DNA of 64,000 bases from positions 124,001 through 188,000 of the forward strand of contig NZ_CANMOO010000001.1 of assembly GCF_947499585.1 (NCBI RefSeq), read 5' to 3'. Under the pieces are notes generated by a model. The model was not told the origin of the DNA and did no database searches. It saw only the letters and a program-made list of their open reading frames with translations. Source of the DNA: an uncultured Allomuricauda sp. (GTDB lineage Bacteria; Bacteroidota; Bacteroidia; Flavobacteriales; Flavobacteriaceae). Shown in pieces: positions 1 through 64,000 of this stretch. Each line of letters starts with the position of its first letter. Position 1 is the first letter of the stretch. A program made the position numbers and the translations under genes.

Positions 1-370
1 AAATACAGGGCCTTTTATTCAGTATACGTATGCACGAATTCAATCTATTCTGCGTAAAGCGGATGGTGTTGGGTCAAATCCAGCGGATACCTCATTGGCG
101 TTGCACGAAAAAGAGAAAGAACTACTTAAGCAACTTCAGCTTTTCCCCGAAACCATTCAATTGGCGGCAGAAAACTATAGTCCTGCCTTAATAGCCAACT
201 ACACTTATGATCTAGTGAAAGAATTCAATTCTTTTTACCAACAAGTGTCCATTTTAGGAGAGACAGACGAACAGAAAAAACGATTCAGGGTGCAATTATC
301 CAGAAAAGTTGGAGAAGTGATTCAATCCGCCTTTAAACTTTTGGGGATTGAAGTTCCTGAACGGATGTAA
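1..370 (+). CDS. argS: Arginyl-tRNA synthetase, C-terminal part (5' truncated by window)
   Basis: The reading frame is open from base 2 and ends with TAA at 368-370, giving about 122 C-terminal residues of a longer protein. The visible part begins NTGPFIQYTYARIQSI and continues through an all-helical segment ending IEVPERM. This is the DALR-type anticodon-binding domain of class I ArgRS; the motif PFIQYTYARIQS is characteristic. The enzyme charges tRNA-Arg in the cytoplasm. The catalytic HIGH/KMSK-type region lies outside the window. Its stop codon directly abuts the stop codon of the convergent receptor gene at 371 with no bases between, so no terminator can sit between the two genes. Confidence 0.93.
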   Translation, partial: NTGPFIQYTYARIQSILRKADGVGSNPADTSLALHEKEKELLKQLQLFPETIQLAAENYSPALIANYTYDLVKEFNSFYQQVSILGETDEQKKRFRVQLSRKVGEVIQSAFKLLGIEVPERM

Positions 371-2938
371 TCAAAAACTAACCCTGAAGCTAATATTGGG
401 TGTAAGGCCCAAAGAGATGCTTTCCACGGTTTCAATTTGGTTATCCTCCGTAACTCTATAATATTTGTTTAAGCTATTTTTTCGGTTGGTCATATTAAGG
501 AGGGAAATTCCAGTAGTGGCCTTTATTCGCTGGTTAATATTAAATTTATAAATAGCGGAAGCATCTACCCTTAGATAATCAGGGAGTCTACTGCTGTTGG
601 GTGACTCATAATTGATTCTCGCAGGAAAAACAGTGGTATCAAGAGCCAAATCACCTTCTTGGGGTTCCGTAAATGGTTTTCCAGAACGGTAGTTGACCCC
701 CAAACTTAATTTCAGATTTTCGTAGGAATAAGTACCTGCAAAGGTGATGGTATGCCTAATATCTAGATTATTGGGAAAACTATTAGGGTTTATGGCATTA
801 AAGTTATAATCATTTTTGTTGTAAGTATAAGTTAGCCATGTGCTGTAGTTAGTTCCTTTTTTGTTGATTAAAAATTCAACTCCTTTAACATCATAACTAC
901 CAATCTCTCCATTGAATTGATTTTGGTTCTGAAATCCTTGAGTACTGGTGCTTATGCCATCTACTTTTTTGTAAAACCCTTCTACGCCAATGTAGATGCT
1001 GTTCTTATCATAGTTTATTCCCAGAGATCCTTGCTTACTCTTTGTAATGGGCAAAGTATTGTCATCAGATAAAATCCATCTGCGTTTTTCAATACCCAAG
1101 AAATTCTGTTCTAAATCTATAATCTGATTGGTGGTCTGACTCTTAAATTCCCCCAGAACTTCACCCCTTAGATGATTTGCCAACCTAAAATTCAGATTAA
1201 GGCGAGGTTCAACCAAGAACTTTGAAAATGTGCCAAGGTTTTCTATATAGTTAAAACGAACACCTGCTTTACCAATAAATTTATTTTCAGGAGAGCTATA
1301 GCCAATTTCAGTGTGTGGAGCATGAATTCTAATAACTCCCTTTATTTCACTATCAAAAGGTGGTTGCGTAAGGTTGGTGGTATTCGTAATACCTGTTTCA
1401 ATGTACTGATAACCATTGTTCCAGTTGAGGTTCTCCAATAATGAGTAATCTGTATTTAGTTTTATCGCATTTTCCAAAACCTGATTATTCTGAAGTAGAA
1501 GCTGTATTTGATTGCCAAAGAGGTTTTGGGCATCTAAATTATAACGGGAATAATAAATGTTTAAGTTGGAAGAAAGTCTATCCGTCCATTGACTTTGCAG
1601 CTGCCCACCAAAAGATAGATTGGTTTGCTTTAAAACACTATTGGTAGTCTCTAAATCTATAAGATTGGTTTCAATATAATCAAGATTGTTATTGATACTG
1701 ATAAAATTCAACCTTAGTTGGTGCTGGTCATTTACATCATACAAAAGCTTTCCGGTAAAATCGTAAAAAAAGAAATTTTCATCCCTTATAATATCCTCAT
1801 CTACTGCTATGTTATTTTCATTGGTTACTTCACTATCCTGAAAAGCACGATCAAAAAACTTATTATAGGTGGGGGTGTTTAAAAAATCAGTGGTTGATCG
1901 TCTAGCGGAAAATTGTAATCCAATTTTTTCAGTGATAGGGATTTGACCATATACATCCCCACTAATAAAGTTAAACCCAGCACCACCGGTTAAATAATCT
2001 GATAGTTCATTGCTGGTCTCCATTTTTATCACGCTACTTACACCATCTCCATACGCAGAAGGTGTACCATTTTTAATAACGGTTATTTTGTCTGTTAGAT
2101 AAGGATTAAAAGCCGAAATTAATCCAAAGAAATGCCCGGATTGATACATTTTAATACCATTCCATAAAATCAAGTTTTGATCGTTGGTACCCCCACGTAC
2201 ATTAATGTCGGATACGGTTTCATCAATACTTTTAATTCCTGGGAGTGCCTGTAAGGTCTGTAAGATGTCAGGCTCAATTAATCCTGGTAAAATTCCAAAA
2301 TCTGCCGTGTTCAAGGTGATGCTGGCATCTTTATCCCTAATAAGTCCGGTTGTTAGAAACTGATAGACAATCACTTCTTTTAGTTGTTCATAATATTGGG
2401 CCAAGAGTATTTTGGCCACCCCACCTTCTTTTAATAATTCTTCTACATTAATGTATTTAGTGATGTAGCCAAGAGATCTAACCTTCAACGTTGCGTTTCT
2501 AGGAATGTCTTTTAGAACAAAGGTGCCATCTGTGTCTGTGGCAATGGCTATTTCCGTATCAAAAACCTCCACAGAAGCACCTGGAATGGTGTTTTCTGCA
2601 AAGTTGTCCAGTATCTTTCCCCGGACTGTTACAAGGGTGCTTTTGGTAATGGTATAGTAACGGTCATTAAGCTTTTCCGTTTTTATCTGAAACTGGGTCT
2701 CAATGTATTCAAGAATATCAGGCAATGCCACTAAATTGCTAGGTACAGCAACATCAATATCTTCCAAATCTTCATTTATATATGAAAACTTGACATTGAA
2801 TTTGTCTTCTAAATTCTTTATGTACTGAACGAGAGCTATGGGTGTGTCTTGTCCTTCCTGTGCATTTATACTGGAATACAGCAAGAAGAAAAACCCAAAG
2901 AGGAGGCCAAAATGACTACTGCGGAGCTTTTTCAGCAT
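371..2938 (-). CDS. STN-domain TonB-dependent outer-membrane receptor (FecA-like)
   Basis: Using ATG at 2938 the product is about 855 residues; an upstream in-frame ATG at 2974 would place 12 extra residues before an otherwise good signal peptide (MLKKLRSSHFGLLFGFFFLL, cleaved after INAQ). Domains in order: signal peptide 1-27; secretin/TonB short N-terminal (STN) domain about 36-98; carboxypeptidase-regulatory-like beta-sandwich about 104-170; plug with VRGGTNDQN and a 22-strand-type barrel ending in an aromatic residue (SFRVSF). Family knowledge: the STN domain passes ligand occupancy to FecR in the periplasm. The gene overlaps the 3' end of fecR by 23 nt and is translated after it. The ligand is unknown; no enzyme for iron, heme or glycan use is adjacent. 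Confidence 0.9.
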   Translation of the reverse strand: MLKKLRSSHFGLLFGFFFLLYSSINAQEGQDTPIALVQYIKNLEDKFNVKFSYINEDLEDIDVAVPSNLVALPDILEYIETQFQIKTEKLNDRYYTITKSTLVTVRGKILDNFAENTIPGASVEVFDTEIAIATDTDGTFVLKDIPRNATLKVRSLGYITKYINVEELLKEGGVAKILLAQYYEQLKEVIVYQFLTTGLIRDKDASITLNTADFGILPGLIEPDILQTLQALPGIKSIDETVSDINVRGGTNDQNLILWNGIKMYQSGHFFGLISAFNPYLTDKITVIKNGTPSAYGDGVSSVIKMETSNELSDYLTGGAGFNFISGDVYGQIPITEKIGLQFSARRSTTDFLNTPTYNKFFDRAFQDSEVTNENNIAVDEDIIRDENFFFYDFTGKLLYDVNDQHQLRLNFISINNNLDYIETNLIDLETTNSVLKQTNLSFGGQLQSQWTDRLSSNLNIYYSRYNLDAQNLFGNQIQLLLQNNQVLENAIKLNTDYSLLENLNWNNGYQYIETGITNTTNLTQPPFDSEIKGVIRIHAPHTEIGYSSPENKFIGKAGVRFNYIENLGTFSKFLVEPRLNLNFRLANHLRGEVLGEFKSQTTNQIIDLEQNFLGIEKRRWILSDDNTLPITKSKQGSLGINYDKNSIYIGVEGFYKKVDGISTSTQGFQNQNQFNGEIGSYDVKGVEFLINKKGTNYSTWLTYTYNKNDYNFNAINPNSFPNNLDIRHTITFAGTYSYENLKLSLGVNYRSGKPFTEPQEGDLALDTTVFPARINYESPNSSRLPDYLRVDASAIYKFNINQRIKATTGISLLNMTNRKNSLNKYYRVTEDNQIETVESISLGLTPNISFRVSF

Positions 2939-3830
2939 AGAAAAGTACTTTATCACCCTCAAGTTTGTAATCAATATGAGATGGGGTACTTATACTTTTT
3001 AACGCCATATTTAAGTCTGTGTTGCTAAAAGTTCCAGTAAATAACAGACTTTTATCCACATTTTGTGAATTTACTTCGATGTTATATTGTCTTTCCAGTT
3101 CACTAAAAACATATTCCAACGGAATACTATTAAAGCTACTTTCGTTATTTACCCATGATGGTTGTGCGGTATTGGGCTTGGTGGTATCCATAATTTTGCC
3201 ATTAATGACCAAAAAGGATGTGCCAGCTGGTAACTTGGTTTCAGTATTGTTATAGGTTACACTTACTAAGCCTTCATAACAAGTCACCTCAAAAAATCCT
3301 TCTCGGTTTTCCACATTAAACTGGGTCCCCAGAACAGCTACTGTTCCTTGATCTGTAGAGACGGTAAATCGTTTTCCTTTGGCAACTTTAAAAAATGCCT
3401 CACCTTTTAAGGAAACATTTCGTTTTTCATTCCAATTTTTCTCACTAAAAGAGACTCTGGAACCTGCATTTAAGATAATTTCAGAATTGTCCGGTAAGAT
3501 GACTTCAGAACGTTCTGCCAACTGTGCTGTAACAGATTCGTCCAAGGTGCTTACATAAAAATAAGAGCCGGCAAGTAATACAGCAATAACGGCAGCAACA
3601 CGCAAGAATTTTTTAAACGGATTCAATGCAATAACCTTTGGGGCATTACCAATACGTTCTTCTTTTAATTGTTCCAAAGCTTGGTCAACATCAAATTCAG
3701 GAGCTTTCAAAGTTGCTGAAACATCCTTTAATTTCTGGTAGGAGGCGTAAGCTTCGGACTTTTTAAATTCTGCAAGCTCCTCCCCAGAGAGTTCACCGTT
3801 TAACCATTTTGCTAAGTAATTTTCTTGCAT
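2916..3830 (-). CDS. FecR-family anti-sigma factor
   Basis: A 304-residue inner-membrane protein. A cytoplasmic N-terminal helical segment (1-70, beginning MQENYLAKWLNGELSGEE) is followed by one membrane segment about 76-93 (FLRVAAVIAVLLAGSYFYV). Then comes the periplasmic FecR domain (LPDNSEIILNAGSRVSF, LKGEAFFKVAK, VLGTQFNV) and the C-terminal DUF4974 region (IPLEYVFSELERQYNIEV). By family knowledge it holds the sigma factor at the membrane until the STN domain of the receptor signals. It lies between the sigma gene (64 nt upstream) and the receptor, which it overlaps. A 16-bp sequence shared with the divergent lipoprotein gene lies 37 nt upstream of its start, so fecR and the receptor may be transcribed apart from the sigma gene. 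Confidence 0.93.
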   Translation of the reverse strand: MQENYLAKWLNGELSGEELAEFKKSEAYASYQKLKDVSATLKAPEFDVDQALEQLKEERIGNAPKVIALNPFKKFLRVAAVIAVLLAGSYFYVSTLDESVTAQLAERSEVILPDNSEIILNAGSRVSFSEKNWNEKRNVSLKGEAFFKVAKGKRFTVSTDQGTVAVLGTQFNVENREGFFEVTCYEGLVSVTYNNTETKLPAGTSFLVINGKIMDTTKPNTAQPSWVNNESSFNSIPLEYVFSELERQYNIEVNSQNVDKSLLFTGTFSNTDLNMALKSISTPSHIDYKLEGDKVLFYAEKAPQ

Positions 3831-3867
3831 GATTTCTATGCTTTATACCTTTATAACAATTATCTTA

Positions 3868-3883
3868 TAAAAAACCCTACTTT
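3868..3883 (-). promoter_or_regulatory. Candidate ECF-sigma promoter for fecR-receptor operon
   Basis: On the minus strand this reads AAAGTAGGGTTTTTTA. The identical 16 bases occur on the plus strand at 4441-4456. After a variable stretch both copies continue with a second similar block, TTGTTnTAA, at the same offset. This two-part similarity upstream of two oppositely oriented genes looks like -35 and -10 elements of a dedicated promoter, plausibly read by the adjacent ECF sigma factor. It sits 37 nt before the fecR start, inside the gap between sigma and fecR genes. The sigma specificity is an inference. Confidence 0.6.
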
Positions 3884-3893
3884 TTAATAGACT

Positions 3894-4391
3894 TTAAATA
3901 CCATCAATTTGTTCCCGTAATGTTTTTAATGCCAAATGCATACGTTTTTCAATGGCTTTAATGCTTACTCCCTCCATTTCGGCAATTTCAGCATATTTTT
4001 TCCCATCGATTCTATTAAGTAAAAAAGTAGTTCTTTGGTTTTCGGGCAAATCATTCAATGCTTTGTCCAATTTCTCCTTGTATTCTTTCTCCTCCAACAA
4101 AAACTCTGGAGACTCATTGGAGTGCTCATAAGTTGGTTCTGCGTACTTCAACCTAACTTTTTCCGCCTTAATTACATTTAGGTATAGATTGTTGGCAACC
4201 GTATATAAATATGACTTTGCTTTTTCCGGTGTTACCTTGGAGCAATTTTCCCAAAGTTTTACAAATGCTTCTTGGACAGCATCATGGGATTTCTCCTCAT
4301 TGCCAAATTTATAATATATATAATTGAATACCGTTTTGGAATTAGCCTTGAATATTGAGCTAAAGACTTGCTCTTCGCAAACGTTGTTCAT
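3894..4391 (-). CDS. ECF-type RNA polymerase sigma factor (FecI-like)
   Basis: A 165-residue sigma-70 family protein with region 2 at about 8-75 (HDAVQEAFVKLWENC is the core-binding helix) and region 4 at about 105-160 (LPENQRTTFLLNRIDGKKYAEIAEMEGVSIKAIEKRMHLAL, a helix-turn-helix that reads the -35 element). It lacks regions 1 and 3, as is normal for ECF factors. It precedes fecR and the STN receptor, the standard cell-surface signalling order in Bacteroidota. Its own promoter looks housekeeping (TATCTTTG at 4414-4421, minus strand), so the regulator can be made before the signal arrives while its targets have the different shared motif. Confidence 0.95.
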   Translation of the reverse strand: MNNVCEEQVFSSIFKANSKTVFNYIYYKFGNEEKSHDAVQEAFVKLWENCSKVTPEKAKSYLYTVANNLYLNVIKAEKVRLKYAEPTYEHSNESPEFLLEEKEYKEKLDKALNDLPENQRTTFLLNRIDGKKYAEIAEMEGVSIKAIEKRMHLALKTLREQIDGI

Positions 4392-4413
4392 TGAGGAAGG
4401 TTTGTCGATTGCT

Positions 4414-4421
4414 CAAAGATA
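4414..4421 (-). promoter_or_regulatory. Housekeeping -7 box of the sigma gene
   Basis: Minus-strand TATCTTTG matches the Bacteroidota TAnnTTTG -7 consensus and lies 22 nt before the sigma gene start codon at 4391. No clear -33 TTG was found at the expected distance, so the call rests on the -7 box and position only. Confidence 0.5.
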
Positions 4422-4440
4422 TTTTAAAAAAAATTAAGAT

Positions 4441-4456
4441 AAAGTAGGGTTTTTTA
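4441..4456 (+). promoter_or_regulatory. Candidate ECF-sigma promoter for the repeat lipoprotein
   Basis: AAAGTAGGGTTTTTTA, identical to the sequence upstream of fecR on the other strand (3868-3883). It ends 48 nt before the lipoprotein ATG. The downstream block TTGTTTTAAGG aligns with TTGTTATAAAGG of the other copy at the same spacing. This places the lipoprotein in the probable regulon of the neighbouring sigma factor. Confidence 0.6.
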
Positions 4457-4504
4457 CTTGAGAGTTGTTTTAAGGTTGTATTCTAACTGAAAATCCAAAT
4501 CGTT

Positions 4505-6268
4505 ATGAAAAAGTTGATAAATAATTTATTGTATGCTGGCCTTGTAGTTATGGCCCTTAATTTTACCTCTTGTCAAGAGGAATTTGAAGAAGTAGCAGGA
4601 GGTAATGATCAAGAAACCATTACAGCAAACTCTTCTACTGCTGAATTGATCGAAAAAACATCTTCCAATGATGGTTCTTTTGATAACATAGTGGACGGCG
4701 CTAGCTGTTTTGCTTTAAAATTCCCATATACTGTTGAGGTAAATGGAATCCAAATTACAATAGACTCTAGAGAAGATCTTCACACTATTGAAGATATTTT
4801 TGATGAAGTTGATGTGGACGAAGATATTTTAGATATCATTTTCCCAATTACTATTACTCTTGCTGATTTTACTGAGATTGTTATCGAAAACAAAGAACAA
4901 CTAAGAGAATTGGCTGCACAATGTATAGAAGGTGGAGGTGATGATGATATTGAATGTATTGACTTTGTATACCCTATTACATTATTCACGTTTGATATTA
5001 ATAACCAACAAACAGGAGAAGTATCTGTAAACAGTGATGAAGAATTAAGGAAATTCTTTGCTGGATTAGAGGATAATGATCTTGTAAGCATACAATTCCC
5101 GTTGATTTTGAAGAAATTTGATGGTACAGAGATCGTTGTGGATAGCAATGGTGAATTGGCCAATGCATTGGAAATGGCTAAAGAAGAATGTGATGAAGAT
5201 GATGATGATGATTTTAACGATGATGATTTTGATGAAGAACGATTTGACTTTTGTTTAACGCAGTGTCCATGGGAGGTTCGTGAGGTAATTAGAGATAACC
5301 AAAGTCAAACGGATCAGTACTTAGAGTACATAATGACTTTTGCCGAAGATGGTACCGTAACAGTAAAAGATAGAGAAGGTGGTGTCCTTAACGGTACTTG
5401 GGCCTCAAGTTTTACAGAGCGGGGACCATTATTGACCCTTGAATTTGATACGTTGGTTGACTTTAACCTAGAATGGTTGGTATATGAAATCGGAGATCAT
5501 ACCATTAAACTGTATTCAGACGATGGAAACAAGATAATTCTTAAGCAGCTTTGCGAAGATGATCCAGGAGAAGTGCCAGGTCCAGAGACTTTGAGAGAAA
5601 TCTTGAAAGAATGTGAGTGGATTATCAAAAAGGTGAAAAACCAAGGTGAAGAAATTGACAGACTTTTAGGATTCGAGTTTAAATTCTTGCCAGAAGGTGT
5701 TGTAACGTTAAGCAACGGGATTACAACATCAGAAGGTACTTGGGAGATTGGTTATAACAATGATCAAGTCTTATCTCTACTGATTACAATGGGAGACGAA
5801 CCTGGAGTAAGCTTTGAATGGCCTCTTAGAGACCTTAACAATACCAGATTAAGATTTGAAGTTGAAGAAATTGATTATGAATTAGTGCTATTACGAGTAT
5901 GTGATGACAATGCCGGTGACGGTGATGTGCCTGAGATTAGAAACATGATGATGGGTGGAGCTTGGAATGTTGCCATGTATAAAGAAAATGATATGGACAT
6001 GACCTCAGAATTTGCAGGAATGGACTTCAATTTCTCTACTATGCATCAAGTTGAAGTTTCAGTGAATGATGATCCTATAGCTGCAGGTGTATGGAGAGTA
6101 TTAAGAAATCACGATAATGAGTTAAAATTCTTCTTGAACTTTGGTGATGAGGCTGTTCTAGGAGAACTAACAGATGACTGGTACATAAACTCAGTAGAAG
6201 CAAACCGTATTGAATTGATACATGAAGATGAAAATTCTACGGATACATTGGTTTTTGAGAAGCCATAA
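4505..6268 (+). CDS. Large acidic repeat lipoprotein, unknown function, probable ECF regulon member
   Basis: A 587-residue exported protein with a lipoprotein signal (MKKLINNLLYAGLVVMALNF, cysteine 23). I do not recognise a named family. Visible architecture: two tandem repeats of about 80 residues, 68-150 and 151-229, each with C..F.YP near the start, then an IxFP strand, TEIV and EL; a strongly acidic linker about 230-246 (DEDDDDDFNDDDFDEE); then three lipocalin-like beta modules at about 250-350, 360-465 and 477-587, each opening with a Trp motif (CPWEVREV, CEWIIKKV, GAWNVAMY) and containing a GTW or GVW strand. The acidic linker could bind calcium, which is inference. A shared promoter-like sequence links it to the divergent sigma/FecR/receptor operon. 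A strong terminator follows. Confidence 0.85.
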   Translation: MKKLINNLLYAGLVVMALNFTSCQEEFEEVAGGNDQETITANSSTAELIEKTSSNDGSFDNIVDGASCFALKFPYTVEVNGIQITIDSREDLHTIEDIFDEVDVDEDILDIIFPITITLADFTEIVIENKEQLRELAAQCIEGGGDDDIECIDFVYPITLFTFDINNQQTGEVSVNSDEELRKFFAGLEDNDLVSIQFPLILKKFDGTEIVVDSNGELANALEMAKEECDEDDDDDFNDDDFDEERFDFCLTQCPWEVREVIRDNQSQTDQYLEYIMTFAEDGTVTVKDREGGVLNGTWASSFTERGPLLTLEFDTLVDFNLEWLVYEIGDHTIKLYSDDGNKIILKQLCEDDPGEVPGPETLREILKECEWIIKKVKNQGEEIDRLLGFEFKFLPEGVVTLSNGITTSEGTWEIGYNNDQVLSLLITMGDEPGVSFEWPLRDLNNTRLRFEVEEIDYELVLLRVCDDNAGDGDVPEIRNMMMGGAWNVAMYKENDMDMTSEFAGMDFNFSTMHQVEVSVNDDPIAAGVWRVLRNHDNELKFFLNFGDEAVLGELTDDWYINSVEANRIELIHEDENSTDTLVFEKP

Positions 6269-6290
6269 AATATTTCCCCAATTTTTTTGA

Positions 6291-6327
6291 AAAGGACGGC
6301 TATCCCCAAAGCCGTCCTTTTCTTTTT
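6291..6327 (+). terminator. Rho-independent terminator after the repeat lipoprotein
   Basis: A perfect 10-bp stem, AAAGGACGGC (6291-6300) and GCCGTCCTTT (6311-6320), with a 10-nt loop, followed by TCTTTTTATT. It lies 22 nt after the lipoprotein stop and separates it from ffh. Confidence 0.9.
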
Positions 6328-6332
6328 ATTCT

Positions 6333-6340
6333 TAAATTTG
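6333..6340 (+). promoter_or_regulatory. -7 box of ffh
   Basis: TAAATTTG fits the TAnnTTTG consensus and ends 26 nt before the ffh ATG. It begins directly after the T-tract of the preceding terminator, so the two elements are packed without spare sequence. Confidence 0.5.
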
Positions 6341-6366
6341 TCCTTCTTCAAAAATGACGAAAGCAC

Positions 6367-7695
6367 ATGTTCGATAATTTAAGTGAAAAACTGGATAAAG
6401 CGTTCCACGTCCTCAAAGGTCATGGACAGATAACAGAAATCAATGTAGCGGAAACCCTTAAGGAAGTAAGAAGGGCTCTTCTAGATGCAGATGTCAATTT
6501 TAAGATAGCCAAGGAGTTTACCAATAGGGTAAAGGAAAAGGCCTTAGGTCAAAATGTTTTGACCAATTTGCAACCTGGCCAGTTGATGGTCAAGATTGTA
6601 AAAGATGAACTTACCGAGTTAATGGGAGGAGATGCGGAAGAGCTAGACCTTTCTGGTAATCCTTCGGTAATTCTAATGTCTGGTCTACAAGGTTCAGGTA
6701 AGACCACTTTTTCTGGTAAACTAGCCAGTTATTTAAAAAGTAAAAAAAATAAGAAACCACTTTTGGTTGCATGTGATGTGTATCGTCCAGCGGCGATAGA
6801 CCAATTACATGTGGTAGGAGAGCAAATAGGGGTAGATGTTTATTCAGATAGGGAAAACAATGACCCTGTAGCTATAGCAAAAGCTGGTGTAAAACAAGCA
6901 AAAAGTACTGGATGTGATATAGTCATCGTAGATACCGCAGGTCGTTTAGCTGTGGATGAGCAGATGATGACAGAGATAGCCAATATCCATAAGGCCATTA
7001 CTCCTCAGGAAACTCTTTTTGTGGTTGATTCCATGACTGGTCAAGATGCTGTAAACACAGCAAAAGCCTTTAATGATGTCTTAAATTTTGATGGAGTTAT
7101 ATTGACCAAATTAGATGGCGATACCAGAGGTGGTGCGGCCATTTCTATTAAATCTGTTGTTGACAAGCCAATTAAGTTTATTGGTACAGGAGAAAAAATG
7201 GAAGCCATTGATGTTTTCTATCCTTCAAGGATGGCAGACAGAATTTTGGGAATGGGTGATGTGGTTTCCTTGGTAGAGAGGGCCCAGGAACAGTTTGATG
7301 AAGAACAAGCCCGAAAAATTCAAAAGAAAATTGCCAAGAACCGCTTTGGTTTTGATGACTTTCTTAGTCAGATACAGCAGATTAAGAAAATGGGGAACAT
7401 GAAGGACCTTATGGGGATGATTCCGGGGGCTGGAAAAGCACTAAAAGGATTGGATATAGATGATGATGCCTTTAAACACATTGAGGCCATTATACATTCT
7501 ATGACTCCAGAAGAACGTTCAACCCCATCAAAATTAAATGCAAGCCGTAAAAAACGCATTGCCATGGGAAGCGGACGCACCGTACAAGAAGTAAATCAGT
7601 TGTTGAAACAATTTGAACAGATGAGCAAGATGATGAAAATGATGCAAGGCGGCGGCGGAAAGAAGATGATGCAAATGATGCAAAACATGCGGTAA
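6367..7695 (+). CDS. ffh: Signal recognition particle protein Ffh (SRP54 GTPase)
   Basis: At 442 residues it has the normal Ffh length. It has an N-terminal helical bundle (1-90), then the SRP GTPase domain with G1 GLQGSGKT at 106-113, DTAGR at 189-193 and TKLDGDTRGGA from 247. The methionine-rich M domain ends in a tail of repeated MMKMMQ motifs (QMSKMMKMM, KKMMQMMQNMR). The protein binds signal sequences of nascent membrane proteins together with 4.5S RNA and docks at FtsY. It is followed 45 nt later by folD on the same strand, so the two may be co-transcribed. Confidence 0.98.
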   Translation: MFDNLSEKLDKAFHVLKGHGQITEINVAETLKEVRRALLDADVNFKIAKEFTNRVKEKALGQNVLTNLQPGQLMVKIVKDELTELMGGDAEELDLSGNPSVILMSGLQGSGKTTFSGKLASYLKSKKNKKPLLVACDVYRPAAIDQLHVVGEQIGVDVYSDRENNDPVAIAKAGVKQAKSTGCDIVIVDTAGRLAVDEQMMTEIANIHKAITPQETLFVVDSMTGQDAVNTAKAFNDVLNFDGVILTKLDGDTRGGAAISIKSVVDKPIKFIGTGEKMEAIDVFYPSRMADRILGMGDVVSLVERAQEQFDEEQARKIQKKIAKNRFGFDDFLSQIQQIKKMGNMKDLMGMIPGAGKALKGLDIDDDAFKHIEAIIHSMTPEERSTPSKLNASRKKRIAMGSGRTVQEVNQLLKQFEQMSKMMKMMQGGGGKKMMQMMQNMR

Positions 7696-7740
7696 TTTAA
7701 ATCAATGACCTGAAAACCTTAGCCAAAATAAACCAATCTC

Positions 7741-8628
7741 ATGGAAATCCTTGACGGAAAGAAAATATCAAACCAAATAAAAGACGAAATTGCTATTGAA
7801 GTAGCAGAGATGAGGAAGAGAGGAGAAAAAGTACCTCATTTGGCTGCAGTTTTGGTTGGTACGGATGGAGCAAGCCTAACCTATGTAGGCAGTAAAGTAC
7901 GTTCCTGTAAAAAAATAGGTTTTGAATCAACCTTAATACACCTTCCAGAAGAAACCACAGAGGAAGCATTATTGAAACAGGTCGAGAATTTAAATACCAA
8001 TCCGGATATTGATGGATATATTGTGCAATTGCCCTTACCTAAGCATATAGATGAGGAGAAGGTGCTTATGGCAGTTGACCCTGATAAAGATGTAGACGGT
8101 TTCCACCCTACCAATTTTGGTAAGATGGCCTTGGATATGGAATCTTTTATATCCGCTACGCCTTTTGGGATAATGGAGCTGTTGAGACGTTATAATGTGG
8201 ATACAGAAGGGAAACATACCGTTGTAATTGGACGTAGCCATATCGTAGGAAGACCCATTAGCATTCTTATGAGTCAGAAAGGGAAAGCGGCCAACGCAAC
8301 AGTTACTTTAACCCATAGTAGAACCAAGAATATTGAGTCCTTTACCCAAAAAGCGGACATTATTGTTTCCGCCTTGGGAGTCCCTAACTTTTTAAAGGCG
8401 GAAATGGTCAAGGATGGTGCCGTTGTAATTGATGTGGGGATAACCCGTGTGCCGGATGAAACCAGAGAAAAAGGATATTACATTACAGGCGATGTTGATT
8501 TTGAAAACGTAAGTAAAAAAGCTTCATACATTACTCCAGTCCCAGGAGGTGTTGGACCAATGACCATCGCTATGCTTCTAAAAAACACTCTATTGGCAAG
8601 AGAAAGACACAAGGTAAAAAATACTTAG
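7741..8628 (+). CDS. folD: Methylenetetrahydrofolate dehydrogenase / cyclohydrolase FolD
   Basis: At 295 residues this is the standard bifunctional length. It interconverts 5,10-methylene-THF, 5,10-methenyl-THF and 10-formyl-THF with NADP in the cytoplasm. Visible family motifs are YVGSKVRSCKKIGF (the YxxxK active site), QLPLPKHI, DKDVDGFHPTNFG, the dinucleotide-binding VVIGRSHIVGRPI, and the C-terminal PVPGGVGPMTIAML. The start at 7741 puts the usual MEILDGKKIS N-terminus first. Its TAG stop overlaps the TAA stop of the convergent small lipoprotein by 4 nt. Confidence 0.98.
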   Translation: MEILDGKKISNQIKDEIAIEVAEMRKRGEKVPHLAAVLVGTDGASLTYVGSKVRSCKKIGFESTLIHLPEETTEEALLKQVENLNTNPDIDGYIVQLPLPKHIDEEKVLMAVDPDKDVDGFHPTNFGKMALDMESFISATPFGIMELLRRYNVDTEGKHTVVIGRSHIVGRPISILMSQKGKAANATVTLTHSRTKNIESFTQKADIIVSALGVPNFLKAEMVKDGAVVIDVGITRVPDETREKGYYITGDVDFENVSKKASYITPVPGGVGPMTIAMLLKNTLLARERHKVKNT

Positions 8629-8783
8629 TTGCTGCTTTCTTTTTCAGGTTGAATTGAAACCCTTTCTTGTTCGTCATTTGGAGTGATAATGTCTAAATCA
8701 CTGTCACCTTCGTCATTGGTGCAGCTAGATAATGCCATGGACGAGAATAAGACGGTAATTAATAATAGTACAACTTTCATCAT
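8625..8783 (-). CDS. Very small lipoprotein, 52 residues
   Basis: A short minus-strand frame begins with two ATG codons (8783 or 8780) and encodes MMKVVLLLITVLFSSMALSS, then Cys and an acidic tail (TNDEGDSDLDIITPNDE) ending EKESSN. The N-terminus is a convincing lipoprotein signal with lipobox LSSC. About 30 mature residues remain, too short for an enzyme. The frame ends in TTAG, overlapping the folD stop by 4 nt. Small acidic lipoproteins of this kind are common in flavobacteria, but no function can be assigned. Confidence 0.7.
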   Translation of the reverse strand: MMKVVLLLITVLFSSMALSSCTNDEGDSDLDIITPNDEQERVSIQPEKESSN

Positions 8784-8898
8784 TTGGTAATTTAGTAGGT
8801 ATGGTACCCTATGATTTCTAGATATATAACGTTTTGCAAGCGTTAATTAGTATCCATTTTTAGTTAGGGTATAAAATGATTTGAACAGCGATTTAAAT

Positions 8899-8929
8899 TC
8901 AGTACCTTTTTGATCAAATTCTGTACTGA
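8899..8929. repeat. Inverted repeat directly before the esterase start
   Basis: TCAGTAC (8899-8905) and GTACTGA (8923-8929) are perfect 7-bp arms around a 17-nt spacer. The second arm ends 2 nt before the ATG at 8932. It could be an operator or a 5'-UTR hairpin limiting translation. Confidence 0.45.
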
Positions 8930-8931
8930 TC

Positions 8932-10659
8932 ATGAAAAATCTACTTTCCGCGTTCTTTTGTCTTTTACTATTTTTAAATTCTTGCACTAAAATTGAAAAC
9001 TCAAATCAGATTTCAGTCTCTTTTTCTAAGGAAATAAGCGAGAATGCTATTGATGGGCGTTTGCTTTTAATGCTTTCTACAAATGATGAAAAAGAACCTC
9101 GTTTTCAAATCAGTGGTGGATTAGATACCCAATTGATTTTTGGGATGGACGTAGATGGTATGAAACCAGGAGATGAAATTGTATTCAATGATTCAGTATT
9201 CGGATTTCCGTATGCAAGTTTAAAAAAGGTACCTCCCGGGGAGTACAATGTGCAAGCACTTTTGCATACATATGAAACATTCAATCTATCCACTGGCCAT
9301 ACTGTTAAATTACCTATGGATAATGGAGAGGGACAGCAGTGGAACAGGTCGCCAGGAAATCTATATAGCGAACCTTTTAAGATTACCATTGATGAAAATG
9401 GTATCCAAAACCTTAGTGTTACCATGGATAAAGTTGTTCCGCCAATTGAAGAGGCGGAAGACACTGAATGGATAAAACATATAAAAATAAAATCTGAAAA
9501 ACTATCTGAGTTTTGGGGCAGGGACATGTATTTGGGAGCTCATGTTTTGCTTCCAAAAGGTTTTGAAGAACACCCAGAGGCAAAGTACCCGTTAATGGTT
9601 TTCCATGGTCATTTTCCAAATGATTTTGGAGGTTTTAGAACTTCACCCCCAGACCCAAACACAAAACCGGAGTATTCTGCACGTTTTGATGTTGATGGCT
9701 ACAATATTATTCAACAACAAGAGGCTTACGAATTTTATAAAAGATGGAACGAACCAGATTTTCCTCGGTTTTTAATTATTGAAATTCAACACCCAACACC
9801 ATACTACGATGATTCGTATGCGGTAAATTCTGCAAGTCAAGGACCTTATGGTGATGCAATTACCCATGAATTAATTCCATATATAGAAAAGGAGTTCAGA
9901 GGTATGGGAGAAGGTTGGTCACGGTTTTTGTATGGTGGCTCAACAGGAGGTTGGGAAGCTCTTGCTGTACAAGTAAAGTATCCTGAAGAATACAACGGTT
10001 GCTTTGCTGCTTGTCCGGACCCTATTGATTTTAGAGCCTATTGTCTGACCAATATCTACGAAGACAAGAATGCATATTATTATGAAAGTGATCACAAAAA
10101 GCTAGAAGTGCCGTCTCATCGCGATTATCTGGGTCATGTTCAGTCAACGGTTCGTGAATCCAATCATTTAGAATTGGTTCTGGGCACAAAATCAAGATCA
10201 GGTCAACAGTGGGACATTTGGGAGGCCACATACTCTCCTCAAGGCAATGATGGTTATCCAGAGCGAATTTGGGATAAAATGACGGGGGAAATCAATCCAA
10301 CGGTAGCTGAATATTGGAGAGAAAACTTTGATCTTAAACATATTCTGGAACGCGATTGGGATAAATTAGGTGAAGACCTCAAAGGGAAAATTCATATTTA
10401 TTGTGGTGATATGGACAACTATTATTTAAACAATGCTGTTTATTTAATGGAGGACTTTTTAGAAAACACGACCGACCCTTACTATGAAGGCGAAGTATTG
10501 TATGGTGATAGGGCGGAGCATTGTTGGAATGGAGACCCAGAATTGCCCAATCACATCACTAGAATGCGTTATAATTCTATGTATGTACCCAAAATAATGG
10601 AACGAATAGCCAAAAGCGCACCAAAAGATGCTGATCTTACAAGTTGGCGTTATAAATAA
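8932..10659 (+). CDS. Secreted alpha/beta-hydrolase (putative esterase) lipoprotein
   Basis: A 575-residue protein with lipoprotein signal MKNLLSAFFCLLLFLNSC. The N-terminal ~170 residues form a beta-rich domain of unknown role. The following hydrolase domain begins near DMYLGAHVLLPKGFEE and has the nucleophile motif GGSTGGWE with Ser337, the acid region around CGDMDNYYLN, and a candidate catalytic histidine at 530 (DRAEHCWNG). It resembles the esterase D / feruloyl-esterase-like group that acts on esters of sugars or aromatic acids, but the substrate cannot be read from sequence. It stands alone, with an inverted repeat immediately upstream. Confidence 0.8.
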   Translation: MKNLLSAFFCLLLFLNSCTKIENSNQISVSFSKEISENAIDGRLLLMLSTNDEKEPRFQISGGLDTQLIFGMDVDGMKPGDEIVFNDSVFGFPYASLKKVPPGEYNVQALLHTYETFNLSTGHTVKLPMDNGEGQQWNRSPGNLYSEPFKITIDENGIQNLSVTMDKVVPPIEEAEDTEWIKHIKIKSEKLSEFWGRDMYLGAHVLLPKGFEEHPEAKYPLMVFHGHFPNDFGGFRTSPPDPNTKPEYSARFDVDGYNIIQQQEAYEFYKRWNEPDFPRFLIIEIQHPTPYYDDSYAVNSASQGPYGDAITHELIPYIEKEFRGMGEGWSRFLYGGSTGGWEALAVQVKYPEEYNGCFAACPDPIDFRAYCLTNIYEDKNAYYYESDHKKLEVPSHRDYLGHVQSTVRESNHLELVLGTKSRSGQQWDIWEATYSPQGNDGYPERIWDKMTGEINPTVAEYWRENFDLKHILERDWDKLGEDLKGKIHIYCGDMDNYYLNNAVYLMEDFLENTTDPYYEGEVLYGDRAEHCWNGDPELPNHITRMRYNSMYVPKIMERIAKSAPKDADLTSWRYK

Positions 10660-10843
10660 ATGAAGGCTTCGGACATACGGTAAAACTAGGATAAGATTGT
10701 AGAAGAAAACGGTTATCAATAAAAGAACCATAAATCAGTTTAAGAGGTAATAGTACCTACTCAATTGATTTTATCACGCTTTAGAATTATAATTCTTGTT
10801 CTTTAAACTACATATTGGATAATTTGCCCATAAACAATAAAGC

Positions 10844-11470
10844 ATGGCAGGTATTATAAGAAATAAAATAGCATGGATAGTATTTGCTTTTTTGGCAATA
10901 GGGGTAGGGCTTTACCCATTAATATATTGGTTTGCCGCTGATAGATTTGGTATTTTATACAGTAAAACTGCCGAACTATTAGCGAACGAGGTTTGGAACG
11001 TTGGTTTCTATGGCCATATTACTTTTGGTGGTTTGGCACTCATGAGCGGTTGGTCTCAGTTTAGTAAAAAACTTCGCTCCAAAAACCTAGCATTACATCG
11101 CAACCTTGGGAAGGCATATGTGTTTTCTGTTCTAATTGGGGGTATTTGTGGTGTTTACATCGCTTTTTTTGCCACTGGCGGCCTTATTGCTTCATTGGGG
11201 TTTCTTTGCTTGGGAATAATCTGGTTATACACCACCCTAAAGGCATATTTTGCTATTCGAGCAAAAGATTTAGCGCTCCATCAAGGAATGATGATTTACA
11301 GTTATGCCGCTTGTTTTGCAGCCGTTACACTTCGCATATGGCTACCACTTTTAACAATTGCCTTTGGCGAGTTTCTAATTGCCTATAGAATAGTGGCTTG
11401 GCTTTGTTGGATTCCAAACATGATATTTGCTTTTTTCTGGGTGAGAAAAAAAGGTATCAATTTGGCTTAG
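10844..11470 (+). CDS. DUF2306 family integral membrane protein
   Basis: A 208-residue, strongly hydrophobic protein with about six or seven membrane segments: 9-30, 52-68, 88-110, 112-132, 146-165 and 176-200. The pattern HITFGGLALMSGWSQF, then LHRNLGKAYVFSVLIGG and LHQGMMIYSYAACFAAVTLR, with conserved histidines in or near membrane segments, matches the DUF2306 family, whose histidines suggest cofactor or metal binding. The function is not established. It is a single gene without an obvious operon partner. Confidence 0.78.
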   Translation: MAGIIRNKIAWIVFAFLAIGVGLYPLIYWFAADRFGILYSKTAELLANEVWNVGFYGHITFGGLALMSGWSQFSKKLRSKNLALHRNLGKAYVFSVLIGGICGVYIAFFATGGLIASLGFLCLGIIWLYTTLKAYFAIRAKDLALHQGMMIYSYAACFAAVTLRIWLPLLTIAFGEFLIAYRIVAWLCWIPNMIFAFFWVRKKGINLA

Positions 11471-11558
11471 TTGATTGTAACATTTTCTTGCTTTTACAAT
11501 CTTAACCAAAATGGCCAAACTAGGATGGATTTTGGAAATTTTAAGCACCATCAACACT

Positions 11559-11981
11559 TCATTTAGCGAACAACTGCCCCATATCCTTAAATGCTTTAAA
11601 CTCTAGAGCGTTACCTGCTGGATCTAGAAAAAACATGGTAGCCTGTTCGCCAACTTCACCTTCAAACCTAACGTAGGGCTCAATAATGAACTCAACACCT
11701 TTATCTTTTATGGTTTTCGAAAAAGATTGAAATGTATCCCAGGGTAAAACAACTCCATAATGGGGAACAGGAACATTTTTACCATCAACTGGATTAATAT
11801 GTAGCTCTTCATTGGATTTTGGTTTGTAATGAATCACCAGTTGGTGGCCAAATAGGTTAAAATCGACCCAATGGTCACTACTTCGACCCTCTTCGCATTC
11901 TAAAATAGTTGCATAAAAAGTTCTACATTCATCTAGATTGTGGACAGGAATAGCGATATGGAAAGGAGTAATATTTTGCAT
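11559..11981 (-). CDS. VOC (glyoxalase/bleomycin-resistance-like) family protein
   Basis: With ATG at 11981 the product is 140 residues, starting [20 protein letters not shown]; an in-frame ATG at 12011 would add ten non-family residues. The paired beta-alpha-beta-beta-beta modules are visible: [21 protein letters not shown] and [22 protein letters not shown], with [14 protein letters not shown] near the end. Candidate metal ligands are His (FHIAI), His (HYGVV) and Glu (LEFKAF). Members are metal-dependent lyases, dioxygenases or binding proteins, and the substrate here is unknown. Confidence 0.85.
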
Positions 11982-12174
11982 AGTTGGATAAAAGTAGATT
12001 GTCATTGTCAATCTTCCAAATAGATGTGCAGTAATTTTATTGAAAGTACTGATGGTTCTAGATAAAATGGTATTCGTAGTTTATGAGATGTTGGTTGTCT
12101 ATATAATGTTTCCTAAAAAAAGAAATGTATTTATATTTAATAACTATGAAGCTATCAATTTGAAAAACAAGTAC

Positions 12175-12966
12175 ATGAAGAAAATTGTTATCCTAATTTC
12201 GTTTGTATTAATAGCATCTTGTAAAAAGGACATTAAAAACCAAACTACAGTAACAAGTGAGACACAAGCTGCCACAAAATCCAACGAATGGATTTACCTT
12301 TTTGACGGCGCAAATACAGAAGGTTGGAGGGCTTACAATGGAGATTCCCTTCCTCCAGGTTGGGTGGTTAAGGATAGTACACTGACATTTGATACCGAAT
12401 TAGGGCTTGAACAAAACTACAAGGGAGGCAAGGATATTATATATGGTGCTGAGGAATTCGATAATTTTGAGCTATATCTTGAATGGAAATTACCTGAAGG
12501 AGGTAACAGCGGTATTTTCTATCATCTTAAAGAAGGATATGACGGGCCACCAGAGGTTTCACCTGAATATCAGCTCATCGATGATGAAAACTATGCCAGA
12601 ATCCATGATTTAACCGCCTATAATACTAGCCTTGGCTATACGGATAAACCTGAAGAATTAAAACCATTGCAGCGAACGGGTTCAGATTATGCCATGCACC
12701 CAGCAGATTCGACAAAAAAGACATTGAACCCGATAGGTGAATGGAATTCTTCGAAAATTGTCTTTACCCCTAAAAAGGTAGAACATTGGCTTAATGGAGA
12801 AATGGTACTATCTTTTGTTCCATGGGATGAAGCTTGGTACGAAAAGAAAAATTCGGACAAATGGAAAAACAGCGCTGATTATGGAAAATATAAAACCGGA
12901 TTCATTGGCTTGCAGGATCACTCCAGCCCTATCTGGTTCAGAAACATAAAAGTTAAAAAATTATAA
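12175..12966 (+). CDS. DUF1080 (3-keto-disaccharide hydrolase-type) lipoprotein
   Basis: Start chosen at 12175, giving MKKIVILISFVLIASC with the lipid cysteine at residue 16 and 263 residues in all. An open frame from 12040 adds 45 residues that look non-coding and would hide the signal peptide. The concanavalin-like jelly-roll fold shows WIYLFDGANTEGWRAY, WVVKDSTLTF, FELYLEWKLPEGGNSGIFYHL and TGFIGLQDHSSPIWFRNIKVKKL, all hallmarks of DUF1080. Characterised relatives act on 3-keto-glycosides. It is 12 nt upstream of a Gfo/Idh/MocA oxidoreductase, the type of enzyme that makes or uses 3-keto sugars. Confidence 0.88.
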   Translation: MKKIVILISFVLIASCKKDIKNQTTVTSETQAATKSNEWIYLFDGANTEGWRAYNGDSLPPGWVVKDSTLTFDTELGLEQNYKGGKDIIYGAEEFDNFELYLEWKLPEGGNSGIFYHLKEGYDGPPEVSPEYQLIDDENYARIHDLTAYNTSLGYTDKPEELKPLQRTGSDYAMHPADSTKKTLNPIGEWNSSKIVFTPKKVEHWLNGEMVLSFVPWDEAWYEKKNSDKWKNSADYGKYKTGFIGLQDHSSPIWFRNIKVKKL

Positions 12967-12978
12967 CAGGTTTTAGAT

Positions 12979-14415
12979 ATGAAAAAAAGAGAGTTTTTAA
13001 AGACCGCCGCAGTAGCATCATCATTGGCATTATTGCCTTCAGGAACTTGGGCTTTTTCTGGGAATAAACGGTTACGAACTGCACATATTGGTGTAGGGAA
13101 TATGGGTTTTGAAGATTTAAAGGCAATTTCATCTCATAAATTGGTGGACGTTGTGGCGCTTTGCGATGTGGACTCTAACAACTTGGAAGCGGCAAAAAAG
13201 ATTCATTCAAAAGCTAAGACATTTTCAGATTATAGAGAAATGCTAAGAGTGATGAGTGATGATATCGATGCCGTTATTGTGTCTACACCAGATCATACAC
13301 ATGCCCCAGCTTCTATGATGGCTATGGATATGGGTAAGCCAGTATATTGTCAAAAACCGTTAACACATCACGTATCTGAAGCAAGAGAAATGCGTAAACT
13401 GGCCACTGAAAAGAACTTGATTACCCAAATGGGCATTCAGGTACACTCTTTTTATGACTACAAATTGGCCACTTTGTTGATTCAATCTGGAATCATTGGT
13501 AAAGTACATACGGTAAGAGCATGGTCTCCCAAGGATTGGGGGTACAATGGCCAGGCTCCTTCAGGTAGTGACCCCATTCCGGAAACCTTGGATTGGAATC
13601 TTTGGTTGGGTACCGCCGCAGAAAGACCTTATAAAAAAGATTATTATCATCCTGGAAACTGGAGAAAATTGATGGATTATGGTTGTGGTACTTTGGGAGA
13701 TATGGGAGTACATATTTTTGATACCCCTTATAATGCCCTTCAGTTGGATGTACCACTCACTATTAAAAACGAATGTAGGCAACCAACAGGATTTGGCTTT
13801 CCAGAGAAGAATATGGTTACATATGAATTTCCAGGTACACAGTATACTGCCGATAAATTGAAGTGGGTTTGGTATGATGGTCCTGGTGCTCCAAAAATGC
13901 ATAAGGATCTTGAATTGCCCAATTCAGTCGGTCATTCGCAGAAAAATGAAGAAGTTGAAAATGGTGATAATCAAGCTATGGAAGATAAAATGTCACTGGA
14001 TACTAAAGAAGCTATGGATGGAGTATTACCAGATCAAGGTGCTATGTTCATAGGAGAAAAAGGGCGTTTGTTATTACCACACTTTATGCAATTGCCAAAG
14101 AAAATCGTTGATGGAAAATATGTAGACATATCAACGGAAATTGCAGCGGTGGAGAAAGCAAATAATATGGGCAAACCCATACGCAATTACGATTCCGAAG
14201 GTCCAAAACATTACCATCAGTTTGTGGATGCGTGTTTGGGCAATGATAATTGTACAGCACCTTTCTCTTATTCTGCAAGATTAACGGAAACCATATTATT
14301 AGGCGTTATTGCAGGTCGTTTTCCTAATAAAACGTTGCATTGGGATAATGAAACTGCGCGATTTTCTGAAGAAGAAGCAAATCAGTATTTAGAATCACCG
14401 TATAGGGATTTTTAA
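12979..14415 (+). CDS. Gfo/Idh/MocA-family NAD(P)-dependent oxidoreductase with Tat-like export signal
   Basis: A 478-residue protein. The N-terminus MKKREFLKTAAVASSLALLP resembles a twin-arginine signal, but with Lys-Arg in place of Arg-Arg. The Rossmann domain follows (RTAHIGVGNMGFEDLKAI, VALCDVD, VIVSTPDHTHAP), with the family EKP motif present as QKP at 125-127 (GKPVYCQKPLTHH). The C-terminal alpha/beta domain has the GDMGVHIFDTPYNAL histidine expected in the active site. Members oxidise or reduce sugar carbons. Pairing with DUF1080 suggests a periplasmic or surface 3-keto-glycoside route. Confidence 0.88.
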   Translation: MKKREFLKTAAVASSLALLPSGTWAFSGNKRLRTAHIGVGNMGFEDLKAISSHKLVDVVALCDVDSNNLEAAKKIHSKAKTFSDYREMLRVMSDDIDAVIVSTPDHTHAPASMMAMDMGKPVYCQKPLTHHVSEAREMRKLATEKNLITQMGIQVHSFYDYKLATLLIQSGIIGKVHTVRAWSPKDWGYNGQAPSGSDPIPETLDWNLWLGTAAERPYKKDYYHPGNWRKLMDYGCGTLGDMGVHIFDTPYNALQLDVPLTIKNECRQPTGFGFPEKNMVTYEFPGTQYTADKLKWVWYDGPGAPKMHKDLELPNSVGHSQKNEEVENGDNQAMEDKMSLDTKEAMDGVLPDQGAMFIGEKGRLLLPHFMQLPKKIVDGKYVDISTEIAAVEKANNMGKPIRNYDSEGPKHYHQFVDACLGNDNCTAPFSYSARLTETILLGVIAGRFPNKTLHWDNETARFSEEEANQYLESPYRDF

Positions 14416-14457
14416 TATCGGACACAGGCTTAGCATAACTTTGGATGTAATTTTCTG

Positions 14458-15297
14458 TTAGGCCTCCAGAAAAGAAATAATTTGGTTGTTTATGTCTTCT
14501 TGGTGCATGGAATGCCCCAATCCTTCTGTACTTATCAATGTGCTGCCCTTCCAATTTGCGCTTACATTTTCAGAGGCGTGATATGGCGCTATCGCATCTA
14601 ATCTGTCGTGAAATAGCAACCCTTTTTTAGTGTTGGATTGCGCGAATTTTGATGCAGAAAAATCATGTATTTTAAAACCGAATCTTTTAAGGATGTAGTT
14701 GTCCAAAGCACTCATTACCCTATTATTGAATTTTAATAGGTGCTGATAATGCTCCATGATTTCATGAAACTCTGATGGAGCACCTATAGTAACCAATTTT
14801 TCTACATTGGGATTCGGGTTTTTATACTCATTGTACATCAATGTCATGCCTCCTACGGAATGCCCAATAAGATATTTTGGATCATATTTTTTAATCATAT
14901 AGTGAAGGGCTTCCTCATATAAGGGTACGTATAGAATTTTACCGGTAGAATGCCCATGTGAGGGAGCATCAAAAGCTATAATATTAAAATCAGCATCTTG
15001 AAGTTTATGTATAAGATTACGCCAACGAAAGGTATTACTTTCCCAACCGTGCACTAACAACACGGTTTCTTTCTTCCCAGGCCAATGATAAGATTGTAGT
15101 TTATGCCCAGCGGCTGACTCTACTCCATTCTTGGCTTTATCTAAATATGCCTCCTGCTGAGGCAAAACTCTTCCTTTTCTAACGGTACAAAACAAATTGA
15201 AAGCCTTGTGCGCGGTTTTTTGTGGAGCTAACAACGCATACAGGTTGAAATATTGACCATACGCGATAGGAAGAATTTTCGTAATTAGTTTTTTCAT
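14458..15297 (-). CDS. Alpha/beta-hydrolase
   Basis: A 279-residue hydrolase with oxyanion-hole strand LLVHGWESNTFRW, FDAPSHGHS, the nucleophile elbow GHSVGGM, an acidic residue near HDRLDAIAPY, and a terminal histidine in GLGHSMHQED. The triad therefore appears complete. There is no convincing export signal; the N-terminus (MKKLITKILPIAYGQYFNLY) is moderately hydrophobic and may associate with the membrane. It is divergent from the HxlR regulator gene (97 nt between starts), a common arrangement in which the regulator controls the neighbouring enzyme; the substrate is unknown. Confidence 0.85.
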   Translation of the reverse strand: MKKLITKILPIAYGQYFNLYALLAPQKTAHKAFNLFCTVRKGRVLPQQEAYLDKAKNGVESAAGHKLQSYHWPGKKETVLLVHGWESNTFRWRNLIHKLQDADFNIIAFDAPSHGHSTGKILYVPLYEEALHYMIKKYDPKYLIGHSVGGMTLMYNEYKNPNPNVEKLVTIGAPSEFHEIMEHYQHLLKFNNRVMSALDNYILKRFGFKIHDFSASKFAQSNTKKGLLFHDRLDAIAPYHASENVSANWKGSTLISTEGLGHSMHQEDINNQIISFLEA

Positions 15298-15394
15298 CAG
15301 GTTACTTTTTGTAACTTACTCTTTTAAGGAAACTAAAAATACAGAATCCTTTTGTAAGAAAAAAGAAGTCACCCATTCCAAACTAAGTATAAAT

Positions 15395-15817
15395 ATGGAA
15401 ACTGTTACTGAAAATCAACAACTTAGAACTGCAAAAAAAATTGAAAAAATGTTTGGGCATATTGATTACAAGAACCCACCTGAGCTTTGTCCTGTTCGCG
15501 ATGTAATGTCAGTTGCATCAGATCAATGGAGTACATTGATTATTCTTTGGTTGGGTTATTTTCCGGTTTTACGCTTCAATAAGCTTAAAAAGTTTGTCTA
15601 TGGTATATCTAATAAAGTTTTAAGCCAACGTCTAAAGGTACTGGAAGCTGACGGCTATATTTCTAGAAAGGCATTTCCAGAAGTGCCCATTAGAGTGGAA
15701 TATAGTCTCACTGATTTTGGAAAAACTTATGTTGAAAAATTACTGGAACTAACGGAATGGATGCAGACCAATAGCCCAAAAGTACTTGCAAATAGAGAGA
15801 AATATGGCTTATTTTAA
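15395..15817 (+). CDS. HxlR-family winged-helix transcriptional regulator
   Basis: A 140-residue protein carrying the HxlR signature: CPVRDVMSVASDQWSTLIILWL, FNKLKKFVYGISNKVLSQRLKVLEADGYISRK, VEYSLTDFGKTYVEKLLELTEWM. The cysteine in ELCPVRD lies where redox- or aldehyde-sensing HxlR members have theirs. It is divergent from an alpha/beta-hydrolase, which is a likely target. Its TAA stop overlaps by 4 nt the TAA stop of the convergent gene at 15814. Confidence 0.92.
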   Translation: METVTENQQLRTAKKIEKMFGHIDYKNPPELCPVRDVMSVASDQWSTLIILWLGYFPVLRFNKLKKFVYGISNKVLSQRLKVLEADGYISRKAFPEVPIRVEYSLTDFGKTYVEKLLELTEWMQTNSPKVLANREKYGLF

Positions 15818-16776
15818 TCTATAAGCCTATTCCATATATCAATATACATTTTCCAAGCGCCTTCCTCTTTTTTCCAGACAACCACATATTTTCCTTTCCA
15901 ACTAGTCTCAGGTTCTTCTCCTTTTTTACTAGTACCATAGTAATACCCATAATCATAGGCATAGTCCCCTATAATTTTTATTTCTGATGTATCCATACCA
16001 TGAGATAGGATCTTAGTGTCCTTTCCTAACAGCCAACGTGCTTTAATGGCCTCTCTTCCCTCTACTATTGGAACTCCTAACGGAATGAGTTTGGCATCCT
16101 GAGTGTAACTGTTTGCCATTGCATCAAAATCTTGGGCGATAAAAGCAGTTGAGAAACCTCTGGAAGCGGCAACTACTTTATTTTTTTCACTGTCATCGGT
16201 ATTAGATATTTTACCATTTGAACAATCGATTCGCCACGTTGGAAAAACTACAGATTCAGTTTTATCTACCCATTCTCCAACCCATTTAAAACCTTTATCA
16301 TCAATGTCATAAAATGAGAGTCTATAAAAACCATCCGTACCGTTTGGTGCTTTTTGTTCACTATACAATACAATTTTACCTTCTTCATTTTTATTTCCTT
16401 CCCATGCTCTTAATGTTGTAGAAACAGTTCGAGTGGTGTAATAATGGACATACCATCGCGTGCTATCTTGACTAAATTGACGAATACTACCGGAATAGGT
16501 TTCATCTTCTTTCAGGGTTTCATCTTGAATGGCCATACCATTCATAATGTATTTAAATCGCCAAATCATGTCAACAGGCTCCGCCCAAGTCTGATCAGGG
16601 TTTCTGGTTTCAGATTTGCAGTTGCATTCCCCTATCAACGGTGCAAAATCCAATAGTTCTTTTGGCGCCTTTGGATTTGGTAACCCAAATGGGTGTTCTG
16701 CAGAAGGTTCAAAATCGTATTGAGCCAGTAAAATAATGGGAGCTAGGAAGATAGTAAGAAAGTGTATTGTTTTCAT
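15814..16776 (-). CDS. Exported protein with C-terminal SnoaL/NTF2-like domain
   Basis: With ATG at 16776 the product is 320 residues and begins with signal peptide MKTIHFLTIFLAPIILLAQ. Residues about 30-190 form a beta-rich domain (CNCKSETRNPDQTW, MIWRFKYIMNGMAIQDE, WYVHYYTTRTVSTTLRAWEG) similar to the DUF1579-type lipocalin-like fold. Residues about 200-320 form a SnoaL-like cone fold (FSTAFIAQDFDAMANSYTQD, VEGREAIKARWLLGK, GKYVVVWKKEEGAWKMYIDIW) typical of DUF4440-like proteins. Such folds bind small ligands or act as isomerases; no activity can be assigned. Confidence 0.75.
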   Translation of the reverse strand: MKTIHFLTIFLAPIILLAQYDFEPSAEHPFGLPNPKAPKELLDFAPLIGECNCKSETRNPDQTWAEPVDMIWRFKYIMNGMAIQDETLKEDETYSGSIRQFSQDSTRWYVHYYTTRTVSTTLRAWEGNKNEEGKIVLYSEQKAPNGTDGFYRLSFYDIDDKGFKWVGEWVDKTESVVFPTWRIDCSNGKISNTDDSEKNKVVAASRGFSTAFIAQDFDAMANSYTQDAKLIPLGVPIVEGREAIKARWLLGKDTKILSHGMDTSEIKIIGDYAYDYGYYYGTSKKGEEPETSWKGKYVVVWKKEEGAWKMYIDIWNRLID

Positions 16777-16850
16777 TTGGTTGGATTTAACTTTCAAATT
16801 ACCCAAACGAAAATAAGTAGCTACGTCCTTTAGGATTTAATTAACAAAGG

Positions 16851-17399
16851 CTAATCCCACCCCAACATCAAATATTTTATTTTGGCATTGTCCGGTATTT
16901 GAACAGTTTCAATATTGGAAGTAGTATAGCGAAGGTTAGAAGGCAATTCCTCTTTATCAATTGTAAAATATAGATTACTTCCTTTAGGAAATACAACAAC
17001 ACTGTTAAGAGTTGTCACTGTTTTTTTGATTGTATACTTATTTTGAATCTCTTTGAATGTACTGTTTAAGCCAATCCCCTTGGCTGTAGTATAGCGCGAA
17101 TCAAATATTCTAATGTTTCCAATAGTGGGAACACTTTCAGAATTTGAAGTAAGCGTTAAAAGATGTTTGCCCCCTTTTTCAAAAACCTTGATTTTTTCAG
17201 TCTTTGTTCCAACCTTAAATCTAGAAGTGTCCTTTACAATGGAATCTTGAACAAAAATGGTTTCCAAAGTACCTATTGTAGATGTTTTTAGAAGAGATCC
17301 CACGGAGTTTTCGGTTATTAAAAATGTGGTGTCATTTTTACCACACTGAATGAATGCAAGACAGCATCCAAGTGCAAAAACTATAAATATTCTTTTCAT
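16851..17399 (-). CDS. Hypothetical lipoprotein
   Basis: A 182-residue protein with signal MKRIFIVFALGCCLAFIQC (lipid cysteine at about 19). The mature part is beta-rich (FLITENSVGSLLKTSTIGTLETIF, RIFDSRYTTAKGIGLNSTFKEIQNKY). The segment GIGLNSTFKEIQNKYTI resembles motifs in periplasmic proteins that scale a stored parameter, but I do not recognise a family. It starts 5 nt after the HerA-like ATPase stop on the same strand, so the two are almost certainly one operon, although a functional connection is not obvious. Confidence 0.65.
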   Translation of the reverse strand: MKRIFIVFALGCCLAFIQCGKNDTTFLITENSVGSLLKTSTIGTLETIFVQDSIVKDTSRFKVGTKTEKIKVFEKGGKHLLTLTSNSESVPTIGNIRIFDSRYTTAKGIGLNSTFKEIQNKYTIKKTVTTLNSVVVFPKGSNLYFTIDKEELPSNLRYTTSNIETVQIPDNAKIKYLMLGWD

Positions 17400-17404
17400 A
17401 AAAA

Positions 17405-18916
17405 TTATCGGATAACTTTTTTCAAAACCCCAAGTACTCCACGAATAAACGTAGCACTTGTCAAAACTTTTACTACTGGGTTCATTCTAGTGCTTCTTCT
17501 AGTGGATGTTTTTCTTCGTGATGTAGTTTTTTGTTTCTCTTCCTTTTCAGCTTCTTTTTGAGCTTTTTCTATTTTTTCATTCAGCAATTCATAAGCGCTC
17601 TCTCTATCAACGTCGTCATTATATTTTTTAATCAATTTGGATTTGCCCAAAGTTTCTTTAAGTTCGGCCTTGGTCAAAACATCCATACGACTCATAGGAG
17701 CACGAAGCAAAGTTGCTGCCAATGGAGTAGGTCTTCCTTTTTCATCTAATGCGGAAATAAGGGCCTCTCCAATTCCTAATGATGTCAGTACTTCTTTAGT
17801 ATCATAAAACTCAGAGTCTGGGTAGTTTTCGGCGGTAAGCTTTATGGCCTTCCTATCTTTTGCGGTAAATGCCCTTAGGGCGTGCTGTACTTTTAACCCC
17901 AACTGCGCTAACACATCATCTGGAACATCAGTAGGGTTTTGGGTTACAAAATAGAGTCCAATGCCTTTAGAGCGAATCAATTTTACAATGCTCTCAATCT
18001 GGTCCAATAAGGCTTTTGAAGCTTCTTTAAAAATAAGGTGGGCTTCATCGATAAAAAGAATCAACTCTGGTCTATCGCTATCCCCTTGTTCTGGAAAAGT
18101 AGCGTAGATTTCAGCTAAAAGGCTCAACATAAATGTAGAAAAGAGCTTTGGTCTATCCTGAATATCCGTAAGTCTAATAATATTGATGTAACCTCTTCCA
18201 TTTTCATCAATACGAACCAAATCATCAACTTCAAATGATTTTTCACCAAAGAACAGGTCAGCTCCTTGTTGTTCCAGCTCAATAATCTTTCTTAGAATAG
18301 TTCCTGTGGAACTTGTAGAAATACGCCCATAGGATTCTTGGAACTCCTTTTTTCCTTCTCCTGTGGCGTACTGCAATACTTTCTTAAAATCTTTTAAATC
18401 TAACAAAGGCAGCTTATTGTCATCGCAATACTTAAAGACTACAGCGACAATTCCTTCTTGAGTAACGGTTAAATCAAGAATTCTGGAAAGCAAAACGGGG
18501 CCAAATTCAGAAACAGTGGCCCTTAATCGAACACCATCTTGGTCTGAAAGGGATAAAATCTCTACTGGAAATCCATTGGCTTCAAACGGCAGCCCAATTT
18601 TTTCATGGCGTTCATCTATTTTAGGATGACCGGGACTTGGTTGTGCAATCCCACTTAAATCACCTTTTAAATCCATAAGCAGAACAGGAATACCTTTATT
18701 AGAGAGGTTTTCCGCAATAACTTGTAGTGTTTTTGTTTTTCCCGTACCCGTGGCACCAGCAATTAACCCGTGTCTGTTAAGTGTCTTTAGAGGAATCTTG
18801 ACAAAAGCGTTGGTTACCGTTTCTCCATTGAACATTCCGGCTCCCATTGTAATGAAATCACCTTTGGTGGTATAGCCTTTTTCAATATGTTCAAAGAATT
18901 TTTCTTTGCTGCTCAT
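17405..18916 (-). CDS. HerA-like helicase/ATPase (DUF853)
   Basis: A 503-residue cytoplasmic ATPase using ATG at 18916 (MSSKEKFFEHIEKGY); an ATG three codons earlier is possible. Walker A is GATGTGKT at 54-61, and LLMDLKGDLSGIAQ and LILFIDEAHLIF (Walker B) follow, with YFVTQNPTDVPDDVLAQLGLKVQHALRAF as the sensor region. This is the DUF853 branch of HerA/FtsK-like motors (E. coli YjgR type), whose cellular role is poorly known. The C-terminal tail is rich in Lys, Glu and Arg (EKAQKEAEKEEKQKTTSRRK) before a hydrophobic end. It is divergent from the RidA gene. Confidence 0.9.
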   Translation of the reverse strand: MSSKEKFFEHIEKGYTTKGDFITMGAGMFNGETVTNAFVKIPLKTLNRHGLIAGATGTGKTKTLQVIAENLSNKGIPVLLMDLKGDLSGIAQPSPGHPKIDERHEKIGLPFEANGFPVEILSLSDQDGVRLRATVSEFGPVLLSRILDLTVTQEGIVAVVFKYCDDNKLPLLDLKDFKKVLQYATGEGKKEFQESYGRISTSSTGTILRKIIELEQQGADLFFGEKSFEVDDLVRIDENGRGYINIIRLTDIQDRPKLFSTFMLSLLAEIYATFPEQGDSDRPELILFIDEAHLIFKEASKALLDQIESIVKLIRSKGIGLYFVTQNPTDVPDDVLAQLGLKVQHALRAFTAKDRKAIKLTAENYPDSEFYDTKEVLTSLGIGEALISALDEKGRPTPLAATLLRAPMSRMDVLTKAELKETLGKSKLIKKYNDDVDRESAYELLNEKIEKAQKEAEKEEKQKTTSRRKTSTRRSTRMNPVVKVLTSATFIRGVLGVLKKVIR

Positions 18917-18972
18917 GGAATTCAATTTCCGATAAAAATAGGGTAATTTTGGGCAATTCTAAAAACACACTT

Positions 18973-19425
18973 ATGAAAGCTACTCTTCGCATTTTTCTTT
19001 CCATTTTGATGATGGGGGTATTGACCAATACATATTCACAAGAAAAAACAGAAATCATTTTTCACAAGCCAGCAAATCCTGAGCGAGCAAAAGCCCCATT
19101 CAGTGAAGCCGTTCAGGCAGGAAACCTTTTCTTTTTAGCCGGACAGATAGGCATGGACCGCTCTGTTGGAAAATTGGCCGATGGAGGTATTCAAGGCGAA
19201 ACAGAGCAGACTATCAAGAATATTCAGGGAGTTTTAAAACATCATGGATTGTCACTGGACAATGTGGTGAAGTGTACTGTGATTCTTAGTGATATTAATG
19301 ACTTCAAAGCTTTTAATGAAATATATACCCAGTATTTCACTAACAAACCAGCCAGAACTACTTTTGCAGCTAAAGATCTTGCTGCCGGAGCCAAAATTGA
19401 GATTGAAGTGATGGCGATTAGATAG
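18973..19425 (+). CDS. Exported RidA/YjgF-family protein
   Basis: Start taken at 18973, giving signal peptide MKATLRIFLSILMMGVLTNTYS and 150 residues. The Rid core is clear: AKAPFSEAVQAGNLFFLAGQIG, VVKCTVILSDINDFKAFNEIY, KPARTTFAAKDLAAGAKIEIEVMAIR. The arginine in ARTTF and the glutamate near IEIEV, used by imine deaminases of this family, are both present. Cytoplasmic RidA removes reactive 2-aminoacrylate; this copy carries a signal peptide and probably works in the periplasm, where its substrate is unknown. Confidence 0.88.
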   Translation: MKATLRIFLSILMMGVLTNTYSQEKTEIIFHKPANPERAKAPFSEAVQAGNLFFLAGQIGMDRSVGKLADGGIQGETEQTIKNIQGVLKHHGLSLDNVVKCTVILSDINDFKAFNEIYTQYFTNKPARTTFAAKDLAAGAKIEIEVMAIR

Positions 19426-19458
19426 CTTTTAAACCTAGGTCTAAGATGAACTAAATCC

Positions 19459-19466
19459 TATCTTTG
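19459..19466 (+). promoter_or_regulatory. -7 box 4 nt before queE
   Basis: TATCTTTG matches TAnnTTTG and ends only 4 nt before the queE ATG, so transcription would start at or next to the start codon. Confidence 0.5.
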
Positions 19467-19470
19467 CAAA

Positions 19471-20103
19471 ATGGTTACAGCAGAGGTAATGGATTTGGTG
19501 AACAAGGGTCATATGCTCCCCTTAATGGAAGAATTTTATACCATTCAGGGGGAAGGTTATCATAAAGGAACCGCAGCTTATTTTATTCGCATAGGAGGTT
19601 GTGATGTTGGGTGTCATTGGTGTGATGTTAAAGAAAGCTGGAATGCCGAGACGCATCCGCCTACTTCAATTGGGAGTATTGTTGACAATGCAGCAATATA
19701 TTCTGATACAATAGTAATCACTGGTGGTGAGCCACTTACATGGGATATGGGTCCTTTGACTGCTGCATTAAAGGCTAAAAACCTTCAAACACATATTGAA
19801 ACTTCCGGTGCTTATCCTTTTACGGGAACTTGGGATTGGATTTGTCTTTCCCCAAAGAAAAACAAACTTCCGGTTGAGGAAATATATGATTTTGCTGATG
19901 AACTTAAAATCATTGTCTACAATAAACATGATTTAATTTTTGCTGAAGAACAAGCGGCCAAAGTAAACAAAAACTGCATTCTCTATCTACAACCAGAATG
20001 GAGTGTCCGTGAAAAGATGGTTCCTATAATCGTGGATTACGTAATGCAAAACCCAAAGTGGAAAGTATCTTTACAGACACATAAATATTTAAATATTCCC
20101 TAG
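19471..20103 (+). CDS. queE: 7-carboxy-7-deazaguanine synthase QueE (radical SAM)
   Basis: A 210-residue radical SAM enzyme. The cluster-binding cysteines are Cys44, Cys48 and Cys51 in GGCDVGCHWCDVKESW. Also visible are LMEEFYTIQGEGYHKGTAAYFIRIGG at the N-terminus, ITGGEPLTWD, HIETSGA and LSPKKNK, all typical of QueE. It converts 6-carboxytetrahydropterin to 7-carboxy-7-deazaguanine in queuosine and deazapurine biosynthesis. Other que genes are not nearby. The next gene is convergent and only 9 nt away. Confidence 0.95.
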   Translation: MVTAEVMDLVNKGHMLPLMEEFYTIQGEGYHKGTAAYFIRIGGCDVGCHWCDVKESWNAETHPPTSIGSIVDNAAIYSDTIVITGGEPLTWDMGPLTAALKAKNLQTHIETSGAYPFTGTWDWICLSPKKNKLPVEEIYDFADELKIIVYNKHDLIFAEEQAAKVNKNCILYLQPEWSVREKMVPIIVDYVMQNPKWKVSLQTHKYLNIP

Positions 20104-20112
20104 GTTGCTCTG

Positions 20113-20910
20113 TTAGCGTCCGCCGTTACTTTGTAAATCTAAAATACATTCGGCATCAAGAACAGGAACAGCTGCAGATCCTTTTGAAGCATTGCTTTCC
20201 ATCATTTTCATCATTTGAGCGCCAAACTGTAATTCGGCCCGCATAAGACAACCCGGTACGTCACAATGGTTTTCCGCATCAGGGTCTTCGTGGTCATTTA
20301 CAGGAACTGTGCCTAAGTTAACAAGTCCAAACAAATGCCCGAATTCGTGGTTCAATGTGGCTGTTTCTACATCGGTTACGGTTATGGTTGAACTTCTGCT
20401 TGCTAAATCCCTTATAGTGGATTCGTATATCACCATGGAGGTATTTCTGTAAACAGCTCCTAATGTGACCAAACCTTCTTCCTCATCATCTCCATCAGAA
20501 GGGGCATCAGCAAAATAAATATAAATAGCAAGTGTAGTTCCACTGTTGTAAGCAGTTCTATTCTCACTTTCCAATTCGGCAATTTCGTCCAGGACTAGTG
20601 TTTCTTCGTCTGGTGATGAAAGACTTTTAAAAGAGAATTCTATATTCTGCTTAAAAGTTCGTTCTTTCAGATAGTCTTCAAAATTAGAAACTGTCTGTCC
20701 TGTTGGTTGAAAACCTTCAACGTAGGCTATTTCAATCAAAAGCCTGTCAAAATTATCATTGGATAAAATATCGTTTGCAGAAGAACCGGTAGCCTGCAGG
20801 TTTGGAGTTTTGTTAACACTTTGAGTAGTTGAGGAATCATCAGAATCATTAGAACAGGCAATGATAAATCCAAAAACAAATATGAATGCGATAAAGATTT
20901 TCTTTTTCAT
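20113..20910 (-). CDS. Exported zinc metalloprotease lipoprotein (metzincin-like)
   Basis: A 265-residue lipoprotein with signal MKKKIFIAFIFVFGFIIAC. The zinc-binding region is HEFGHLFGLVN, i.e. HExxHxxGxxN: the usual third ligand (His or Asp) is Asn here. A plausible Met-turn follows at CDVPGCLMRAEL. The mature N-terminal part is acidic and Ser-rich. Flavobacterial proteins of this type are often annotated as membrane metalloproteases. The substrate is unknown and, because of the Asn, activity should not be taken for granted. It is adjacent to, and may be co-transcribed with, the upstream methyltransferase gene (42 nt away). Confidence 0.8.
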   Translation of the reverse strand: MKKKIFIAFIFVFGFIIACSNDSDDSSTTQSVNKTPNLQATGSSANDILSNDNFDRLLIEIAYVEGFQPTGQTVSNFEDYLKERTFKQNIEFSFKSLSSPDEETLVLDEIAELESENRTAYNSGTTLAIYIYFADAPSDGDDEEEGLVTLGAVYRNTSMVIYESTIRDLASRSSTITVTDVETATLNHEFGHLFGLVNLGTVPVNDHEDPDAENHCDVPGCLMRAELQFGAQMMKMMESNASKGSAAVPVLDAECILDLQSNGGR

Positions 20911-20952
20911 GTTATATTGATATGTATTAAAAACGATAAGGCAGGCATTCTA

Positions 20953-21663
20953 TTATGATTTTAAAGAAAGTTTTGCCAAATAGTCGTAATGTTCTCCCTC
21001 ACTTACAAGTTCACAATCAAAATCAAGGGCTATACAAGCATTTTGTAAAGTTGTAAAATCAATGTAAAGCCAATCAAAAGCCTGACTTTTTTGTCTCTTG
21101 TACTCCATGACAAAGGTTACTTCACCATAATAGTTATCATTGTTTGGTACCCAAAATCCACCGTCTTCATCTTGTTCAAACATATAAATGATATCACTGG
21201 AATCCAATAAAATCTGGCCGTTTGGTAATAAAAGCGATTTTAAATGATTTAGAAAAGCGTGCAAATGACCCAACTTTCCAGCTAGACCTATGCCATTCAT
21301 AAGTAATAAAAGTGTATCGAATTTTGAACTATTATAGTCAAGAAAAGAACTGTGAACTGAAGATTTAACCCCTCTTTTTTTGCAGACTTCAATTGCACCT
21401 TTTGAAGCATCCAAAGCAGTAACTTCAAATCCCTTTTTTTGCAGGTATAAGGTGTGATTCCCAGCTCCGCAACCAATATCAAGTACCTTGCCCTCTGTCA
21501 ATTCTAGAGCTTTTTGCTCTAAAAAAGGCATTTCATCAAAATCTCGAAATAAATAGGGCAGCGGAACACTATCTTCCTCATCAAGTGAGGAATAGGTTTT
21601 AATATCTTCTGTGTAATTGCCAGACTGATAATCGAGCAAAGCTTTTCCAAGAATATCCACCAT
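20953..21663 (-). CDS. Class I SAM-dependent methyltransferase
   Basis: A 236-residue protein with motif I VLDIGCGAGNHTLYL, motif post-I VTALDASKGAIEVCKKRG, and motif IV-type FDTLLLLMNGIGLAGKL. The N-terminus (MVDILGKALLDYQSGNYTED) is a short family-specific cap. The substrate is not predictable. It is divergent from the cysteine-cluster protein gene and reads toward the metalloprotease gene. Confidence 0.88.
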   Translation of the reverse strand: MVDILGKALLDYQSGNYTEDIKTYSSLDEEDSVPLPYLFRDFDEMPFLEQKALELTEGKVLDIGCGAGNHTLYLQKKGFEVTALDASKGAIEVCKKRGVKSSVHSSFLDYNSSKFDTLLLLMNGIGLAGKLGHLHAFLNHLKSLLLPNGQILLDSSDIIYMFEQDEDGGFWVPNNDNYYGEVTFVMEYKRQKSQAFDWLYIDFTTLQNACIALDFDCELVSEGEHYDYLAKLSLKS

Positions 21664-21731
21664 AATTCAAAATAGATGATGCAAAAATGGGACTTTATTA
21701 GTAGATAAAGGTTTAATTGGAATCTCTTTTT

Positions 21732-21739
21732 TATGTTTG
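21732..21739 (+). promoter_or_regulatory. -7 box 6 nt before the cysteine-cluster gene
   Basis: TATGTTTG matches TAnnTTTG and ends 6 nt before the ATG at 21746, implying a very short or absent 5' UTR. Confidence 0.45.
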
Positions 21740-21745
21740 TCTATC

Positions 21746-22240
21746 ATGAAAGAGGCATTGGAACAATTACCAAAGAAAGCAAAGGAAAAACATGAAGAAA
21801 ACAAAAGGTTTTTTATCAAGCTGAAAAAACGCCCGCCAAAGAATTTGGATTACGTGATGAGTGAATTGCATGAAGTTGAGTTCCAAAGAACAGATTGTCT
21901 TACATGTGCTAATTGCTGCAAAACAACAGGTCCTCTTTTTACCAACGCAGATGTTGAGAGAATTGCAAAGCACTTTAGAATAAAACCATCAAAGTTTATT
22001 GATCAATATTTAAGAGTAGATGAAGAAAATGATTATGTATTAAAAGAAGTGCCCTGTGCTTTTCTTGGAGCCGATAATTATTGCTCTATTTATGATGTTA
22101 GACCAAAAGCATGCAGAGAATTTCCTCATACGGACCGAAAAAAATTTCACCAGATCAGCAATCTCACATTAAAAAACGTGGCTGTGTGTCCTGCTGCTTT
22201 TAATATTGTTGAAGAAATGAAAAAGAAAATAAAACTTTAA
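21746..22240 (+). CDS. YkgJ-family cysteine-cluster protein (Fe-S or zinc binding)
   Basis: Start set at ATG 21746 (MKEALEQLPKKAKEKHEENK), 164 residues, instead of an in-frame TTG three codons earlier. The cysteine cluster is CLTCANCC near 52-59, then CAFLGADNYCSIYDVRPKACREFPH and a final VCPA. This arrangement defines the YkgJ/CxxCxxCC family, thought to bind zinc or an Fe-S cluster, with unknown biological role. The desaturase-like gene follows 21 nt later on the same strand, but has its own -7-like box. Confidence 0.9.
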   Translation: MKEALEQLPKKAKEKHEENKRFFIKLKKRPPKNLDYVMSELHEVEFQRTDCLTCANCCKTTGPLFTNADVERIAKHFRIKPSKFIDQYLRVDEENDYVLKEVPCAFLGADNYCSIYDVRPKACREFPHTDRKKFHQISNLTLKNVAVCPAAFNIVEEMKKKIKL

Positions 22241-22248
22241 TGATTTCT

Positions 22249-22256
22249 TATATTTG
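22249..22256 (+). promoter_or_regulatory. -7 box 5 nt before the desaturase-like gene
   Basis: TATATTTG matches TAnnTTTG; it ends 5 nt before the ATG at 22262. Confidence 0.4.
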
Positions 22257-22261
22257 AGAAT

Positions 22262-23098
22262 ATGGAGCAGATCATCTTATATTTCGAAAATATACCAGCA
22301 CTGCACAGAAGTCTTATTCTTGTTGGAGGAATTACGTTCTTCTGGATTTTAGAAGGAATAGTGCCACTTTTTAGTGTTAGTTATAAGAAATGGCGTCATT
22401 CTGTTCCAAATTTTTTCTTTACCCTCACTACCATTATTATCAACTTTCCCCTGGCTTTTTTATTATTGAAAACATCGGATTGGACAGTGGAAAACCACTT
22501 TGGAATTATAAACTGGTTGCCAGAAATGCCTCTGTGGCTTTATGTTGTTCTTGGAGTTATGTTTCTAGATTTAATTGGTGCCTATACTGCGCATTTGGTA
22601 GAACATAAAGTAAAACCTCTTTGGATGGTTCATTTGGTGCATCACTCAGATCATAATGTAGATACAACCACGGCTAATAGACATCATCCTTTGGAGAGTT
22701 TAATTCGATATACTTTTACTTTAATAGGTGTTTTTGTTGTTGGTGCCCCAATCGGTATCATTATGCTGTATCAAAGTTTATCCGTTGTTCTTTCCCAATT
22801 TAACCATGCCAACATCCGACTGCCCAAAAAAGTTGACAATGCGATAAGTTGGCTTATTGTGAGTCCAGATATGCATAAAGTGCATCATCACTATAGATTA
22901 CCCTATACCGATTCTAACTATGGCAATATTTTCTCTATTTGGGATAGACTTTTTGGAACCTTCATGAAAATGGATGTGGATTCCATCGTTTATGGCGTGG
23001 ATACTTTTCCGGATGAAAAAGAAAACAGTAGTATTATAGGCTTGCTCAAACAACCTTTTCATAAATATAGGAGGCCTACTACCACAGAACCTAAGTAA
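22262..23098 (+). CDS. Sterol desaturase / fatty-acid hydroxylase family membrane enzyme
   Basis: A 278-residue protein with about four membrane helices (14-35, 47-70, 86-110, 150-175) and the di-iron histidine clusters HLVEH, HLVHHSDHNVDTTTANRHH and HKVHHHYRLPYTDSNYGN. The C-terminal DRLFGTFMKM is also family-typical. Relatives hydroxylate or desaturate lipids at the inner membrane using O2. Sterols are unlikely in this organism, so a fatty acid, carotenoid or hopanoid-like lipid is more plausible. It is followed 21 nt later by a hydrolase gene in the same direction. Confidence 0.9.
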   Translation: MEQIILYFENIPALHRSLILVGGITFFWILEGIVPLFSVSYKKWRHSVPNFFFTLTTIIINFPLAFLLLKTSDWTVENHFGIINWLPEMPLWLYVVLGVMFLDLIGAYTAHLVEHKVKPLWMVHLVHHSDHNVDTTTANRHHPLESLIRYTFTLIGVFVVGAPIGIIMLYQSLSVVLSQFNHANIRLPKKVDNAISWLIVSPDMHKVHHHYRLPYTDSNYGNIFSIWDRLFGTFMKMDVDSIVYGVDTFPDEKENSSIIGLLKQPFHKYRRPTTTEPK

Positions 23099-23119
23099 CC
23101 TTTTTAGGAATCTTTACGT

Positions 23120-23977
23120 ATGATGTGCAAAGAGATTGATATTCCTTGTAAAGATGGGTTTGTACTCAAAGGAACTATTTACTCCGCTAAACCTTCTTTA
23201 AATAAAGAGAAAGTACTTATTATTAATTCAGCCACGGCTGTAAGCAAAGATTTGTATAAGAATTATGCCTTGTATATGTCAGATTATGGTTTTGAAGTGA
23301 TTACCTATGACTACCGTGGTATTGCAGCCTCGAGGCCAAAGAAACTGAGAGGTTTCCAAGCTTCTTTTTCAGTTTGGGGACAAAAGGATTTCACGGAAGT
23401 ATTACAATATGTAAAACAAAACTATCCAAATCATTCAATTTTGGTTTTAGGCCATAGTATTGGAGGAACCATAATAGGAATGTCCGAAGATTGTTCATTG
23501 ATTAATGGAATAGTTAATATTGGTGCCCAGACAGCCTACTATAAAGATTGGGATGTAAAAAAGCAGCAACTTTATTTTTTATGGCATGTAGTTTTCCCTT
23601 CTGTTACAAGGGTTTTTGGGTATTTTCCTGGAAAGCGGCTTGGTCTTTTAGAAGATGTTCCTAAGGGGGTGATAAAACAATGGCATGGGAGAAGAAAAAT
23701 TCATAACATGACCGAGCAGTTGAACAAAAGTGGTCAAAAAGTATACTATAATGAGTTTTGCGGTAAACTTTTGACCCTAGCAATTGAGGATGACCCCATT
23801 GGAACAGAAAAAGCATTAAAAAGAATACACGATGTATTTACTTCTGCTGATAAAAGAATTGAACTTGTAAGACTCAAAGATATTGGTGCTGAAAAAATAG
23901 GTCACTTTGGGTTTTTTAGCAGAAGGTTCAAAACCACGCTTTGGCATAAAACGGCATTGTACTATGATTCTGTTTAA
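23120..23977 (+). CDS. Alpha/beta-hydrolase (serine aminopeptidase-like)
   Basis: A 285-residue hydrolase beginning MMCKEIDIPCKDGFVLKGTIY. Motifs: VITYDYRGIAAS, nucleophile elbow GHSIGGT, and a possible terminal histidine in KIGHFGFF. The middle cap region (WDVKKQQLYFLWHVVFPSVTRVFGYFPGKRLG) is aromatic-rich, typical of lipid-like substrates. It lacks an export signal. Close spacing to the desaturase-like gene suggests an operon concerned with lipids, which is inference. Confidence 0.82.
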   Translation: MMCKEIDIPCKDGFVLKGTIYSAKPSLNKEKVLIINSATAVSKDLYKNYALYMSDYGFEVITYDYRGIAASRPKKLRGFQASFSVWGQKDFTEVLQYVKQNYPNHSILVLGHSIGGTIIGMSEDCSLINGIVNIGAQTAYYKDWDVKKQQLYFLWHVVFPSVTRVFGYFPGKRLGLLEDVPKGVIKQWHGRRKIHNMTEQLNKSGQKVYYNEFCGKLLTLAIEDDPIGTEKALKRIHDVFTSADKRIELVRLKDIGAEKIGHFGFFSRRFKTTLWHKTALYYDSV

Positions 23978-24000
23978 AGTTTTGTAAAAAGTTAGCGATG

Positions 24001-25227
24001 CTAATCGTAGATTAAATACTTAGCTCTTATTTTTTTGAAAGCTTCCAGGTCTTCTTGCCAAGTGGCTTTTATTTCTGATTCAGTTAAACCCTTTTCAATT
24101 TGTTTTTGTAATTCTGGTGTTCCCACATGTTTGGTAAAGGATTTGGTGATAAAGAACTTGGATTTGTCCAAAGTGTTTTTGAAAGCGTCAATAAGCCATA
24201 ACAAAGAAACTGAGTCCATTTGTGGTGTTTTGGAGAGGTCTTGGCCAAAACACATTTTGTCTTCTTCTTTTGGATGTTTAGAACCAAAATTAGGTTTGGG
24301 CATATAGCTAAAATCATATTGGGTACTATCCAAAAAAGATGCTCCGTACCGTTGAAATTGAAATTCAGTTCCGCGTCCGGCGTTAACATTAGTGCCTTCA
24401 AAAAGCCCCAAACTTGGGTAAAGGTTAATGGAAACATCGTTCGGGATGTTAGGGGAAGGCCGTATTGGAAGATGGTATTCAGAGTTATGACTGTAATTTT
24501 TAAGTTGAATTACGGTCAAATCGGCTTTCTTTCCATTTTCTAACCACTGTTCTTCATTTATCATTTGTGCGTACTCTCCAATTGTCATCCCATATACTAA
24601 AGGAATTGTTGTCATGCCCAAAAAGCTGGTATGTTCCTTTTTCATGGTGGGACCATCCACGTAGTGCCCATTGGGATTTGGTCTGTCCAAAACAATTACG
24701 GGAATGTTGTTTTCAGCACAAGCTTCCATGACTAATTGTAATGTGGCAATGTAGGTATAGAATCTGACTCCTACATCCTGAATATCAAAAACCACAAGAT
24801 CGAGTCCTTCTAATTGTTCTTTGGAAGGTTTCCTATTTTTTCCATATAAAGATGTAATGGGAAGTCCTGTTTTAGTGTCGACACCATCTTTAACCAATTC
24901 TCCTGCATCAGCCTTTCCGCGAAACCCATGCTCAGGTGCAAATACTTTTTTAATATTGACATCTAAAGAGAGCAAGGAATCCACTAAATGCGTATGTCCA
25001 TTTTCTTTGAAAATAACACTGGTTTGATTGGCAACAACTCCTATGGTTTTGCCTTCGAGCAATTGCAGGTATTCTTCTGTTCTATTGGCAGCAACACTAA
25101 TTTTTGGCAGCGAATCAGTTTCTGCGTTTACGGCCGTGAGCTTACTTTCTTTTTCCTGTCCCCTACATGAAGAAAGCAGCAAAACCAACAATAAAACTGT
25201 ACTTTTGGAAATAGATAAAATGGACAT
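24001..25227 (-). CDS. DUF1343 lipoprotein, NamZ-like exo-beta-N-acetylmuramidase
   Basis: A 408-residue lipoprotein with signal MSILSISKSTVLLLVLLLSSC. The mature part shows the DUF1343 hallmarks: IGVVANQTSVI, VFAPEHGFRGKADAGE, TGLPITSLYGK, VVFDIQDVGVRFYTYIATLQ, VLDRPNPNGHYVDGP, GMTIGEYAQMIN and FEGTNVNAGRGTEFQFQRYGA. The founding enzyme NamZ removes terminal MurNAc from peptidoglycan fragments. Periplasmic or surface cell-wall recycling is therefore likely. Its start codon is separated from the divergent permease start by only 3 nt, so its promoter must lie within the permease coding sequence. Confidence 0.92.
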   Translation of the reverse strand: MSILSISKSTVLLLVLLLSSCRGQEKESKLTAVNAETDSLPKISVAANRTEEYLQLLEGKTIGVVANQTSVIFKENGHTHLVDSLLSLDVNIKKVFAPEHGFRGKADAGELVKDGVDTKTGLPITSLYGKNRKPSKEQLEGLDLVVFDIQDVGVRFYTYIATLQLVMEACAENNIPVIVLDRPNPNGHYVDGPTMKKEHTSFLGMTTIPLVYGMTIGEYAQMINEEQWLENGKKADLTVIQLKNYSHNSEYHLPIRPSPNIPNDVSINLYPSLGLFEGTNVNAGRGTEFQFQRYGASFLDSTQYDFSYMPKPNFGSKHPKEEDKMCFGQDLSKTPQMDSVSLLWLIDAFKNTLDKSKFFITKSFTKHVGTPELQKQIEKGLTESEIKATWQEDLEAFKKIRAKYLIYD

Positions 25228-25230
25228 TCG

Positions 25231-26472
25231 TTGAATTTAGAATTGTTTATAGCCAAGCGCCTGATTACAGGGAAGGAGCATAAAATTAGCATTTCCGCCC
25301 CTATAATAAAAATTGCCATTGCAGCTATTGCAATTGGTATTGTAATGATGCTTATTGCCATTGCTACCGGGGTGGGCTTAAAACACAAGATTAGAGAAAA
25401 AGTTGCTGCTTTTAACGGCCATATTCAAATTTCAAATTACGATAACAATACTTCTGAAGTTTCCGTAGACCCAGTTCCTTTAGAGCAGGATTTTTACCCA
25501 AAATTCAAAGATGTTGAAGGCGTCTCACATGTTCAAGCTGTAGCCACCAAAGGTGGAATTATAAGAACGGAAGACACGTTTGAAGGTATGTTGGCCAAAG
25601 GTGTGGGTCAAGATTATAATTGGACTGTTTTTGAAGAATACATTGTTGATGGAAGATTACCAGATTATTCTGGAAAACTGAATGATGAGGTGTTGATTTC
25701 AAGGATGATGGCAAATCGCTTGCAACTAGAAGTTGATGATTCTTTTTTCTCTTTTTTCTTAAAAGATGGAGATGCATCCAAAGTTCCCAATAACAGAAAG
25801 TTCAAAATCAAAGGGATTTACGATAGTGGCTTTGAGGAGTTTGATGCCACTTATGTCTTTGTAGACATTCGCCATATACAACGAATGAACAAATGGACAT
25901 CCAACGAAATAGGGAATTTTGAAGTATTTCTGGAAGATTTTGACCAACTTGAGGAGAAGAGCAATGAAATCTATGGAAAAACACTCTCCAATTTAGATAC
26001 GCAGAATATTAAAACCAAGTACTTCAGAATCTTTGAATGGATCAGCCTGTTCGATTTTAATATCGCGCTTATTATTGGGATAATGATCATAGTGGGGGGA
26101 ATAAACATGATTACCGCCCTATTGGTGCTCATTTTGGAGCGAACCCAAATGATAGGAGTCTTAAAAGCTTTAGGTTCTGAGAATTGGAGCATCCGTAAGG
26201 TGTTTCTGTACAATGCCACTTATTTGATTGCAATTGGGTTGTTATGGGGCAATGGTATTGGTTTGGCATTGCTCTACCTTCAAGATAAATTCCGGTTGTT
26301 TAAATTTCCCAATCCTGAAGAATACTATATCGAGTATATTCCGGTACATATTGATGTTTCTACGGTTTTATTGTTAAACCTTGGAGTAATGTTACTCTGC
26401 TTGGTTATGCTTTTAGTGCCCTCTTATATTATAACCAAAATAACTCCGGTCAAGGCAATTAAATTTGAGTAG
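25231..26472 (+). CDS. LolC/LolE-like ABC transporter permease
   Basis: A 413-residue inner-membrane protein. The first codon is TTG; no in-frame ATG precedes the conserved N-terminus MNLELFIAKRLITGKEHKIS, and the next Met codons lie inside the first helix, so TTG is preferred. Membrane segments: about 25-48, 275-300, 322-345 and 375-405, with the large extracytoplasmic MacB-type domain between the first two. The FtsX-type tail shows LILERTQMIGVLKALG and PVKAIKFE. Relatives release lipoproteins from the inner membrane. The ATPase partner is not adjacent. Confidence 0.88.
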   Translation: MNLELFIAKRLITGKEHKISISAPIIKIAIAAIAIGIVMMLIAIATGVGLKHKIREKVAAFNGHIQISNYDNNTSEVSVDPVPLEQDFYPKFKDVEGVSHVQAVATKGGIIRTEDTFEGMLAKGVGQDYNWTVFEEYIVDGRLPDYSGKLNDEVLISRMMANRLQLEVDDSFFSFFLKDGDASKVPNNRKFKIKGIYDSGFEEFDATYVFVDIRHIQRMNKWTSNEIGNFEVFLEDFDQLEEKSNEIYGKTLSNLDTQNIKTKYFRIFEWISLFDFNIALIIGIMIIVGGINMITALLVLILERTQMIGVLKALGSENWSIRKVFLYNATYLIAIGLLWGNGIGLALLYLQDKFRLFKFPNPEEYYIEYIPVHIDVSTVLLLNLGVMLLCLVMLLVPSYIITKITPVKAIKFE

Positions 26473-26534
26473 AAGACACTAAATTTAGTAGTCTTTTTTA
26501 GGCTTTGTTGATATGGTCACCCAACTCAAAAAAC

Positions 26535-26542
26535 TATCTTTG
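26535..26542 (+). promoter_or_regulatory. -7 box 8 nt before the cysteine-synthase-like gene
   Basis: TATCTTTG fits TAnnTTTG. A TTG at 26508-26510 lies 24 nt upstream, slightly longer than the usual -33/-7 spacing. The ATG follows 8 nt after the box. Confidence 0.5.
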
Positions 26543-26550
26543 CCACCATT

Positions 26551-27531
26551 ATGGAATATGCAAATAACATTCTTGAAACCATTGGTAATACCCCATTGGT
26601 GAAACTCAATAAATTGACTGCCGACCTTCCTTGCATGGTATTGGCCAAGTACGAAACTTTTAATCCGGGAAACTCCGTCAAGGACAGAATGGCACTTCAA
26701 ATGGTTGAAGATGCAGAGGCTTCTGGTATTTTAAAACCGGGGGGTACAATTATCGAGGGAACCTCAGGAAACACAGGTATGGGATTGGCTTTGGCAGCAG
26801 TTGTCAAAGGGTATAAAATGATTTGTGTTATCAGCGATAAACAGTCAAAAGAGAAGGTAGATATTCTAAAGGCCGTTGGGAGCGAAGTTCATGTTTGCCC
26901 AACAGATGTAGCGCCTGATGACCCTAGAAGCTATTATTCCACTGCTAGGCGTTTATCAACAGAAATTCCAAACTCTTGGTATGTAAACCAATACGATAAT
27001 CCAAGTAACGCCAAGGCACATTACCAAAGTACGGGACCTGAAATATGGAATCAAACGGCAGGGAAAGTAACCCATTTTGTTGTGGGAGTTGGCACGGGAG
27101 GAACCGTTTCAGGTGTTGGTAAATATCTTAAAGAACAAAACCCCAATATCAAAGTTTGGGGTATTGATACCTATGGTTCCGTATTCAAAAAATATCATGA
27201 GACTGGTATTTTTGACGAAAACGAGATTTACCCTTATGTTACTGAGGGAATAGGGGAAGATATTTTACCCAAAAATGTCAATTTTGATATTATTGATGGT
27301 TTTACCAAAGTAACTGATAAAGATGCCGCAGTTTATACGCAACGTTTGGCTAAGGAAGAAGGTATGTTTTTGGGGAATTCAGCAGGGGCCGCAATAAAGG
27401 GGCTGTTGCAGCTGAAAGAGCATTTTTCCAAAGATGATGTGGTTGTGGTTTTATTCCATGATCACGGTAGCCGTTATGTGGGTAAAATGTTCAATGACGA
27501 TTGGATGCGGGAGAAAGGATATATAGACTAA
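26551..27531 (+). CDS. PLP-dependent cysteine synthase / cystathionine beta-synthase catalytic core
   Basis: A 326-residue fold-type II PLP enzyme. The lysine that binds PLP is Lys44 in NPGNSVKDR; EGTSGNTGMGLA and GVGTGGTVSGVGKYL bind the substrate carboxylate and the PLP phosphate. The C-terminal HDHGSRYVGKMFNDDWMREKG is closer to cystathionine beta-synthase than to typical CysK, although no regulatory CBS domain pair follows. It either makes cysteine from O-acetylserine and sulfide or cystathionine from serine and homocysteine; sequence alone does not decide. It is followed 33 nt later by an M20 peptidase gene. Confidence 0.92.
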   Translation: MEYANNILETIGNTPLVKLNKLTADLPCMVLAKYETFNPGNSVKDRMALQMVEDAEASGILKPGGTIIEGTSGNTGMGLALAAVVKGYKMICVISDKQSKEKVDILKAVGSEVHVCPTDVAPDDPRSYYSTARRLSTEIPNSWYVNQYDNPSNAKAHYQSTGPEIWNQTAGKVTHFVVGVGTGGTVSGVGKYLKEQNPNIKVWGIDTYGSVFKKYHETGIFDENEIYPYVTEGIGEDILPKNVNFDIIDGFTKVTDKDAAVYTQRLAKEEGMFLGNSAGAAIKGLLQLKEHFSKDDVVVVLFHDHGSRYVGKMFNDDWMREKGYID

Positions 27532-27564
27532 ATCTTCTTTAAATTAGAATCAAAATCAACCAAT

Positions 27565-28863
27565 ATGTGCAATAAGAATTTCCTTATCATTTTCAGCCTT
27601 TTACTATCAGCTTCTATCTCTGCCCAAGAGCTTTCCAGAACAGAAAAGAAGATTTTAACTTCTATTGAAAAGAACAATGCTGACGCCATTACCTTTTTGG
27701 AAAAAGTGGTCAACATAAATAGTGGTACGCTAAATTCCAAGGGAGTAAAAGAGGTAGGCATGGTTTTTAAAGATGCCTTTGAAGGAATTAATTTTGAAAC
27801 CAAATGGATTGAAATGCCAGATGAGATGAACCGCTCTGGACATTTGTTTGCGGAGACTTCTGGGAATAAGGGAAAAAAACTATTGCTTGTTGGTCATTTG
27901 GATACCGTTTTTGAAGAAGACAGTCCTTTTCAGAAATTTAAGATGGTCAATGACAGTGTTGCCCATGCTCCAGGTGGAAATGACATGAAAGGCGGAGATG
28001 TTATTGTACTCTACGCTTTAAAAGCATTGCATGATAACGGATTATTAAAAAATGCACAGATTATTGTTGCTTTTACCGGAGATGAAGAAAGCACGGGAAA
28101 ACCTTTGACCATTAGCAGGAAAGATTTGTTGGATGCTGCTAAAAGAAGTGACATTGCCCTTGGTTTTGAAACATCCACAGGTTTTAACTATGCAACCGTG
28201 GCAAGAAGGGGGTCTTCTGGATGGGCTGTTGAGGTTGAAGGTAAACGAGCTCATTCCTCAGGAATATTCAGTGAACGGACCGGCGCAGGGGCCATATTTG
28301 AAATGTCACGTATCCTGCATCAATTTTATACAGATGTAAAAGGAGAAGATTTATTGACTTTTAACCCTGGCACTTTGTTAGGAGGTACTTTTGTAAACTA
28401 TGACAGTTCCACCAGCAAAGGAGATGTCTTTGGAAAAAGTAATGTGGTTGCTCAAAAAGCCATGGTTAGAGGAGGGTTGAGGTTTATATCAGAAGAACAA
28501 AAGGAAAGAGCTAGAGTAAAGATGAGGGAGATAGTGTCCAATAACCTACCCAAAACCTCAGCAAAAGTTACGTTTACAGATAGTTACCCTGCAATGAAAC
28601 CCACAGAGGGAAATACCGCATTATTGAACATATTGAATGAGGTAAGTCTAGACTTAGACCAAGGAGAGGTTTTGGCATATGACCCCGGTAAAAGAGGCGC
28701 TGCAGATGTATCTTTCATTGCTGAATATGTAGATTGTTTAGATGGGCTTGGCGCTATGGGTTCCAACGCACATACTCCGGAAGAAACAGTAAACCTCAAT
28801 ACCATAGAAGCGTTGACCAAACGTACGGCAATCTTGATATACAGACTTATCAATACTAAATAA
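27565..28863 (+). CDS. Exported M20-family zinc peptidase (glutamate-carboxypeptidase-like)
   Basis: A 432-residue protein with signal peptide MCNKNFLIIFSLLLSASISAQ. Metal-site motifs: LLVGHLDTVFE (His and catalytic Asp), GGNDMKGGDVI (bridging Asp), FTGDEEST (catalytic Glu with next Glu ligand) and the C-terminal GSNAHTPEETVN histidine. The internal dimerisation lid about 210-330 (WAVEVEGKRAHSSGIFSERTG) is intact. Closest in form to carboxypeptidase G2-type M20A enzymes, which cleave C-terminal glutamate or small dipeptides in the periplasm. Its stop overlaps the start of the epimerase gene in TAATG. Confidence 0.92.
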   Translation: MCNKNFLIIFSLLLSASISAQELSRTEKKILTSIEKNNADAITFLEKVVNINSGTLNSKGVKEVGMVFKDAFEGINFETKWIEMPDEMNRSGHLFAETSGNKGKKLLLVGHLDTVFEEDSPFQKFKMVNDSVAHAPGGNDMKGGDVIVLYALKALHDNGLLKNAQIIVAFTGDEESTGKPLTISRKDLLDAAKRSDIALGFETSTGFNYATVARRGSSGWAVEVEGKRAHSSGIFSERTGAGAIFEMSRILHQFYTDVKGEDLLTFNPGTLLGGTFVNYDSSTSKGDVFGKSNVVAQKAMVRGGLRFISEEQKERARVKMREIVSNNLPKTSAKVTFTDSYPAMKPTEGNTALLNILNEVSLDLDQGEVLAYDPGKRGAADVSFIAEYVDCLDGLGAMGSNAHTPEETVNLNTIEALTKRTAILIYRLINTK

Positions 28864-29639
28864 TGGTACTGCTCAAAAAAGGAAATTGCACGGTTGGGAT
28901 TGATAAAGGTGAACTAACAAGTTTTATAGCTGAGGGTCATGAATTTATCCACCAAAAAGGGAGTCCTGGGTGGAGAAGTGCAGATACAGAGATGTTTCCT
29001 ATTATTGGGCCATTAAACGAAACGGACTTTAGAATACAAGTGCCAAGAGGAAGTGGAGCAATTCAAGATCAACACGGACTACTTCGTGAATTGGAATATG
29101 ATGTAATTTCCCAAACGGAAACTACAATTACTTTCAAAAAAGAATATACGGCTGGAACAAGGGTCAAAAATTCTAAATTCCCTGAAAAGTCGAACAAAGA
29201 GTGGTTGGTTTGGCCATATACTTTCGCTTTTGAAAAGTCTTTTGAGTTAAAGGAGAATACACTTGAAGTAACCTTTTCGGTTTCTGGAGAACGAGATATG
29301 CCATTTATGCTGGGATATCATCCTGCATTTAAACTGCATGCAGATAACCCGATAATCCTTGCGGACCAAAAGGAGATTACCTTGGATGAGGTACTGACTG
29401 TGGGAGGTAGGGCCTTACAAGTTGAAAGTTGCAACTCCATTACGCTAAAGGACAAAAAGGTGATTACTATTGAGACGGAAGGTTTTGAACATTTTATGTG
29501 TTGGACAGAAGTTAGAAACATGGTTTGTATAGAACCAATAACCTTTTATCCCTATGCAGTGGCACAAAGAGAACTACATACTGGCTTTCAATATCTTGCT
29601 GATTCTGCAGCCGTTTTTAAGGCTATCTTCAAAGTCTGA
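28863..29639 (+). CDS. Aldose 1-epimerase family protein (LacX-like)
   Basis: A 258-residue protein beginning MVLLKKGNCTVGIDKGELTS. Galactose-mutarotase motifs: GSPGWRSADTEMFPIIGPL, IQDQHGLLRELEY, MLGYHPAFKLHAD (catalytic His) and VCIEPITFYPYA (general base Glu). This is the LacX/YihR-like branch that interconverts sugar anomers in the cytoplasm. The ATG shares its first base with the last base of the preceding peptidase stop (TAATG), so translational coupling is expected despite unrelated activities. Confidence 0.88.
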   Translation: MVLLKKGNCTVGIDKGELTSFIAEGHEFIHQKGSPGWRSADTEMFPIIGPLNETDFRIQVPRGSGAIQDQHGLLRELEYDVISQTETTITFKKEYTAGTRVKNSKFPEKSNKEWLVWPYTFAFEKSFELKENTLEVTFSVSGERDMPFMLGYHPAFKLHADNPIILADQKEITLDEVLTVGGRALQVESCNSITLKDKKVITIETEGFEHFMCWTEVRNMVCIEPITFYPYAVAQRELHTGFQYLADSAAVFKAIFKV

Positions 29640-29836
29640 TGACCTAAAAGTTAAAAAAATCACAATTTCTTATTAAAACGTAACTTATTTCTTACTAACT
29701 TAGAGTTATCTCTTAAAGTGATGATGGTTATTTAGTCCACTTTTTAGATTGCACTTTTCCAAGGGAAACACTAAGAATTCGAATGTTACGGATTCCGGTA
29801 TAGGGGCCTTATTAATACAAATCAATCACTTGTGTT

Positions 29837-29932
29837 ATGGATATTATACTTCCTTATGTTTTGTTAGTTGCCCTAGTCTTTATTGCTTGGATAGTTTTTA
29901 TGGTTAAGATGTATCGCCGGATTAATAAGTGA
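29837..29932 (+). CDS. Possible 31-residue single-span membrane peptide
   Basis: In the 316-nt gap after the epimerase a short frame encodes MDIILPYVLLVALVFIAWIV, then FMVKMYRRINK. It is a complete single membrane helix (about 4-23) followed by a positive tail, which predicts an inner-membrane protein with cytoplasmic C-terminus. It has no recognisable family and no clear promoter. The remaining ~200 nt upstream of it are AT-rich with nothing further identified. Confidence 0.4.
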   Translation: MDIILPYVLLVALVFIAWIVFMVKMYRRINK

Positions 29933-29955
29933 GTTTGTTCGCTACTTTCTGCATT

Positions 29956-31317
29956 TTACAACACAAACGATTCCAGTTTTGGTAATAAAGATTCTACGAT
30001 TCGTTGTGCTTCCAGCGTATTTTTCTGTGGGATTATAAAGGCTTCTATATCAGTTAGCGAAGAAACTTCCAATTGCTGATCAATAAACCCGTATCCTCTG
30101 TACATACCTTCGGTAATAAGAACTACAGCATTTTCATCCTCATTTCTACCTTTTTCCTTAATAATTCTAACTTCGGACTGTGAAGCTTTCATGCCTGCAA
30201 CAGCGGCTTCAACCTTTTTATTGTACAAGGGTATAGGTTCATCTCCCCGGCATACCCCATCACAAGAAGTTAGTTCATGATGGGAGCATGCTGCATTGGT
30301 CTGTTGTAAATGGCAATATTTTGGACAGAGCGCAAATACTTTGCATATTTCATGTAAATAGGCTCTGCAATCCGTTTGATTATAGAATACTTTAAGCGGA
30401 TTTGGAACTCCTTTTATAGCATTAAAGGCTAGGTGAACAATCCCTTTTCTGTCTTCATATGCAAATATGGCATACTGTTTTACAATTCGTTTTTGGGCTC
30501 TGTTAAATGGCGGAAAGTGTTTTTTTATTTCGGCAGATTCCATCAGTAATGCCACAAGTTCACTACCAGAAAGCTTAAAATCTATATCCGCGGTTTCGCT
30601 GCACATTTGGGTTTCTTTTGTGCTCTTGTCATAAAAGTGACCCAACACCCTTTTTTTTAGGTTGATGGCTTTGCCTACATAGATAATTTCACCTTTCTGA
30701 TTTTTAAAATAGTAAATACCAGGTTTCTGGGGAATTTTGTTAAAAACAGATTTGGATAGGTGAGGGGGCAATGTGGCTTCTTGACTTCTGGCATTCAGAA
30801 ATTTTTGAAATACTGATTCTGAATCTGGTGTTTTAAGCAATTTTTGGAACAATAATACCGTGGCATGGGCATCTCCTCTAGCGCGGTGTCTGTCTTTTAA
30901 TGGAATGTTGATGGCTGAACACAGTTTGCCTAAACTATAGGATTGTAACCCTGGAATAAGTTTACGGGACAAACGAACGGTACATAGTTTCTTTCTGGTA
31001 AAATCAACACCTATCTGTCTAAATTCTTCTTTGATAACACCATAATCAAAGTTCACGGCATGAGCCACAAAAATGCTGTCTTTGGTAACCTCTAGCACTT
31101 TATCAGCAATTTCAGGAAAAGTTGGTGCGTGTTGAACAAGTTGATTGTCAATTCCAGTAAGACCGGTTATAAAATGTGGAATGGGGCATTGTGGGTTCAC
31201 TAGAGAGGTAAACTCGTCAATTATTTGCTCACCATCGTATTTAAAAACAGCGATTTCGGTAATCTTGTTTCCTTTGATCCCGTTACCGGTAGTTTCTATG
31301 TCAATGATGGTGTACAA
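29956..31317 (-). CDS. DnaQ-like exonuclease fused to GIY-YIG (UvrC/Cho-like) nuclease
   Basis: A 453-residue two-domain protein. Residues 1-165 are a DEDDh 3'-5' exonuclease (YTIIDIETTGNG with Asp6 and Glu8, HAVNFDYGVIKEEF, HRARGDAHAT). Residues about 195-280 are a GIY-YIG domain (KPGIYYFKNQKGEIIYVGKAINLKKRVLGHF, then ESAEIKKHFPPFN). A C-terminal region with several cysteines and histidines follows (CPKYCHLQQTN, CSHHELTSCDGVC). It resembles the DNA polymerase III epsilon/UvrC-N fusion found in several phyla, related to the nucleotide-excision nuclease Cho. A role in DNA repair is likely. Confidence 0.92.
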   Translation of the reverse strand: MYTIIDIETTGNGIKGNKITEIAVFKYDGEQIIDEFTSLVNPQCPIPHFITGLTGIDNQLVQHAPTFPEIADKVLEVTKDSIFVAHAVNFDYGVIKEEFRQIGVDFTRKKLCTVRLSRKLIPGLQSYSLGKLCSAINIPLKDRHRARGDAHATVLLFQKLLKTPDSESVFQKFLNARSQEATLPPHLSKSVFNKIPQKPGIYYFKNQKGEIIYVGKAINLKKRVLGHFYDKSTKETQMCSETADIDFKLSGSELVALLMESAEIKKHFPPFNRAQKRIVKQYAIFAYEDRKGIVHLAFNAIKGVPNPLKVFYNQTDCRAYLHEICKVFALCPKYCHLQQTNAACSHHELTSCDGVCRGDEPIPLYNKKVEAAVAGMKASQSEVRIIKEKGRNEDENAVVLITEGMYRGYGFIDQQLEVSSLTDIEAFIIPQKNTLEAQRIVESLLPKLESFVL

Positions 31318-31435
31318 ATCCTTAAAATCAATTAATCATTGAATTTATGGATAAAGTAAAAAGCCACCAAATAGGAGAATGGTTTTTAGTTATGAACGGT
31401 TACAGAACCTTAATACTGAAAATGATAGGGAGTAA

Positions 31436-31567
31436 TTATAACAGTGTATCTCTACCAATTACCGCCATAATAAAGAAAACGGTGACAGAGATAATCAAAC
31501 AGCTAATAGCAGCAGTTAAGTTATCTGGAGTAAACTCTTTCTTGATATTATTTACAAGTGTTTTCAT
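31436..31567 (-). CDS. Possible 43-residue single-span membrane protein
   Basis: The minus-strand frame encodes MKTLVNNIKKEFTPDNL, then a hydrophobic helix (TAAISCLIISVTVFFIMAVIG, about 18-38) and RDTLL. The amphipathic basic N-terminus followed by one clean membrane span is typical of genuine small membrane proteins. The longer plus-strand frame over the same bases (31347-31610) lacks these features. Upstream of its ATG I see no perfect -7 box. Confidence 0.5.
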   Translation of the reverse strand: MKTLVNNIKKEFTPDNLTAAISCLIISVTVFFIMAVIGRDTLL

Positions 31568-32023
31568 GGGAACTTCTTTGATACAAAGTTGGGAAGACAC
31601 AGGATTTTGACATAAAGGAATCGTTCAAGGAAAGGAACAACGGATAAATGGTAAATGAAGTTGGTTTCATCGAAAAATAGAGCCTTTTAACCAATTTTCT
31701 AGTTAGAAAAATAGAGCCACAAGTTTAAGAACATAGTTATGAAGCAATTTTTATCAGGGAAGCCCCTTATGAAAGTGAAAAACTTCTCAGCGAATCCTAT
31801 GATAGATAACGGTTTCCTGTTCCCACAAAACCAAGAAAGAAATTTCCTAAGTGGTTTGACTCTCTATTATGGTATGGGAACATGTTCTTTAAATTTCTGT
31901 AATTTAGTACTCACTGCATCAGAAATATCATAAAACAATACGCAGTTTTAGGAAAGAACAATTATTTATTTTGGACACTATAAATAATCAGTATCCTTGA
32001 TATAACCATTAAACTGAGAAAGA
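31568..32023. other. Gene-poor region upstream of the second sigma gene
   Basis: No convincing gene in about 450 nt. It holds a 13-bp direct repeat GAAAAATAGAGCC at 31672-31684 and 31706-31718, a dyad TTTTCTA-GT-TAGAAAA at 31695-31710 overlapping the second copy, a palindrome GAACATGTTC at 31878-31887, and a near-consensus -7 box TATCCTTG at 31992-31999 before the sigma gene. The repeats could be regulator sites for the downstream operon. A plus-strand frame at 31739-31933 looks non-coding. Confidence 0.45.
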
Positions 32024-32563
32024 ATGGTGGAATCATTATACAGAAAGCACTATAGCAAACTATATCAATATGGTTGCCTTGTGCACAATGATTCCGTGAA
32101 AGTGGAAGATACCATTCAGAACTTTTTTGTTTGGACTTTGGAGCATTCAGAAAAATTAAAGGACATCAAAAATTTTGAAGCGTTTGCATGCAAAGCGATT
32201 CGAAAAAACCTTATTCATCGTATTATTAAGGATAACCGGTCCAAAAAAAATAAGGATAATTACTTGGTGACCCTTGTTAATGAAAAATCGATTACCTCTG
32301 TAGAAAAGGAAATAATGCAAGCAGAGGAAAGTTCATGCTTAAAAATGAACTTGAAAAATGCCATAGAAAAATTACCGGACAAGCAAAAGGAAATCATCTA
32401 CCTGAAATACTATGCTAATTTCTCTTATAAGGAAATTGAAGACATAATGAACGTGAGCAACCAAGTAGCTCGAAACTATGTTTCCAGGGCCCTTAAAAAA
32501 CTGAAAAACTCCATATTTTCAGAAAAAATAAGGTCTTTTATAGTGTCTGCTTTTTTAGTTTAA
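32024..32563 (+). CDS. ECF-type sigma factor of the SusCD operon
   Basis: A 179-residue sigma factor with region 2 (YRKHYSKLYQYGCLVH, VEDTIQNFFVWTLEH) and region 4 (LPDKQKEIIYLKYYANFSYKEIEDIMNVSNQVARNYVSRALKKL). The final ~12 residues (IRSFIVSAFLV) are hydrophobic, often seen in the Bacteroidota SusCD-linked ECF group. It heads a sigma, FecR, SusC, SusD operon and should direct transcription of that operon when FecR is signalled by the STN domain of SusC. Region 4 differs clearly from that of the sigma factor at 3894, in line with separate promoter specificities. Confidence 0.94.
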   Translation: MVESLYRKHYSKLYQYGCLVHNDSVKVEDTIQNFFVWTLEHSEKLKDIKNFEAFACKAIRKNLIHRIIKDNRSKKNKDNYLVTLVNEKSITSVEKEIMQAEESSCLKMNLKNAIEKLPDKQKEIIYLKYYANFSYKEIEDIMNVSNQVARNYVSRALKKLKNSIFSEKIRSFIVSAFLV

Positions 32564-32595
32564 AACAAGTTTTTTTAAAAAAGTTTATTTTCCAA

Positions 32596-32622
32596 GGTTA
32601 CATTTTTATGTTTTGCGGCTTC
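32596..32622 (+). promoter_or_regulatory. Candidate ECF promoter before fecR/susC
   Basis: Between sigma and fecR lies GGTTACA (32596-32602), then TTTTTATGTTTTG, then CGGCTTC (32616-32622). Blocks of this kind at this location recall -35/-10 elements seen before SusCD-type operons in this phylum. Recognition by the adjacent sigma is inference; it is distinct from the GTAGGG motif of the first locus. Confidence 0.4.
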
Positions 32623-32643
32623 TATTATAAATAGCATTGTTAC

Positions 32644-33636
32644 ATGAGCCACAAAAATTTTAAAAATTATCTTTTTGAAGACTTCATCAAGGACTCTTAT
32701 TTTAGAGAGTGGGTATACTCCCCAAATGAGGCAGTAAGTGCTTTTTGGGATGCTTTCTTGGAGGAACACCCAAGTAAATCCTTGGATATTGAGAAGGCAA
32801 AACTTTTTTTAGAAGGTGTTCATGAATATTATGATAGCAATAGGGTAAGTGAAGCTCAAATTCAGGAGAAATACCAAGAGTTTGTTTCCAAGTATGCCAA
32901 TAAAACGACCGGTAAAATACGGGTTCTCAAAAGAAACCGGAAAAGGGTATTTAATTATGTAGCAGCAGCTTCAATAGTTGTATTGGTAGCTTTCAGCTTA
33001 TTCTACAAAAACATCAATACAGATTATTATACTACGGCCTACGGAGAGTATAAGAAAATCGAACTTCCAGATGGAACCCATGTTACCTTGGGTGCCAATT
33101 CCAAATTACGTTTAGCAAAAAAATGGGACAAAGCCGTTGATCGTAAAGTATGGTTAGATGGAGAGGCCTACTTTAATGTAACTCCTATTGAAGAAACACA
33201 CGCCAAATTTATAGTTATTACTGATGATGTAGACGTAGAGGTTCTAGGAACAGCTTTTAACGTTGATAATAGAAAGGAAGATACCAAAGTGATTTTGGAT
33301 AAAGGGAAGATCAAGTTAGATATAAAGGGCAATTTGAACAAGCAACTCCTCATGGCTCCCGGTGAAAAAATAACGTATAAGGCTAAAAGCCGAAAATTAC
33401 CAGAAAAACAAAAGGCGAAAAAGAACGAAACTTCATGGAGAGATGGGGTTATGACGTATACAAATACACCTTTACATGTTGTGCTAGCTAAGATGGAAGA
33501 TGTATACGGGATTCAACTAAAACTTAAAGATAATGCACTCAGAGATAAAGAAGTTACCGTAGGGGTTTCAATTACGAACCAAGAAGTTGCGATAACTACC
33601 ATTGAGAGAATAATTGGGGCTGAGTTTATCAAATAA
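32644..33636 (+). CDS. FecR-family anti-sigma factor of the SusCD operon
   Basis: A 330-residue protein: cytoplasmic N-terminus with a long helical segment (1-95), one membrane span about 102-120 (VFNYVAAASIVVLVAFSLFY), FecR domain (LPDGTHVTLGANSKLRLAKKW, VWLDGEAYFNVTP, VEVLGTAFNVDNR) and C-terminal DUF4974 part (TYTNTPLHVVLAKMEDVYGIQLKL). It should couple occupancy of the SusC STN domain to release of the sigma factor. The start follows the sigma stop by 80 nt, room for the internal promoter noted above. Confidence 0.94.
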   Translation: MSHKNFKNYLFEDFIKDSYFREWVYSPNEAVSAFWDAFLEEHPSKSLDIEKAKLFLEGVHEYYDSNRVSEAQIQEKYQEFVSKYANKTTGKIRVLKRNRKRVFNYVAAASIVVLVAFSLFYKNINTDYYTTAYGEYKKIELPDGTHVTLGANSKLRLAKKWDKAVDRKVWLDGEAYFNVTPIEETHAKFIVITDDVDVEVLGTAFNVDNRKEDTKVILDKGKIKLDIKGNLNKQLLMAPGEKITYKAKSRKLPEKQKAKKNETSWRDGVMTYTNTPLHVVLAKMEDVYGIQLKLKDNALRDKEVTVGVSITNQEVAITTIERIIGAEFIK

Positions 33637-33640
33637 AAAA

Positions 33641-33668
33641 GGGATAATCTTCTGAACAAGATTACCCC
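33641..33668 (+). repeat. Hairpin between fecR and susC
   Basis: GGGATAATCTT (33641-33651) and AAGATTACCCC (33658-33668) form an 11-bp stem with one G-T/A mismatch and a 6-nt loop. It is not followed by a T-tract, so it is unlikely to be a terminator. Its position 41 nt before the susC ATG suits an mRNA-processing or stabilising element allowing different levels of fecR and susC. Confidence 0.5.
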
Positions 33669-33709
33669 CACTAATTGCAATATAATACAACTAATTAACG
33701 ACCAAATTT

Positions 33710-36700
33710 ATGAAAAAATCTATTGTCTTCAAAAGAGGCATTCTACTGTTGGCTTTCATTTTGAGCAGCAGCTATGCATCAGCTAATTTATCAGAAACGA
33801 ATAAGGACCCATCTTATACCTTTTCAAAAGCTAATAAAATAAAACTCACGGATGCTTTACAGGCTGCAAGTGAGAATTACCATGTATTCTTTAGTTATGA
33901 AACCAAACTACTCGAGAATGTAGAGGTTGAGGTGTCTTTAAGTGAGCTTTTTAGTAAAGAAACAGAAATAGAAGTTGTGGTTAACTCTTTACTAAGTGGC
34001 ACCAATCTAAAATTTGAGACGATTGGCGATAAATATATTGTCATTTATAAGAACAATAGAAACGGAAAAAATAAGTTAGAAAGGCTAAAAGAAAAGCTTA
34101 ATGAACTTAGGGATATTGAGAATGGAGATGATATACTGCTATATCCCAATTCAAAAAAAGCTCAAAAAGTATTGGCCACAAAAAGAGGTGTAAACGTAAC
34201 CCAAGACCTTACAATAACAGGGCTTGTGACGGATGAACTGGATGTGCCCCTTATTGGAGCTACAGTTGTTGCTAAAGGTACAACAGTAGGTGCTGTTACT
34301 GACTTTGATGGTCTTTATTCCCTAAAAGTGCCCGCATCAACTACACATCTTGTGTTCTCGTACATAGGGTATGAATCGAAAGAGGTGGCCATTAACCAAC
34401 GCACAACAATCAATACACAATTAAGAGAAGATGCCAACGCGCTTGATGAAGTGGTAGTTACCGCTTTAGGTATTGAACGAAATAAAAAGACACTGTCCTA
34501 TGCAGTTTCAGAAGTTAAAGGCGATCAATTGGCTGATAAAGCTGAGGCAGATGTTTTAAGGGCTTTGAGCGGTAAAGTAGCAGGGGTGAATATCTCTGGC
34601 TCTGGAGGTGCTTCGGGTTCTTCAACGAATATCATTATTAGGGGGAACAATTCTGCAACAGGTAACAACCAACCGCTCTTTGTGGTAGATGGTATTCCAT
34701 TTGACAATTCAACTACCAGCACAGCAGATTTAGCCGGTGCTTCGTCTTCTTATTCCAATAGGGCTTTGGACCTTGACCCCAATGATATAGCCAGTATGAC
34801 GGTCTTAAAAGGAGGGGCAGCTGCGGCATTATATGGTTCACGAGCTTCAAATGGGGTAATCATCATTACCACTCGATCGGGTAGTGCCTCCAGAAAAGGA
34901 ATGGAAGTAGAAATATCGAATACCGTAGGTGCCGAGACCATTTCAAGATTTCCTGATTATCAAAATAAATATGGCCAGGGAAACTATCTAAATGGACAAT
35001 ATACTTTTAGCCCCGTTGCTACAGAGTCTTGGGGTCCGGCGTTTGATGATCCTAACTTGGACGGTAATGGGGGTTTGTTTTCGGATGATGGTGTAATTAA
35101 ATATATTAACCATGTAGGTGACGCAGTTCCTTATAGAGCGTTTCCTAACAATGTAAAAGATTTTTACAGAACAGGTTTCCAAAGAGAAACATCCATAAGG
35201 GCACAAGGTGGAGATGGTAAAAATGCCTTTGCGGTAACAGCGAGTAATCTTGATAATGAGGGCTTTATACCCTTTACAGGTCTTAAAAGAACATCCATTA
35301 AGGTTTCTGGGCTGACCAATCTTGAAAACGGCTTAAAAATAAAGGCATCTGCGACTTACGTTAATACACATCAAGACGGAATCTTATCAGGTGGACACAA
35401 TACATTGTCCAGCATTAATAGGCAAACCCTGTTTGTTCCTCGTAGCTATGATTTAACAGGTTTTCCATATATCGATGAAGTCACTGGAGAACAACTTCGA
35501 TATACATTTTGGGACAACCCTAGATGGTTGGCACAAGAAGGGCCTTACGATAGTGATGTGAACAGGGTTTACGGATATCTTTCTGCCGATTACAAAGCAA
35601 ACGAATGGTTGAATTTTTCTTATAAAATTGGACTCAACACCTATACCGATAGCAGAGTTCAGATCATTCCTAGAGGTAGTTTCAATTCTCCTGGCAGCAT
35701 TACGGACAATGATATCACCTTTACGGAAATATCTTCAGATTTTATCGTTACGGGATCGAAACAATTGACCGAAGACCTCAATTTAAGAGTGGTTTTAGGG
35801 CATAATTTCAACCAAAGAAAAACTGATATTACGAGCTTTACGGGTATAGGCATTATTAAACGTGGAATTTCAAGAATTACCAATACTGAATCAGTTGTTA
35901 CGGATTTATCTACTTTAAGTAATAGAAGAATTGTGGGGCTTTTCAGTGATATGGTACTTTCCTATAAGGACTATTTATTTTTGAACCTGACTGGAAGAAA
36001 TGACTGGTCGTCCACATTACCTAAAGGGGAAAGAAGTTTCTTTTACCCATCCATATCAACAACTTTTAACTTTACGGACGCATTTAATGTGAAATCGGAT
36101 TTCTTCACATTCGGCAAGTTGAGATTGGCCTATACTAAAATCGGGAATGATGCGGATCCTTATTTACTCCAAACCGTCAATACCATAAATGGCGACGGAT
36201 CAGGGCTTCAATTTCCTTTTAACGGAATATCTGGTACTGAGGTAGGTGATAATTTAGGGAATGAAAACTTAAAACCAGAATTTACTACCGAATATGAAGC
36301 CGGTCTCGAACTTAATCTAATGAAAGGTAGAGTGGGAATCGATGTTACCTACTATAGTAAGATTACGGAAGATCAGATTTTCAGTGTGAACATACCTGCG
36401 GCGACTGGGTATTTTACAAAAACATTGAATGCGGGAGAGATATCGAATAAAGGATGGGAAGTTGGACTGGACTTGAATCCTTTTCTAAATCCGGAAGGAT
36501 TCAGCTGGAACATTTATACAACCTTCGCCAGAAATGTAAGTAAAGTAGAAAAGCTTATCGATGGTTTAGATCAAATAAATCCTGGGAACAGGGTTGCTGC
36601 CTACGGTAATATCTTACGTGTTGGTGAACCATATGGCGTTATTGAAGGTGAGGTACAAAATAGGGATGCCAATGGCAATCTTCTGATCAATGCCCTTACT

Positions 36701-37333
36701 GGATTGCCCACCAAGGCACCAGGGCAACAAATAGTAGGTGATCCAAACCCTGATTTTCTAATGGGTATAAACAACACAATGACCTATAAAGGATTCAAAC
36801 TAGGATTTCTTTTCGATTGGAAGCAAGGGGGTGATATCCTTTCTCTTTCTAACGGATATCTAAGAGGTTTTGGTTTGACTGAGGAAACTGCTGTAGACAG
36901 GGATAGAACCTATGTTCTACCTGGTGTTTTGGCAGACCCGAACGACCCAACACAGCCCATGTTGGACCAAAATGGAAATACCGTAACGAACAATATTCAA
37001 ATTTCCCCTCAGAATTACTGGAGTGGCGCTACAAACGGTACACAACGTAATCAGTATCGATTTAGTGCGGAATCATTGATTTTTGATGCCACGGTTTTTA
37101 GACTTAGAGAGCTTAGTTTAGGATATACATTTACAAAACAGATGTTGAAAAAACTTCCATTCGGAAGTATGAGTGTGACTTTATTGGGAAGGAATTTATG
37201 GTTTAAGGCCCCAAATTACCCCCATTTAGACCCTGAAGTGTCAACTTACGGAGCAGGTAATGCTCAAGGTGTGGAGCAGTATGCCCCACCAACGGTAAAA
37301 AATATGGCTCTGAACATAAAACTCTCATTCTAA
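33710..37333 (+). CDS. SusC/RagA-type TonB-linked outer-membrane transporter with STN domain
   Basis: A 1207-residue receptor. Signal peptide 1-25; STN domain about 46-113 (LTDALQAASENYHVFFSYE); linker; carboxypeptidase-regulatory-like domain about 167-240 (ITGLVTDELDVPLIGATVVAKGTTVGAVTDFDG); SusC signature DEVVVTALG at 246-254; plug about 258-395 (VNISGSGGASGSSTNIIIRG, LKGGAAAALYGSRASNGVIIITT); barrel to the C-terminus (MALNIKLSF). With SusD it imports a large ligand across the outer membrane using TonB energy. The STN domain marks it as also being the signal sender to FecR. No glycoside hydrolase, peptidase or sulfatase is in the operon, so the ligand is not evident. Confidence 0.96.
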   Translation: MKKSIVFKRGILLLAFILSSSYASANLSETNKDPSYTFSKANKIKLTDALQAASENYHVFFSYETKLLENVEVEVSLSELFSKETEIEVVVNSLLSGTNLKFETIGDKYIVIYKNNRNGKNKLERLKEKLNELRDIENGDDILLYPNSKKAQKVLATKRGVNVTQDLTITGLVTDELDVPLIGATVVAKGTTVGAVTDFDGLYSLKVPASTTHLVFSYIGYESKEVAINQRTTINTQLREDANALDEVVVTALGIERNKKTLSYAVSEVKGDQLADKAEADVLRALSGKVAGVNISGSGGASGSSTNIIIRGNNSATGNNQPLFVVDGIPFDNSTTSTADLAGASSSYSNRALDLDPNDIASMTVLKGGAAAALYGSRASNGVIIITTRSGSASRKGMEVEISNTVGAETISRFPDYQNKYGQGNYLNGQYTFSPVATESWGPAFDDPNLDGNGGLFSDDGVIKYINHVGDAVPYRAFPNNVKDFYRTGFQRETSIRAQGGDGKNAFAVTASNLDNEGFIPFTGLKRTSIKVSGLTNLENGLKIKASATYVNTHQDGILSGGHNTLSSINRQTLFVPRSYDLTGFPYIDEVTGEQLRYTFWDNPRWLAQEGPYDSDVNRVYGYLSADYKANEWLNFSYKIGLNTYTDSRVQIIPRGSFNSPGSITDNDITFTEISSDFIVTGSKQLTEDLNLRVVLGHNFNQRKTDITSFTGIGIIKRGISRITNTESVVTDLSTLSNRRIVGLFSDMVLSYKDYLFLNLTGRNDWSSTLPKGERSFFYPSISTTFNFTDAFNVKSDFFTFGKLRLAYTKIGNDADPYLLQTVNTINGDGSGLQFPFNGISGTEVGDNLGNENLKPEFTTEYEAGLELNLMKGRVGIDVTYYSKITEDQIFSVNIPAATGYFTKTLNAGEISNKGWEVGLDLNPFLNPEGFSWNIYTTFARNVSKVEKLIDGLDQINPGNRVAAYGNILRVGEPYGVIEGEVQNRDANGNLLINALTGLPTKAPGQQIVGDPNPDFLMGINNTMTYKGFKLGFLFDWKQGGDILSLSNGYLRGFGLTEETAVDRDRTYVLPGVLADPNDPTQPMLDQNGNTVTNNIQISPQNYWSGATNGTQRNQYRFSAESLIFDATVFRLRELSLGYTFTKQMLKKLPFGSMSVTLLGRNLWFKAPNYPHLDPEVSTYGAGNAQGVEQYAPPTVKNMALNIKLSF

Positions 37334-37352
37334 TAGATATAAATACAATTCG

Positions 37353-38819
37353 ATGAAAAATATTATATATAAAAAAGCACCCTATCTTTTCATATTGATG
37401 TTGATTTTCTCATCATGTGATTTAGATATTAACGATAACCCAAACAGCCCAACAACAGCAACGGTTATAGAGTTGTTGCCACATGGTCAAGTATCTGTAA
37501 TAGAGTCTTTTGCAAGTCTGGTGAATGCCATTACCTCAAGTGCTGTGCAAACCAGGGTAAATTCAAGGTATGACAACTACACGGTCACTAGAACTACTAT
37601 CGATGGTTTATGGAACAGTAATCTTTATAGTGGTGGTCTCAAGGATCTTGAAGACGTTATTACCCAAGGAACTATAGAAGAAAATTGGCATTATGTTGGA
37701 ATAGCCAAGCTAATGAAAGCCTATACTTTTAGCCTTATGGTAGATCTTTGGAATGACATACCCTATTCCGAAGCCTTCAATGGTGAAATTGATATGCCCG
37801 CTTATGATCCAGGAAGCGAAATCTATGCCAATTTGGAAGCATTGATTATCGAAGCACTGGGTGATTTAAACAAAACTTCAGTGCTTTCCCCCGGAAGTGA
37901 TGACGTAGTTTATGGTGGCGATCTTGCCAAGTGGGAAAGAATGGGGAATACCCTGTTGCTTAAAATGTACAATCAGACACGGTTGGTAGATAGTAGTGTA
38001 GGTCCCAAAATGGAAAGCTTGATAGCACAAGACAATCTTATACAATCGAGTGCTGACGATTTTCAACTTTTGTATGGTGACACGGCCGCACCTGAAAACA
38101 GAATGTCGCTTTTTGAAGTTGATTATGTGACAAGGTTGGATAACAGAATAGCAAACTATTTTAATGATCTTTTGACCGGTAATAATGACCCTCGAATACC
38201 TTATTATCTATATAACCAAACTCCTGGTGTGTTTATTGGGCGAGATTCCGGTAACCCCAATGGCCTATCTACTTTTGAGGACCAAGACACTAGAACCTTC
38301 CATGGAGCATATCCTGCAGGAGGAAAATACGATGATGGTTCTGGAGGAATTACTACTGCCGATTTGGGACTAAAAGGAGCAGCTACCTATAGAATGATGA
38401 CCAACGCCATGCGCATTTTTATTGAAGCTGAGGCAGTAATGGCACTAGGTATTACCGCTTCTGCAAGTGTAGAGGTATTGTTTGAAGAGGGCATACGGGA
38501 ATCAATGGCAAAGGTTAACGACTTAGGAGTGGGCCCAGGGATTTCAGCTGCTCAAATAGATACCTATGTTGCCGATAGACTATTAGCTTTCAATGCTTCT
38601 AGTGATGCAGATAAATTAAAGCTGATAATGCTCGAAAAATACGTACACCTTTTTGGTAATGGAATGGAGCAATATAATGATTGGCGTAGAACTGGGATTC
38701 CAGATGACCTAACATTGGTTGTACAGACCAGTCCAACGCTAAACAGATTTCCTTATCCATCCAGTGTTACACCACCAACCGTACCCAATAATGATGAATT
38801 TGTTTTCTGGGACAACTAA
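37353..38819 (+). CDS. SusD/RagB-family surface lipoprotein
   Basis: A 488-residue lipoprotein with signal MKNIIYKKAPYLFILMLIFS and lipid cysteine near 22, directly followed by DLDINDNPNSPT, a hallmark of the SusD-like group. Helical TPR-type segments run through the protein (WHYVGIAKLMKAYTFSLMVDLWNDIPYSEAF is the classic SusD motif). The C-terminus has LEKYVHLFGNGMEQYNDWRRTGIP. It forms the lid on the SusC barrel and captures ligand. It begins 19 nt after susC and is clearly in the same operon. Confidence 0.95.
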   Translation: MKNIIYKKAPYLFILMLIFSSCDLDINDNPNSPTTATVIELLPHGQVSVIESFASLVNAITSSAVQTRVNSRYDNYTVTRTTIDGLWNSNLYSGGLKDLEDVITQGTIEENWHYVGIAKLMKAYTFSLMVDLWNDIPYSEAFNGEIDMPAYDPGSEIYANLEALIIEALGDLNKTSVLSPGSDDVVYGGDLAKWERMGNTLLLKMYNQTRLVDSSVGPKMESLIAQDNLIQSSADDFQLLYGDTAAPENRMSLFEVDYVTRLDNRIANYFNDLLTGNNDPRIPYYLYNQTPGVFIGRDSGNPNGLSTFEDQDTRTFHGAYPAGGKYDDGSGGITTADLGLKGAATYRMMTNAMRIFIEAEAVMALGITASASVEVLFEEGIRESMAKVNDLGVGPGISAAQIDTYVADRLLAFNASSDADKLKLIMLEKYVHLFGNGMEQYNDWRRTGIPDDLTLVVQTSPTLNRFPYPSSVTPPTVPNNDEFVFWDN

Positions 38820-38836
38820 ACTTAAAAAATAAGACA

Positions 38837-39322
38837 ATGAAAAATATTATAAAATACGCTCTGGCAGTCATAATTGGTATAACACTTTCCTGTAGTGATG
38901 ACGAAAACCAAGTGGTGCCAGATTTTTTAAAAGGAACTGAGTATGGGGTGCTATTGGATGTAGATGTCACCAGTGCCGCTGAAGTTTCTTTGACCGATAT
39001 AAACACTTATGAACTCGGTTTTACTGTGAGCTTCAAAGGTGATAAAAGACCCGTGCAATCCATTATTGTAAACAAATCTTACGTTAGTAGCGTAAACGGG
39101 GAATCCTCAGTAATCGAAGAGGAAGTTATTGTTGATTTTCCAACCACAATAACCTTATCTTCAAATGAGTTAGTTAGCGGCTTTCCAAATCTCTCAGTTG
39201 GAGATTTGGGAGCTGGGGATTCTTTTAACATAAGCTTTGTTATCAATTATGCAGATGGCGGCGTTGTGGATCGATTTGATAGTAGTATGCGTACCAACTT
39301 TGCGGTTTCAATTGTTGATTAA
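38837..39322 (+). CDS. Hypothetical lipoprotein in the SusCD operon
   Basis: A 161-residue lipoprotein with signal MKNIIKYALAVIIGITLSC and an acidic start to the mature part (SDDENQVVPDFLKG). The rest is beta-rich with no recognised motif (VDVTSAAEVSLTDINTYELGFTVSFKG). It follows susD by 17 nt. Proteins at this position in SusCD operons are commonly surface glycan- or ligand-binding proteins, which is an inference from location only. Confidence 0.7.
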   Translation: MKNIIKYALAVIIGITLSCSDDENQVVPDFLKGTEYGVLLDVDVTSAAEVSLTDINTYELGFTVSFKGDKRPVQSIIVNKSYVSSVNGESSVIEEEVIVDFPTTITLSSNELVSGFPNLSVGDLGAGDSFNISFVINYADGGVVDRFDSSMRTNFAVSIVD

Positions 39323-39341
39323 CCTTTAAAATATTGGATTA

Positions 39342-39911
39342 ATGAGAACAATCCTTTCTTTTTTTCTTTTTGCTGTTCTAACAAGCTGTTCCTCTGTTTC
39401 TAAGAATCATTATGTGATTGAAACAGAGGTTGGAGATATAACTTTTGAAGTATACCAAGATAAAGCGCCCATAACAGTTGGTAATTTTATTGAATATGTG
39501 AATCAGGCAGAATTTGATGGAGCTTATTTCTATAGGGTGGTACGATTAGACAATCAACCTATAAACCCTGTAAAGATTGAAGTGATACAAGGTGATTTCA
39601 CTGGAAAGGAACATTACTTTCCAGTAATCGCCCACGAAACAACCTTAGAAACAGGGCTGACCCATAAGAATGGAACAGTTTCCATGGGAAGGTTGGATGT
39701 GGGCACTACCGCTGCTGAGTTCTTTATTTGTATTAATGATCAGCCAGAACTTAACTATGGAGGAAAACGCAATCCAGATGGCCAAGGCTTTGCTGCCTTT
39801 GGACAAGTTATCGATGGTATGGATGTCGTGCGTAAGATCCAAGGAGGTGAAACCGACAGTCAAATACTGAAAAAGAAGATTGAGATAAAAAGGATTTACG
39901 CCATAAAATAA
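39342..39911 (+). CDS. Exported cyclophilin-type peptidyl-prolyl isomerase (lipoprotein), copy 1
   Basis: A 189-residue lipoprotein (MRTILSFFLFAVLTSC) with a cyclophilin domain: YVIETEVGDITFEVYQDKAPITVGNF, FYRVVRLDNQP, VIQGDF, FFICINDQPEL, GFAAFGQVIDGMDVV. The catalytic arginine (FYRVV), glutamine (IQGD) and phenylalanine (FFICI) are retained, and the tryptophan of eukaryotic cyclophilin is Phe. Between FYRVV and IQG there is an extra loop (RLDNQPINPVKIEV) compared with the usual FHRVI..FMIQGG. It is in the SusCD operon, 19 nt after the lipoprotein gene. Confidence 0.92.
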   Translation: MRTILSFFLFAVLTSCSSVSKNHYVIETEVGDITFEVYQDKAPITVGNFIEYVNQAEFDGAYFYRVVRLDNQPINPVKIEVIQGDFTGKEHYFPVIAHETTLETGLTHKNGTVSMGRLDVGTTAAEFFICINDQPELNYGGKRNPDGQGFAAFGQVIDGMDVVRKIQGGETDSQILKKKIEIKRIYAIK

Positions 39912-39919
39912 CAAAAACT

Positions 39920-40552
39920 ATGCTTAATTTTTTTAAAACACCAGCTTTGGTATTTAGTTTTTTCTGCCTTTTATTGCTGAATAGTTCCTTCAAATGTAAA
40001 GAGAAAACTGGTGTAGAGATTACTGCACAGGATGTGGAATCAAAACATATCTATACCATAGAAACGGAAGTAGGAAATATTGTTTTACAGGTATATCCGG
40101 AAAAGGCTCCAATTACGGTTAAGAACTTTCTCCATTATGTTGAAAACGGAAATTTTGAAGGGGCCAGTTTTTACAGAGTTGTAAGAATGGACAATCAACC
40201 TGTGAACCCAAAAAAAATAGAAGTCATCCAAGGAAATTTCATTTCTGGTGACCTAGCGCTGCCTCCCATTGAACACGAAACAACTAACAATACGGGGATT
40301 TTACATAAAAACGGAACAGTTTCAATGGCTAGATTGGCACCAGGGACCGCATCAGCCGCTTTTTTTATATGTGTTAATGACCAACCAGACCTTGATTTTG
40401 AAGGAAAACGCAACCCAGATGGGCAAGGTTTTGCTGCCTTTGGAAAGGTGATAAAAGGCATGGATATCGTAAAACAGATTCAATCCGGTAAGACTGATGG
40501 GCAATCACTCCTAAAAGAAATAAAGATCAATCGGATTTATAGACAGAAATAA
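39920..40552 (+). CDS. Exported cyclophilin-type peptidyl-prolyl isomerase, copy 2
   Basis: A 210-residue paralogue of the preceding gene, 8 nt downstream. It has an N-terminal export segment (MLNFFKTPALVFSFFCLLLLN) and the same core with the same extra loop (FYRVVRMDNQPVNPKKIEV, IQGNF, FFICVNDQPDL, GFAAFGKVIKGMDIV). The lipobox is poor (SSFKC), so it may be released rather than lipid-anchored. The two copies arose by tandem duplication and have diverged considerably. It is the last gene before a strong terminator, so it closes the SusCD operon. Confidence 0.92.
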   Translation: MLNFFKTPALVFSFFCLLLLNSSFKCKEKTGVEITAQDVESKHIYTIETEVGNIVLQVYPEKAPITVKNFLHYVENGNFEGASFYRVVRMDNQPVNPKKIEVIQGNFISGDLALPPIEHETTNNTGILHKNGTVSMARLAPGTASAAFFICVNDQPDLDFEGKRNPDGQGFAAFGKVIKGMDIVKQIQSGKTDGQSLLKEIKINRIYRQK

Positions 40553-40587
40553 CGGGATTGAGCAGTTATTTAGCTTTTCCATAAAGT

Positions 40588-40619
40588 AAAAAACCACGCC
40601 TTTTTGGCGTGGTTTTTTT
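40588..40619. terminator. Bidirectional terminator between SusCD operon and ssrA
   Basis: A-rich arm plus CCACGCC (40588-40600), loop TTTTT, then GGCGTGG and a T-run (40606-40619). The stem has seven G/C-rich pairs extended by A-U pairs and carries A- and T-tracts on both sides, so it can stop the plus-strand operon and the minus-strand tmRNA transcript. Confidence 0.92.
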
Positions 40620-40626
40620 GTTCTAG

Positions 40627-41023
40627 TGGAGCCGGAGGGAGTCGAACCCTCGTCCAAACAAGCAAAGTCAGTGCTTTCTACATGCTTAGTCCTTATTCAG
40701 TTTTCGATGCACGACCGACCAAAGACCGCCTATCGTACACTTAGCTTCTTAAAGTTTTAGTGATGCCGCCAAAGCGAACAACATCCTTATGTTGACTTTT
40801 ATGGTGCTCCTAAATGGATCGCCATCAACAAGGGCTATCCAGGAACATCTCGCTTCCCTACCTAGTAGGGACGAGGCTAAATCCTACTATAATTCGGATT
40901 AAGCGGCAAGAGCGTAGTTATTATCGCCAATTAAAAGTGTGGAAAATGAGTTTAACGAGCTGTATCCCAGCGCTCGACATGCTTACAATGCCATTGGTCT
41001 CGCTGTCAAAACCGGTCGGCCCC
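40627..41023 (-). ncRNA. ssrA: Transfer-messenger RNA (tmRNA)
   Basis: A 397-nt minus-strand RNA. The 5' end GGGGCCG pairs with 3' CGGCUCC in a 7-bp acceptor stem that includes a G3-U wobble, the alanine identity element. Near the 3' end the T-arm GAGGGUUCGACUCCCUC is intact. The discriminator A is at 40627 and the next bases are CTA, so CCA is not encoded and must be added. The internal tag frame (40899-40928) reads GDNNYALAA then TAA. tmRNA with SmpB frees stalled ribosomes and tags the product for proteolysis. Several pseudoknot stems are expected between tag and 3' domain but were not drawn in full. Confidence 0.96.
40899..40928 (-). other. tmRNA tag-peptide reading frame
   Basis: Codons GGC GAT AAT AAC TAC GCT CTT GCC GCT TAA on the minus strand encode GDNNYALAA; with the tRNA-borne alanine the appended tag is A-GDNNYALAA. 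The C-terminal ALAA is the degron read by ClpXP-type proteases. Confidence 0.93.
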
Positions 41024-41068
41024 ATTATTTCAATGATCTTAATCCCCCTAAACAAAGTCTAAGGATGT

Positions 41069-41134
41069 GCGTTTCCCTTCTGTAAAAGGGTCGGGCTATC
41101 GGCTGTACAAGGTACTTGCCTCTATCCCTAACGC
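41069..41134 (-). ncRNA. Compact three-way-junction RNA in the tmRNA leader
   Basis: On the minus strand GCGTT (41134-41130) pairs with AACGC (41073-41069). Between them are two hairpins: GGC-aaGTACcttGTACa-GCC and CCCTT-TTACAG-AAGGG, joined by AGGGATAGA and GATAGCCCGA. The junction strands look like conserved sequences that I recall as recurrent in flavobacterial genomes, possibly the Flavo-1 motif, though I cannot confirm the family name. A -7 box (TAACTTTG) begins 7 nt before it and the mature tmRNA starts 45 nt after it. Confidence 0.55.
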
Positions 41135-41140
41135 GGGCGG

Positions 41141-41148
41141 CAAAGTTA
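41141..41148 (-). promoter_or_regulatory. -7 box for the leader RNA and tmRNA
   Basis: Minus-strand TAACTTTG (rc of CAAAGTTA) fits TAnnTTTG and is followed by GCCGCCCGCG. No comparable box is placed directly before the tmRNA 5' end, so this is the best candidate promoter for a precursor carrying both RNAs, with the tmRNA 5' end produced by RNase P. Confidence 0.5.
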
Positions 41149-41231
41149 ACTTTTATCTATCAAAGGAGAAAAAAGTTTGTGCCACCTCTTCAATACCCTT
41201 ATTTTAGGTCAATAATTATACCAGATTATTT

Positions 41232-42437
41232 ATGAAGTTCGGAATTATAAGAGAACGAAAAAACCCGCCAGATCGCAGAGTGGTACTATCCCCGGCAGAG
41301 TGTCAAAATGTCCTTTCCACCTTTCCAGAAGCACATTTAAGTGTGGAATCTTCCCCTATTCGAGTATTTAAAGATGAAGAATACCAAGAAAAAGGTGTTT
41401 CCATATCTCAAAACATGGAAAATTGCGATGTCTTGCTCGGGGTAAAAGAAGTGCCAATAGAAGCTCTAATCCCTAACAAAAAATATTTTTTCTTCTCACA
41501 TACCATAAAAAAACAGCCCTATAACCGTCCATTGTTAAGTGCTATTTTAGAAAAGAACATAGAACTCTATGACCATGAGGTAATTACCAATAGCAAAGGG
41601 CAGCGTTTAGTGGCATTTGGCCGTTATGCAGGCATAGTGGGGGCCTATAATGGCATACGGGCATATGGGTTAAAGTTTAATGTGTTCAACCTTCCAAAAG
41701 CAGAAACTTTAAAAGATCAACAAGCACTGATAACCGAACTCAAAAAAATAAAACTTCCAAACATTAAAATTTTACTTACAGGTAGGGGTAGGGTAGGTAA
41801 TGGGTCTAGAGAAATGTTAGATGCTATGGGTCTTAAAAGAGTAAACGTTGCAGAATATTTAAAAGACAGCTTTAACGAACCTGTGTATTGCCAGATAGAT
41901 GCATCAGAATACAACAAACGCAAAGATGGGGTCAGAGGCAATAAAGCAGATTTTTTCGAAAACCCACATGAATACAAATCCAACTTTTTTCGCTTTGCTG
42001 AGGTTACGGATTTTTATATAGCAGGTCATTTTTATGGAGATGGAGCGCCCTATTTGTATACTCGCGAAGATGCAAAGCATCCCGATTTCAACATAAAAGT
42101 AGTAGCGGACGTGAGTTGCGATATTGATGGTCCCGTAGCTTCCACAATTAAACCGTCTACCATTGCAGAACCTATTTATGGCTACGACCCTTTAACAGAA
42201 AAGGAGACCGATTATAAGAATGCCAACGCCATTGCTGTGATGGCCGTGGACAATTTACCTTGTGAACTGCCTAGAGATGCCAGCAACGGTTTTGGTGGAG
42301 CTTTTTCAAAATATGTGATTCCCGCTTTCTTTGATGGAGATGCGGATGGAATCCTAGAACGGGCGCGAATGACCCAAAATGGAAGCTTGACCAAAAGGTA
42401 TTCTTATCTACAAGATTACGTGGATGGACTAGAATAA
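41232..42437 (+). CDS. Saccharopine/alanine dehydrogenase-like NAD(P) oxidoreductase
   Basis: A 401-residue protein starting MKFGIIRERKNPPDRRVVLSP, the N-terminal motif of the alanine dehydrogenase / transhydrogenase / saccharopine dehydrogenase superfamily. HTIKKQPYNRPLL and ELYDHEVITNSKGQRLVAFGRYAGIVGAYNG match the lysine-forming saccharopine dehydrogenase branch. The nucleotide site is LLTGRGRVGNGSREMLDAMG, and VVADVSCDIDGPVASTI follows. Bacteria with the diaminopimelate route do not normally need this activity for lysine biosynthesis, so it may act in lysine catabolism or on another amino acid. Confidence 0.82.
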   Translation: MKFGIIRERKNPPDRRVVLSPAECQNVLSTFPEAHLSVESSPIRVFKDEEYQEKGVSISQNMENCDVLLGVKEVPIEALIPNKKYFFFSHTIKKQPYNRPLLSAILEKNIELYDHEVITNSKGQRLVAFGRYAGIVGAYNGIRAYGLKFNVFNLPKAETLKDQQALITELKKIKLPNIKILLTGRGRVGNGSREMLDAMGLKRVNVAEYLKDSFNEPVYCQIDASEYNKRKDGVRGNKADFFENPHEYKSNFFRFAEVTDFYIAGHFYGDGAPYLYTREDAKHPDFNIKVVADVSCDIDGPVASTIKPSTIAEPIYGYDPLTEKETDYKNANAIAVMAVDNLPCELPRDASNGFGGAFSKYVIPAFFDGDADGILERARMTQNGSLTKRYSYLQDYVDGLE

Positions 42438-42439
42438 TT

Positions 42440-42796
42440 GTGCTTGGTCGAGGAGTGTTTCCTATTCGTTATTCAATTGTTATTTTTTGTTATCTTGGTA
42501 TTCCCTTTATAACCAAACTAGTGAATTTCAACTGGGTAATTTCTGGAGATACCAATCCAACCATAAAAAAGGTTTGTATAGATTTAGAATATCGATTACG
42601 ACCTAGAATCACCAAATTCCTATTATCTCGATTAGATAGTGAATGCTTTGGGGATTTTTCCTCTTTCCATTTTGATGTGGACATTAAAAACCAATGGGTT
42701 TGGATTTCAGAAAAAACACCTCAAGGCTATATAGATAAAATAAAAACAGACTTTGATAATGAAATCAATGGTTCTGCCCTTTTCTCTGTCGCTTAG
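42440..42796 (+). CDS. Hypothetical protein, uncertain start
   Basis: An open frame of up to 118 codons starts at GTG 42440, 2 nt after the previous stop, with no in-frame ATG. The N-terminal third is hydrophobic (YSIVIFCYLGIPFITKLV); the rest is charged and looks coding (KVCIDLEYRLRPRITKFLLSR, KNQWVWISEKTPQGYIDKIKTDFDNEI). The TAG stop overlaps by 4 nt the TAA of the convergent phosphoesterase gene, as at other real gene pairs here. No family recognised. Confidence 0.45.
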   Translation: MLGRGVFPIRYSIVIFCYLGIPFITKLVNFNWVISGDTNPTIKKVCIDLEYRLRPRITKFLLSRLDSECFGDFSSFHFDVDIKNQWVWISEKTPQGYIDKIKTDFDNEINGSALFSVA

Positions 42797-43911
42797 TTAT
42801 CCTTGACTTGAATCTGCCATTGGATTACAGGGTGCTTCTTAGGAGCAACATAAGCGCCCAGTGCCTTTAATTTTAATTCAACAGAATCTAATCTTTCCAA
42901 TGTTTTTATTTGTATGGTCTTTGTTCCTTCTGCAGGAACGGTAAAAACTGGAGAACTTGAATAAAACGTATTTGGCATTTGGTTTTCAAATAAAAGATCA
43001 CTGCTCGAAACATTTTTCAAGGTAACCTTTAAAATGGAAGTATTATCAATATAAGTAGCATCCTCCACAACAATGCAAGCTTTTAATAATGGGGTCAAAT
43101 TTTCCTCTTTTCCTACCAAGAGCGAATTAAAAACAGCAACTGTTCTACCTGCAAAAAGGGCTTCTTTTAAGGAAGTTTCGGAGCTTTCTTTAGCAAAAAC
43201 CAATGTAATTGGTCGATTGTGACCTTTTTCAGTGTAGTCCCAATCAATTAGATCATGAACATCACTCGTTCCCATGATGGTTAAATTGTTTTCCAAGGCC
43301 AGGGCCAGGGATTCTTCAGCATAATCGGTTGCATTGATGACTTCAATACCGTGCAACTCTCCATTTTTAATCCGATTTTTTTGAAAATCACTCAAAACAG
43401 GGTTTCCATTAGGAGATTGTGGATACCATGCAGGATGGTTCCAGAATACGAAGGCACCTTGTTTCTTCGCCTCAACAAATTGTTTTACAGAATCTTTGTC
43501 CATTAGATTGTTAGCATCAGAAATAAAGATGGCATTACTATGCCCTGCTGGAGCACTTCTAGTAATTTCAGAGCCATGTACAATCAATAAATCGTGTTTT
43601 TTTGCTTCTTGCAATGCCAATTCAAAAGAACGGTTTCTGTCAGGATGGGGAATATCTTTAGAATGTGGTTGGTATTCTATATGTTCTGTCAAAGAGATTA
43701 CATCCAAATTATCTCGTAAGGCTTCCATCACGCGAATGGTAGGCCAAACGTTTCCATCTGAAAATACCGTATGTTGGTGCAAATCGGTTTTCAATGTTTT
43801 GTATCCAGGGACATTAGGGTACGTTATAGCACCAGAACTTTTATGTGAATGTTCTTGGGCATAAAATGTGATTGAAAAAAGAATTGAAAGAAAAAGTAGT
43901 TGGGTTTTCAT
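42793..43911 (-). CDS. Exported PHP-domain phosphoesterase (Sb-PDE-like)
   Basis: A 372-residue protein with signal peptide MKTQLLFLSILFSITFYAQ. PHP metal-binding motifs run in order: DLHQHTVFSDG, LTEHIEYQPH, VHGSEITR, FWNHPAW and GTSDVHDLID; together these supply the tri-nuclear metal ligands. A C-terminal beta domain about 270-372 follows (ATYIDNTSILKVTLKNVSSSDLLF). The family includes a Sphingobium phosphodiesterase; the natural substrate here is unknown, but a phosphate ester in the periplasm is likely. Confidence 0.85.
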   Translation of the reverse strand: MKTQLLFLSILFSITFYAQEHSHKSSGAITYPNVPGYKTLKTDLHQHTVFSDGNVWPTIRVMEALRDNLDVISLTEHIEYQPHSKDIPHPDRNRSFELALQEAKKHDLLIVHGSEITRSAPAGHSNAIFISDANNLMDKDSVKQFVEAKKQGAFVFWNHPAWYPQSPNGNPVLSDFQKNRIKNGELHGIEVINATDYAEESLALALENNLTIMGTSDVHDLIDWDYTEKGHNRPITLVFAKESSETSLKEALFAGRTVAVFNSLLVGKEENLTPLLKACIVVEDATYIDNTSILKVTLKNVSSSDLLFENQMPNTFYSSSPVFTVPAEGTKTIQIKTLERLDSVELKLKALGAYVAPKKHPVIQWQIQVKDN

Positions 43912-44019
43912 AATGATGGTTTCTTCAAATGTATAAAACTACACGGATTACCAATTTTACAAGAGAATTACTTTTGGTTAAGAAACGGTTAACCATAAAA
44001 AAACCATGTTTAACAACGA

Positions 44020-44658
44020 CTATTCCTTAACCCAACGAAGAACAGAAAAAACCATCCAAAGAAATATTCCAAATGCAAATGTCATCAACCATACTTTAGA
44101 TTGTCCTAAACTTAAAACTATTTCATTGGACAGTAAGCGTGGTCGAACTAAAATGTCCCATGAATTAAACCGAAGGAACCTACCTACATAAATACCATAT
44201 CCGCTCACTATACAAATACCAAAGGCGATAACTAATGCCCATCTTTCTTGTAGATAGAAGCATAAGAATTTGAATACATCAATCAAAGATAGAATGCCTA
44301 AAATCAATCCGTTAAAAGCAAAAACAAAGACAATAAACAGATCAAACCATTTCCAGAAAGAGTATTCATTATGTAGATGTATGAGATCTGTTATAATGTA
44401 AGGCGCATTTGGAATGAGAACCAACCAAATTAAAAACAATACCAAACGAGTACGATTTTTTATTCTCTCATACGGATACCAATATACTGTTTGCGTAAGT
44501 ATGTAAGGCAAAGCAGCTAAGAATAGATTCCAAATTAAAAAACCGTAAAAGGAGGAGCCTGTAACCAATGCCCTGACCAGTACCAATATGGTCGCAAATA
44601 ATAAAGAGAGCAGTAGTGTTCTATAATGAACTATTGTAAATAATATGAATCTGTTCAT
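44020..44658 (-). CDS. DUF1361 integral membrane protein
   Basis: A 212-residue protein with about six membrane helices: 10-30, 37-56, 70-90, 103-125, 138-160 and 185-207. Family-typical stretches are LIWLVLIPNAPYIITDLIHL, WFDLFIVFVFAFNGLILG, and GYGIYVGRFLRFNSWDIL. DUF1361 proteins are common in Bacteroidota and Firmicutes and have no assigned activity. It stands alone between the phosphoesterase and creD, 65 nt downstream of the latter on the same strand. Confidence 0.85.
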   Translation of the reverse strand: MNRFILFTIVHYRTLLLSLLFATILVLVRALVTGSSFYGFLIWNLFLAALPYILTQTVYWYPYERIKNRTRLVLFLIWLVLIPNAPYIITDLIHLHNEYSFWKWFDLFIVFVFAFNGLILGILSLIDVFKFLCFYLQERWALVIAFGICIVSGYGIYVGRFLRFNSWDILVRPRLLSNEIVLSLGQSKVWLMTFAFGIFLWMVFSVLRWVKE

Positions 44659-44723
44659 GAAATATGATTTAAAGCGATTGTAAAAAATACTGTTCCAGGT
44701 TTACTGGAACAGTACATATACTT

Positions 44724-46082
44724 TTAGGCAGGCAGTTGACTTCCTGACCAATCAATTTTTCTAGAGGTAAACATGATAACACTCAAAATGACAAACAGAC
44801 CTATACTACCAACTAGTAAGGCATAGTCTTCCAGCTGTATTATCACAAAAATGAACGTATACAAACTGAACATGGATCCTAAAATCAAAAAAGTGAATTT
44901 TGAATTTTTTAAGATGGATCTGGAATATATTGTAATCAGTGTTACTACAGATACTCCTGAAATTAGATAGGCAAAAAGGTAACTTTGATGTTCAGAAATG
45001 GAAATTAAAAGGGTATAGAACATGACCAATGCCAATCCAATCATCAAATATTGAAAGGGATGAATGGATATTTTACTGCTAATCTGAATCAATAGAAATA
45101 CTAAAAGAGTCAACCCAACAATCATAAGGCCATATTTACTGGTTCGCTCGGTTTTCTGGTAGTCGTCCACAGGCACAAGAAACTCGGTTCCAAATGAAAA
45201 TTGTGATAAATCTGGCAACGAATCAAAAAAGTATTGCCCAAATCTTCGGTTGGTTTCCAACACCTTCCATTTGGCTTCAAAACCTTTGTCAGAAATCTTT
45301 TTACCTTCTGTATCTGGGAGAAAATTTCCATTAAAGCTTGGAGAATGCCAATTGGACTTCATGGATACATCAGTTTCTCTGCCAATGGGAATATACTGTA
45401 GTGTTTGGCTGCCATTTATCCCGAAATTAGATTCAAAAGCCAAAGAATGTTCCTTTATTTTATTTAAGTCCGTTAAAAAACCAGATTCCAAGGTATTCAT
45501 AAAAGAAGAATCGAACTTGGGTTTTAAAGGATATGTATTTTCGCCAAGTTTTACGTTGATGGTGTTCCGAATGCCTTTAAGATTGCTAGTTTTAAATACA
45601 ACTGTAGCTTTGTTCCAAAGAATATCTTCGTCCTTTATTTCCCTGACAGCGAAGTTGAGCTTGGCAAATTTTCCTTTTATTTTGGTATCAGCGGTATATA
45701 CTACAGACTCATAGATGCCACGTTCTAAAGGTTGTGTGTTTACGTTAGAGTCTATATCAAGTTCCCAAGGAAAGAAATACGCTGTATGCATCTCCGGTTT
45801 TTCAGTTTTCAAAAAAGTTTTGGTTTTTTCATCAAAAACTTTTTCTTCTACATAAGTTCTATAAGGGACTTTTAAAATAGGTCCATAGAGCACCACTTTT
45901 TCACCCCATTTACTGTTGATTTCGGCAATAACATCAGTTTGTCTAAATCCTCTTTCTCTAATAAGGTCTTTTACAAAACTCAGCGGAATCAATAATATTA
46001 GAATTAAGAATCCTACGGTTAGCATTTTAGCTGAGATTGAGTTTTTAAACCAGTTTCCAATTTTCTGTTTTTGAATAGCCAT
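44724..46082 (-). CDS. creD: CreD-family inner-membrane protein
   Basis: A 452-residue protein. A first membrane segment about 20-42 (MLTVGFLILILLIPLSFVKDL) is followed by the CreD signature LIRERGFRQTDVIAEINSKWG, then a ~270-residue extracytoplasmic domain with FGTEFLVPVDDYQKTERTSKYGLMIVGLTLL, and five or six C-terminal helices (VFLLIQISSKISIHPFQYLMIGLALVMFYTLLISISEH). In E. coli CreD belongs to the CreBC envelope-stress regulon and affects colicin E2 tolerance; molecular function is unresolved. A perfect operator palindrome lies 18 nt before the start and matches that of the neighbouring regulator operon. Confidence 0.93.
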   Translation of the reverse strand: MAIQKQKIGNWFKNSISAKMLTVGFLILILLIPLSFVKDLIRERGFRQTDVIAEINSKWGEKVVLYGPILKVPYRTYVEEKVFDEKTKTFLKTEKPEMHTAYFFPWELDIDSNVNTQPLERGIYESVVYTADTKIKGKFAKLNFAVREIKDEDILWNKATVVFKTSNLKGIRNTINVKLGENTYPLKPKFDSSFMNTLESGFLTDLNKIKEHSLAFESNFGINGSQTLQYIPIGRETDVSMKSNWHSPSFNGNFLPDTEGKKISDKGFEAKWKVLETNRRFGQYFFDSLPDLSQFSFGTEFLVPVDDYQKTERTSKYGLMIVGLTLLVFLLIQISSKISIHPFQYLMIGLALVMFYTLLISISEHQSYLFAYLISGVSVVTLITIYSRSILKNSKFTFLILGSMFSLYTFIFVIIQLEDYALLVGSIGLFVILSVIMFTSRKIDWSGSQLPA

Positions 46083-46099
46083 AATATATAATTTAAAGT

Positions 46100-46116
46100 A
46101 CTTTGAATTTCAAAGT
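46100..46116. promoter_or_regulatory. Operator palindrome upstream of creD
   Basis: ACTTTGAA-T-TTCAAAGT, a perfect 17-bp palindrome. It is part of a 25-bp block (46092-46116) that matches 47039-47063 at every position except the central base. It probably binds the winged-helix regulator encoded at 46135. Confidence 0.75.
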
Positions 46117-46134
46117 GAATGAATAAAAAAATGA

Positions 46135-46428
46135 TTATTGATTTTTAATGATATGTTCCAATGCTTCTATGTGTTTTTTAAAGGATATTTTACCTAATGC
46201 AGTAGCTGAATATCTTGTGTTGGGTTTTTTGCCAATGAACGACTTTTCAATTTTTATATACTCCGCTTTTTCCAATGTCTTTGTGTGACTTGCGAGATTA
46301 CCATCCGTAACATCCAATAACTCTTTAAGCCGATTAAAATCAACCTCTTCATTAACCATAAGAATAGACATTATACCTAATCTTATGCGATGATCAAACA
46401 ATTTGTTGATATTGTCAATAAGCCCCAT
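46135..46428 (-). CDS. Small winged-helix transcriptional regulator
   Basis: A 97-residue protein, nearly all wHTH: LFDHRIRLGIMSILMVNEEVDFNRLKELLDVTDGNLASHTKTLEKAEYIKIEKSF, then the wing KKPNTRYSATALG and a C-terminal helix that should form the dimer. It resembles the HTH_27 / MarR-like single-domain group. It starts 1 nt after the stop of the membrane protein gene and is translated from the same mRNA. Two copies of a matching palindromic operator flank its operon and creD, so autoregulation and creD control are likely. Confidence 0.92.
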   Translation of the reverse strand: MGLIDNINKLFDHRIRLGIMSILMVNEEVDFNRLKELLDVTDGNLASHTKTLEKAEYIKIEKSFIGKKPNTRYSATALGKISFKKHIEALEHIIKNQ

Positions 46429-46429
46429 G

Positions 46430-47038
46430 CTATGCTTTTTCTTCTTTAAAATAAATCAGGCTGCCATATATAATGTGCAAAACACCAAATCCAATCACCC
46501 AGAACCAAAATCCGTATCCAGGTAGTGCAGCACATATCAATCCTAAAATAATTTCTGCATACCCCAAATATTTTACATTTCCAATGGTGTATTTGGAGGC
46601 ATTTACCAACGCCAATCCATAAAAAATGAGCATCAATGACCCTGTGAGTCCATAATGCTGGCTGTTAAGTTTGATGAGAATATATATACCACCAGTAACC
46701 AGTGGCACCAAAAAACTGATAAGCAATCTTTTAGTGGTTTCATCCCATACCTTTTCATTATTTTTTTTTGCTTTTTTTGAGGACAATAAATAAGCAGTAA
46801 CCAAGCTCAGAACAGCAACTGCGATTAAAATACCCACAATTATTTTAAAATTCCAACTATGTAGGGTCACATAACCTTCGTTTTTAGGAATTAGGAAGAT
46901 ATAAGTGACAATGGCTCCAGTAATGGCATAGATGCCAGCTAAAATCCCAGATAGCCCGCTAAGAGAGATAAATCTGGAAGAACGATTCATTAAATCCTTG
47001 ATTTGGGAAATATCGTCTAAGTATTTTTTTGATTCCAT
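46430..47038 (-). CDS. Integral membrane protein co-transcribed with the wHTH regulator
   Basis: A 202-residue protein with a cytoplasmic N-terminus (MESKKYLDDISQIKDLMNRSSRF) and about six helices (24-45, 62-85, 100-122, 126-145, 150-170, 172-192). The short loop FISLSGLSGILAGIYAITGAIV is common to flavobacterial proteins in this position. It is the first gene of a two-gene unit with the regulator; the operator palindrome is 9-25 nt upstream of its ATG. It may be the sensor or effector controlled by the regulator. No biochemical activity is predicted. Confidence 0.8.
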   Translation of the reverse strand: MESKKYLDDISQIKDLMNRSSRFISLSGLSGILAGIYAITGAIVTYIFLIPKNEGYVTLHSWNFKIIVGILIAVAVLSLVTAYLLSSKKAKKNNEKVWDETTKRLLISFLVPLVTGGIYILIKLNSQHYGLTGSLMLIFYGLALVNASKYTIGNVKYLGYAEIILGLICAALPGYGFWFWVIGFGVLHIIYGSLIYFKEEKA

Positions 47039-47046
47039 TTTAAAGT

Positions 47047-47063
47047 ACTTTGAAATTCAAAGT
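47047..47063. promoter_or_regulatory. Operator palindrome upstream of the regulator operon
   Basis: ACTTTGAA-A-TTCAAAGT, a perfect 17-bp palindrome, 9 nt before the membrane-protein ATG. Read on the minus strand its first half forms TAACTTTG, a match to the TAnnTTTG -7 box, so binding here would block RNA polymerase. Confidence 0.75.
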
Positions 47064-47119
47064 TAATATAATTTTCTTATCACGATGATTTTTTTTAAAA
47101 AATTAGATGAATTACCACT

Positions 47120-47127
47120 TATTTTTG
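47120..47127 (+). promoter_or_regulatory. -7 box 4 nt before the DUF1801 gene
   Basis: TATTTTTG matches TAnnTTTG and ends 4 nt before the ATG at 47132, implying an almost leaderless mRNA. Confidence 0.45.
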
Positions 47128-47131
47128 AATT

Positions 47132-47497
47132 ATGAATCCAGCAGAGGACTACATTCTAAGCCAAGAGGAACCTTTTAAAGGTATTTTATTACAGTTACAA
47201 GTACTGATTGAAACGACTATTCCAGAGTTGGAGCTAAAATTTAAATATAGGATCCCATTTTACTATTTAGACGGTAAGCCATTTTGTTATATAAATGTAC
47301 CCTCCAAAAAAAAGTATGCTGATGTTGGTTTTTGGAGCTCTGCTCATTTAACGGCCCATCTTGATAAAATGACTACAGATGGAAGAAAAGTAATGAAATC
47401 TCTTCGCTATACTACTTTGGATGAAATTGATGGGCAAGTTTTGATTGAAGTCTTACAAGATGCCTATGATGTAAACCACAAAGGATTTTGGAAGTAA
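47132..47497 (+). CDS. DUF1801 domain protein (YdhG-like)
   Basis: A 121-residue cytoplasmic protein. It shows the YdhG/DUF1801 pattern: PFKGILLQLQVLIETTIPELELKFKYRIPFYYLDGKPFCYINVPSKKKYADVGFW, then KVMKSLRYTTLDEIDGQVL. Members adopt a small alpha/beta fold with a conserved aromatic patch and no assigned activity. It is convergent with kdsA, 6 nt between stops. Confidence 0.88.
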   Translation: MNPAEDYILSQEEPFKGILLQLQVLIETTIPELELKFKYRIPFYYLDGKPFCYINVPSKKKYADVGFWSSAHLTAHLDKMTTDGRKVMKSLRYTTLDEIDGQVLIEVLQDAYDVNHKGFWK

Positions 47498-47503
47498 GAT
47501 TGG

Positions 47504-48322
47504 CTAGAGGCTATTTATAGTTTTTCTTATCGCCACCAAATCGGTCAATAGTTTTTCAAGTAGACTTAGGTCTAACATATTTGCGCCATCACTCTTGGCA
47601 TTGGCCGGGTCAAAATGGGTTTCCATAAAAAGTCCGTCAACTCCCGCGGCAATGCCTGCACGTGCCATAGTTCCTATTAACGCAGGTCTTCCCCCAGTTA
47701 CACCAGAAGATTGATTTGGTTGTTGTAACGAATGCGTTACATCTAGTACCACAGGTGCATACTGCTTCATGGTGGGGATACCTCTAAAATCCACAATCAT
47801 ATCCTGGTAACCGAACATGGTACCGCGATCTGTTATAATGGCCTGCTCATTACCCGTCTCTGTCACTTTGGTAACGGCATGTTTCATGCTCTCTGGAGAC
47901 ATAAATTGTCCCTTTTTCAGGTTTACGGTTTTACCGGTTTTTGCAGCCGCTACGACTAAATCTGTTTGCCTAACCAAAAAAGCAGGAATCTGAAGGATAT
48001 CTACATATTCCGCAGCCATGGCTGCATCCTGTTCTGTGTGTATATCCGTAACTGTGGGAACTTTAAAAGTCTCTGATACTTTTCTTAGGATTTTCAATGC
48101 TTTTTCGTCGCCAATACCAGTAAAAGAATCTATTCGGCTTCTATTGGCCTTTTTAAAACTTCCCTTAAAAACATAGGGGATCTCAAGCTTCTCCGTAATC
48201 TCAACTACTTGTTCGGCAATTCGAAGGGCCATTTCTTCACCTTCAATGGCACAAGGACCCGCTAGCAAGAAAAAATTATCACTATTTGTATGTTTTAACT
48301 GAGGGATTACGTCTAATTGCAT
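47504..48322 (-). CDS. kdsA: 3-deoxy-D-manno-octulosonate 8-phosphate synthase (KDO-8-P synthase)
   Basis: Start placed at 48322 (MQLDVIPQLKHTNSDNFFLLAGPCAI), 272 residues, the usual KdsA length; an open extension to 48397 adds aromatic-rich residues unlike the family. Motifs: LLAGPCAIEGEEMALRIAE, VFKGSFKKANRSRIDSFTGIGDEKAL, TDIHTEQDAA, DILQIPAFLVRQTDL, LKKGQFMSPES, DVTHSLQQPNQSSGVTGG and MARAGIAAGVDGLFMETHFDP. It condenses phosphoenolpyruvate and arabinose-5-phosphate to KDO-8-P for lipopolysaccharide. No other LPS gene is adjacent. The first conserved cysteine in AGPC is present; an Asn, not the metal-ligand Cys of metal-dependent KdsA, occupies KANR. Confidence 0.96.
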   Translation of the reverse strand: MQLDVIPQLKHTNSDNFFLLAGPCAIEGEEMALRIAEQVVEITEKLEIPYVFKGSFKKANRSRIDSFTGIGDEKALKILRKVSETFKVPTVTDIHTEQDAAMAAEYVDILQIPAFLVRQTDLVVAAAKTGKTVNLKKGQFMSPESMKHAVTKVTETGNEQAIITDRGTMFGYQDMIVDFRGIPTMKQYAPVVLDVTHSLQQPNQSSGVTGGRPALIGTMARAGIAAGVDGLFMETHFDPANAKSDGANMLDLSLLEKLLTDLVAIRKTINSL

Positions 48323-48391
48323 CAACACATGTTTTGGCAAAAATACTATTTTGAAAAAGTATATGTTATAATAGTACCAAATTAACCTACA

Positions 48392-48949
48392 ATGCATAGA
48401 ATTATCCTTTTAGCAACCTTCTTTTGTTGCACTCTGATACAGGCCCAATTTGGCAAAAACTGCGAGGTAAGACAAATTAAGATTAACTTCTTTAACCCTG
48501 GCCTTGAGTATGAGATGGGTTTAGGGGTCAATAGCACTTTGGATTTTAGGGTAGCATGGCAAGTTGCATTGGAACCGGCAAGCTCTACACCTATTGAAGA
48601 TTACGATTTCTTCCCGGCCATTACCGTTCAGAACAGATATTACAACAATTTTAATGGTAGGTATAGAAGAGGTAGACAGATTTATGGAAATTCGGGGAAT
48701 TATATAGCTCCCACTGTTGCAGTTTTTTCTCCTGAGAAAAGAGTTGTAGAAAATACACTGGTAGATGGCGTACATGCATATTCAGGCTTGGTTTATGGTG
48801 TGCAAAGAAGTTATAATTCTGGATTGAGTTTTTCAATAGATGCGGGAGCCGGTTATTATTTTGGTCCTTTTGAAGGGGGAATCCACCCAGTTTTAAATTT
48901 TAGTTTGGGTTGGATTATTAGCGAGAAGCGATGGTGTGTTGGAAAATAA
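48392..48949 (+). CDS. Exported beta-rich protein, probable small outer-membrane protein
   Basis: A 185-residue protein with signal peptide MHRIILLATFFCCTLIQAQ. Alternating hydrophobic strands with aromatic residues (FFNPGLEYEMGLG, LDFRVAWQVALE, ALTV-type IAPTVAVFS, YSGLVYGVQRSY, FSIDAGAGYYFGPFEGG, LNFSLGWII) suggest a small beta-barrel of about eight strands. I recognise no enzyme motif. It is divergent from kdsA, an LPS-pathway gene, with 69 nt between start codons. Confidence 0.72.
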   Translation: MHRIILLATFFCCTLIQAQFGKNCEVRQIKINFFNPGLEYEMGLGVNSTLDFRVAWQVALEPASSTPIEDYDFFPAITVQNRYYNNFNGRYRRGRQIYGNSGNYIAPTVAVFSPEKRVVENTLVDGVHAYSGLVYGVQRSYNSGLSFSIDAGAGYYFGPFEGGIHPVLNFSLGWIISEKRWCVGK

Positions 48950-49019
48950 CTATGAAACACACTCAAAATCAATAAGATAAAAATAACATTTGATAGCACT
49001 AACAAGCAGAAAATAGCAG

Positions 49020-49027
49020 TATCTTTG
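49020..49027 (+). promoter_or_regulatory. -7 box of typA
   Basis: TATCTTTG fits TAnnTTTG and ends 19 nt before the typA ATG. Confidence 0.5.
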
Positions 49028-49046
49028 CAGCCTTAAAAATTAGGTT

Positions 49047-50846
49047 ATGACCAAGATTAAGAATATTGCTATCATAGCGCACGTTGACCACGGTAAAACA
49101 ACCTTGGTTGATAAAATCATGTTTCATTGTCAGTTATTCAGAGACAATGAGAACAAGGGTGATTTAATTTTGGATAATAATGACCTTGAAAGAGAGCGGG
49201 GAATTACAATTGTTTCCAAGAACGTTTCTGTTGTTTACAAAGACACTAAAATAAATATCATAGATACTCCTGGTCACGCCGATTTTGGAGGTGAAGTTGA
49301 GCGTGTGCTTAATATGGCAGATGGGGTACTGTTATTGGTAGATGCCTTTGAAGGACCTATGCCACAGACTCGATTCGTTTTACAAAAAGCTATTGATCTT
49401 GGATTAAAACCTTGCGTTGTCATCAATAAAGTTGATAAGGAAAATTGTACTCCAGAAGAAGTACATGAAAAGGTTTTCGATTTAATGTTTGAACTGGGAG
49501 CTGAAGAATGGCAATTGGATTTTCCAACGGTATACGGTTCAGCAAAGCAGAACTGGATGAGCGAAGATTTTCAAAAACCGACCTCTAATATAGAACCACT
49601 TCTGGATATGGTAATAGAACATGTCCCAGAATTTAAACCAGAGCAAGGGTCTACTCAAATGTTGATTACTTCTTTGGATTTCTCATCTTTTACAGGACGT
49701 ATTGCTATTGGTAGATTACAACGTGGTACTTTAAAAGAAGGCCAGCAAATCTCTTTGGTGAAAAGGGATGGTAGTATTGTAAAAACCAAAGTGAAAGAAC
49801 TTTTTACTTTTGAAGGATTGGGTCGTAAAAAAGTACAAGAAGTTGTAGCGGGTGATATTTGCGCAATAGTTGGTATGGAAGGCTTTGAAATTGGTGACAC
49901 GGTTGCTGATTTAGAAAATCCCGAAAAATTGAAAACCATTGCCATTGATGAACCTACAATGAGCATGTTGTTTACAATTAATGACAGTCCATTTTTTGGT
50001 AAGGATGGTAAATTTGTGACATCCAGACATATCAAAGAACGTTTGGAAAAAGAACTGGAAAAGAATTTGGCGCTACGCGTTGAAGAAACCGATAGTGCGG
50101 ATAAATTCATGGTTTTTGGTCGAGGTGTTTTGCATCTTTCCGTATTGATAGAAACCATGCGTAGAGAAGGGTACGAACTTCAAATAGGACAGCCTCAGGT
50201 TATAATCAAAGAAGTTGATGGAGTAAAATGTGAACCAGTAGAACATTTAACCATTGATTTGCCAGAAGAAGTATCTGGAAAGGCAGTAGAAATGGTTTCC
50301 ATTAGAAAAGGTGAAATGACCAGTATGGAAGCAAAGGGTTCTCGAATGCTTTGTGAATTTTTGATTCCGTCCAGAGGAATTATTGGTCTTAGAAATCAAT
50401 TGTTGACTGCCACCGCAGGTGAAGCGATTATGGCTCATCGCTTTTTAGAGTACCAACCTTTAAAAGGGGATATTGCACAAAGGCAAAACGGGTCTCTGGT
50501 CTCTATGGAGAATGGTACTGCTATTCCTTATTCTATCGATAAACTTCAAGATAGAGGCAAATTTTTTATTGATCCGGGAGAAGATATTTACGAAGGACAG
50601 GTTATTGGTGAAAATTCACGTGGTGATGATATGACCGTTAATGTAACCAAGACTAAAAAATTATCGAATGTACGTTCTTCAGGTGCAGATGATAAGGCTA
50701 AAATTGTACCGGCTATAAAGTTTTCTTTGGAAGAAGCATTGGAATATATTCAGAAAGATGAATATGTTGAGGTAACTCCTAGTCATATTAGACTTAGAAA
50801 AATTTATCTAAAAGAAGTAGACAGAAAGCGAAACAAGATAGATTAA
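49047..50846 (+). CDS. typA: Ribosome-associated GTPase TypA/BipA
   Basis: A 599-residue translational GTPase with G1 AHVDHGKTT, switch I ERERGITIVSKN, G3 DTPGHADFGGEVERVL, G4 NKVDKENC, then EF-Tu domain-II-like and two EF-G-like domains (MSMLFTINDSPFFGKDGKFVTSRHIKERL, VLHLSVLIETMRREGYELQIGQPQVI) and the BipA-specific C-terminus. It binds the 70S ribosome and supports late 50S assembly, growth at low temperature and stress responses. Its TAA overlaps by 4 nt the TAA of the convergent ROK gene. A -7 box lies 19 nt upstream. Confidence 0.97.
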   Translation: MTKIKNIAIIAHVDHGKTTLVDKIMFHCQLFRDNENKGDLILDNNDLERERGITIVSKNVSVVYKDTKINIIDTPGHADFGGEVERVLNMADGVLLLVDAFEGPMPQTRFVLQKAIDLGLKPCVVINKVDKENCTPEEVHEKVFDLMFELGAEEWQLDFPTVYGSAKQNWMSEDFQKPTSNIEPLLDMVIEHVPEFKPEQGSTQMLITSLDFSSFTGRIAIGRLQRGTLKEGQQISLVKRDGSIVKTKVKELFTFEGLGRKKVQEVVAGDICAIVGMEGFEIGDTVADLENPEKLKTIAIDEPTMSMLFTINDSPFFGKDGKFVTSRHIKERLEKELEKNLALRVEETDSADKFMVFGRGVLHLSVLIETMRREGYELQIGQPQVIIKEVDGVKCEPVEHLTIDLPEEVSGKAVEMVSIRKGEMTSMEAKGSRMLCEFLIPSRGIIGLRNQLLTATAGEAIMAHRFLEYQPLKGDIAQRQNGSLVSMENGTAIPYSIDKLQDRGKFFIDPGEDIYEGQVIGENSRGDDMTVNVTKTKKLSNVRSSGADDKAKIVPAIKFSLEEALEYIQKDEYVEVTPSHIRLRKIYLKEVDRKRNKID

Positions 50847-51610
50847 GCTTTTTCGCTTAAGTGACCATGATGCTGTTCTCTTAAACAAGCTACGGCAGCC
50901 CCAATAATACCGGCATGGTTCATTAATTCCGCTTTTACCACATCAGTTTCAATGGTAATTAAATGGTTGAATTCCTGCCATTTTTTTGATGTGCCCCCAC
51001 CTACAATGATTAGGTCTGGAGAAATTATCAATTCTACCAATTTTAGGAACTTATTGAAGCGTTTGCCCCATCTTTCAAAAGTGAGACCTTCTCTTTCTTT
51101 TGCCGATGCAGCCGCCCACTCTTCAATTTTCTTGTATTTTTTATAAGGAATTTGACCCAATTCAAAATTAGGAAGCAATACGCCATTGTAAAAAGCACCA
51201 CTACCTAATCCTGTGCCTATGGTGATCATGAGTACAAGTCCATTTTTCCCTTTTCCAACACCATAATTCATTGAAGCATAACCAGCAGCATCGGCATCGT
51301 TTAAAACGGTGAATTCATGGCCGGTAACTTTTGTGAAGAGTTCATCTATATTTACCCCAACCCAACTTGGATGCAGATTTCCGGCAGATTGGCAAACTCC
51401 ATTTTTAACGATTGTTGGAAAACCACAACCAACAGGGCCGTCATACTTAAAATGATCAACAATTTGAGATATGACTTCTGCCATATCTTCTGGCTTTCTT
51501 GAACTGGGAGTAGGAATGCGGTATCTTTCCGTCAGCATTTCTCCAGTTTCGGCGTTTACCAACGCACCTTTAATACCTGAGCCTCCAATATCAATACCAA
51601 GAATTTCCAT
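50843..51610 (-). CDS. ROK-family kinase, polyphosphate-glucokinase-like
   Basis: A 255-residue kinase with ATP/phosphate motif LGIDIGGSGIKGALV, NLHPSWVGVN, catalytic Asp in VLNDADAAG, and GTGLGSG. The sequence LPNFELGQIPYK followed by the insertion EEWAAASAKEREG is typical of the polyphosphate/ATP-dependent glucokinase branch rather than of ROK repressors. No N-terminal DNA-binding domain or zinc motif is present. It phosphorylates glucose in the cytoplasm, probably from polyphosphate. Its stop overlaps typA. Confidence 0.88.
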   Translation of the reverse strand: MEILGIDIGGSGIKGALVNAETGEMLTERYRIPTPSSRKPEDMAEVISQIVDHFKYDGPVGCGFPTIVKNGVCQSAGNLHPSWVGVNIDELFTKVTGHEFTVLNDADAAGYASMNYGVGKGKNGLVLMITIGTGLGSGAFYNGVLLPNFELGQIPYKKYKKIEEWAAASAKEREGLTFERWGKRFNKFLKLVELIISPDLIIVGGGTSKKWQEFNHLITIETDVVKAELMNHAGIIGAAVACLREQHHGHLSEKA

Positions 51611-51697
51611 AAAAGGGAAGAAAATTTAGTTTTGACAAATAAACAAAAAACTTTTGGCGGTCAAAGGATTAACCGGTTAACAATATTCAATTATTTG

Positions 51698-52129
51698 TTA
51701 ACGGTTCTCTTCAGAGGGCTGAATATAATAGTCTATAGAATTAAGGGAGTGATTTGAATCAATGCTATCCAAAATTTTGTCTATTGCCTTTCCAAACTCT
51801 GATAATGTGCCTAATTGCTTGTTTTTTCCAAGAGCGCTGGAAATAGTTTCATCGCTATTCCCAAATTCATATCCTCCATCTTTTATCCATAATAAGTTAA
51901 AGAGATGTTGCATGACTACATTCCCCAGCTGATCTATGGAAACGGCGATTTTTAAGGCAAATTCGCCAACTCCAACTAAGCCTTTGGTGAATAATTGTTG
52001 AAAAAAGCCGTAGACAAGCCCCAGCGGTCCGGTTAAAACCATTAAGATAATTGAGATTAAAAATAGAAGTATCCCAATTAAAGGTCTTGATTTTTTGTCC
52101 TTATTGCAATCCTGTTTTTTAAGAATCAT
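51698..52129 (-). CDS. Hypothetical single- or double-span membrane protein after ftsE
   Basis: Start set at ATG 52129 (143 residues); the frame is open to a TTG two codons earlier. A basic cytoplasmic N-terminus (KKQDCNKDKKSRP) precedes one or two helices (LIGILLFLISIILMVLTGPLGLVYGFF). The rest is mostly hydrophilic. The start follows the ftsE stop by 2 nt, so it is co-transcribed with ftsE. It does not look like FtsX, which has four helices and about 290 residues. No family recognised. Confidence 0.7.
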   Translation of the reverse strand: MILKKQDCNKDKKSRPLIGILLFLISIILMVLTGPLGLVYGFFQQLFTKGLVGVGEFALKIAVSIDQLGNVVMQHLFNLLWIKDGGYEFGNSDETISSALGKNKQLGTLSEFGKAIDKILDSIDSNHSLNSIDYYIQPSEENR

Positions 52130-52131
52130 GA

Positions 52132-52815
52132 TCAAATCGCTTTTTGAATAACTTCAAAAACCTTACTGCCATCACATTTTAGTGTTTTGTGGGGATATTT
52201 TAGGATGAGCGCGTAATCATGGGTTGCCATGATTATGGTACGTCCATTTTGGTTAATGTCTTGCAGCACTTTCATGACCTCTACGCTTGTCTGGGGATCA
52301 AGATTTCCTGTGGGCTCATCTGCAAGAATGAGTTCGGGGTCATTTAATAGCGCACGGGCAATAGCTATGCGTTGTTGTTCTCCCCCAGAAAGTTCATGCG
52401 GAAACTTAAAACCTTTTGTTTTCATTCCCACTTTGTCCAAAACCTCTTCAATCTTGGCATCCATTTTAGAAGCATCTGTCCATCCGGTAGCTTTTAACAC
52501 AAAACGGAGATTATTGTTTATGTTTCGGTCCGGCAGTAATTTAAAATCTTGAAAAACGATGCCTAGTTTCCTCCGTAAGAATGGAATATCTTTTTCTTGA
52601 AGTTTCTTTAAATCAAAATCCACTACACTGCCTGTTCCCTGTTTTAATGGAATATCAGCATACAAGGTTTTCATAAAACTACTTTTGCCACTTCCCGTTT
52701 TTCCAATGACATAAACAAACTCACCCTTCTTAACTTCTAAGGTGATATTGTTAAGAATTAAATTTTCATTTTGAAAAACAGCAACATCTTGTAATTTTAC
52801 GATAGTTTCGGGCAT
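52132..52815 (-). CDS. ftsE: Cell-division ABC transporter ATPase FtsE
   Basis: A 227-residue ATPase beginning MPETIVKLQDVAVFQNENLIL. Walker A GKTGSGKSSFMK, Q-loop, signature LSGGEQQR, Walker B LILADEPTGNLD, and H-loop MATHDYAL are intact, with FtsE-type VFQDFKLLPDRNINNNL. With FtsX it controls cell-wall hydrolases at the septum. ftsX is not next to it; instead a short membrane protein gene of unknown type follows 2 nt downstream. Confidence 0.93.
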   Translation of the reverse strand: MPETIVKLQDVAVFQNENLILNNITLEVKKGEFVYVIGKTGSGKSSFMKTLYADIPLKQGTGSVVDFDLKKLQEKDIPFLRRKLGIVFQDFKLLPDRNINNNLRFVLKATGWTDASKMDAKIEEVLDKVGMKTKGFKFPHELSGGEQQRIAIARALLNDPELILADEPTGNLDPQTSVEVMKVLQDINQNGRTIIMATHDYALILKYPHKTLKCDGSKVFEVIQKAI

Positions 52816-52961
52816 AGTTTTACATTAAAAAAATAAAGGTACTAAGTTCTAAAATTATAAAGCGTTAAGCCTATCCAAATTTCGCTTCTTAGCTTTTAAA
52901 TATACTTTGGCCCAAATTTTGACGTTATGTAAACAATCAATCGAGAACAGCGTAGAACACT

Positions 52962-55900
52962 ATGAATCGAAAAAATCTCCTTCTTTTTCCCACTTTATTG
53001 GGTGCTTTTTTTATTGTTAAAGCTCAAGAAACCAAAATCTATTCACATGAGGACAAGGCTTTTCAAGATGCATTGGCCTTATATAACAATCAACAATATC
53101 AGGCCTCGCAGGCTGTTTTTGAAAAAGTAAAAACCACCACCAAAGACGGTGAAACCGAAGCGAACAGTGCTTATTATTCTGCCAATGCCGCAATTAGATT
53201 GGGTCAGCGTGGAGCGGATAAAAAAATGGAAGATTTTGTGGAGCGTTACCCAACTTCCACCAAGCGTAACTCTGCTTTTTTAGATGTTGCCGACTACTAT
53301 TTTGAGACGGGAAAATATCCTTATGCTTTAAAATGGTACAGAAAGGTAGATCAGTCTGCCATGTCAAATGCGGAGAAGGAACGTTTTAACTTCAATAACG
53401 GCTATGCGTTATATGCTTCCAAAAAACCTAAGGATGCGGAACGCTATTTGAGCAAAGTGAGCAATTCACCAAAGTATGGTTCACAGGCTAAATATTATTT
53501 AGGATATATTGCTTACGAACAGGACGATTATGATGAAGCAAGCGCACGTTTTGACCAGATTACGGACCCTGAGTTGCTTAATGAAAAGTTGTCCTATTAT
53601 CAAGCTGACTTAAATTTTAAACTTGGAAATTTTGAAGAGGCCATTGAAATAGCTAAAAAGCACCTGCCAAAATCTGACCGTAAAGAAATATCAGAACTCA
53701 ATAAGATTATAGGGGAAAGTTACTTTAACCTTGAACAATATGGTGAGGCCATTCCCTATTTAAAAAAATATAGAGGTAAGAGAGGTAAATTAAGTAATAC
53801 GGATTATTACTTAACCGGATATAGCCATTACAAAAAAGGTGACTATGAAGGAGCGATCCAACAGTTTAATAAAATTATAGGAGGCACTAACAGTGTTTCC
53901 CAAAATGCATATTATCATTTAGCGGAATGTTATTTAAAGCTAGACAAGAAATCAGAGGCGTTAAATGCTTTTAGAAATGCATCCCAAATGGATTTCAGTG
54001 CTGAGATTCAAAAAGATGCGCTTTTAAACTACGCAAGATTGAGTTATGAAATAGGAAATGCCTACGAACCCGTTCCGCAGGTGATGACCACTTATTTGGA
54101 AAAATACCCGAAGGATGAGCATCAACAGGAAATACAGGAATTGTTGGTGGATTCTTATATCACCTCCAAAAATTTTGAAGGGGCCATGACGCTACTAGAA
54201 AAGAATAAGGGGTATGCCAGTAAAGAGACCTATCAAAAAGTAGCATTTTACAGAGGTGTGGAATTATTCATGGATGGTGATTACGAACCAGCTTTTGAAC
54301 GGTTTTCAAAATCCTTAAAAAGTGCGGAGAATGCAGATTTTGAATCACGCACCTTATACTGGAAAGCAGAATCTGCCTACAGGTTAAATAGGTTTGATGA
54401 AGCACTTGCAGATTTTAGCCAATTTCAGAAGCTTCCGGCATCAAAGAAAATGGAGGAATATCAAGATTTGGACTATAACCTGGGATACTGTTATTTTAAG
54501 TTGAAAGATTACGGCAAGGCAATTACATATTTTAAAAATGTAACCAATTCCGGTACTGAAGATGGCGAGCGGTTGAATGATAGTTATTTACGACTAGGAG
54601 ACAGTTATTTTGTGACCAGTAAGTACAAATCCGCACAATCCGCTTATCATGAGTCATCCAAATTAAATGGCCCTGAACGAGATTACGCAGCATTTCAAAA
54701 AGCCTTGTGCAGTGGGTTTCTAGGAAACAATTCTGCTAAGATTGATGGATTAAATCAATTTTTAACCAGATATTCCAAATCTTCTTTACGTGATGATGCA
54801 CTATTTGAACTTGGTAATTCTTATATCAAAAACAACAAAGAATCTATAGGATTACAAACGTATGACCGATTGGTGGATGAATTTGGCAGGAGCAAGTTTG
54901 CCCCACGGGCTATGTTGCGTCAAGGCTTGGTACATTACAACGCCAATAGAAACGATCAGGCTTTAACAAAGTTAAAGGGCGTAGTGCAGAAGTACCCGAA
55001 TACACAAGAAGCAAAACAAGCCGTAGCTACTGCTAAATTGATATATGTGGATGAGGGTAGGGTTAGCGAATATGCAGCTTGGGCTAGAAACTTGGACTTT
55101 GTTGAAGTTACAGATGCTGAACTGGACAATGCAAGTTTTGAATCTGCAGAAAGAAAATATGTCGAAGGTAAGACTGATTTAGCTGTTAGAGGCTATGAGG
55201 ACTACCTGAAAGAATTCCCCAATGGACTTCATGCGCTAAAGGTGAACTTTAATTTGGCCCAGCTCTATTTTTCAAAAGGAGATAAGGAAAAAGCATTGCC
55301 TAAATATCAAATTGTTGCTGACAGCGGCAATGGAGAATTTACAGAGCAAGCACTTACCAGGGTGTGCGAGATATTTGTTGGAAAACAAGATTATCAGAGC
55401 GCCATCCCATATTTGGAAACGTTGGAAAATACTGCAGAAATTGTTCAGAACAGAACCTTTGCACAATCCAATTTAATGAAAGGCTATTATGGACAAAAAG
55501 GTTATCGCCAGACCATAGCTTATGCAGAAAAGGTATTGAAGGCTCCCAAAATTGATAATCGGATTAAGAGTGATGCGCAAATCATGATTGCCCGCTCGGC
55601 CATTGCAACCAATAACGAACCTTTAGCGGAGACTGCATACAAAGAGGTAAGGAAGATAGCAATTGGAGAAATGGCGGCCGAAGCCTGGTTTTATGATGCC
55701 TATTTCAAAAATAAGAACCAAGATTATGAAGCTTCAAATGTATCTGTCCAAAAATTGGCAAAAGATTATTCAGCTCATAAAGAGTGGGGCGGAAAAGGTC
55801 TGATTATCATGGCTAAGAATTTTTATGGTTTGAAAGATGCTTTTCAGGCAACATACATCTTAGAAAGTGTAATCACCAATTTTGCCGAATATGATGATAT

Positions 55901-55985
55901 CGTGGCAGAGGCAAAAGGAGAGCTTTCCATTATAAAAGCCCGTGAAGCACAAAGTAATTCTTCAGTAGATCCTAATGGGAACTAA
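52962..55985 (+). CDS. Large exported tetratricopeptide-repeat protein
   Basis: A 1007-residue protein with signal peptide MNRKNLLLFPTLLGAFFIVKAQ. At least 15 degenerate TPR units run from about 30 to the C-terminus (for example FQDALALYNNQQYQASQAVFEK, ADYYFETGKYPYALKWYRKV, AKYYLGYIAYEQDDYDEASARF, LFELGNSYIKNNKESIGLQTYDRLV). No catalytic motif. Such solenoids are scaffolds for periplasmic or outer-membrane complexes. The gene is 13 nt upstream of a beta-barrel gene and this pair recurs in Bacteroidota, so the TPR protein may dock on that barrel. Confidence 0.88.
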   Translation: MNRKNLLLFPTLLGAFFIVKAQETKIYSHEDKAFQDALALYNNQQYQASQAVFEKVKTTTKDGETEANSAYYSANAAIRLGQRGADKKMEDFVERYPTSTKRNSAFLDVADYYFETGKYPYALKWYRKVDQSAMSNAEKERFNFNNGYALYASKKPKDAERYLSKVSNSPKYGSQAKYYLGYIAYEQDDYDEASARFDQITDPELLNEKLSYYQADLNFKLGNFEEAIEIAKKHLPKSDRKEISELNKIIGESYFNLEQYGEAIPYLKKYRGKRGKLSNTDYYLTGYSHYKKGDYEGAIQQFNKIIGGTNSVSQNAYYHLAECYLKLDKKSEALNAFRNASQMDFSAEIQKDALLNYARLSYEIGNAYEPVPQVMTTYLEKYPKDEHQQEIQELLVDSYITSKNFEGAMTLLEKNKGYASKETYQKVAFYRGVELFMDGDYEPAFERFSKSLKSAENADFESRTLYWKAESAYRLNRFDEALADFSQFQKLPASKKMEEYQDLDYNLGYCYFKLKDYGKAITYFKNVTNSGTEDGERLNDSYLRLGDSYFVTSKYKSAQSAYHESSKLNGPERDYAAFQKALCSGFLGNNSAKIDGLNQFLTRYSKSSLRDDALFELGNSYIKNNKESIGLQTYDRLVDEFGRSKFAPRAMLRQGLVHYNANRNDQALTKLKGVVQKYPNTQEAKQAVATAKLIYVDEGRVSEYAAWARNLDFVEVTDAELDNASFESAERKYVEGKTDLAVRGYEDYLKEFPNGLHALKVNFNLAQLYFSKGDKEKALPKYQIVADSGNGEFTEQALTRVCEIFVGKQDYQSAIPYLETLENTAEIVQNRTFAQSNLMKGYYGQKGYRQTIAYAEKVLKAPKIDNRIKSDAQIMIARSAIATNNEPLAETAYKEVRKIAIGEMAAEAWFYDAYFKNKNQDYEASNVSVQKLAKDYSAHKEWGGKGLIIMAKNFYGLKDAFQATYILESVITNFAEYDDIVAEAKGELSIIKAREAQSNSSVDPNGN

Positions 55986-55998
55986 ACCACAGCAAATC

Positions 55999-57750
55999 AT
56001 GTACAAGAACATCTATATATATTCAATTCTATTTTTGAGCTTTTGGGGCACTGTTTTAGCACAGGAAACCGATGATATTGGTACTGAAACAGTTACCGTT
56101 GTAAAACCGTATTCCCCCACTGTTTCAGATGCCTTTAAACTAAAATCGACTCCTAATCTGAATGATTCCATTGTGCTTCAAAAAAAGAAAATCAATTACA
56201 GTATTTTCTCTGTTCCTGTTGCCTCAACATTTACGCCAGCAAAAGGAAAGGCATCGAGAGTGAAGAAGACTCCAGCTCCCACCTTATACAATTCATATGC
56301 TTCAGTAGGGTTAGGGAATTTCAATAATGCTTTAGTAGATCTATACACCAGTAGAGAATTTAATAGAGGAGAGGATTTATTGGATTTTGGGTTTAGCCAT
56401 CATTCATCTCGCGGAGATATTGAAACTACACCGCTTGAAGCTGATTTTTATAACACGAAGTTTGATGTTTCCTATGCGAAAAAAGACAGGGATATGGAGT
56501 GGGGCGCAGACCTTGGGCTCCAACATCAGTTATACAATTGGTATGGCATAGAAAACGGCGCTTTTGATGATGCTACGGTTGCTTCAATTGATGAAAGACA
56601 AAATTATTTTAATGCCGAAGCAAAAGCACACCTAAATTTGGAAGACTCCTTCTTTAAAAAGGGTAATATCTTGCTGAGACGATTTTGGGATGCCACAGAA
56701 TCCGGAGAGAATCGTGTGGTTATCAAGCCAACTATAGAGCTTCCTATTACCGAAGAATTGGTGACCATCAATACAAAATTGGATTATGTAAACGGGAACT
56801 TCAAAAATGCATCTTTGAACAATACCGTAAACGATGGGGAGATTAACTATAGTCATTTTCAAGCTGGGGTAAACCCAAGTCTTTTAATATTAAGAGATGA
56901 CCTTACCCTAAATTTGGGAGCCAATCTTGTATATGGATTGGATACGGAAAATAACGACAGCAACTTTTATATTTATCCAGCTGTAACAGCGTCTTATCGC
57001 TTACTTGATGAAACAGTAATTGCCTATGGAGGGTTAGAAGGAGAGCTAAAACAAAATTCTTACTACGATTTTGTAGAAGAGAACCCTTATGTTTCTCCAA
57101 CCCTGTCCATACTGCCCACAGACCAACAATATGAAGGATATTTAGGTTTAAAAGGCCAATTACTTTCTAATGTAAGTTATAATCTTAAAGGCTCATACAC
57201 TGCCGAAAATAGAAGACCATTATTCCTTTTAAATCCACAAAACTTGGTTAGGGATGATGAAAAGGGCTATTTCTATGGGAATTCCTTTCAGGTTTTTTAT
57301 GATGATGTAAAAACCCTTGGCATTTTCGGAGAATTGAATATAGATGTAAACCGAAATTTTACTTTGGGCATCAATGCTGAATTCTATGACTATGATACCG
57401 AAACCGATAACCCAGCTTGGAACTTACCAAGTGTTAAAGGGTCTTTGTTCATGGATTACCAAATAGATAAGCAATGGTACCTTGGCGCCAATTTGTTTTA
57501 TGTTGGCGAGCGTGAGGATTTGGTGTCAACAGCTGTAGCCAGTACTCCACCCAATTTGTTCCCTTCAACCATTGTGACATTGGATAGTTTTTTTGATGCC
57601 AACGCTCACGTTGGGTATCGTTTTAATGAACAACTTTCGGTTTTTGTAAAAGCTTCCAATATTGCCAATAATGATTATCAACGTTGGGCCAATTTTAGGG
57701 TTCAAGGTTTTCAGGCTCTAGCGGGGGTTTCGTATAAGTTTGACTTCTGA
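55999..57750 (+). CDS. TonB-receptor-like outer-membrane beta-barrel partner of the TPR protein
   Basis: Start at 55999 gives MYKNIYIYSILFLSFWGTVLAQ as signal peptide and 583 residues. The mature N-terminus has a conserved ETVTVVKPYSPTVSDAFKLKS segment rather than a plug, so this is a barrel without the ordinary plug domain. Barrel strands with alternating aromatics run to the terminal FQALAGVSYKFDF. It starts 13 nt after the TPR gene, so co-expression is expected. Transport substrate unknown; the absent plug argues against classical TonB-driven uptake. Confidence 0.82.
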   Translation: MYKNIYIYSILFLSFWGTVLAQETDDIGTETVTVVKPYSPTVSDAFKLKSTPNLNDSIVLQKKKINYSIFSVPVASTFTPAKGKASRVKKTPAPTLYNSYASVGLGNFNNALVDLYTSREFNRGEDLLDFGFSHHSSRGDIETTPLEADFYNTKFDVSYAKKDRDMEWGADLGLQHQLYNWYGIENGAFDDATVASIDERQNYFNAEAKAHLNLEDSFFKKGNILLRRFWDATESGENRVVIKPTIELPITEELVTINTKLDYVNGNFKNASLNNTVNDGEINYSHFQAGVNPSLLILRDDLTLNLGANLVYGLDTENNDSNFYIYPAVTASYRLLDETVIAYGGLEGELKQNSYYDFVEENPYVSPTLSILPTDQQYEGYLGLKGQLLSNVSYNLKGSYTAENRRPLFLLNPQNLVRDDEKGYFYGNSFQVFYDDVKTLGIFGELNIDVNRNFTLGINAEFYDYDTETDNPAWNLPSVKGSLFMDYQIDKQWYLGANLFYVGEREDLVSTAVASTPPNLFPSTIVTLDSFFDANAHVGYRFNEQLSVFVKASNIANNDYQRWANFRVQGFQALAGVSYKFDF

Positions 57751-57852
57751 TTTGTAGGAAAAATACAATAAGGTGTTAGGAAAATCGTTATACATCTTAC
57801 TAATGACCTGCTTATTTTATCAAGGTCGATTGCTCCAATTCAATTGGAAGTC

Positions 57853-58941
57853 ATGCGATTACGATTCATACACATATTGTCCCTTTCTCTTTTTACCCTG
57901 ATTTTTTCGTCAGCGGTATCCCAGAACCTGGTACACAACGGTGGTTTCGAAGATTTTATAGAATGCCCAATTAAAATGAGCAATCTAAACAAAGACGCCG
58001 AATATTGGAGTGCCCCAACGTTGGGAACTACGGACTATTTTAATGAATGTAGCAAGACCAAGCTAGGAATTCCATTGAATTTTAAAGGAAAACAAGAAGC
58101 TTTTGAGGGAAATGGCTATGCTGGCCTGTATTTGTTTGCCCCAAAAGATTACAGGGAATATATTCAAGTACAGCTATCTGAAACCTTAAAAAAAGGACAT
58201 AGGTATAGACTTAGTCTTTCTCTAAGTCTTTCTGAAAAATCCGACGGAGCAGTAATGGATATTGGTGCCGTATTTTCAGAAAAACCATTATCTATTCATA
58301 CCAAAAGGCAGCTCTCAAATGCTACTTTGGCCTCTGAGATTACAAAAACCACGCATGCCAAACAATTTTCGTCCAATGGGTTTTATGATGATAAAAAGAA
58401 CTGGATGCAAGTTGAATTGGATATTGTTGCCAAAGGATTTGAAAGCACCCTTATCCTAGGGAACTTTAAAAGTAACGGAGGTACAAACTATTTGGATTTT
58501 GGAAAGAATACGGTCAATGACGAAGGGTATTCATATTATTACTTAGACGATATTACACTCACATATTTAGGTCCTGAATACAAGCCGAATCAAAGTTATG
58601 TGCTTAATCATGTTAATTTTGATTTTGATCGCTTTGAATTGGAACCTAAAGCAAAACAAAGTTTAAAGGATGTTTATGAGTACCTAAAAAAGAACCCTAG
58701 TCTAAAGGTATCCATTAGTGGACATACAGACGATTTGGGCTCCGAAGAATACAATGAGGTATTATCTAATGAAAGAGCCAATACCGTTGCACGCCATCTA
58801 ATACGTTTAGGGCTTGAAAAAACACGTATAACCTATGCTGGTTATGGAAATAAGATTCCTTTGGATAGTACACTTACAGATAAAGCCAGAAGGAAGAATC
58901 GCAGAGTTGAATTTGTGATGACCGAATTTGTTGATGAGTAA
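57853..58941 (+). CDS. OmpA-family protein with N-terminal jelly-roll-like domain, paralogue A
   Basis: Start ATG 57853 (MRLRFIHILSLSLFTLIFSS), 362 residues; TTG three codons before is less likely. Residues about 22-240 form a beta-sandwich resembling carbohydrate-binding modules (NLVHNGGFEDFIECP, YWSAPTLGTTDYFNEC, GYAGLYLFAPKDYREYIQVQL). Residues about 250-362 are the OmpA peptidoglycan-binding domain (VNFDFDRFELEPKA, ISGHTDDLGSEEYNEVLSNERANTVARHL, RRVEFVM), with the NxxLSxxRA motif present. It probably anchors a surface binding domain to the cell wall. Confidence 0.88.
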   Translation: MRLRFIHILSLSLFTLIFSSAVSQNLVHNGGFEDFIECPIKMSNLNKDAEYWSAPTLGTTDYFNECSKTKLGIPLNFKGKQEAFEGNGYAGLYLFAPKDYREYIQVQLSETLKKGHRYRLSLSLSLSEKSDGAVMDIGAVFSEKPLSIHTKRQLSNATLASEITKTTHAKQFSSNGFYDDKKNWMQVELDIVAKGFESTLILGNFKSNGGTNYLDFGKNTVNDEGYSYYYLDDITLTYLGPEYKPNQSYVLNHVNFDFDRFELEPKAKQSLKDVYEYLKKNPSLKVSISGHTDDLGSEEYNEVLSNERANTVARHLIRLGLEKTRITYAGYGNKIPLDSTLTDKARRKNRRVEFVMTEFVDE

Positions 58942-59026
58942 TAACCTATCATCATCTACAATAGTACAACTTTACTTGCATTAAATCTGCCACTAGATAA
59001 CTGGAAGGTTGGAAGAAGGGTTGAAT

Positions 59027-59452
59027 CTAATTGGAACTATTGAAGACGCTGGCCAAAAGGTTTTCAGATGTGGGAAACAAAATTGCTTCATTCCATGAAT
59101 CCCAATAAAATTTTTGGTGCAAGCTAGAACTGCCATCCAATAGTTTCTTTATATCGGTATCATATTCCAATACAATATTACCTGCATTGCCACCGCTTAA
59201 AACAAAAAAAGACTCTGGTTTATAACCTTTGGATTTGATGTTGATTTTCCAGTGAAAATCTTTTTCGCTACTGAGCAAAAAGGTACCCTCATAGTCGGTG
59301 TAGGTAATAATGTCCGTTGCATTTATTTCAACAGAAGCCCTATATACAGGAAATCCAAGTTGATCAACAACTTTGCCATTTATCTTATTTTGGCCAAAGC
59401 CTAAATAAGGAACAATAGATAAAACGAGCATATAGGTGACTATGCGCATCAT
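59027..59452 (-). CDS. Small exported protein with carboxypeptidase-regulatory-like domain
   Basis: Start ATG 59452 (MMRIVTYMLVLSIVPYLGFG), 141 residues. The mature part has the beta-sandwich INGKVVDQLGFPVYRASVEINATDIITYTDYEGTFLLSS, the same fold found at the N-terminus of TonB-linked receptors. It is followed by ~50 residues without known motif. It lies antisense between the two OmpA paralogues, which are on the plus strand. Confidence 0.7.
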   Translation of the reverse strand: MMRIVTYMLVLSIVPYLGFGQNKINGKVVDQLGFPVYRASVEINATDIITYTDYEGTFLLSSEKDFHWKINIKSKGYKPESFFVLSGGNAGNIVLEYDTDIKKLLDGSSSLHQKFYWDSWNEAILFPTSENLLASVFNSSN

Positions 59453-59604
59453 AGTAAGATTTGGACTATAGTAACGAATTTTGTTGGAAATTAGTATTAT
59501 AAGAAGTATGAAATTGGCAATGCCAAAAAATATCAAGTTAAACAATATGGGCTAAAAAACCACGTTTGTATAAGCGGTACGAGAACCTACAAATCAACAT
59601 AACT

Positions 59605-60693
59605 ATGTTTTACAAGGTTACTCGTATTTTTTTACTTCTCAGTTTTTGTTTTTTACTAGGAACTCCACTTTCAGGGCAAAATTTGATTTTAAACCCTGGC
59701 TTTGAAAATTATAAATCCTGTCCAGAGAACATCACCAATTTTGGTACTTTGCTTGAAGATGTTTCTTTGCCGACATCAAGTTCAGGTGACTACTTTAACG
59801 CATGCGGTTCAAGTGATTTTGGTGTGCCATCTAATTTTAAGGGCTCCCAAAAAGCGAATGAAGGCTCGGGTTATGTAGGACTTTATTTCTATGCATTGAA
59901 CGATTATCGTGAATATATTCAGTTGAACACCAGCAAAACACTCAGAGAAAAACACCCTTATAAAATTACATTGCAATTGAGTCTTGCAGAGGCTTCTAGT
60001 TTGGCTTTGAAAAATATGTCAATTGTGTTGGTCAATAAAAAAGTAAAGTTCCCGAATGGTTCGGCTTTGACCGGTTCTCGTTTGGATTTACAGGAAGATG
60101 TAGCATTTCAAGTAGTAAAGCTTAAACCAAACAAATCATTGGCAAACACAGATGATTGGATAACGCTAACAGCTGAATTTGAGGCTAAAGGTTTTGAAAA
60201 CCATATTATTGTGGGCAATTTTAATAACAACATAAATACAGAGTTGTTAGAACAAGAAGGGTCTATATTATCCAGCGACTTCTCTTATTATTATGTTGAC
60301 AATTTAGCTTTGGAAGAGTTGCCAAGGGTTAATTATGAAAAAGACAAGATATACGTTCTAGAGCGCAATCCATTTGAGCCAAAAGGATACGAATTGGATG
60401 CTGAAGCAGTAGCGAGCGTTAAAAAAATATTCAAGTACCTTAAAGAAAATGCCGAGGTGCAAATGAAGATTACAGGTCATTCCGATAATGTTGGACAACC
60501 TGGATACAACAAGTTTATATCCTCTTTAAGAGCCAGGGCCGTTGCACTTTATCTTAAAAATCTTGGCATTGACGACAATCGCATTGTTTGGGAAGGTGTT
60601 GGGGACACAAGACCGCTCGGAAATGGAAAAATCAAAGAGAGTCATCTTTCCAATCGTAGAGTAGAGTTTGTGATGACCCAATTTGAAGATTAA
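59605..60693 (+). CDS. OmpA-family protein with N-terminal jelly-roll-like domain, paralogue B
   Basis: Start ATG 59605 (MFYKVTRIFLLLSFCFLLGT), 362 residues, the same length as paralogue A. The beta domain retains NLILNPGFENYKSCPENI, GVPSNFKGSQKANEGSGYVGLYFYALNDYREYIQL. The C-terminal OmpA domain has MKITGHSDNVGQPGYNKFISSLRARAVALYL and NRRVEFVMTQF. The strand corresponding to VNFDFDRFELEP in paralogue A is altered (LERNPFEPKGYELD), so the second copy may differ in peptidoglycan contact. Tandem duplication with an antisense gene inserted between. Confidence 0.87.
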   Translation: MFYKVTRIFLLLSFCFLLGTPLSGQNLILNPGFENYKSCPENITNFGTLLEDVSLPTSSSGDYFNACGSSDFGVPSNFKGSQKANEGSGYVGLYFYALNDYREYIQLNTSKTLREKHPYKITLQLSLAEASSLALKNMSIVLVNKKVKFPNGSALTGSRLDLQEDVAFQVVKLKPNKSLANTDDWITLTAEFEAKGFENHIIVGNFNNNINTELLEQEGSILSSDFSYYYVDNLALEELPRVNYEKDKIYVLERNPFEPKGYELDAEAVASVKKIFKYLKENAEVQMKITGHSDNVGQPGYNKFISSLRARAVALYLKNLGIDDNRIVWEGVGDTRPLGNGKIKESHLSNRRVEFVMTQFED

Positions 60694-60750
60694 TAAGACG
60701 ATAATAAATACATACGATTACATTTTCTATTTTTGAGGAAACCTTCAAAA

Positions 60751-62373
60751 ATGAATAAGTTTCTTTTCTATTTTTCAATCACTCTTTTATTTGCTTCCTG
60801 TAATTCAAAAGAAGAGGTAGATTTAATCGTTTTCAACGCGAATGTCTACACTGTAGATGCCAATTTCTCCAAAGCAACCAGTATTGCTGTAAAAGATGGA
60901 AAAATTGTGGCAGTTGCTGATATTGAGGACATCAATCAAAAATATAAAGCAAAGAAAGAGATAGATGCAGAAGGAAAAACTATTGTTCCAGGATTAATAG
61001 ATGCGCACTGCCACTTTTATGGATTGGGCCTTACCCAACAAGTTGTGGATTTGGTCGGTACTTCCAGTTTTGATGATATTATTGATAAAGTAGTGGCGTT
61101 TCAAAAAGAACACCCGGCCAACTTTATTCAAGGTAGGGGATGGGACCAAAATGATTGGGAGGTCAAAGAGTTTCCTACTAAAGATAAGCTTGATGAACTA
61201 TTTCCTGATACCCCCATCGCTTTAGAGAGAGTAGATGGACACGCTTATTTAGTTAATCAAAAAGCTTTGGATTTGGCAGGAATTACTGCAAGTACTGAAA
61301 TTGAAGGAGGGGAAATTGTAAAAAAGGATGGAAAAATAACCGGTGTATTGGTGGACAATCCCCAAAGAATGATAGATGCGGTTATTCCGCAGCCTAACCG
61401 GGCAACTCAAATTCAGGCACTAAAAGATGCAGAACGTTTGTGTTTAGATTACGGTTTGACCACGGTTAACGATGCAGGATTGTACAAATCCACAATTGAG
61501 CTGATCGATAGTTTGCAAAATGCTGGGGAATTGGCAATAAGGGTATATGCTATGGTGAGCAATACCAATGAAAACTTGGATTATTACTTGGATAAAGGAA
61601 TTATTAAGACAGATAGGTTAAATGTTCGTTCTGTAAAAGTTTATGGCGATGGTGCTTTGGGTTCACGTGGTGCTGCACTAAGAGAACCATATTCGGATAA
61701 AGAAGAGCATTTTGGCGCTATGATTACTCCAGTGGACCAAATTGAAGGTTTGGCAGAACGTATTGCGGCTTCGGAATACCAGATGAATACCCATGCCATT
61801 GGGGACTCGGCAAACATTGTTGTTTTGAGAGCTTATAAAAAAGCACTTGAAGGGAAACCAGACAGACGCTGGAAAGTGGAGCATGCACAGGTAATCTCGG
61901 AAGCAGATTTTGATTATTTTGAAAATGGAATAATTCCCTCCATACAGCCTACACATGCTACTAGTGATATGTATTGGGCAGAAGATCGTTTGGGTGAAGA
62001 GCGTGTGCAAGGTGCCTATGCTTTTAAAACATTATTGGATAAAGCAGGTACGGTGGCCTTAGGTACCGATTTTCCAGTAGAGCGCGTAAGTCCTTTTTTA
62101 ACATTTTATGCAGCTGTGGCGCGTCAAGATTTGGAAAAGTACCCAGAGGGAGGTTTTCAAATGAAGGATGCACTCTCTCGAGAAGAAACCTTAAAAGGAA
62201 TGACTATTTGGGCGGCACACTCCAATTTTGAAGAAGGTGAAAAAGGAAGTATAGAAGCTGGCAAATTTGCTGACTTTGTGATTTTAAGTGATGATATTAT
62301 GACCATGCCAGTTGATGGAATTCCTAACTTAAAAGCAGAGCAAGTTTTTGTTGGAGGAAATCAAGTAAAATAA
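60751..62373 (+). CDS. Exported amidohydrolase (YtcJ-like) lipoprotein
   Basis: Start ATG 60751 (MNKFLFYFSITLLFASC), 540 residues; a TTG six codons earlier is disfavoured. Metal motifs: DAHCHFYG (HxH), EHAQ and HAIGDSA histidines, GTDFPVE aspartate, and the N- and C-terminal beta-sandwich (LIVFNANVYTVDANF, GSIEAGKFADFVILSDDIM). The YtcJ/LAF3 group hydrolyses amides or related bonds; the substrate is not known. A strong terminator follows immediately. Confidence 0.9.
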   Translation: MNKFLFYFSITLLFASCNSKEEVDLIVFNANVYTVDANFSKATSIAVKDGKIVAVADIEDINQKYKAKKEIDAEGKTIVPGLIDAHCHFYGLGLTQQVVDLVGTSSFDDIIDKVVAFQKEHPANFIQGRGWDQNDWEVKEFPTKDKLDELFPDTPIALERVDGHAYLVNQKALDLAGITASTEIEGGEIVKKDGKITGVLVDNPQRMIDAVIPQPNRATQIQALKDAERLCLDYGLTTVNDAGLYKSTIELIDSLQNAGELAIRVYAMVSNTNENLDYYLDKGIIKTDRLNVRSVKVYGDGALGSRGAALREPYSDKEEHFGAMITPVDQIEGLAERIAASEYQMNTHAIGDSANIVVLRAYKKALEGKPDRRWKVEHAQVISEADFDYFENGIIPSIQPTHATSDMYWAEDRLGEERVQGAYAFKTLLDKAGTVALGTDFPVERVSPFLTFYAAVARQDLEKYPEGGFQMKDALSREETLKGMTIWAAHSNFEEGEKGSIEAGKFADFVILSDDIMTMPVDGIPNLKAEQVFVGGNQVK

Positions 62374-62400
62374 AAAAGCGAGCCTTTTGGCTCGCTTTTT
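62374..62400. terminator. Bidirectional terminator between amidohydrolase and DUF2911 genes
   Basis: AAAAGCGAGCC (62374-62384), loop TTTT, GGCTCGCTTTT (62389-62399). It begins right after the amidohydrolase stop and separates two convergent genes; A- and T-tracts on either side allow it to work in both directions. Confidence 0.92.
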
Positions 62401-62420
62401 CAACATTAAAATTATTGTGA

Positions 62421-62954
62421 TTATAAGCTCATAGCCAAAGAAACACGAGTGGTTCCCCATCCCATGACCATATTGCTTCCAGCTTCATCAAAAGCAATTG
62501 AGAATGCTTCCAAAGACTCGCTGTCAGTACTAGCTTTAGCAGTAACTCTAGCAACGTCTGCAGCACTATCATAGGAGTATGCTCCCCATTGATTCAAATT
62601 GCTATTCAGAATAACGGTCCATTCACTCTCTCCAGGAATGGTAAACAATGCATAAGTTCCAGCTTTTACAGATTTTCCACCAATTGTGGCATCCTTGTAA
62701 AAAGTAATTTCTGGTGCTTCGTTAGCTCCAGTTCTCCATACCTTACCTGCTGGTGCAAGTTCAGAAAGGCTACGACCTTTTAATTGTGGACGACTATAGA
62801 TTACGCGAACAGCTTTTTCCGAAACTCTATAACTGGAAGGATAAGCAGCGATGTCAGCAGGGCTTTTATCTAAACCACCAAACTTTTGTGCTGTGGCTTC
62901 TGTAGAAAAAACCAATGCTAGGGTTAAGAAAGTAAGTAAGAATACATTTTTCAT
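62421..62954 (-). CDS. Exported DUF2911 protein
   Basis: Start ATG 62954 (MKNVFLLTFLTLALVFSTEA), 177 residues. DUF2911 hallmarks: VIYSRPQLKGRSLSELAPAGKVWRTGANEAPEITFYKDATIGGKSVKAGTYALFTIP, then WTVILNSNLNQWGAYSYD and FSIAFDEAGSNMVMGWGTTRVSL. The family is abundant in Bacteroidota and has no known activity; a periplasmic beta-sandwich is expected. Confidence 0.92.
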   Translation of the reverse strand: MKNVFLLTFLTLALVFSTEATAQKFGGLDKSPADIAAYPSSYRVSEKAVRVIYSRPQLKGRSLSELAPAGKVWRTGANEAPEITFYKDATIGGKSVKAGTYALFTIPGESEWTVILNSNLNQWGAYSYDSAADVARVTAKASTDSESLEAFSIAFDEAGSNMVMGWGTTRVSLAMSL

Positions 62955-63135
62955 GATTAAAATTTTAGTTGTCCCCAAAACTAGCGTGTAATTGAATGGG
63001 GTTTTTATAAAGAGACGTTAAAATTTGACAACCTTTCAAAATGTTCAAGATTTGTGCGAAAGAACTTAAAAGTATATAGATTTATAGTTTAAATGGATTT
63101 TTTAGTTATAAATTGTAATTAAAAAGATGTTTGAT

Positions 63136-63151
63136 GTTTCATTTATGAAAC
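63136..63151. promoter_or_regulatory. Palindrome upstream of asnB
   Basis: GTTTCAT-TT-ATGAAAC, perfect 7-bp arms. A -7-like box CATATTTG (63160-63167) follows 8 nt later and the asnB ATG is at 63196. The spacing suits a repressor or activator site at the promoter. Confidence 0.55.
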
Positions 63152-63195
63152 TATAAAATCATATTTGTATTAAAATTGTTATAAATATTAAAGAT

Positions 63196-64000
63196 ATGTG
63201 CGGAATTGTATGCGCGTTTGATGTTAAGGAAAGTACTGAAGCGTTGAGGCCTCAACTATTGGAAATGTCCAAAAAAGTTAGGCATAGAGGCCCAGATTGG
63301 AGTGGAATATATGCAGATGATAAAGCAATACTAGCTCATGAGAGGTTGGCCATAGTAGATCCAGCATCTGGAAAGCAACCACTTTTCAGTGCAGACGAAA
63401 AATTGATTTTAGCAGCTAACGGTGAAATTTATAACCATAGGGAACTTAGACAGCAGTTTGAAGGTAGTTATGAGTTTAAAACCAAATCGGATTGTGAGGT
63501 AATTTTAGCATTATACCAAGAGAAGGGTGTTGATTTTGTTGATGAACTGAACGGAATTTTTGGTTTTGCCATATATGATAGCGAAAAAGATGAGTATTTC
63601 ATCGCAAGAGACCATATGGGAATTATTCCACTATACATTGGCTGGGATAAAAACGGAACCTTTTATGTGGCTTCAGAACTTAAAGCTTTAGAAGGAACGT
63701 GTTCAAAAATTGAATTATTTCCTCCTGGTCACTATCTACATAGTAAAGATGGTGAATTTAAAAGATGGTATAAGAGAGACTGGATGGATTATGAAACCGT
63801 AAAGGAGAATGAAACCAGTATTGCGGAGATTAGAGATGCTCTAGAGGCTGCGGTCCATCGTCAATTAATGTCTGATGTGCCTTATGGGGTTTTGTTATCT
63901 GGTGGATTGGATTCTTCGGTAACTTCTGCAGTTGCAAAAAAATACTCTCAAATGAGGATTGAGTCGGGAGATACCAAGGAAGCTTGGTGGCCCCAATTAC
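63196..64000 (+). CDS. asnB: Glutamine-hydrolysing asparagine synthetase AsnB (3' truncated by window)
   Basis: About 268 codons are visible before the window ends. The N-terminal nucleophile Cys2 is present (MCGIVCAFDVKES), as are the glutaminase motifs RHRGPDWSG, LAHERLAIVDPASGKQPLFS, NGEIYNHRELR, SDCEVILALY and ARDHMGIIPLYIGW. The synthetase PP-loop SGGLDSSVTSAVAKKY begins at about residue 235. It transfers glutamine amide nitrogen to aspartate using ATP. A palindrome and -7-like box precede it. Confidence 0.96.
   Translation, partial: MCGIVCAFDVKESTEALRPQLLEMSKKVRHRGPDWSGIYADDKAILAHERLAIVDPASGKQPLFSADEKLILAANGEIYNHRELRQQFEGSYEFKTKSDCEVILALYQEKGVDFVDELNGIFGFAIYDSEKDEYFIARDHMGIIPLYIGWDKNGTFYVASELKALEGTCSKIELFPPGHYLHSKDGEFKRWYKRDWMDYETVKENETSIAEIRDALEAAVHRQLMSDVPYGVLLSGGLDSSVTSAVAKKYSQMRIESGDTKEAWWPQL

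Follow-up and report, generated by a model that had tools for sequence, protein, structure and literature searches.

The window analyzed here, by which we mean the whole 64-kb stretch of DNA, carries a group of genes formed by an ECF sigma factor, a FecR-like sigma regulator, a TonB-dependent receptor and a divergently oriented repeat lipoprotein (table 1), with SRP54 (ffh) and folD, both identified by Pfam, as neighbors. Two elements of a FecI-type system are present, namely sigma regions 2 and 4 and a FecR-domain regulator located beside the sigma gene; against NCBIfam TIGR02985 (Sig70_bacteroi1) the sigma factor scored 123.8 bits, below the curated cut-off of 126.4. The fecR and receptor ORFs overlap. 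Pfam recognized no N-terminal STN domain in the receptor, whose residues 40-97 gave only a weak match to FecR_C (E 0.019). Four other genera (L123, L126-L128) preserve the association of the receptor, fecR, sigma and lipoprotein genes, and there the ffh and folD neighbors are also kept, as judged by eye.

The lipoprotein reached the curated cut-off of no Pfam or NCBIfam family. AlphaFold2 modeled it with modest confidence (mean pLDDT 68.8, pTM 0.35), and single domains of it match the lipocalin-like structures 5byp, 4qrl and 4zgf in Foldseek (probability 1.00, TMt 0.52-0.59, E 2e-3 to 8e-3); C-terminal lipocalin-like repeats are hence no more than a prediction from a weak model. Five Foldseek matches at E<=0.001 were TbpB chains with TM-scores of 0.11-0.14, and these were not relied on. 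In some species (L132, L134, L137) lipoproteins of about 158-160 aa adjoin the repeat lipoprotein, with 26-35% identity over short stretches, and it is possible that such small relatives reflect the gain or loss of repeats. Terminator-like sites such as the one behind the lipoprotein gene number two in the stretch, with 1.3 expected.

Table 1. Features of the sigma locus and, for contrast, the second sigma gene of the window
Feature	Position	Strand	Evidence or remark
TonB-dependent receptor	371..2941	-	Pfam PF13715 (CarbopepD_reg_2) 1.2e-11, PF07715 (Plug) 1.6e-08; downstream of fecR
FecR-like sigma regulator	2916..3830	-	Pfam PF04773 5.4e-20, PF16344 6.3e-13
Putative ECF-type promoter of fecR, probably of the receptor too	3851..3880	-	GTAGGGTTTTTTATAAGATAATTGTTATAA, no mismatch to bipartite pattern
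ECF sigma factor, 165 aa	3894..4391	-	Pfam PF08281 5.4e-16, PF04542 3.8e-11 (regions 4 and 2)
Housekeeping-type -7 box of sigma gene	4414..4421	-	TATCTTTG; TAnnTTTG, 22 nt before sigma ATG
Putative ECF-type promoter of lipoprotein gene	4444..4473	+	GTAGGGTTTTTTACTTGAGAGTTGTTTTAA, no mismatch; -35 at 4444-4449
Repeat lipoprotein, 587 aa	4505..6268	+	ORF; signal peptide and TSC lipobox by eye
Intrinsic-terminator-like stem after lipoprotein gene	6289..6322	+	13 pairs, T-rich tail
Second ECF sigma gene (contrast)	32024..32563	+	No such promoter nearby

A bipartite motif on both sides of the sigma gene

The 16-mer AAAGTAGGGTTTTTTA occurs in exactly two perfect copies in the window, one on the minus strand between the sigma gene and fecR (3868-3883) and the other on the plus strand in the gap that separates the sigma gene from the divergently read lipoprotein gene (4441-4456); for 64 kb, counting both strands, a first-order Markov model predicts 0.0003 exact copies. 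Downstream of the two copies, and at an equal offset, are TTGTTATAA and TTGTTTTAA, both of which fit TTGTTnTAA, and the combined pattern GTAGGGTTTTTTA-N8-TTGTTNTAA is matched without a mismatch at each of the two promoter positions of table 1. An earlier note, made from the sequence alone, had claimed that an identical 16-mer precedes both fecR and the lipoprotein gene and that TTGTT-n-TAA lies at an equal offset beyond it; both statements held, at the coordinates given here. The leading AAA and the T6-A tail of the 16-mer differ between species, and the informative unit is therefore GTAGGGT-N14-(T/G)TGTT and not the full 16-mer.

An orthologue of the sigma factor is present in all 35 of the other genus genomes compared (79-98% identity), and the conservation footprint was drawn from the best 30 of 36 orthologous loci. 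The lipoprotein-side site is found in every one of these (30/30, <=3 mismatches of a 30-column pattern). The more degenerate fecR-side site is found in 28/30 at <=6 mismatches of the 30-column pattern and in 29/30 with a looser pattern; in the remaining locus (L040) the contig ends 127 nt past the sigma match. The fecR-side site lies 48-50 nt upstream of the fecR ATG in all 29 measurable loci, and its distance to the last sense codon of the sigma gene drifts from 16 to 187 nt in 29 loci; the constancy of the former and the variability of the latter imply that the site moves with fecR. The lipoprotein-side site is 50-53 nt from the sigma ATG in 30/30 loci. Such conserved sites probably represent an ECF promoter that is read by the adjacent sigma factor; recognition by this particular sigma is an inference made without expression data.

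The sigma gene has a promoter element of another type. A TAnnTTTG box precedes it in 30/30 orthologous loci, 20-23 nt upstream of the ATG, as TATCTTTG in 17 and TATATTTG in 13, and the earlier claim that this gene has a different, housekeeping-type -7 box consequently held. The -35 of the lipoprotein promoter is 22 bp from this opposite-strand box in the window, and the separation is 20-22 bp in all 30 loci. Of 19 further loci, 17 have the box, with a gap to GTAGGG of 20-22 bp in 13 genus loci and of 23-24 bp in four loci from other genera; no such box was seen before the sigma gene in the two others, L124 and L125, whose sigma homologue is more distant. If TAnnTTTG is taken to span -12 to -5 (PMC9723704), GTAGGG would occupy roughly positions -33 to -40 in the sigma promoter. 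The spacing makes it possible, by inference, that the housekeeping and ECF holoenzymes exclude each other at the sigma/lipoprotein intergenic region. The constitutive expression of sigma that had been suggested is therefore unproven, because feedback by occlusion is possible wherever the ECF -35 is held so close to the sigma -7 box.

Distribution of the promoter pattern in genome, genus and family

The 3.77-Mb genome was scanned with the reversed pattern as a control. The 16-mer alone was rejected as a functional unit, having 17 matches at <=2 mismatches versus 27 in the reversed controls. The bipartite form passed the same scan, with five matches versus no controls for the relaxed pattern (<=3 mismatches) and four versus none for the strict pattern, GTAGGGTWWWWW-N9-TTGTTNTA. 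The fifth relaxed match, C1:350154, falls inside an ORF of 449 aa and was discounted as a chance occurrence. The four strict sites precede fecR, the lipoprotein gene, a small RNA described below and a 55-aa ORF. Of two checks that the earlier note had proposed, the one on genome-wide abundance was thus failed by the 16-mer and passed by the bipartite motif; the other, on whether matches cluster before lipoproteins, was not borne out in this genome.

In 60 genomes of the genus the strict pattern gave 116 matches versus a single reversed control; 55 genomes had at least one site and five had none. The sites precede lipoprotein genes (44), fecR (22), the small RNA (27), the 55-aa ORF (9), a 27-aa ORF (7) and other sequences (7), two of the last preceding a glycosyltransferase-2 ORF (L387 by Pfam, L391 by likeness). 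This partition was partly manual: two lipoprotein assignments (L385, L407) were made by eye, three of the nine 55-aa sites were placed by an identical or near-identical spacer, and one of the seven 27-aa sites (L402) by likeness of its spacer.

The 55-aa and 27-aa ORFs both encode hydrophobic proteins. The 55-aa ORF (C1:1189220-1189387 in the present genome, behind the strict plus-strand site C1:1189125) was intact in 6/6 genomes read, and its variable columns number 23, 13 and 45 at codon positions 1, 2 and 3; a spacer of its type follows the promoter in 9/60 genus genomes. This ORF (MDVVKEII..., L103, L105-L109) has a conserved 5' leader, ACAACAACTAATTACATCCCAATAA in the present genome. The 27-aa ORF (MNTFFSVLLFLLALN..., L118-L122, L389) stands behind a promoter of the same kind in several species; it was present in 5/5 loci read and in L389, and is absent from the four strict sites of the present genome.

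Across 299 genomes of the family, the strict pattern was matched 120 times in 73 genomes, versus 5 controls. When these sites were assigned to targets, the six belonging to G000 and G020 were omitted. Beyond the genus, 76 strict sites lie in genomes with a close sigma orthologue, of which 57 are at fecR (15), the lipoprotein gene (20) or the RNA (22) and 19 were matched to none of the three. Ten of these 19 belong to a single genome (G300, L409-L418), which has a 61%-identical sigma and none of whose strict sites was assigned to the three core targets; its regulon may possibly have been rewired or expanded. Those family genomes outside the genus that have no close orthologue contain 38 strict sites; ten adjoin sigma homologues of about 53-58% identity, and the other 28, which include the four at L124 and L125, stayed unassigned.

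It could be argued that the motif is a chance occurrence or a T-rich repeat without function, and it is true that, with <=3 mismatches allowed, the window shows no excess of the 16-mer over shuffled sequence (3 matches versus 2.59, the sole additional one, at 32525-32540, being within the second sigma ORF). Against this stand the sites found at nearly all orthologous loci, the excess of strict matches over controls in the genus and the linkage of promoter and RNA reported below, which together leave this reading all but excluded.

The promoter is also specific among the sigma loci scanned. The genome has 36 region-4 matches, 30 of them above the cut-off, and the promoter scan covered 26 of these 30 loci. 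The TTGTT-type promoter was found only at the present locus, the 25 others being without it. At the second sigma locus of the window (L152), the non-coding DNA for about 1.5 kb either side of region 4 is free of GTAGGG-type sites, in agreement with the earlier note. Sites resembling GTAGG or TAGGGT without a TTGTT block were seen at L143, L150, L158, L162 and L164. The genome encodes one sigma homologue at E<=1e-30. At paralogue loci of 45-53% identity (L138-L142), no GTAGGGT-N14-KTGTTNTA match was found in the DNA examined. That pattern is present at L124 and L125, in another genus, whose sigma homologue is about 52% identical. Because homologues of about 52-58% identity elsewhere carry the same type of promoter, the preference is likely to be a property of a wider group of sigma factors, recognition again being inferred, and paralogues may share sites where they are present.

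One further locus of this genome deserves mention on its own account. At L145, the same pair as L011, a sigma gene is divergent from a FecR gene (Pfam FecR 3.9e-20), and between the two genes is GTAGGGGTTTTTTGTCAAATTCGTA (G000:C2:17589-17604), with a similar -35 and a CGTA -10; GTAGGG and TTCGTA are separated there by a spacing equal to that of the present promoter. This pair may offer a way to study how ECF sigma factors differ in -10 specificity.

A structured RNA element behind a distant site

The strict minus-strand site at C1:1663716 precedes an intergenic RNA element of about 110 nt. Found in nine genomes, the element starts from GAAAATTGCTATGA and continues through a hairpin region and the invariant ATGTTTAGGTTGGTTTTGATTTTATT to a GC-rich stem with T behind it. 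Eight of the nine sequences formed an alignment (A2), L111 being mostly N-masked and excluded, and the same number served to build a covariance model (R1) from which the promoter was left out. The fold of the present genome's copy has a z-score of -4.62, and four copies from other genera range from -3.44 to -4.05. At E<=0.01 the model found the RNA in 58/60 genomes of the genus and in 54/299 of the family, 52 of these being among the 297 outside the genus; the family search scored 13 candidates per genome, so that its negatives are weak. No match to R1 was obtained in G035, the nearest relative by sigma identity, nor in G029, which is 71% complete. A search at the level of the order gave matches in 6/148 genomes at E<=1e-3, four within the family and two borderline ones outside it.

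The linkage of promoter and RNA was examined at 58 loci, the best 30 from the 58 genus genomes and the best 28 from the 52 other family genomes with a match. A promoter (<=1 mismatch to GTAGGGT-N14-KTGTTNTA) starting <=130 nt upstream of the RNA is present at 56/58 loci (29/30 in the genus and 27/28 elsewhere) versus 0/2,316 control windows drawn from the same loci. A referee might object that five of the 58 (L174, L175, L178, L181, L192) were training sequences of R1 that had first been found through their promoter; with these removed the figure is 51/53. Of the two misses, L199 has a site with two mismatches and L218 an exact one situated 146 nt upstream. From the start of the promoter to the R1 match the distance is 29-33 nt in 54/58 loci. 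In one locus, L224, the exact conserved segment is absent.

These observations bear on a rival reading in which a DNA-binding regulator uses the conserved block as its operator, the block then not being a promoter recognized by sigma. Promoter and operator cannot be separated by sequence comparison, and the sigma-gene promoter, at its constant short distance in 30/30 loci, is a place where a regulator could sit. Against the operator we would cite the spacing of the two blocks, which is the same whatever kind of site they precede, the constant distance to the RNA, the setting around an ECF sigma gene and the L011/L145 pair, in which GTAGGG and TTCGTA at the same spacing fit the logic of a -35 and a -10. 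We consider the operator unlikely and retain the ECF promoter as the preferred interpretation.

Over 55 distinct RNA sequences, 96.9% of the stem cells pair, and compensatory stem cells number 62 versus 13.1 in shuffles, none of 500 shuffles being as high; the terminator stem accounts for 46 of the 62. The alignment used was fitted to R1 and therefore leans towards the model. The fold and the covariation show the element to be a short structured RNA with a covarying intrinsic terminator; its transcription is inferred in the absence of expression data. None of the families of Rfam 15 reached its gathering score at the eight loci scanned, six of them with the RNA, the best overlap with the RNA being isrK in L207 at 20.2 bits versus a gathering score of 50.

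The intergenic transcript might alternatively encode a tiny peptide, and an ATG-initiated frame, seen by eye, does cross the conserved segment in the genus. The element does not look coding, however, because one-base indels after the segment shift both frame and stop between species and the segment is invariant in nucleotides, wobble positions included, in 8/8 genus sequences, whereas the 55-aa ORF varies mostly at third positions; the stems of the RNA, moreover, covary. A peptide is for these reasons improbable, and we continue to regard the element as an RNA.

Searches for targets of this RNA, confined to the present genome and to two regulon leaders, gave no signal. The complement of its conserved segment has 42 matches in the present genome versus 58 controls and is not enriched; 30 of the 42 were inspected, the RNA itself being among them. 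Predicted duplex energies between this segment and the leaders of the lipoprotein and fecR genes, at 11 loci each, were no better than those with shuffled leaders that preserve base content only (lowest fraction 0.195).

The RNA tracks the sigma orthologue across the family. A close orthologue (E<=1e-60, >=61% identity) is present in 48/299 genomes and the RNA, at E<=1e-3, in 42/299; 39 of these 42 are among the 48 (Fisher p 1.3e-36, uncorrected for shared ancestry; RNA matches weaker than 1e-3 were unused). Nine of the 48 orthologue genomes are without an RNA match at this threshold, and G121, G277 and G288 have weak matches and no close orthologue. This co-occurrence is relevant to a second-sigma reading, in which the fecR and lipoprotein promoters belong to the present sigma and a different ECF sigma of similar preference reads the distant sites of the RNA and the small proteins. 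Such a division is made conceivable by other genomes, where homologues of about 52-58% identity have sites of the same appearance beside them. It is opposed by the single homologue at E<=1e-30 in the present genome, by the 25 other scanned sigma loci without the promoter and by the fidelity with which the RNA follows the close orthologue, and we judge it improbable; a single sigma for all these sites is the reading that we prefer.

A putative ECF regulon with an RNA arm

We propose that the two copies of the motif act as promoters within a single regulon, dedicated to this ECF sigma, which includes an unlinked small RNA. This is the likely interpretation; recognition by this sigma is inferred, there being no transcription start, sigma mutant or binding data. 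In such a scheme the housekeeping sigma would transcribe the sigma gene from its own TAnnTTTG promoter, and FecR and the TonB-dependent receptor would form a cell-surface signaling unit that works like FecI/FecR/FecA, with ligand-induced signaling an assumption. A signal from the receptor would render the sigma active, which would then read GTAGGGT-N14-(T/G)TGTTnTA promoters. Its outputs would be, first, fecR and probably the receptor, if the inferred co-transcription is real; second, the lipocalin-repeat lipoprotein; and third, the unlinked small RNA of about 110 nt, which is structured and has an intrinsic terminator. The 55-aa or 27-aa hydrophobic proteins may also be among the outputs in some species. 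The RNA would most likely base-pair via its conserved UUUAGGUUGGUUUU segment and constitute the non-coding arm of the regulon, although the pairing is only inferred and targets have not been found.

Measured against this scheme, the remaining claims of the earlier note fared as follows. That the match has the form of a bipartite promoter is supported by the fixed spacing to the fecR ATG, by the excess of genome-wide matches and by the uniqueness among the sigma loci scanned; the same three lines support a dedicated regulon, which proves larger than was proposed, since it likely extends to a conserved small RNA and to small hydrophobic ORFs if recognition by the sigma is as inferred. That FecR, the receptor and the lipoprotein respond to the signal fits the promoter evidence, and the response itself is inferred. 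For the receptor responding together with FecR, the fecR promoter and the overlap of the ORFs are seen, and co-transcription is inferred.

A bolder reading goes further and holds jointly that in Bacteroidota a TonB-receptor-coupled sigma of the FecI/FecR type runs a compact envelope-response regulon, that its most persistent distant member is a trans-acting sRNA which evolved independently of the sigma-E RNAs, and that the holoenzyme of this sigma sets a limit on the sigma gene itself. The last element is suggested by the -35 of the ECF promoter being fixed 20-24 bp from the housekeeping -7 box in close-orthologue loci. Taken as a whole, we would place this reading slightly on the doubtful side.

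The E. coli FecI-FecR-FecA system resembles the present one in its ECF sigma, FecR regulator and TonB-dependent receptor, and in the transcription of the sigma gene by the housekeeping sigma (PMC9249621), a feature that is putative here. In E. coli the only promoter under FecI control is that of fecA, and fecIR is without autoregulation (PMC9249621). The present locus, in contrast, has a putative promoter between sigma and fecR, which would place FecR inside the regulon, and further ones precede the lipoprotein gene and the small RNA; the inclusion of fecR and of an RNA would be what sets this regulon apart from the FecI system.

By analogy, the nearest systems in function are those in which a sigma-E regulon includes small regulatory RNAs, in the enterics (PMC1804206) and in Fusobacterium nucleatum with FoxI/FoxJ (PMC11005410). 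The enteric sigma-E small RNAs include MicA and RybB. They differ from the present case in that our sigma belongs to a FecR/TonB-receptor unit and that no Rfam family reaches threshold in the RNA.

Within the Flavobacteriaceae, the SM6 promoters of Flavobacterium psychrophilum are of ECF type, have CGT as their -10 box and serve T9SS and band-7 genes; a putative regulatory RNA, Rfp11, stands behind an SM6 promoter, and Rfp18 is a conserved structured sRNA (PMC9723704). The SM6 promoters share with ours their ECF type and differ in the -10, which is (T/G)TGTTnTA here. Because Rfp11 follows an SM6 promoter, an RNA behind an ECF-type promoter is not without precedent in this family; the homology of Rfp11 or Rfp18 to the present RNA is open. 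Elsewhere in the Bacteroidota, an EcfO motif has been named for Bacteroides fragilis, and none was known for B. thetaiotaomicron as of 2020 (PMC7366714); the relevant passages of two papers on B. thetaiotaomicron sRNAs mention no ECF-driven sRNA (PMC10861873, PMC10994844). A search of the open-licence literature, most subscription journals being outside its scope, found no description of the present motif and RNA; in one paper (PMC7906972) GTAGGG occurs only within a primer and is irrelevant.

The promoter motifs of individual Bacteroidota ECF sigma factors are scarcely known, and the present motif is tied to a sigma factor whose close orthologue occurs in 48/299 sampled genomes of the family. 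If the regulon includes a small RNA, as appears to be the case, then an RNA arm of FecR-type surface signaling becomes directly testable.
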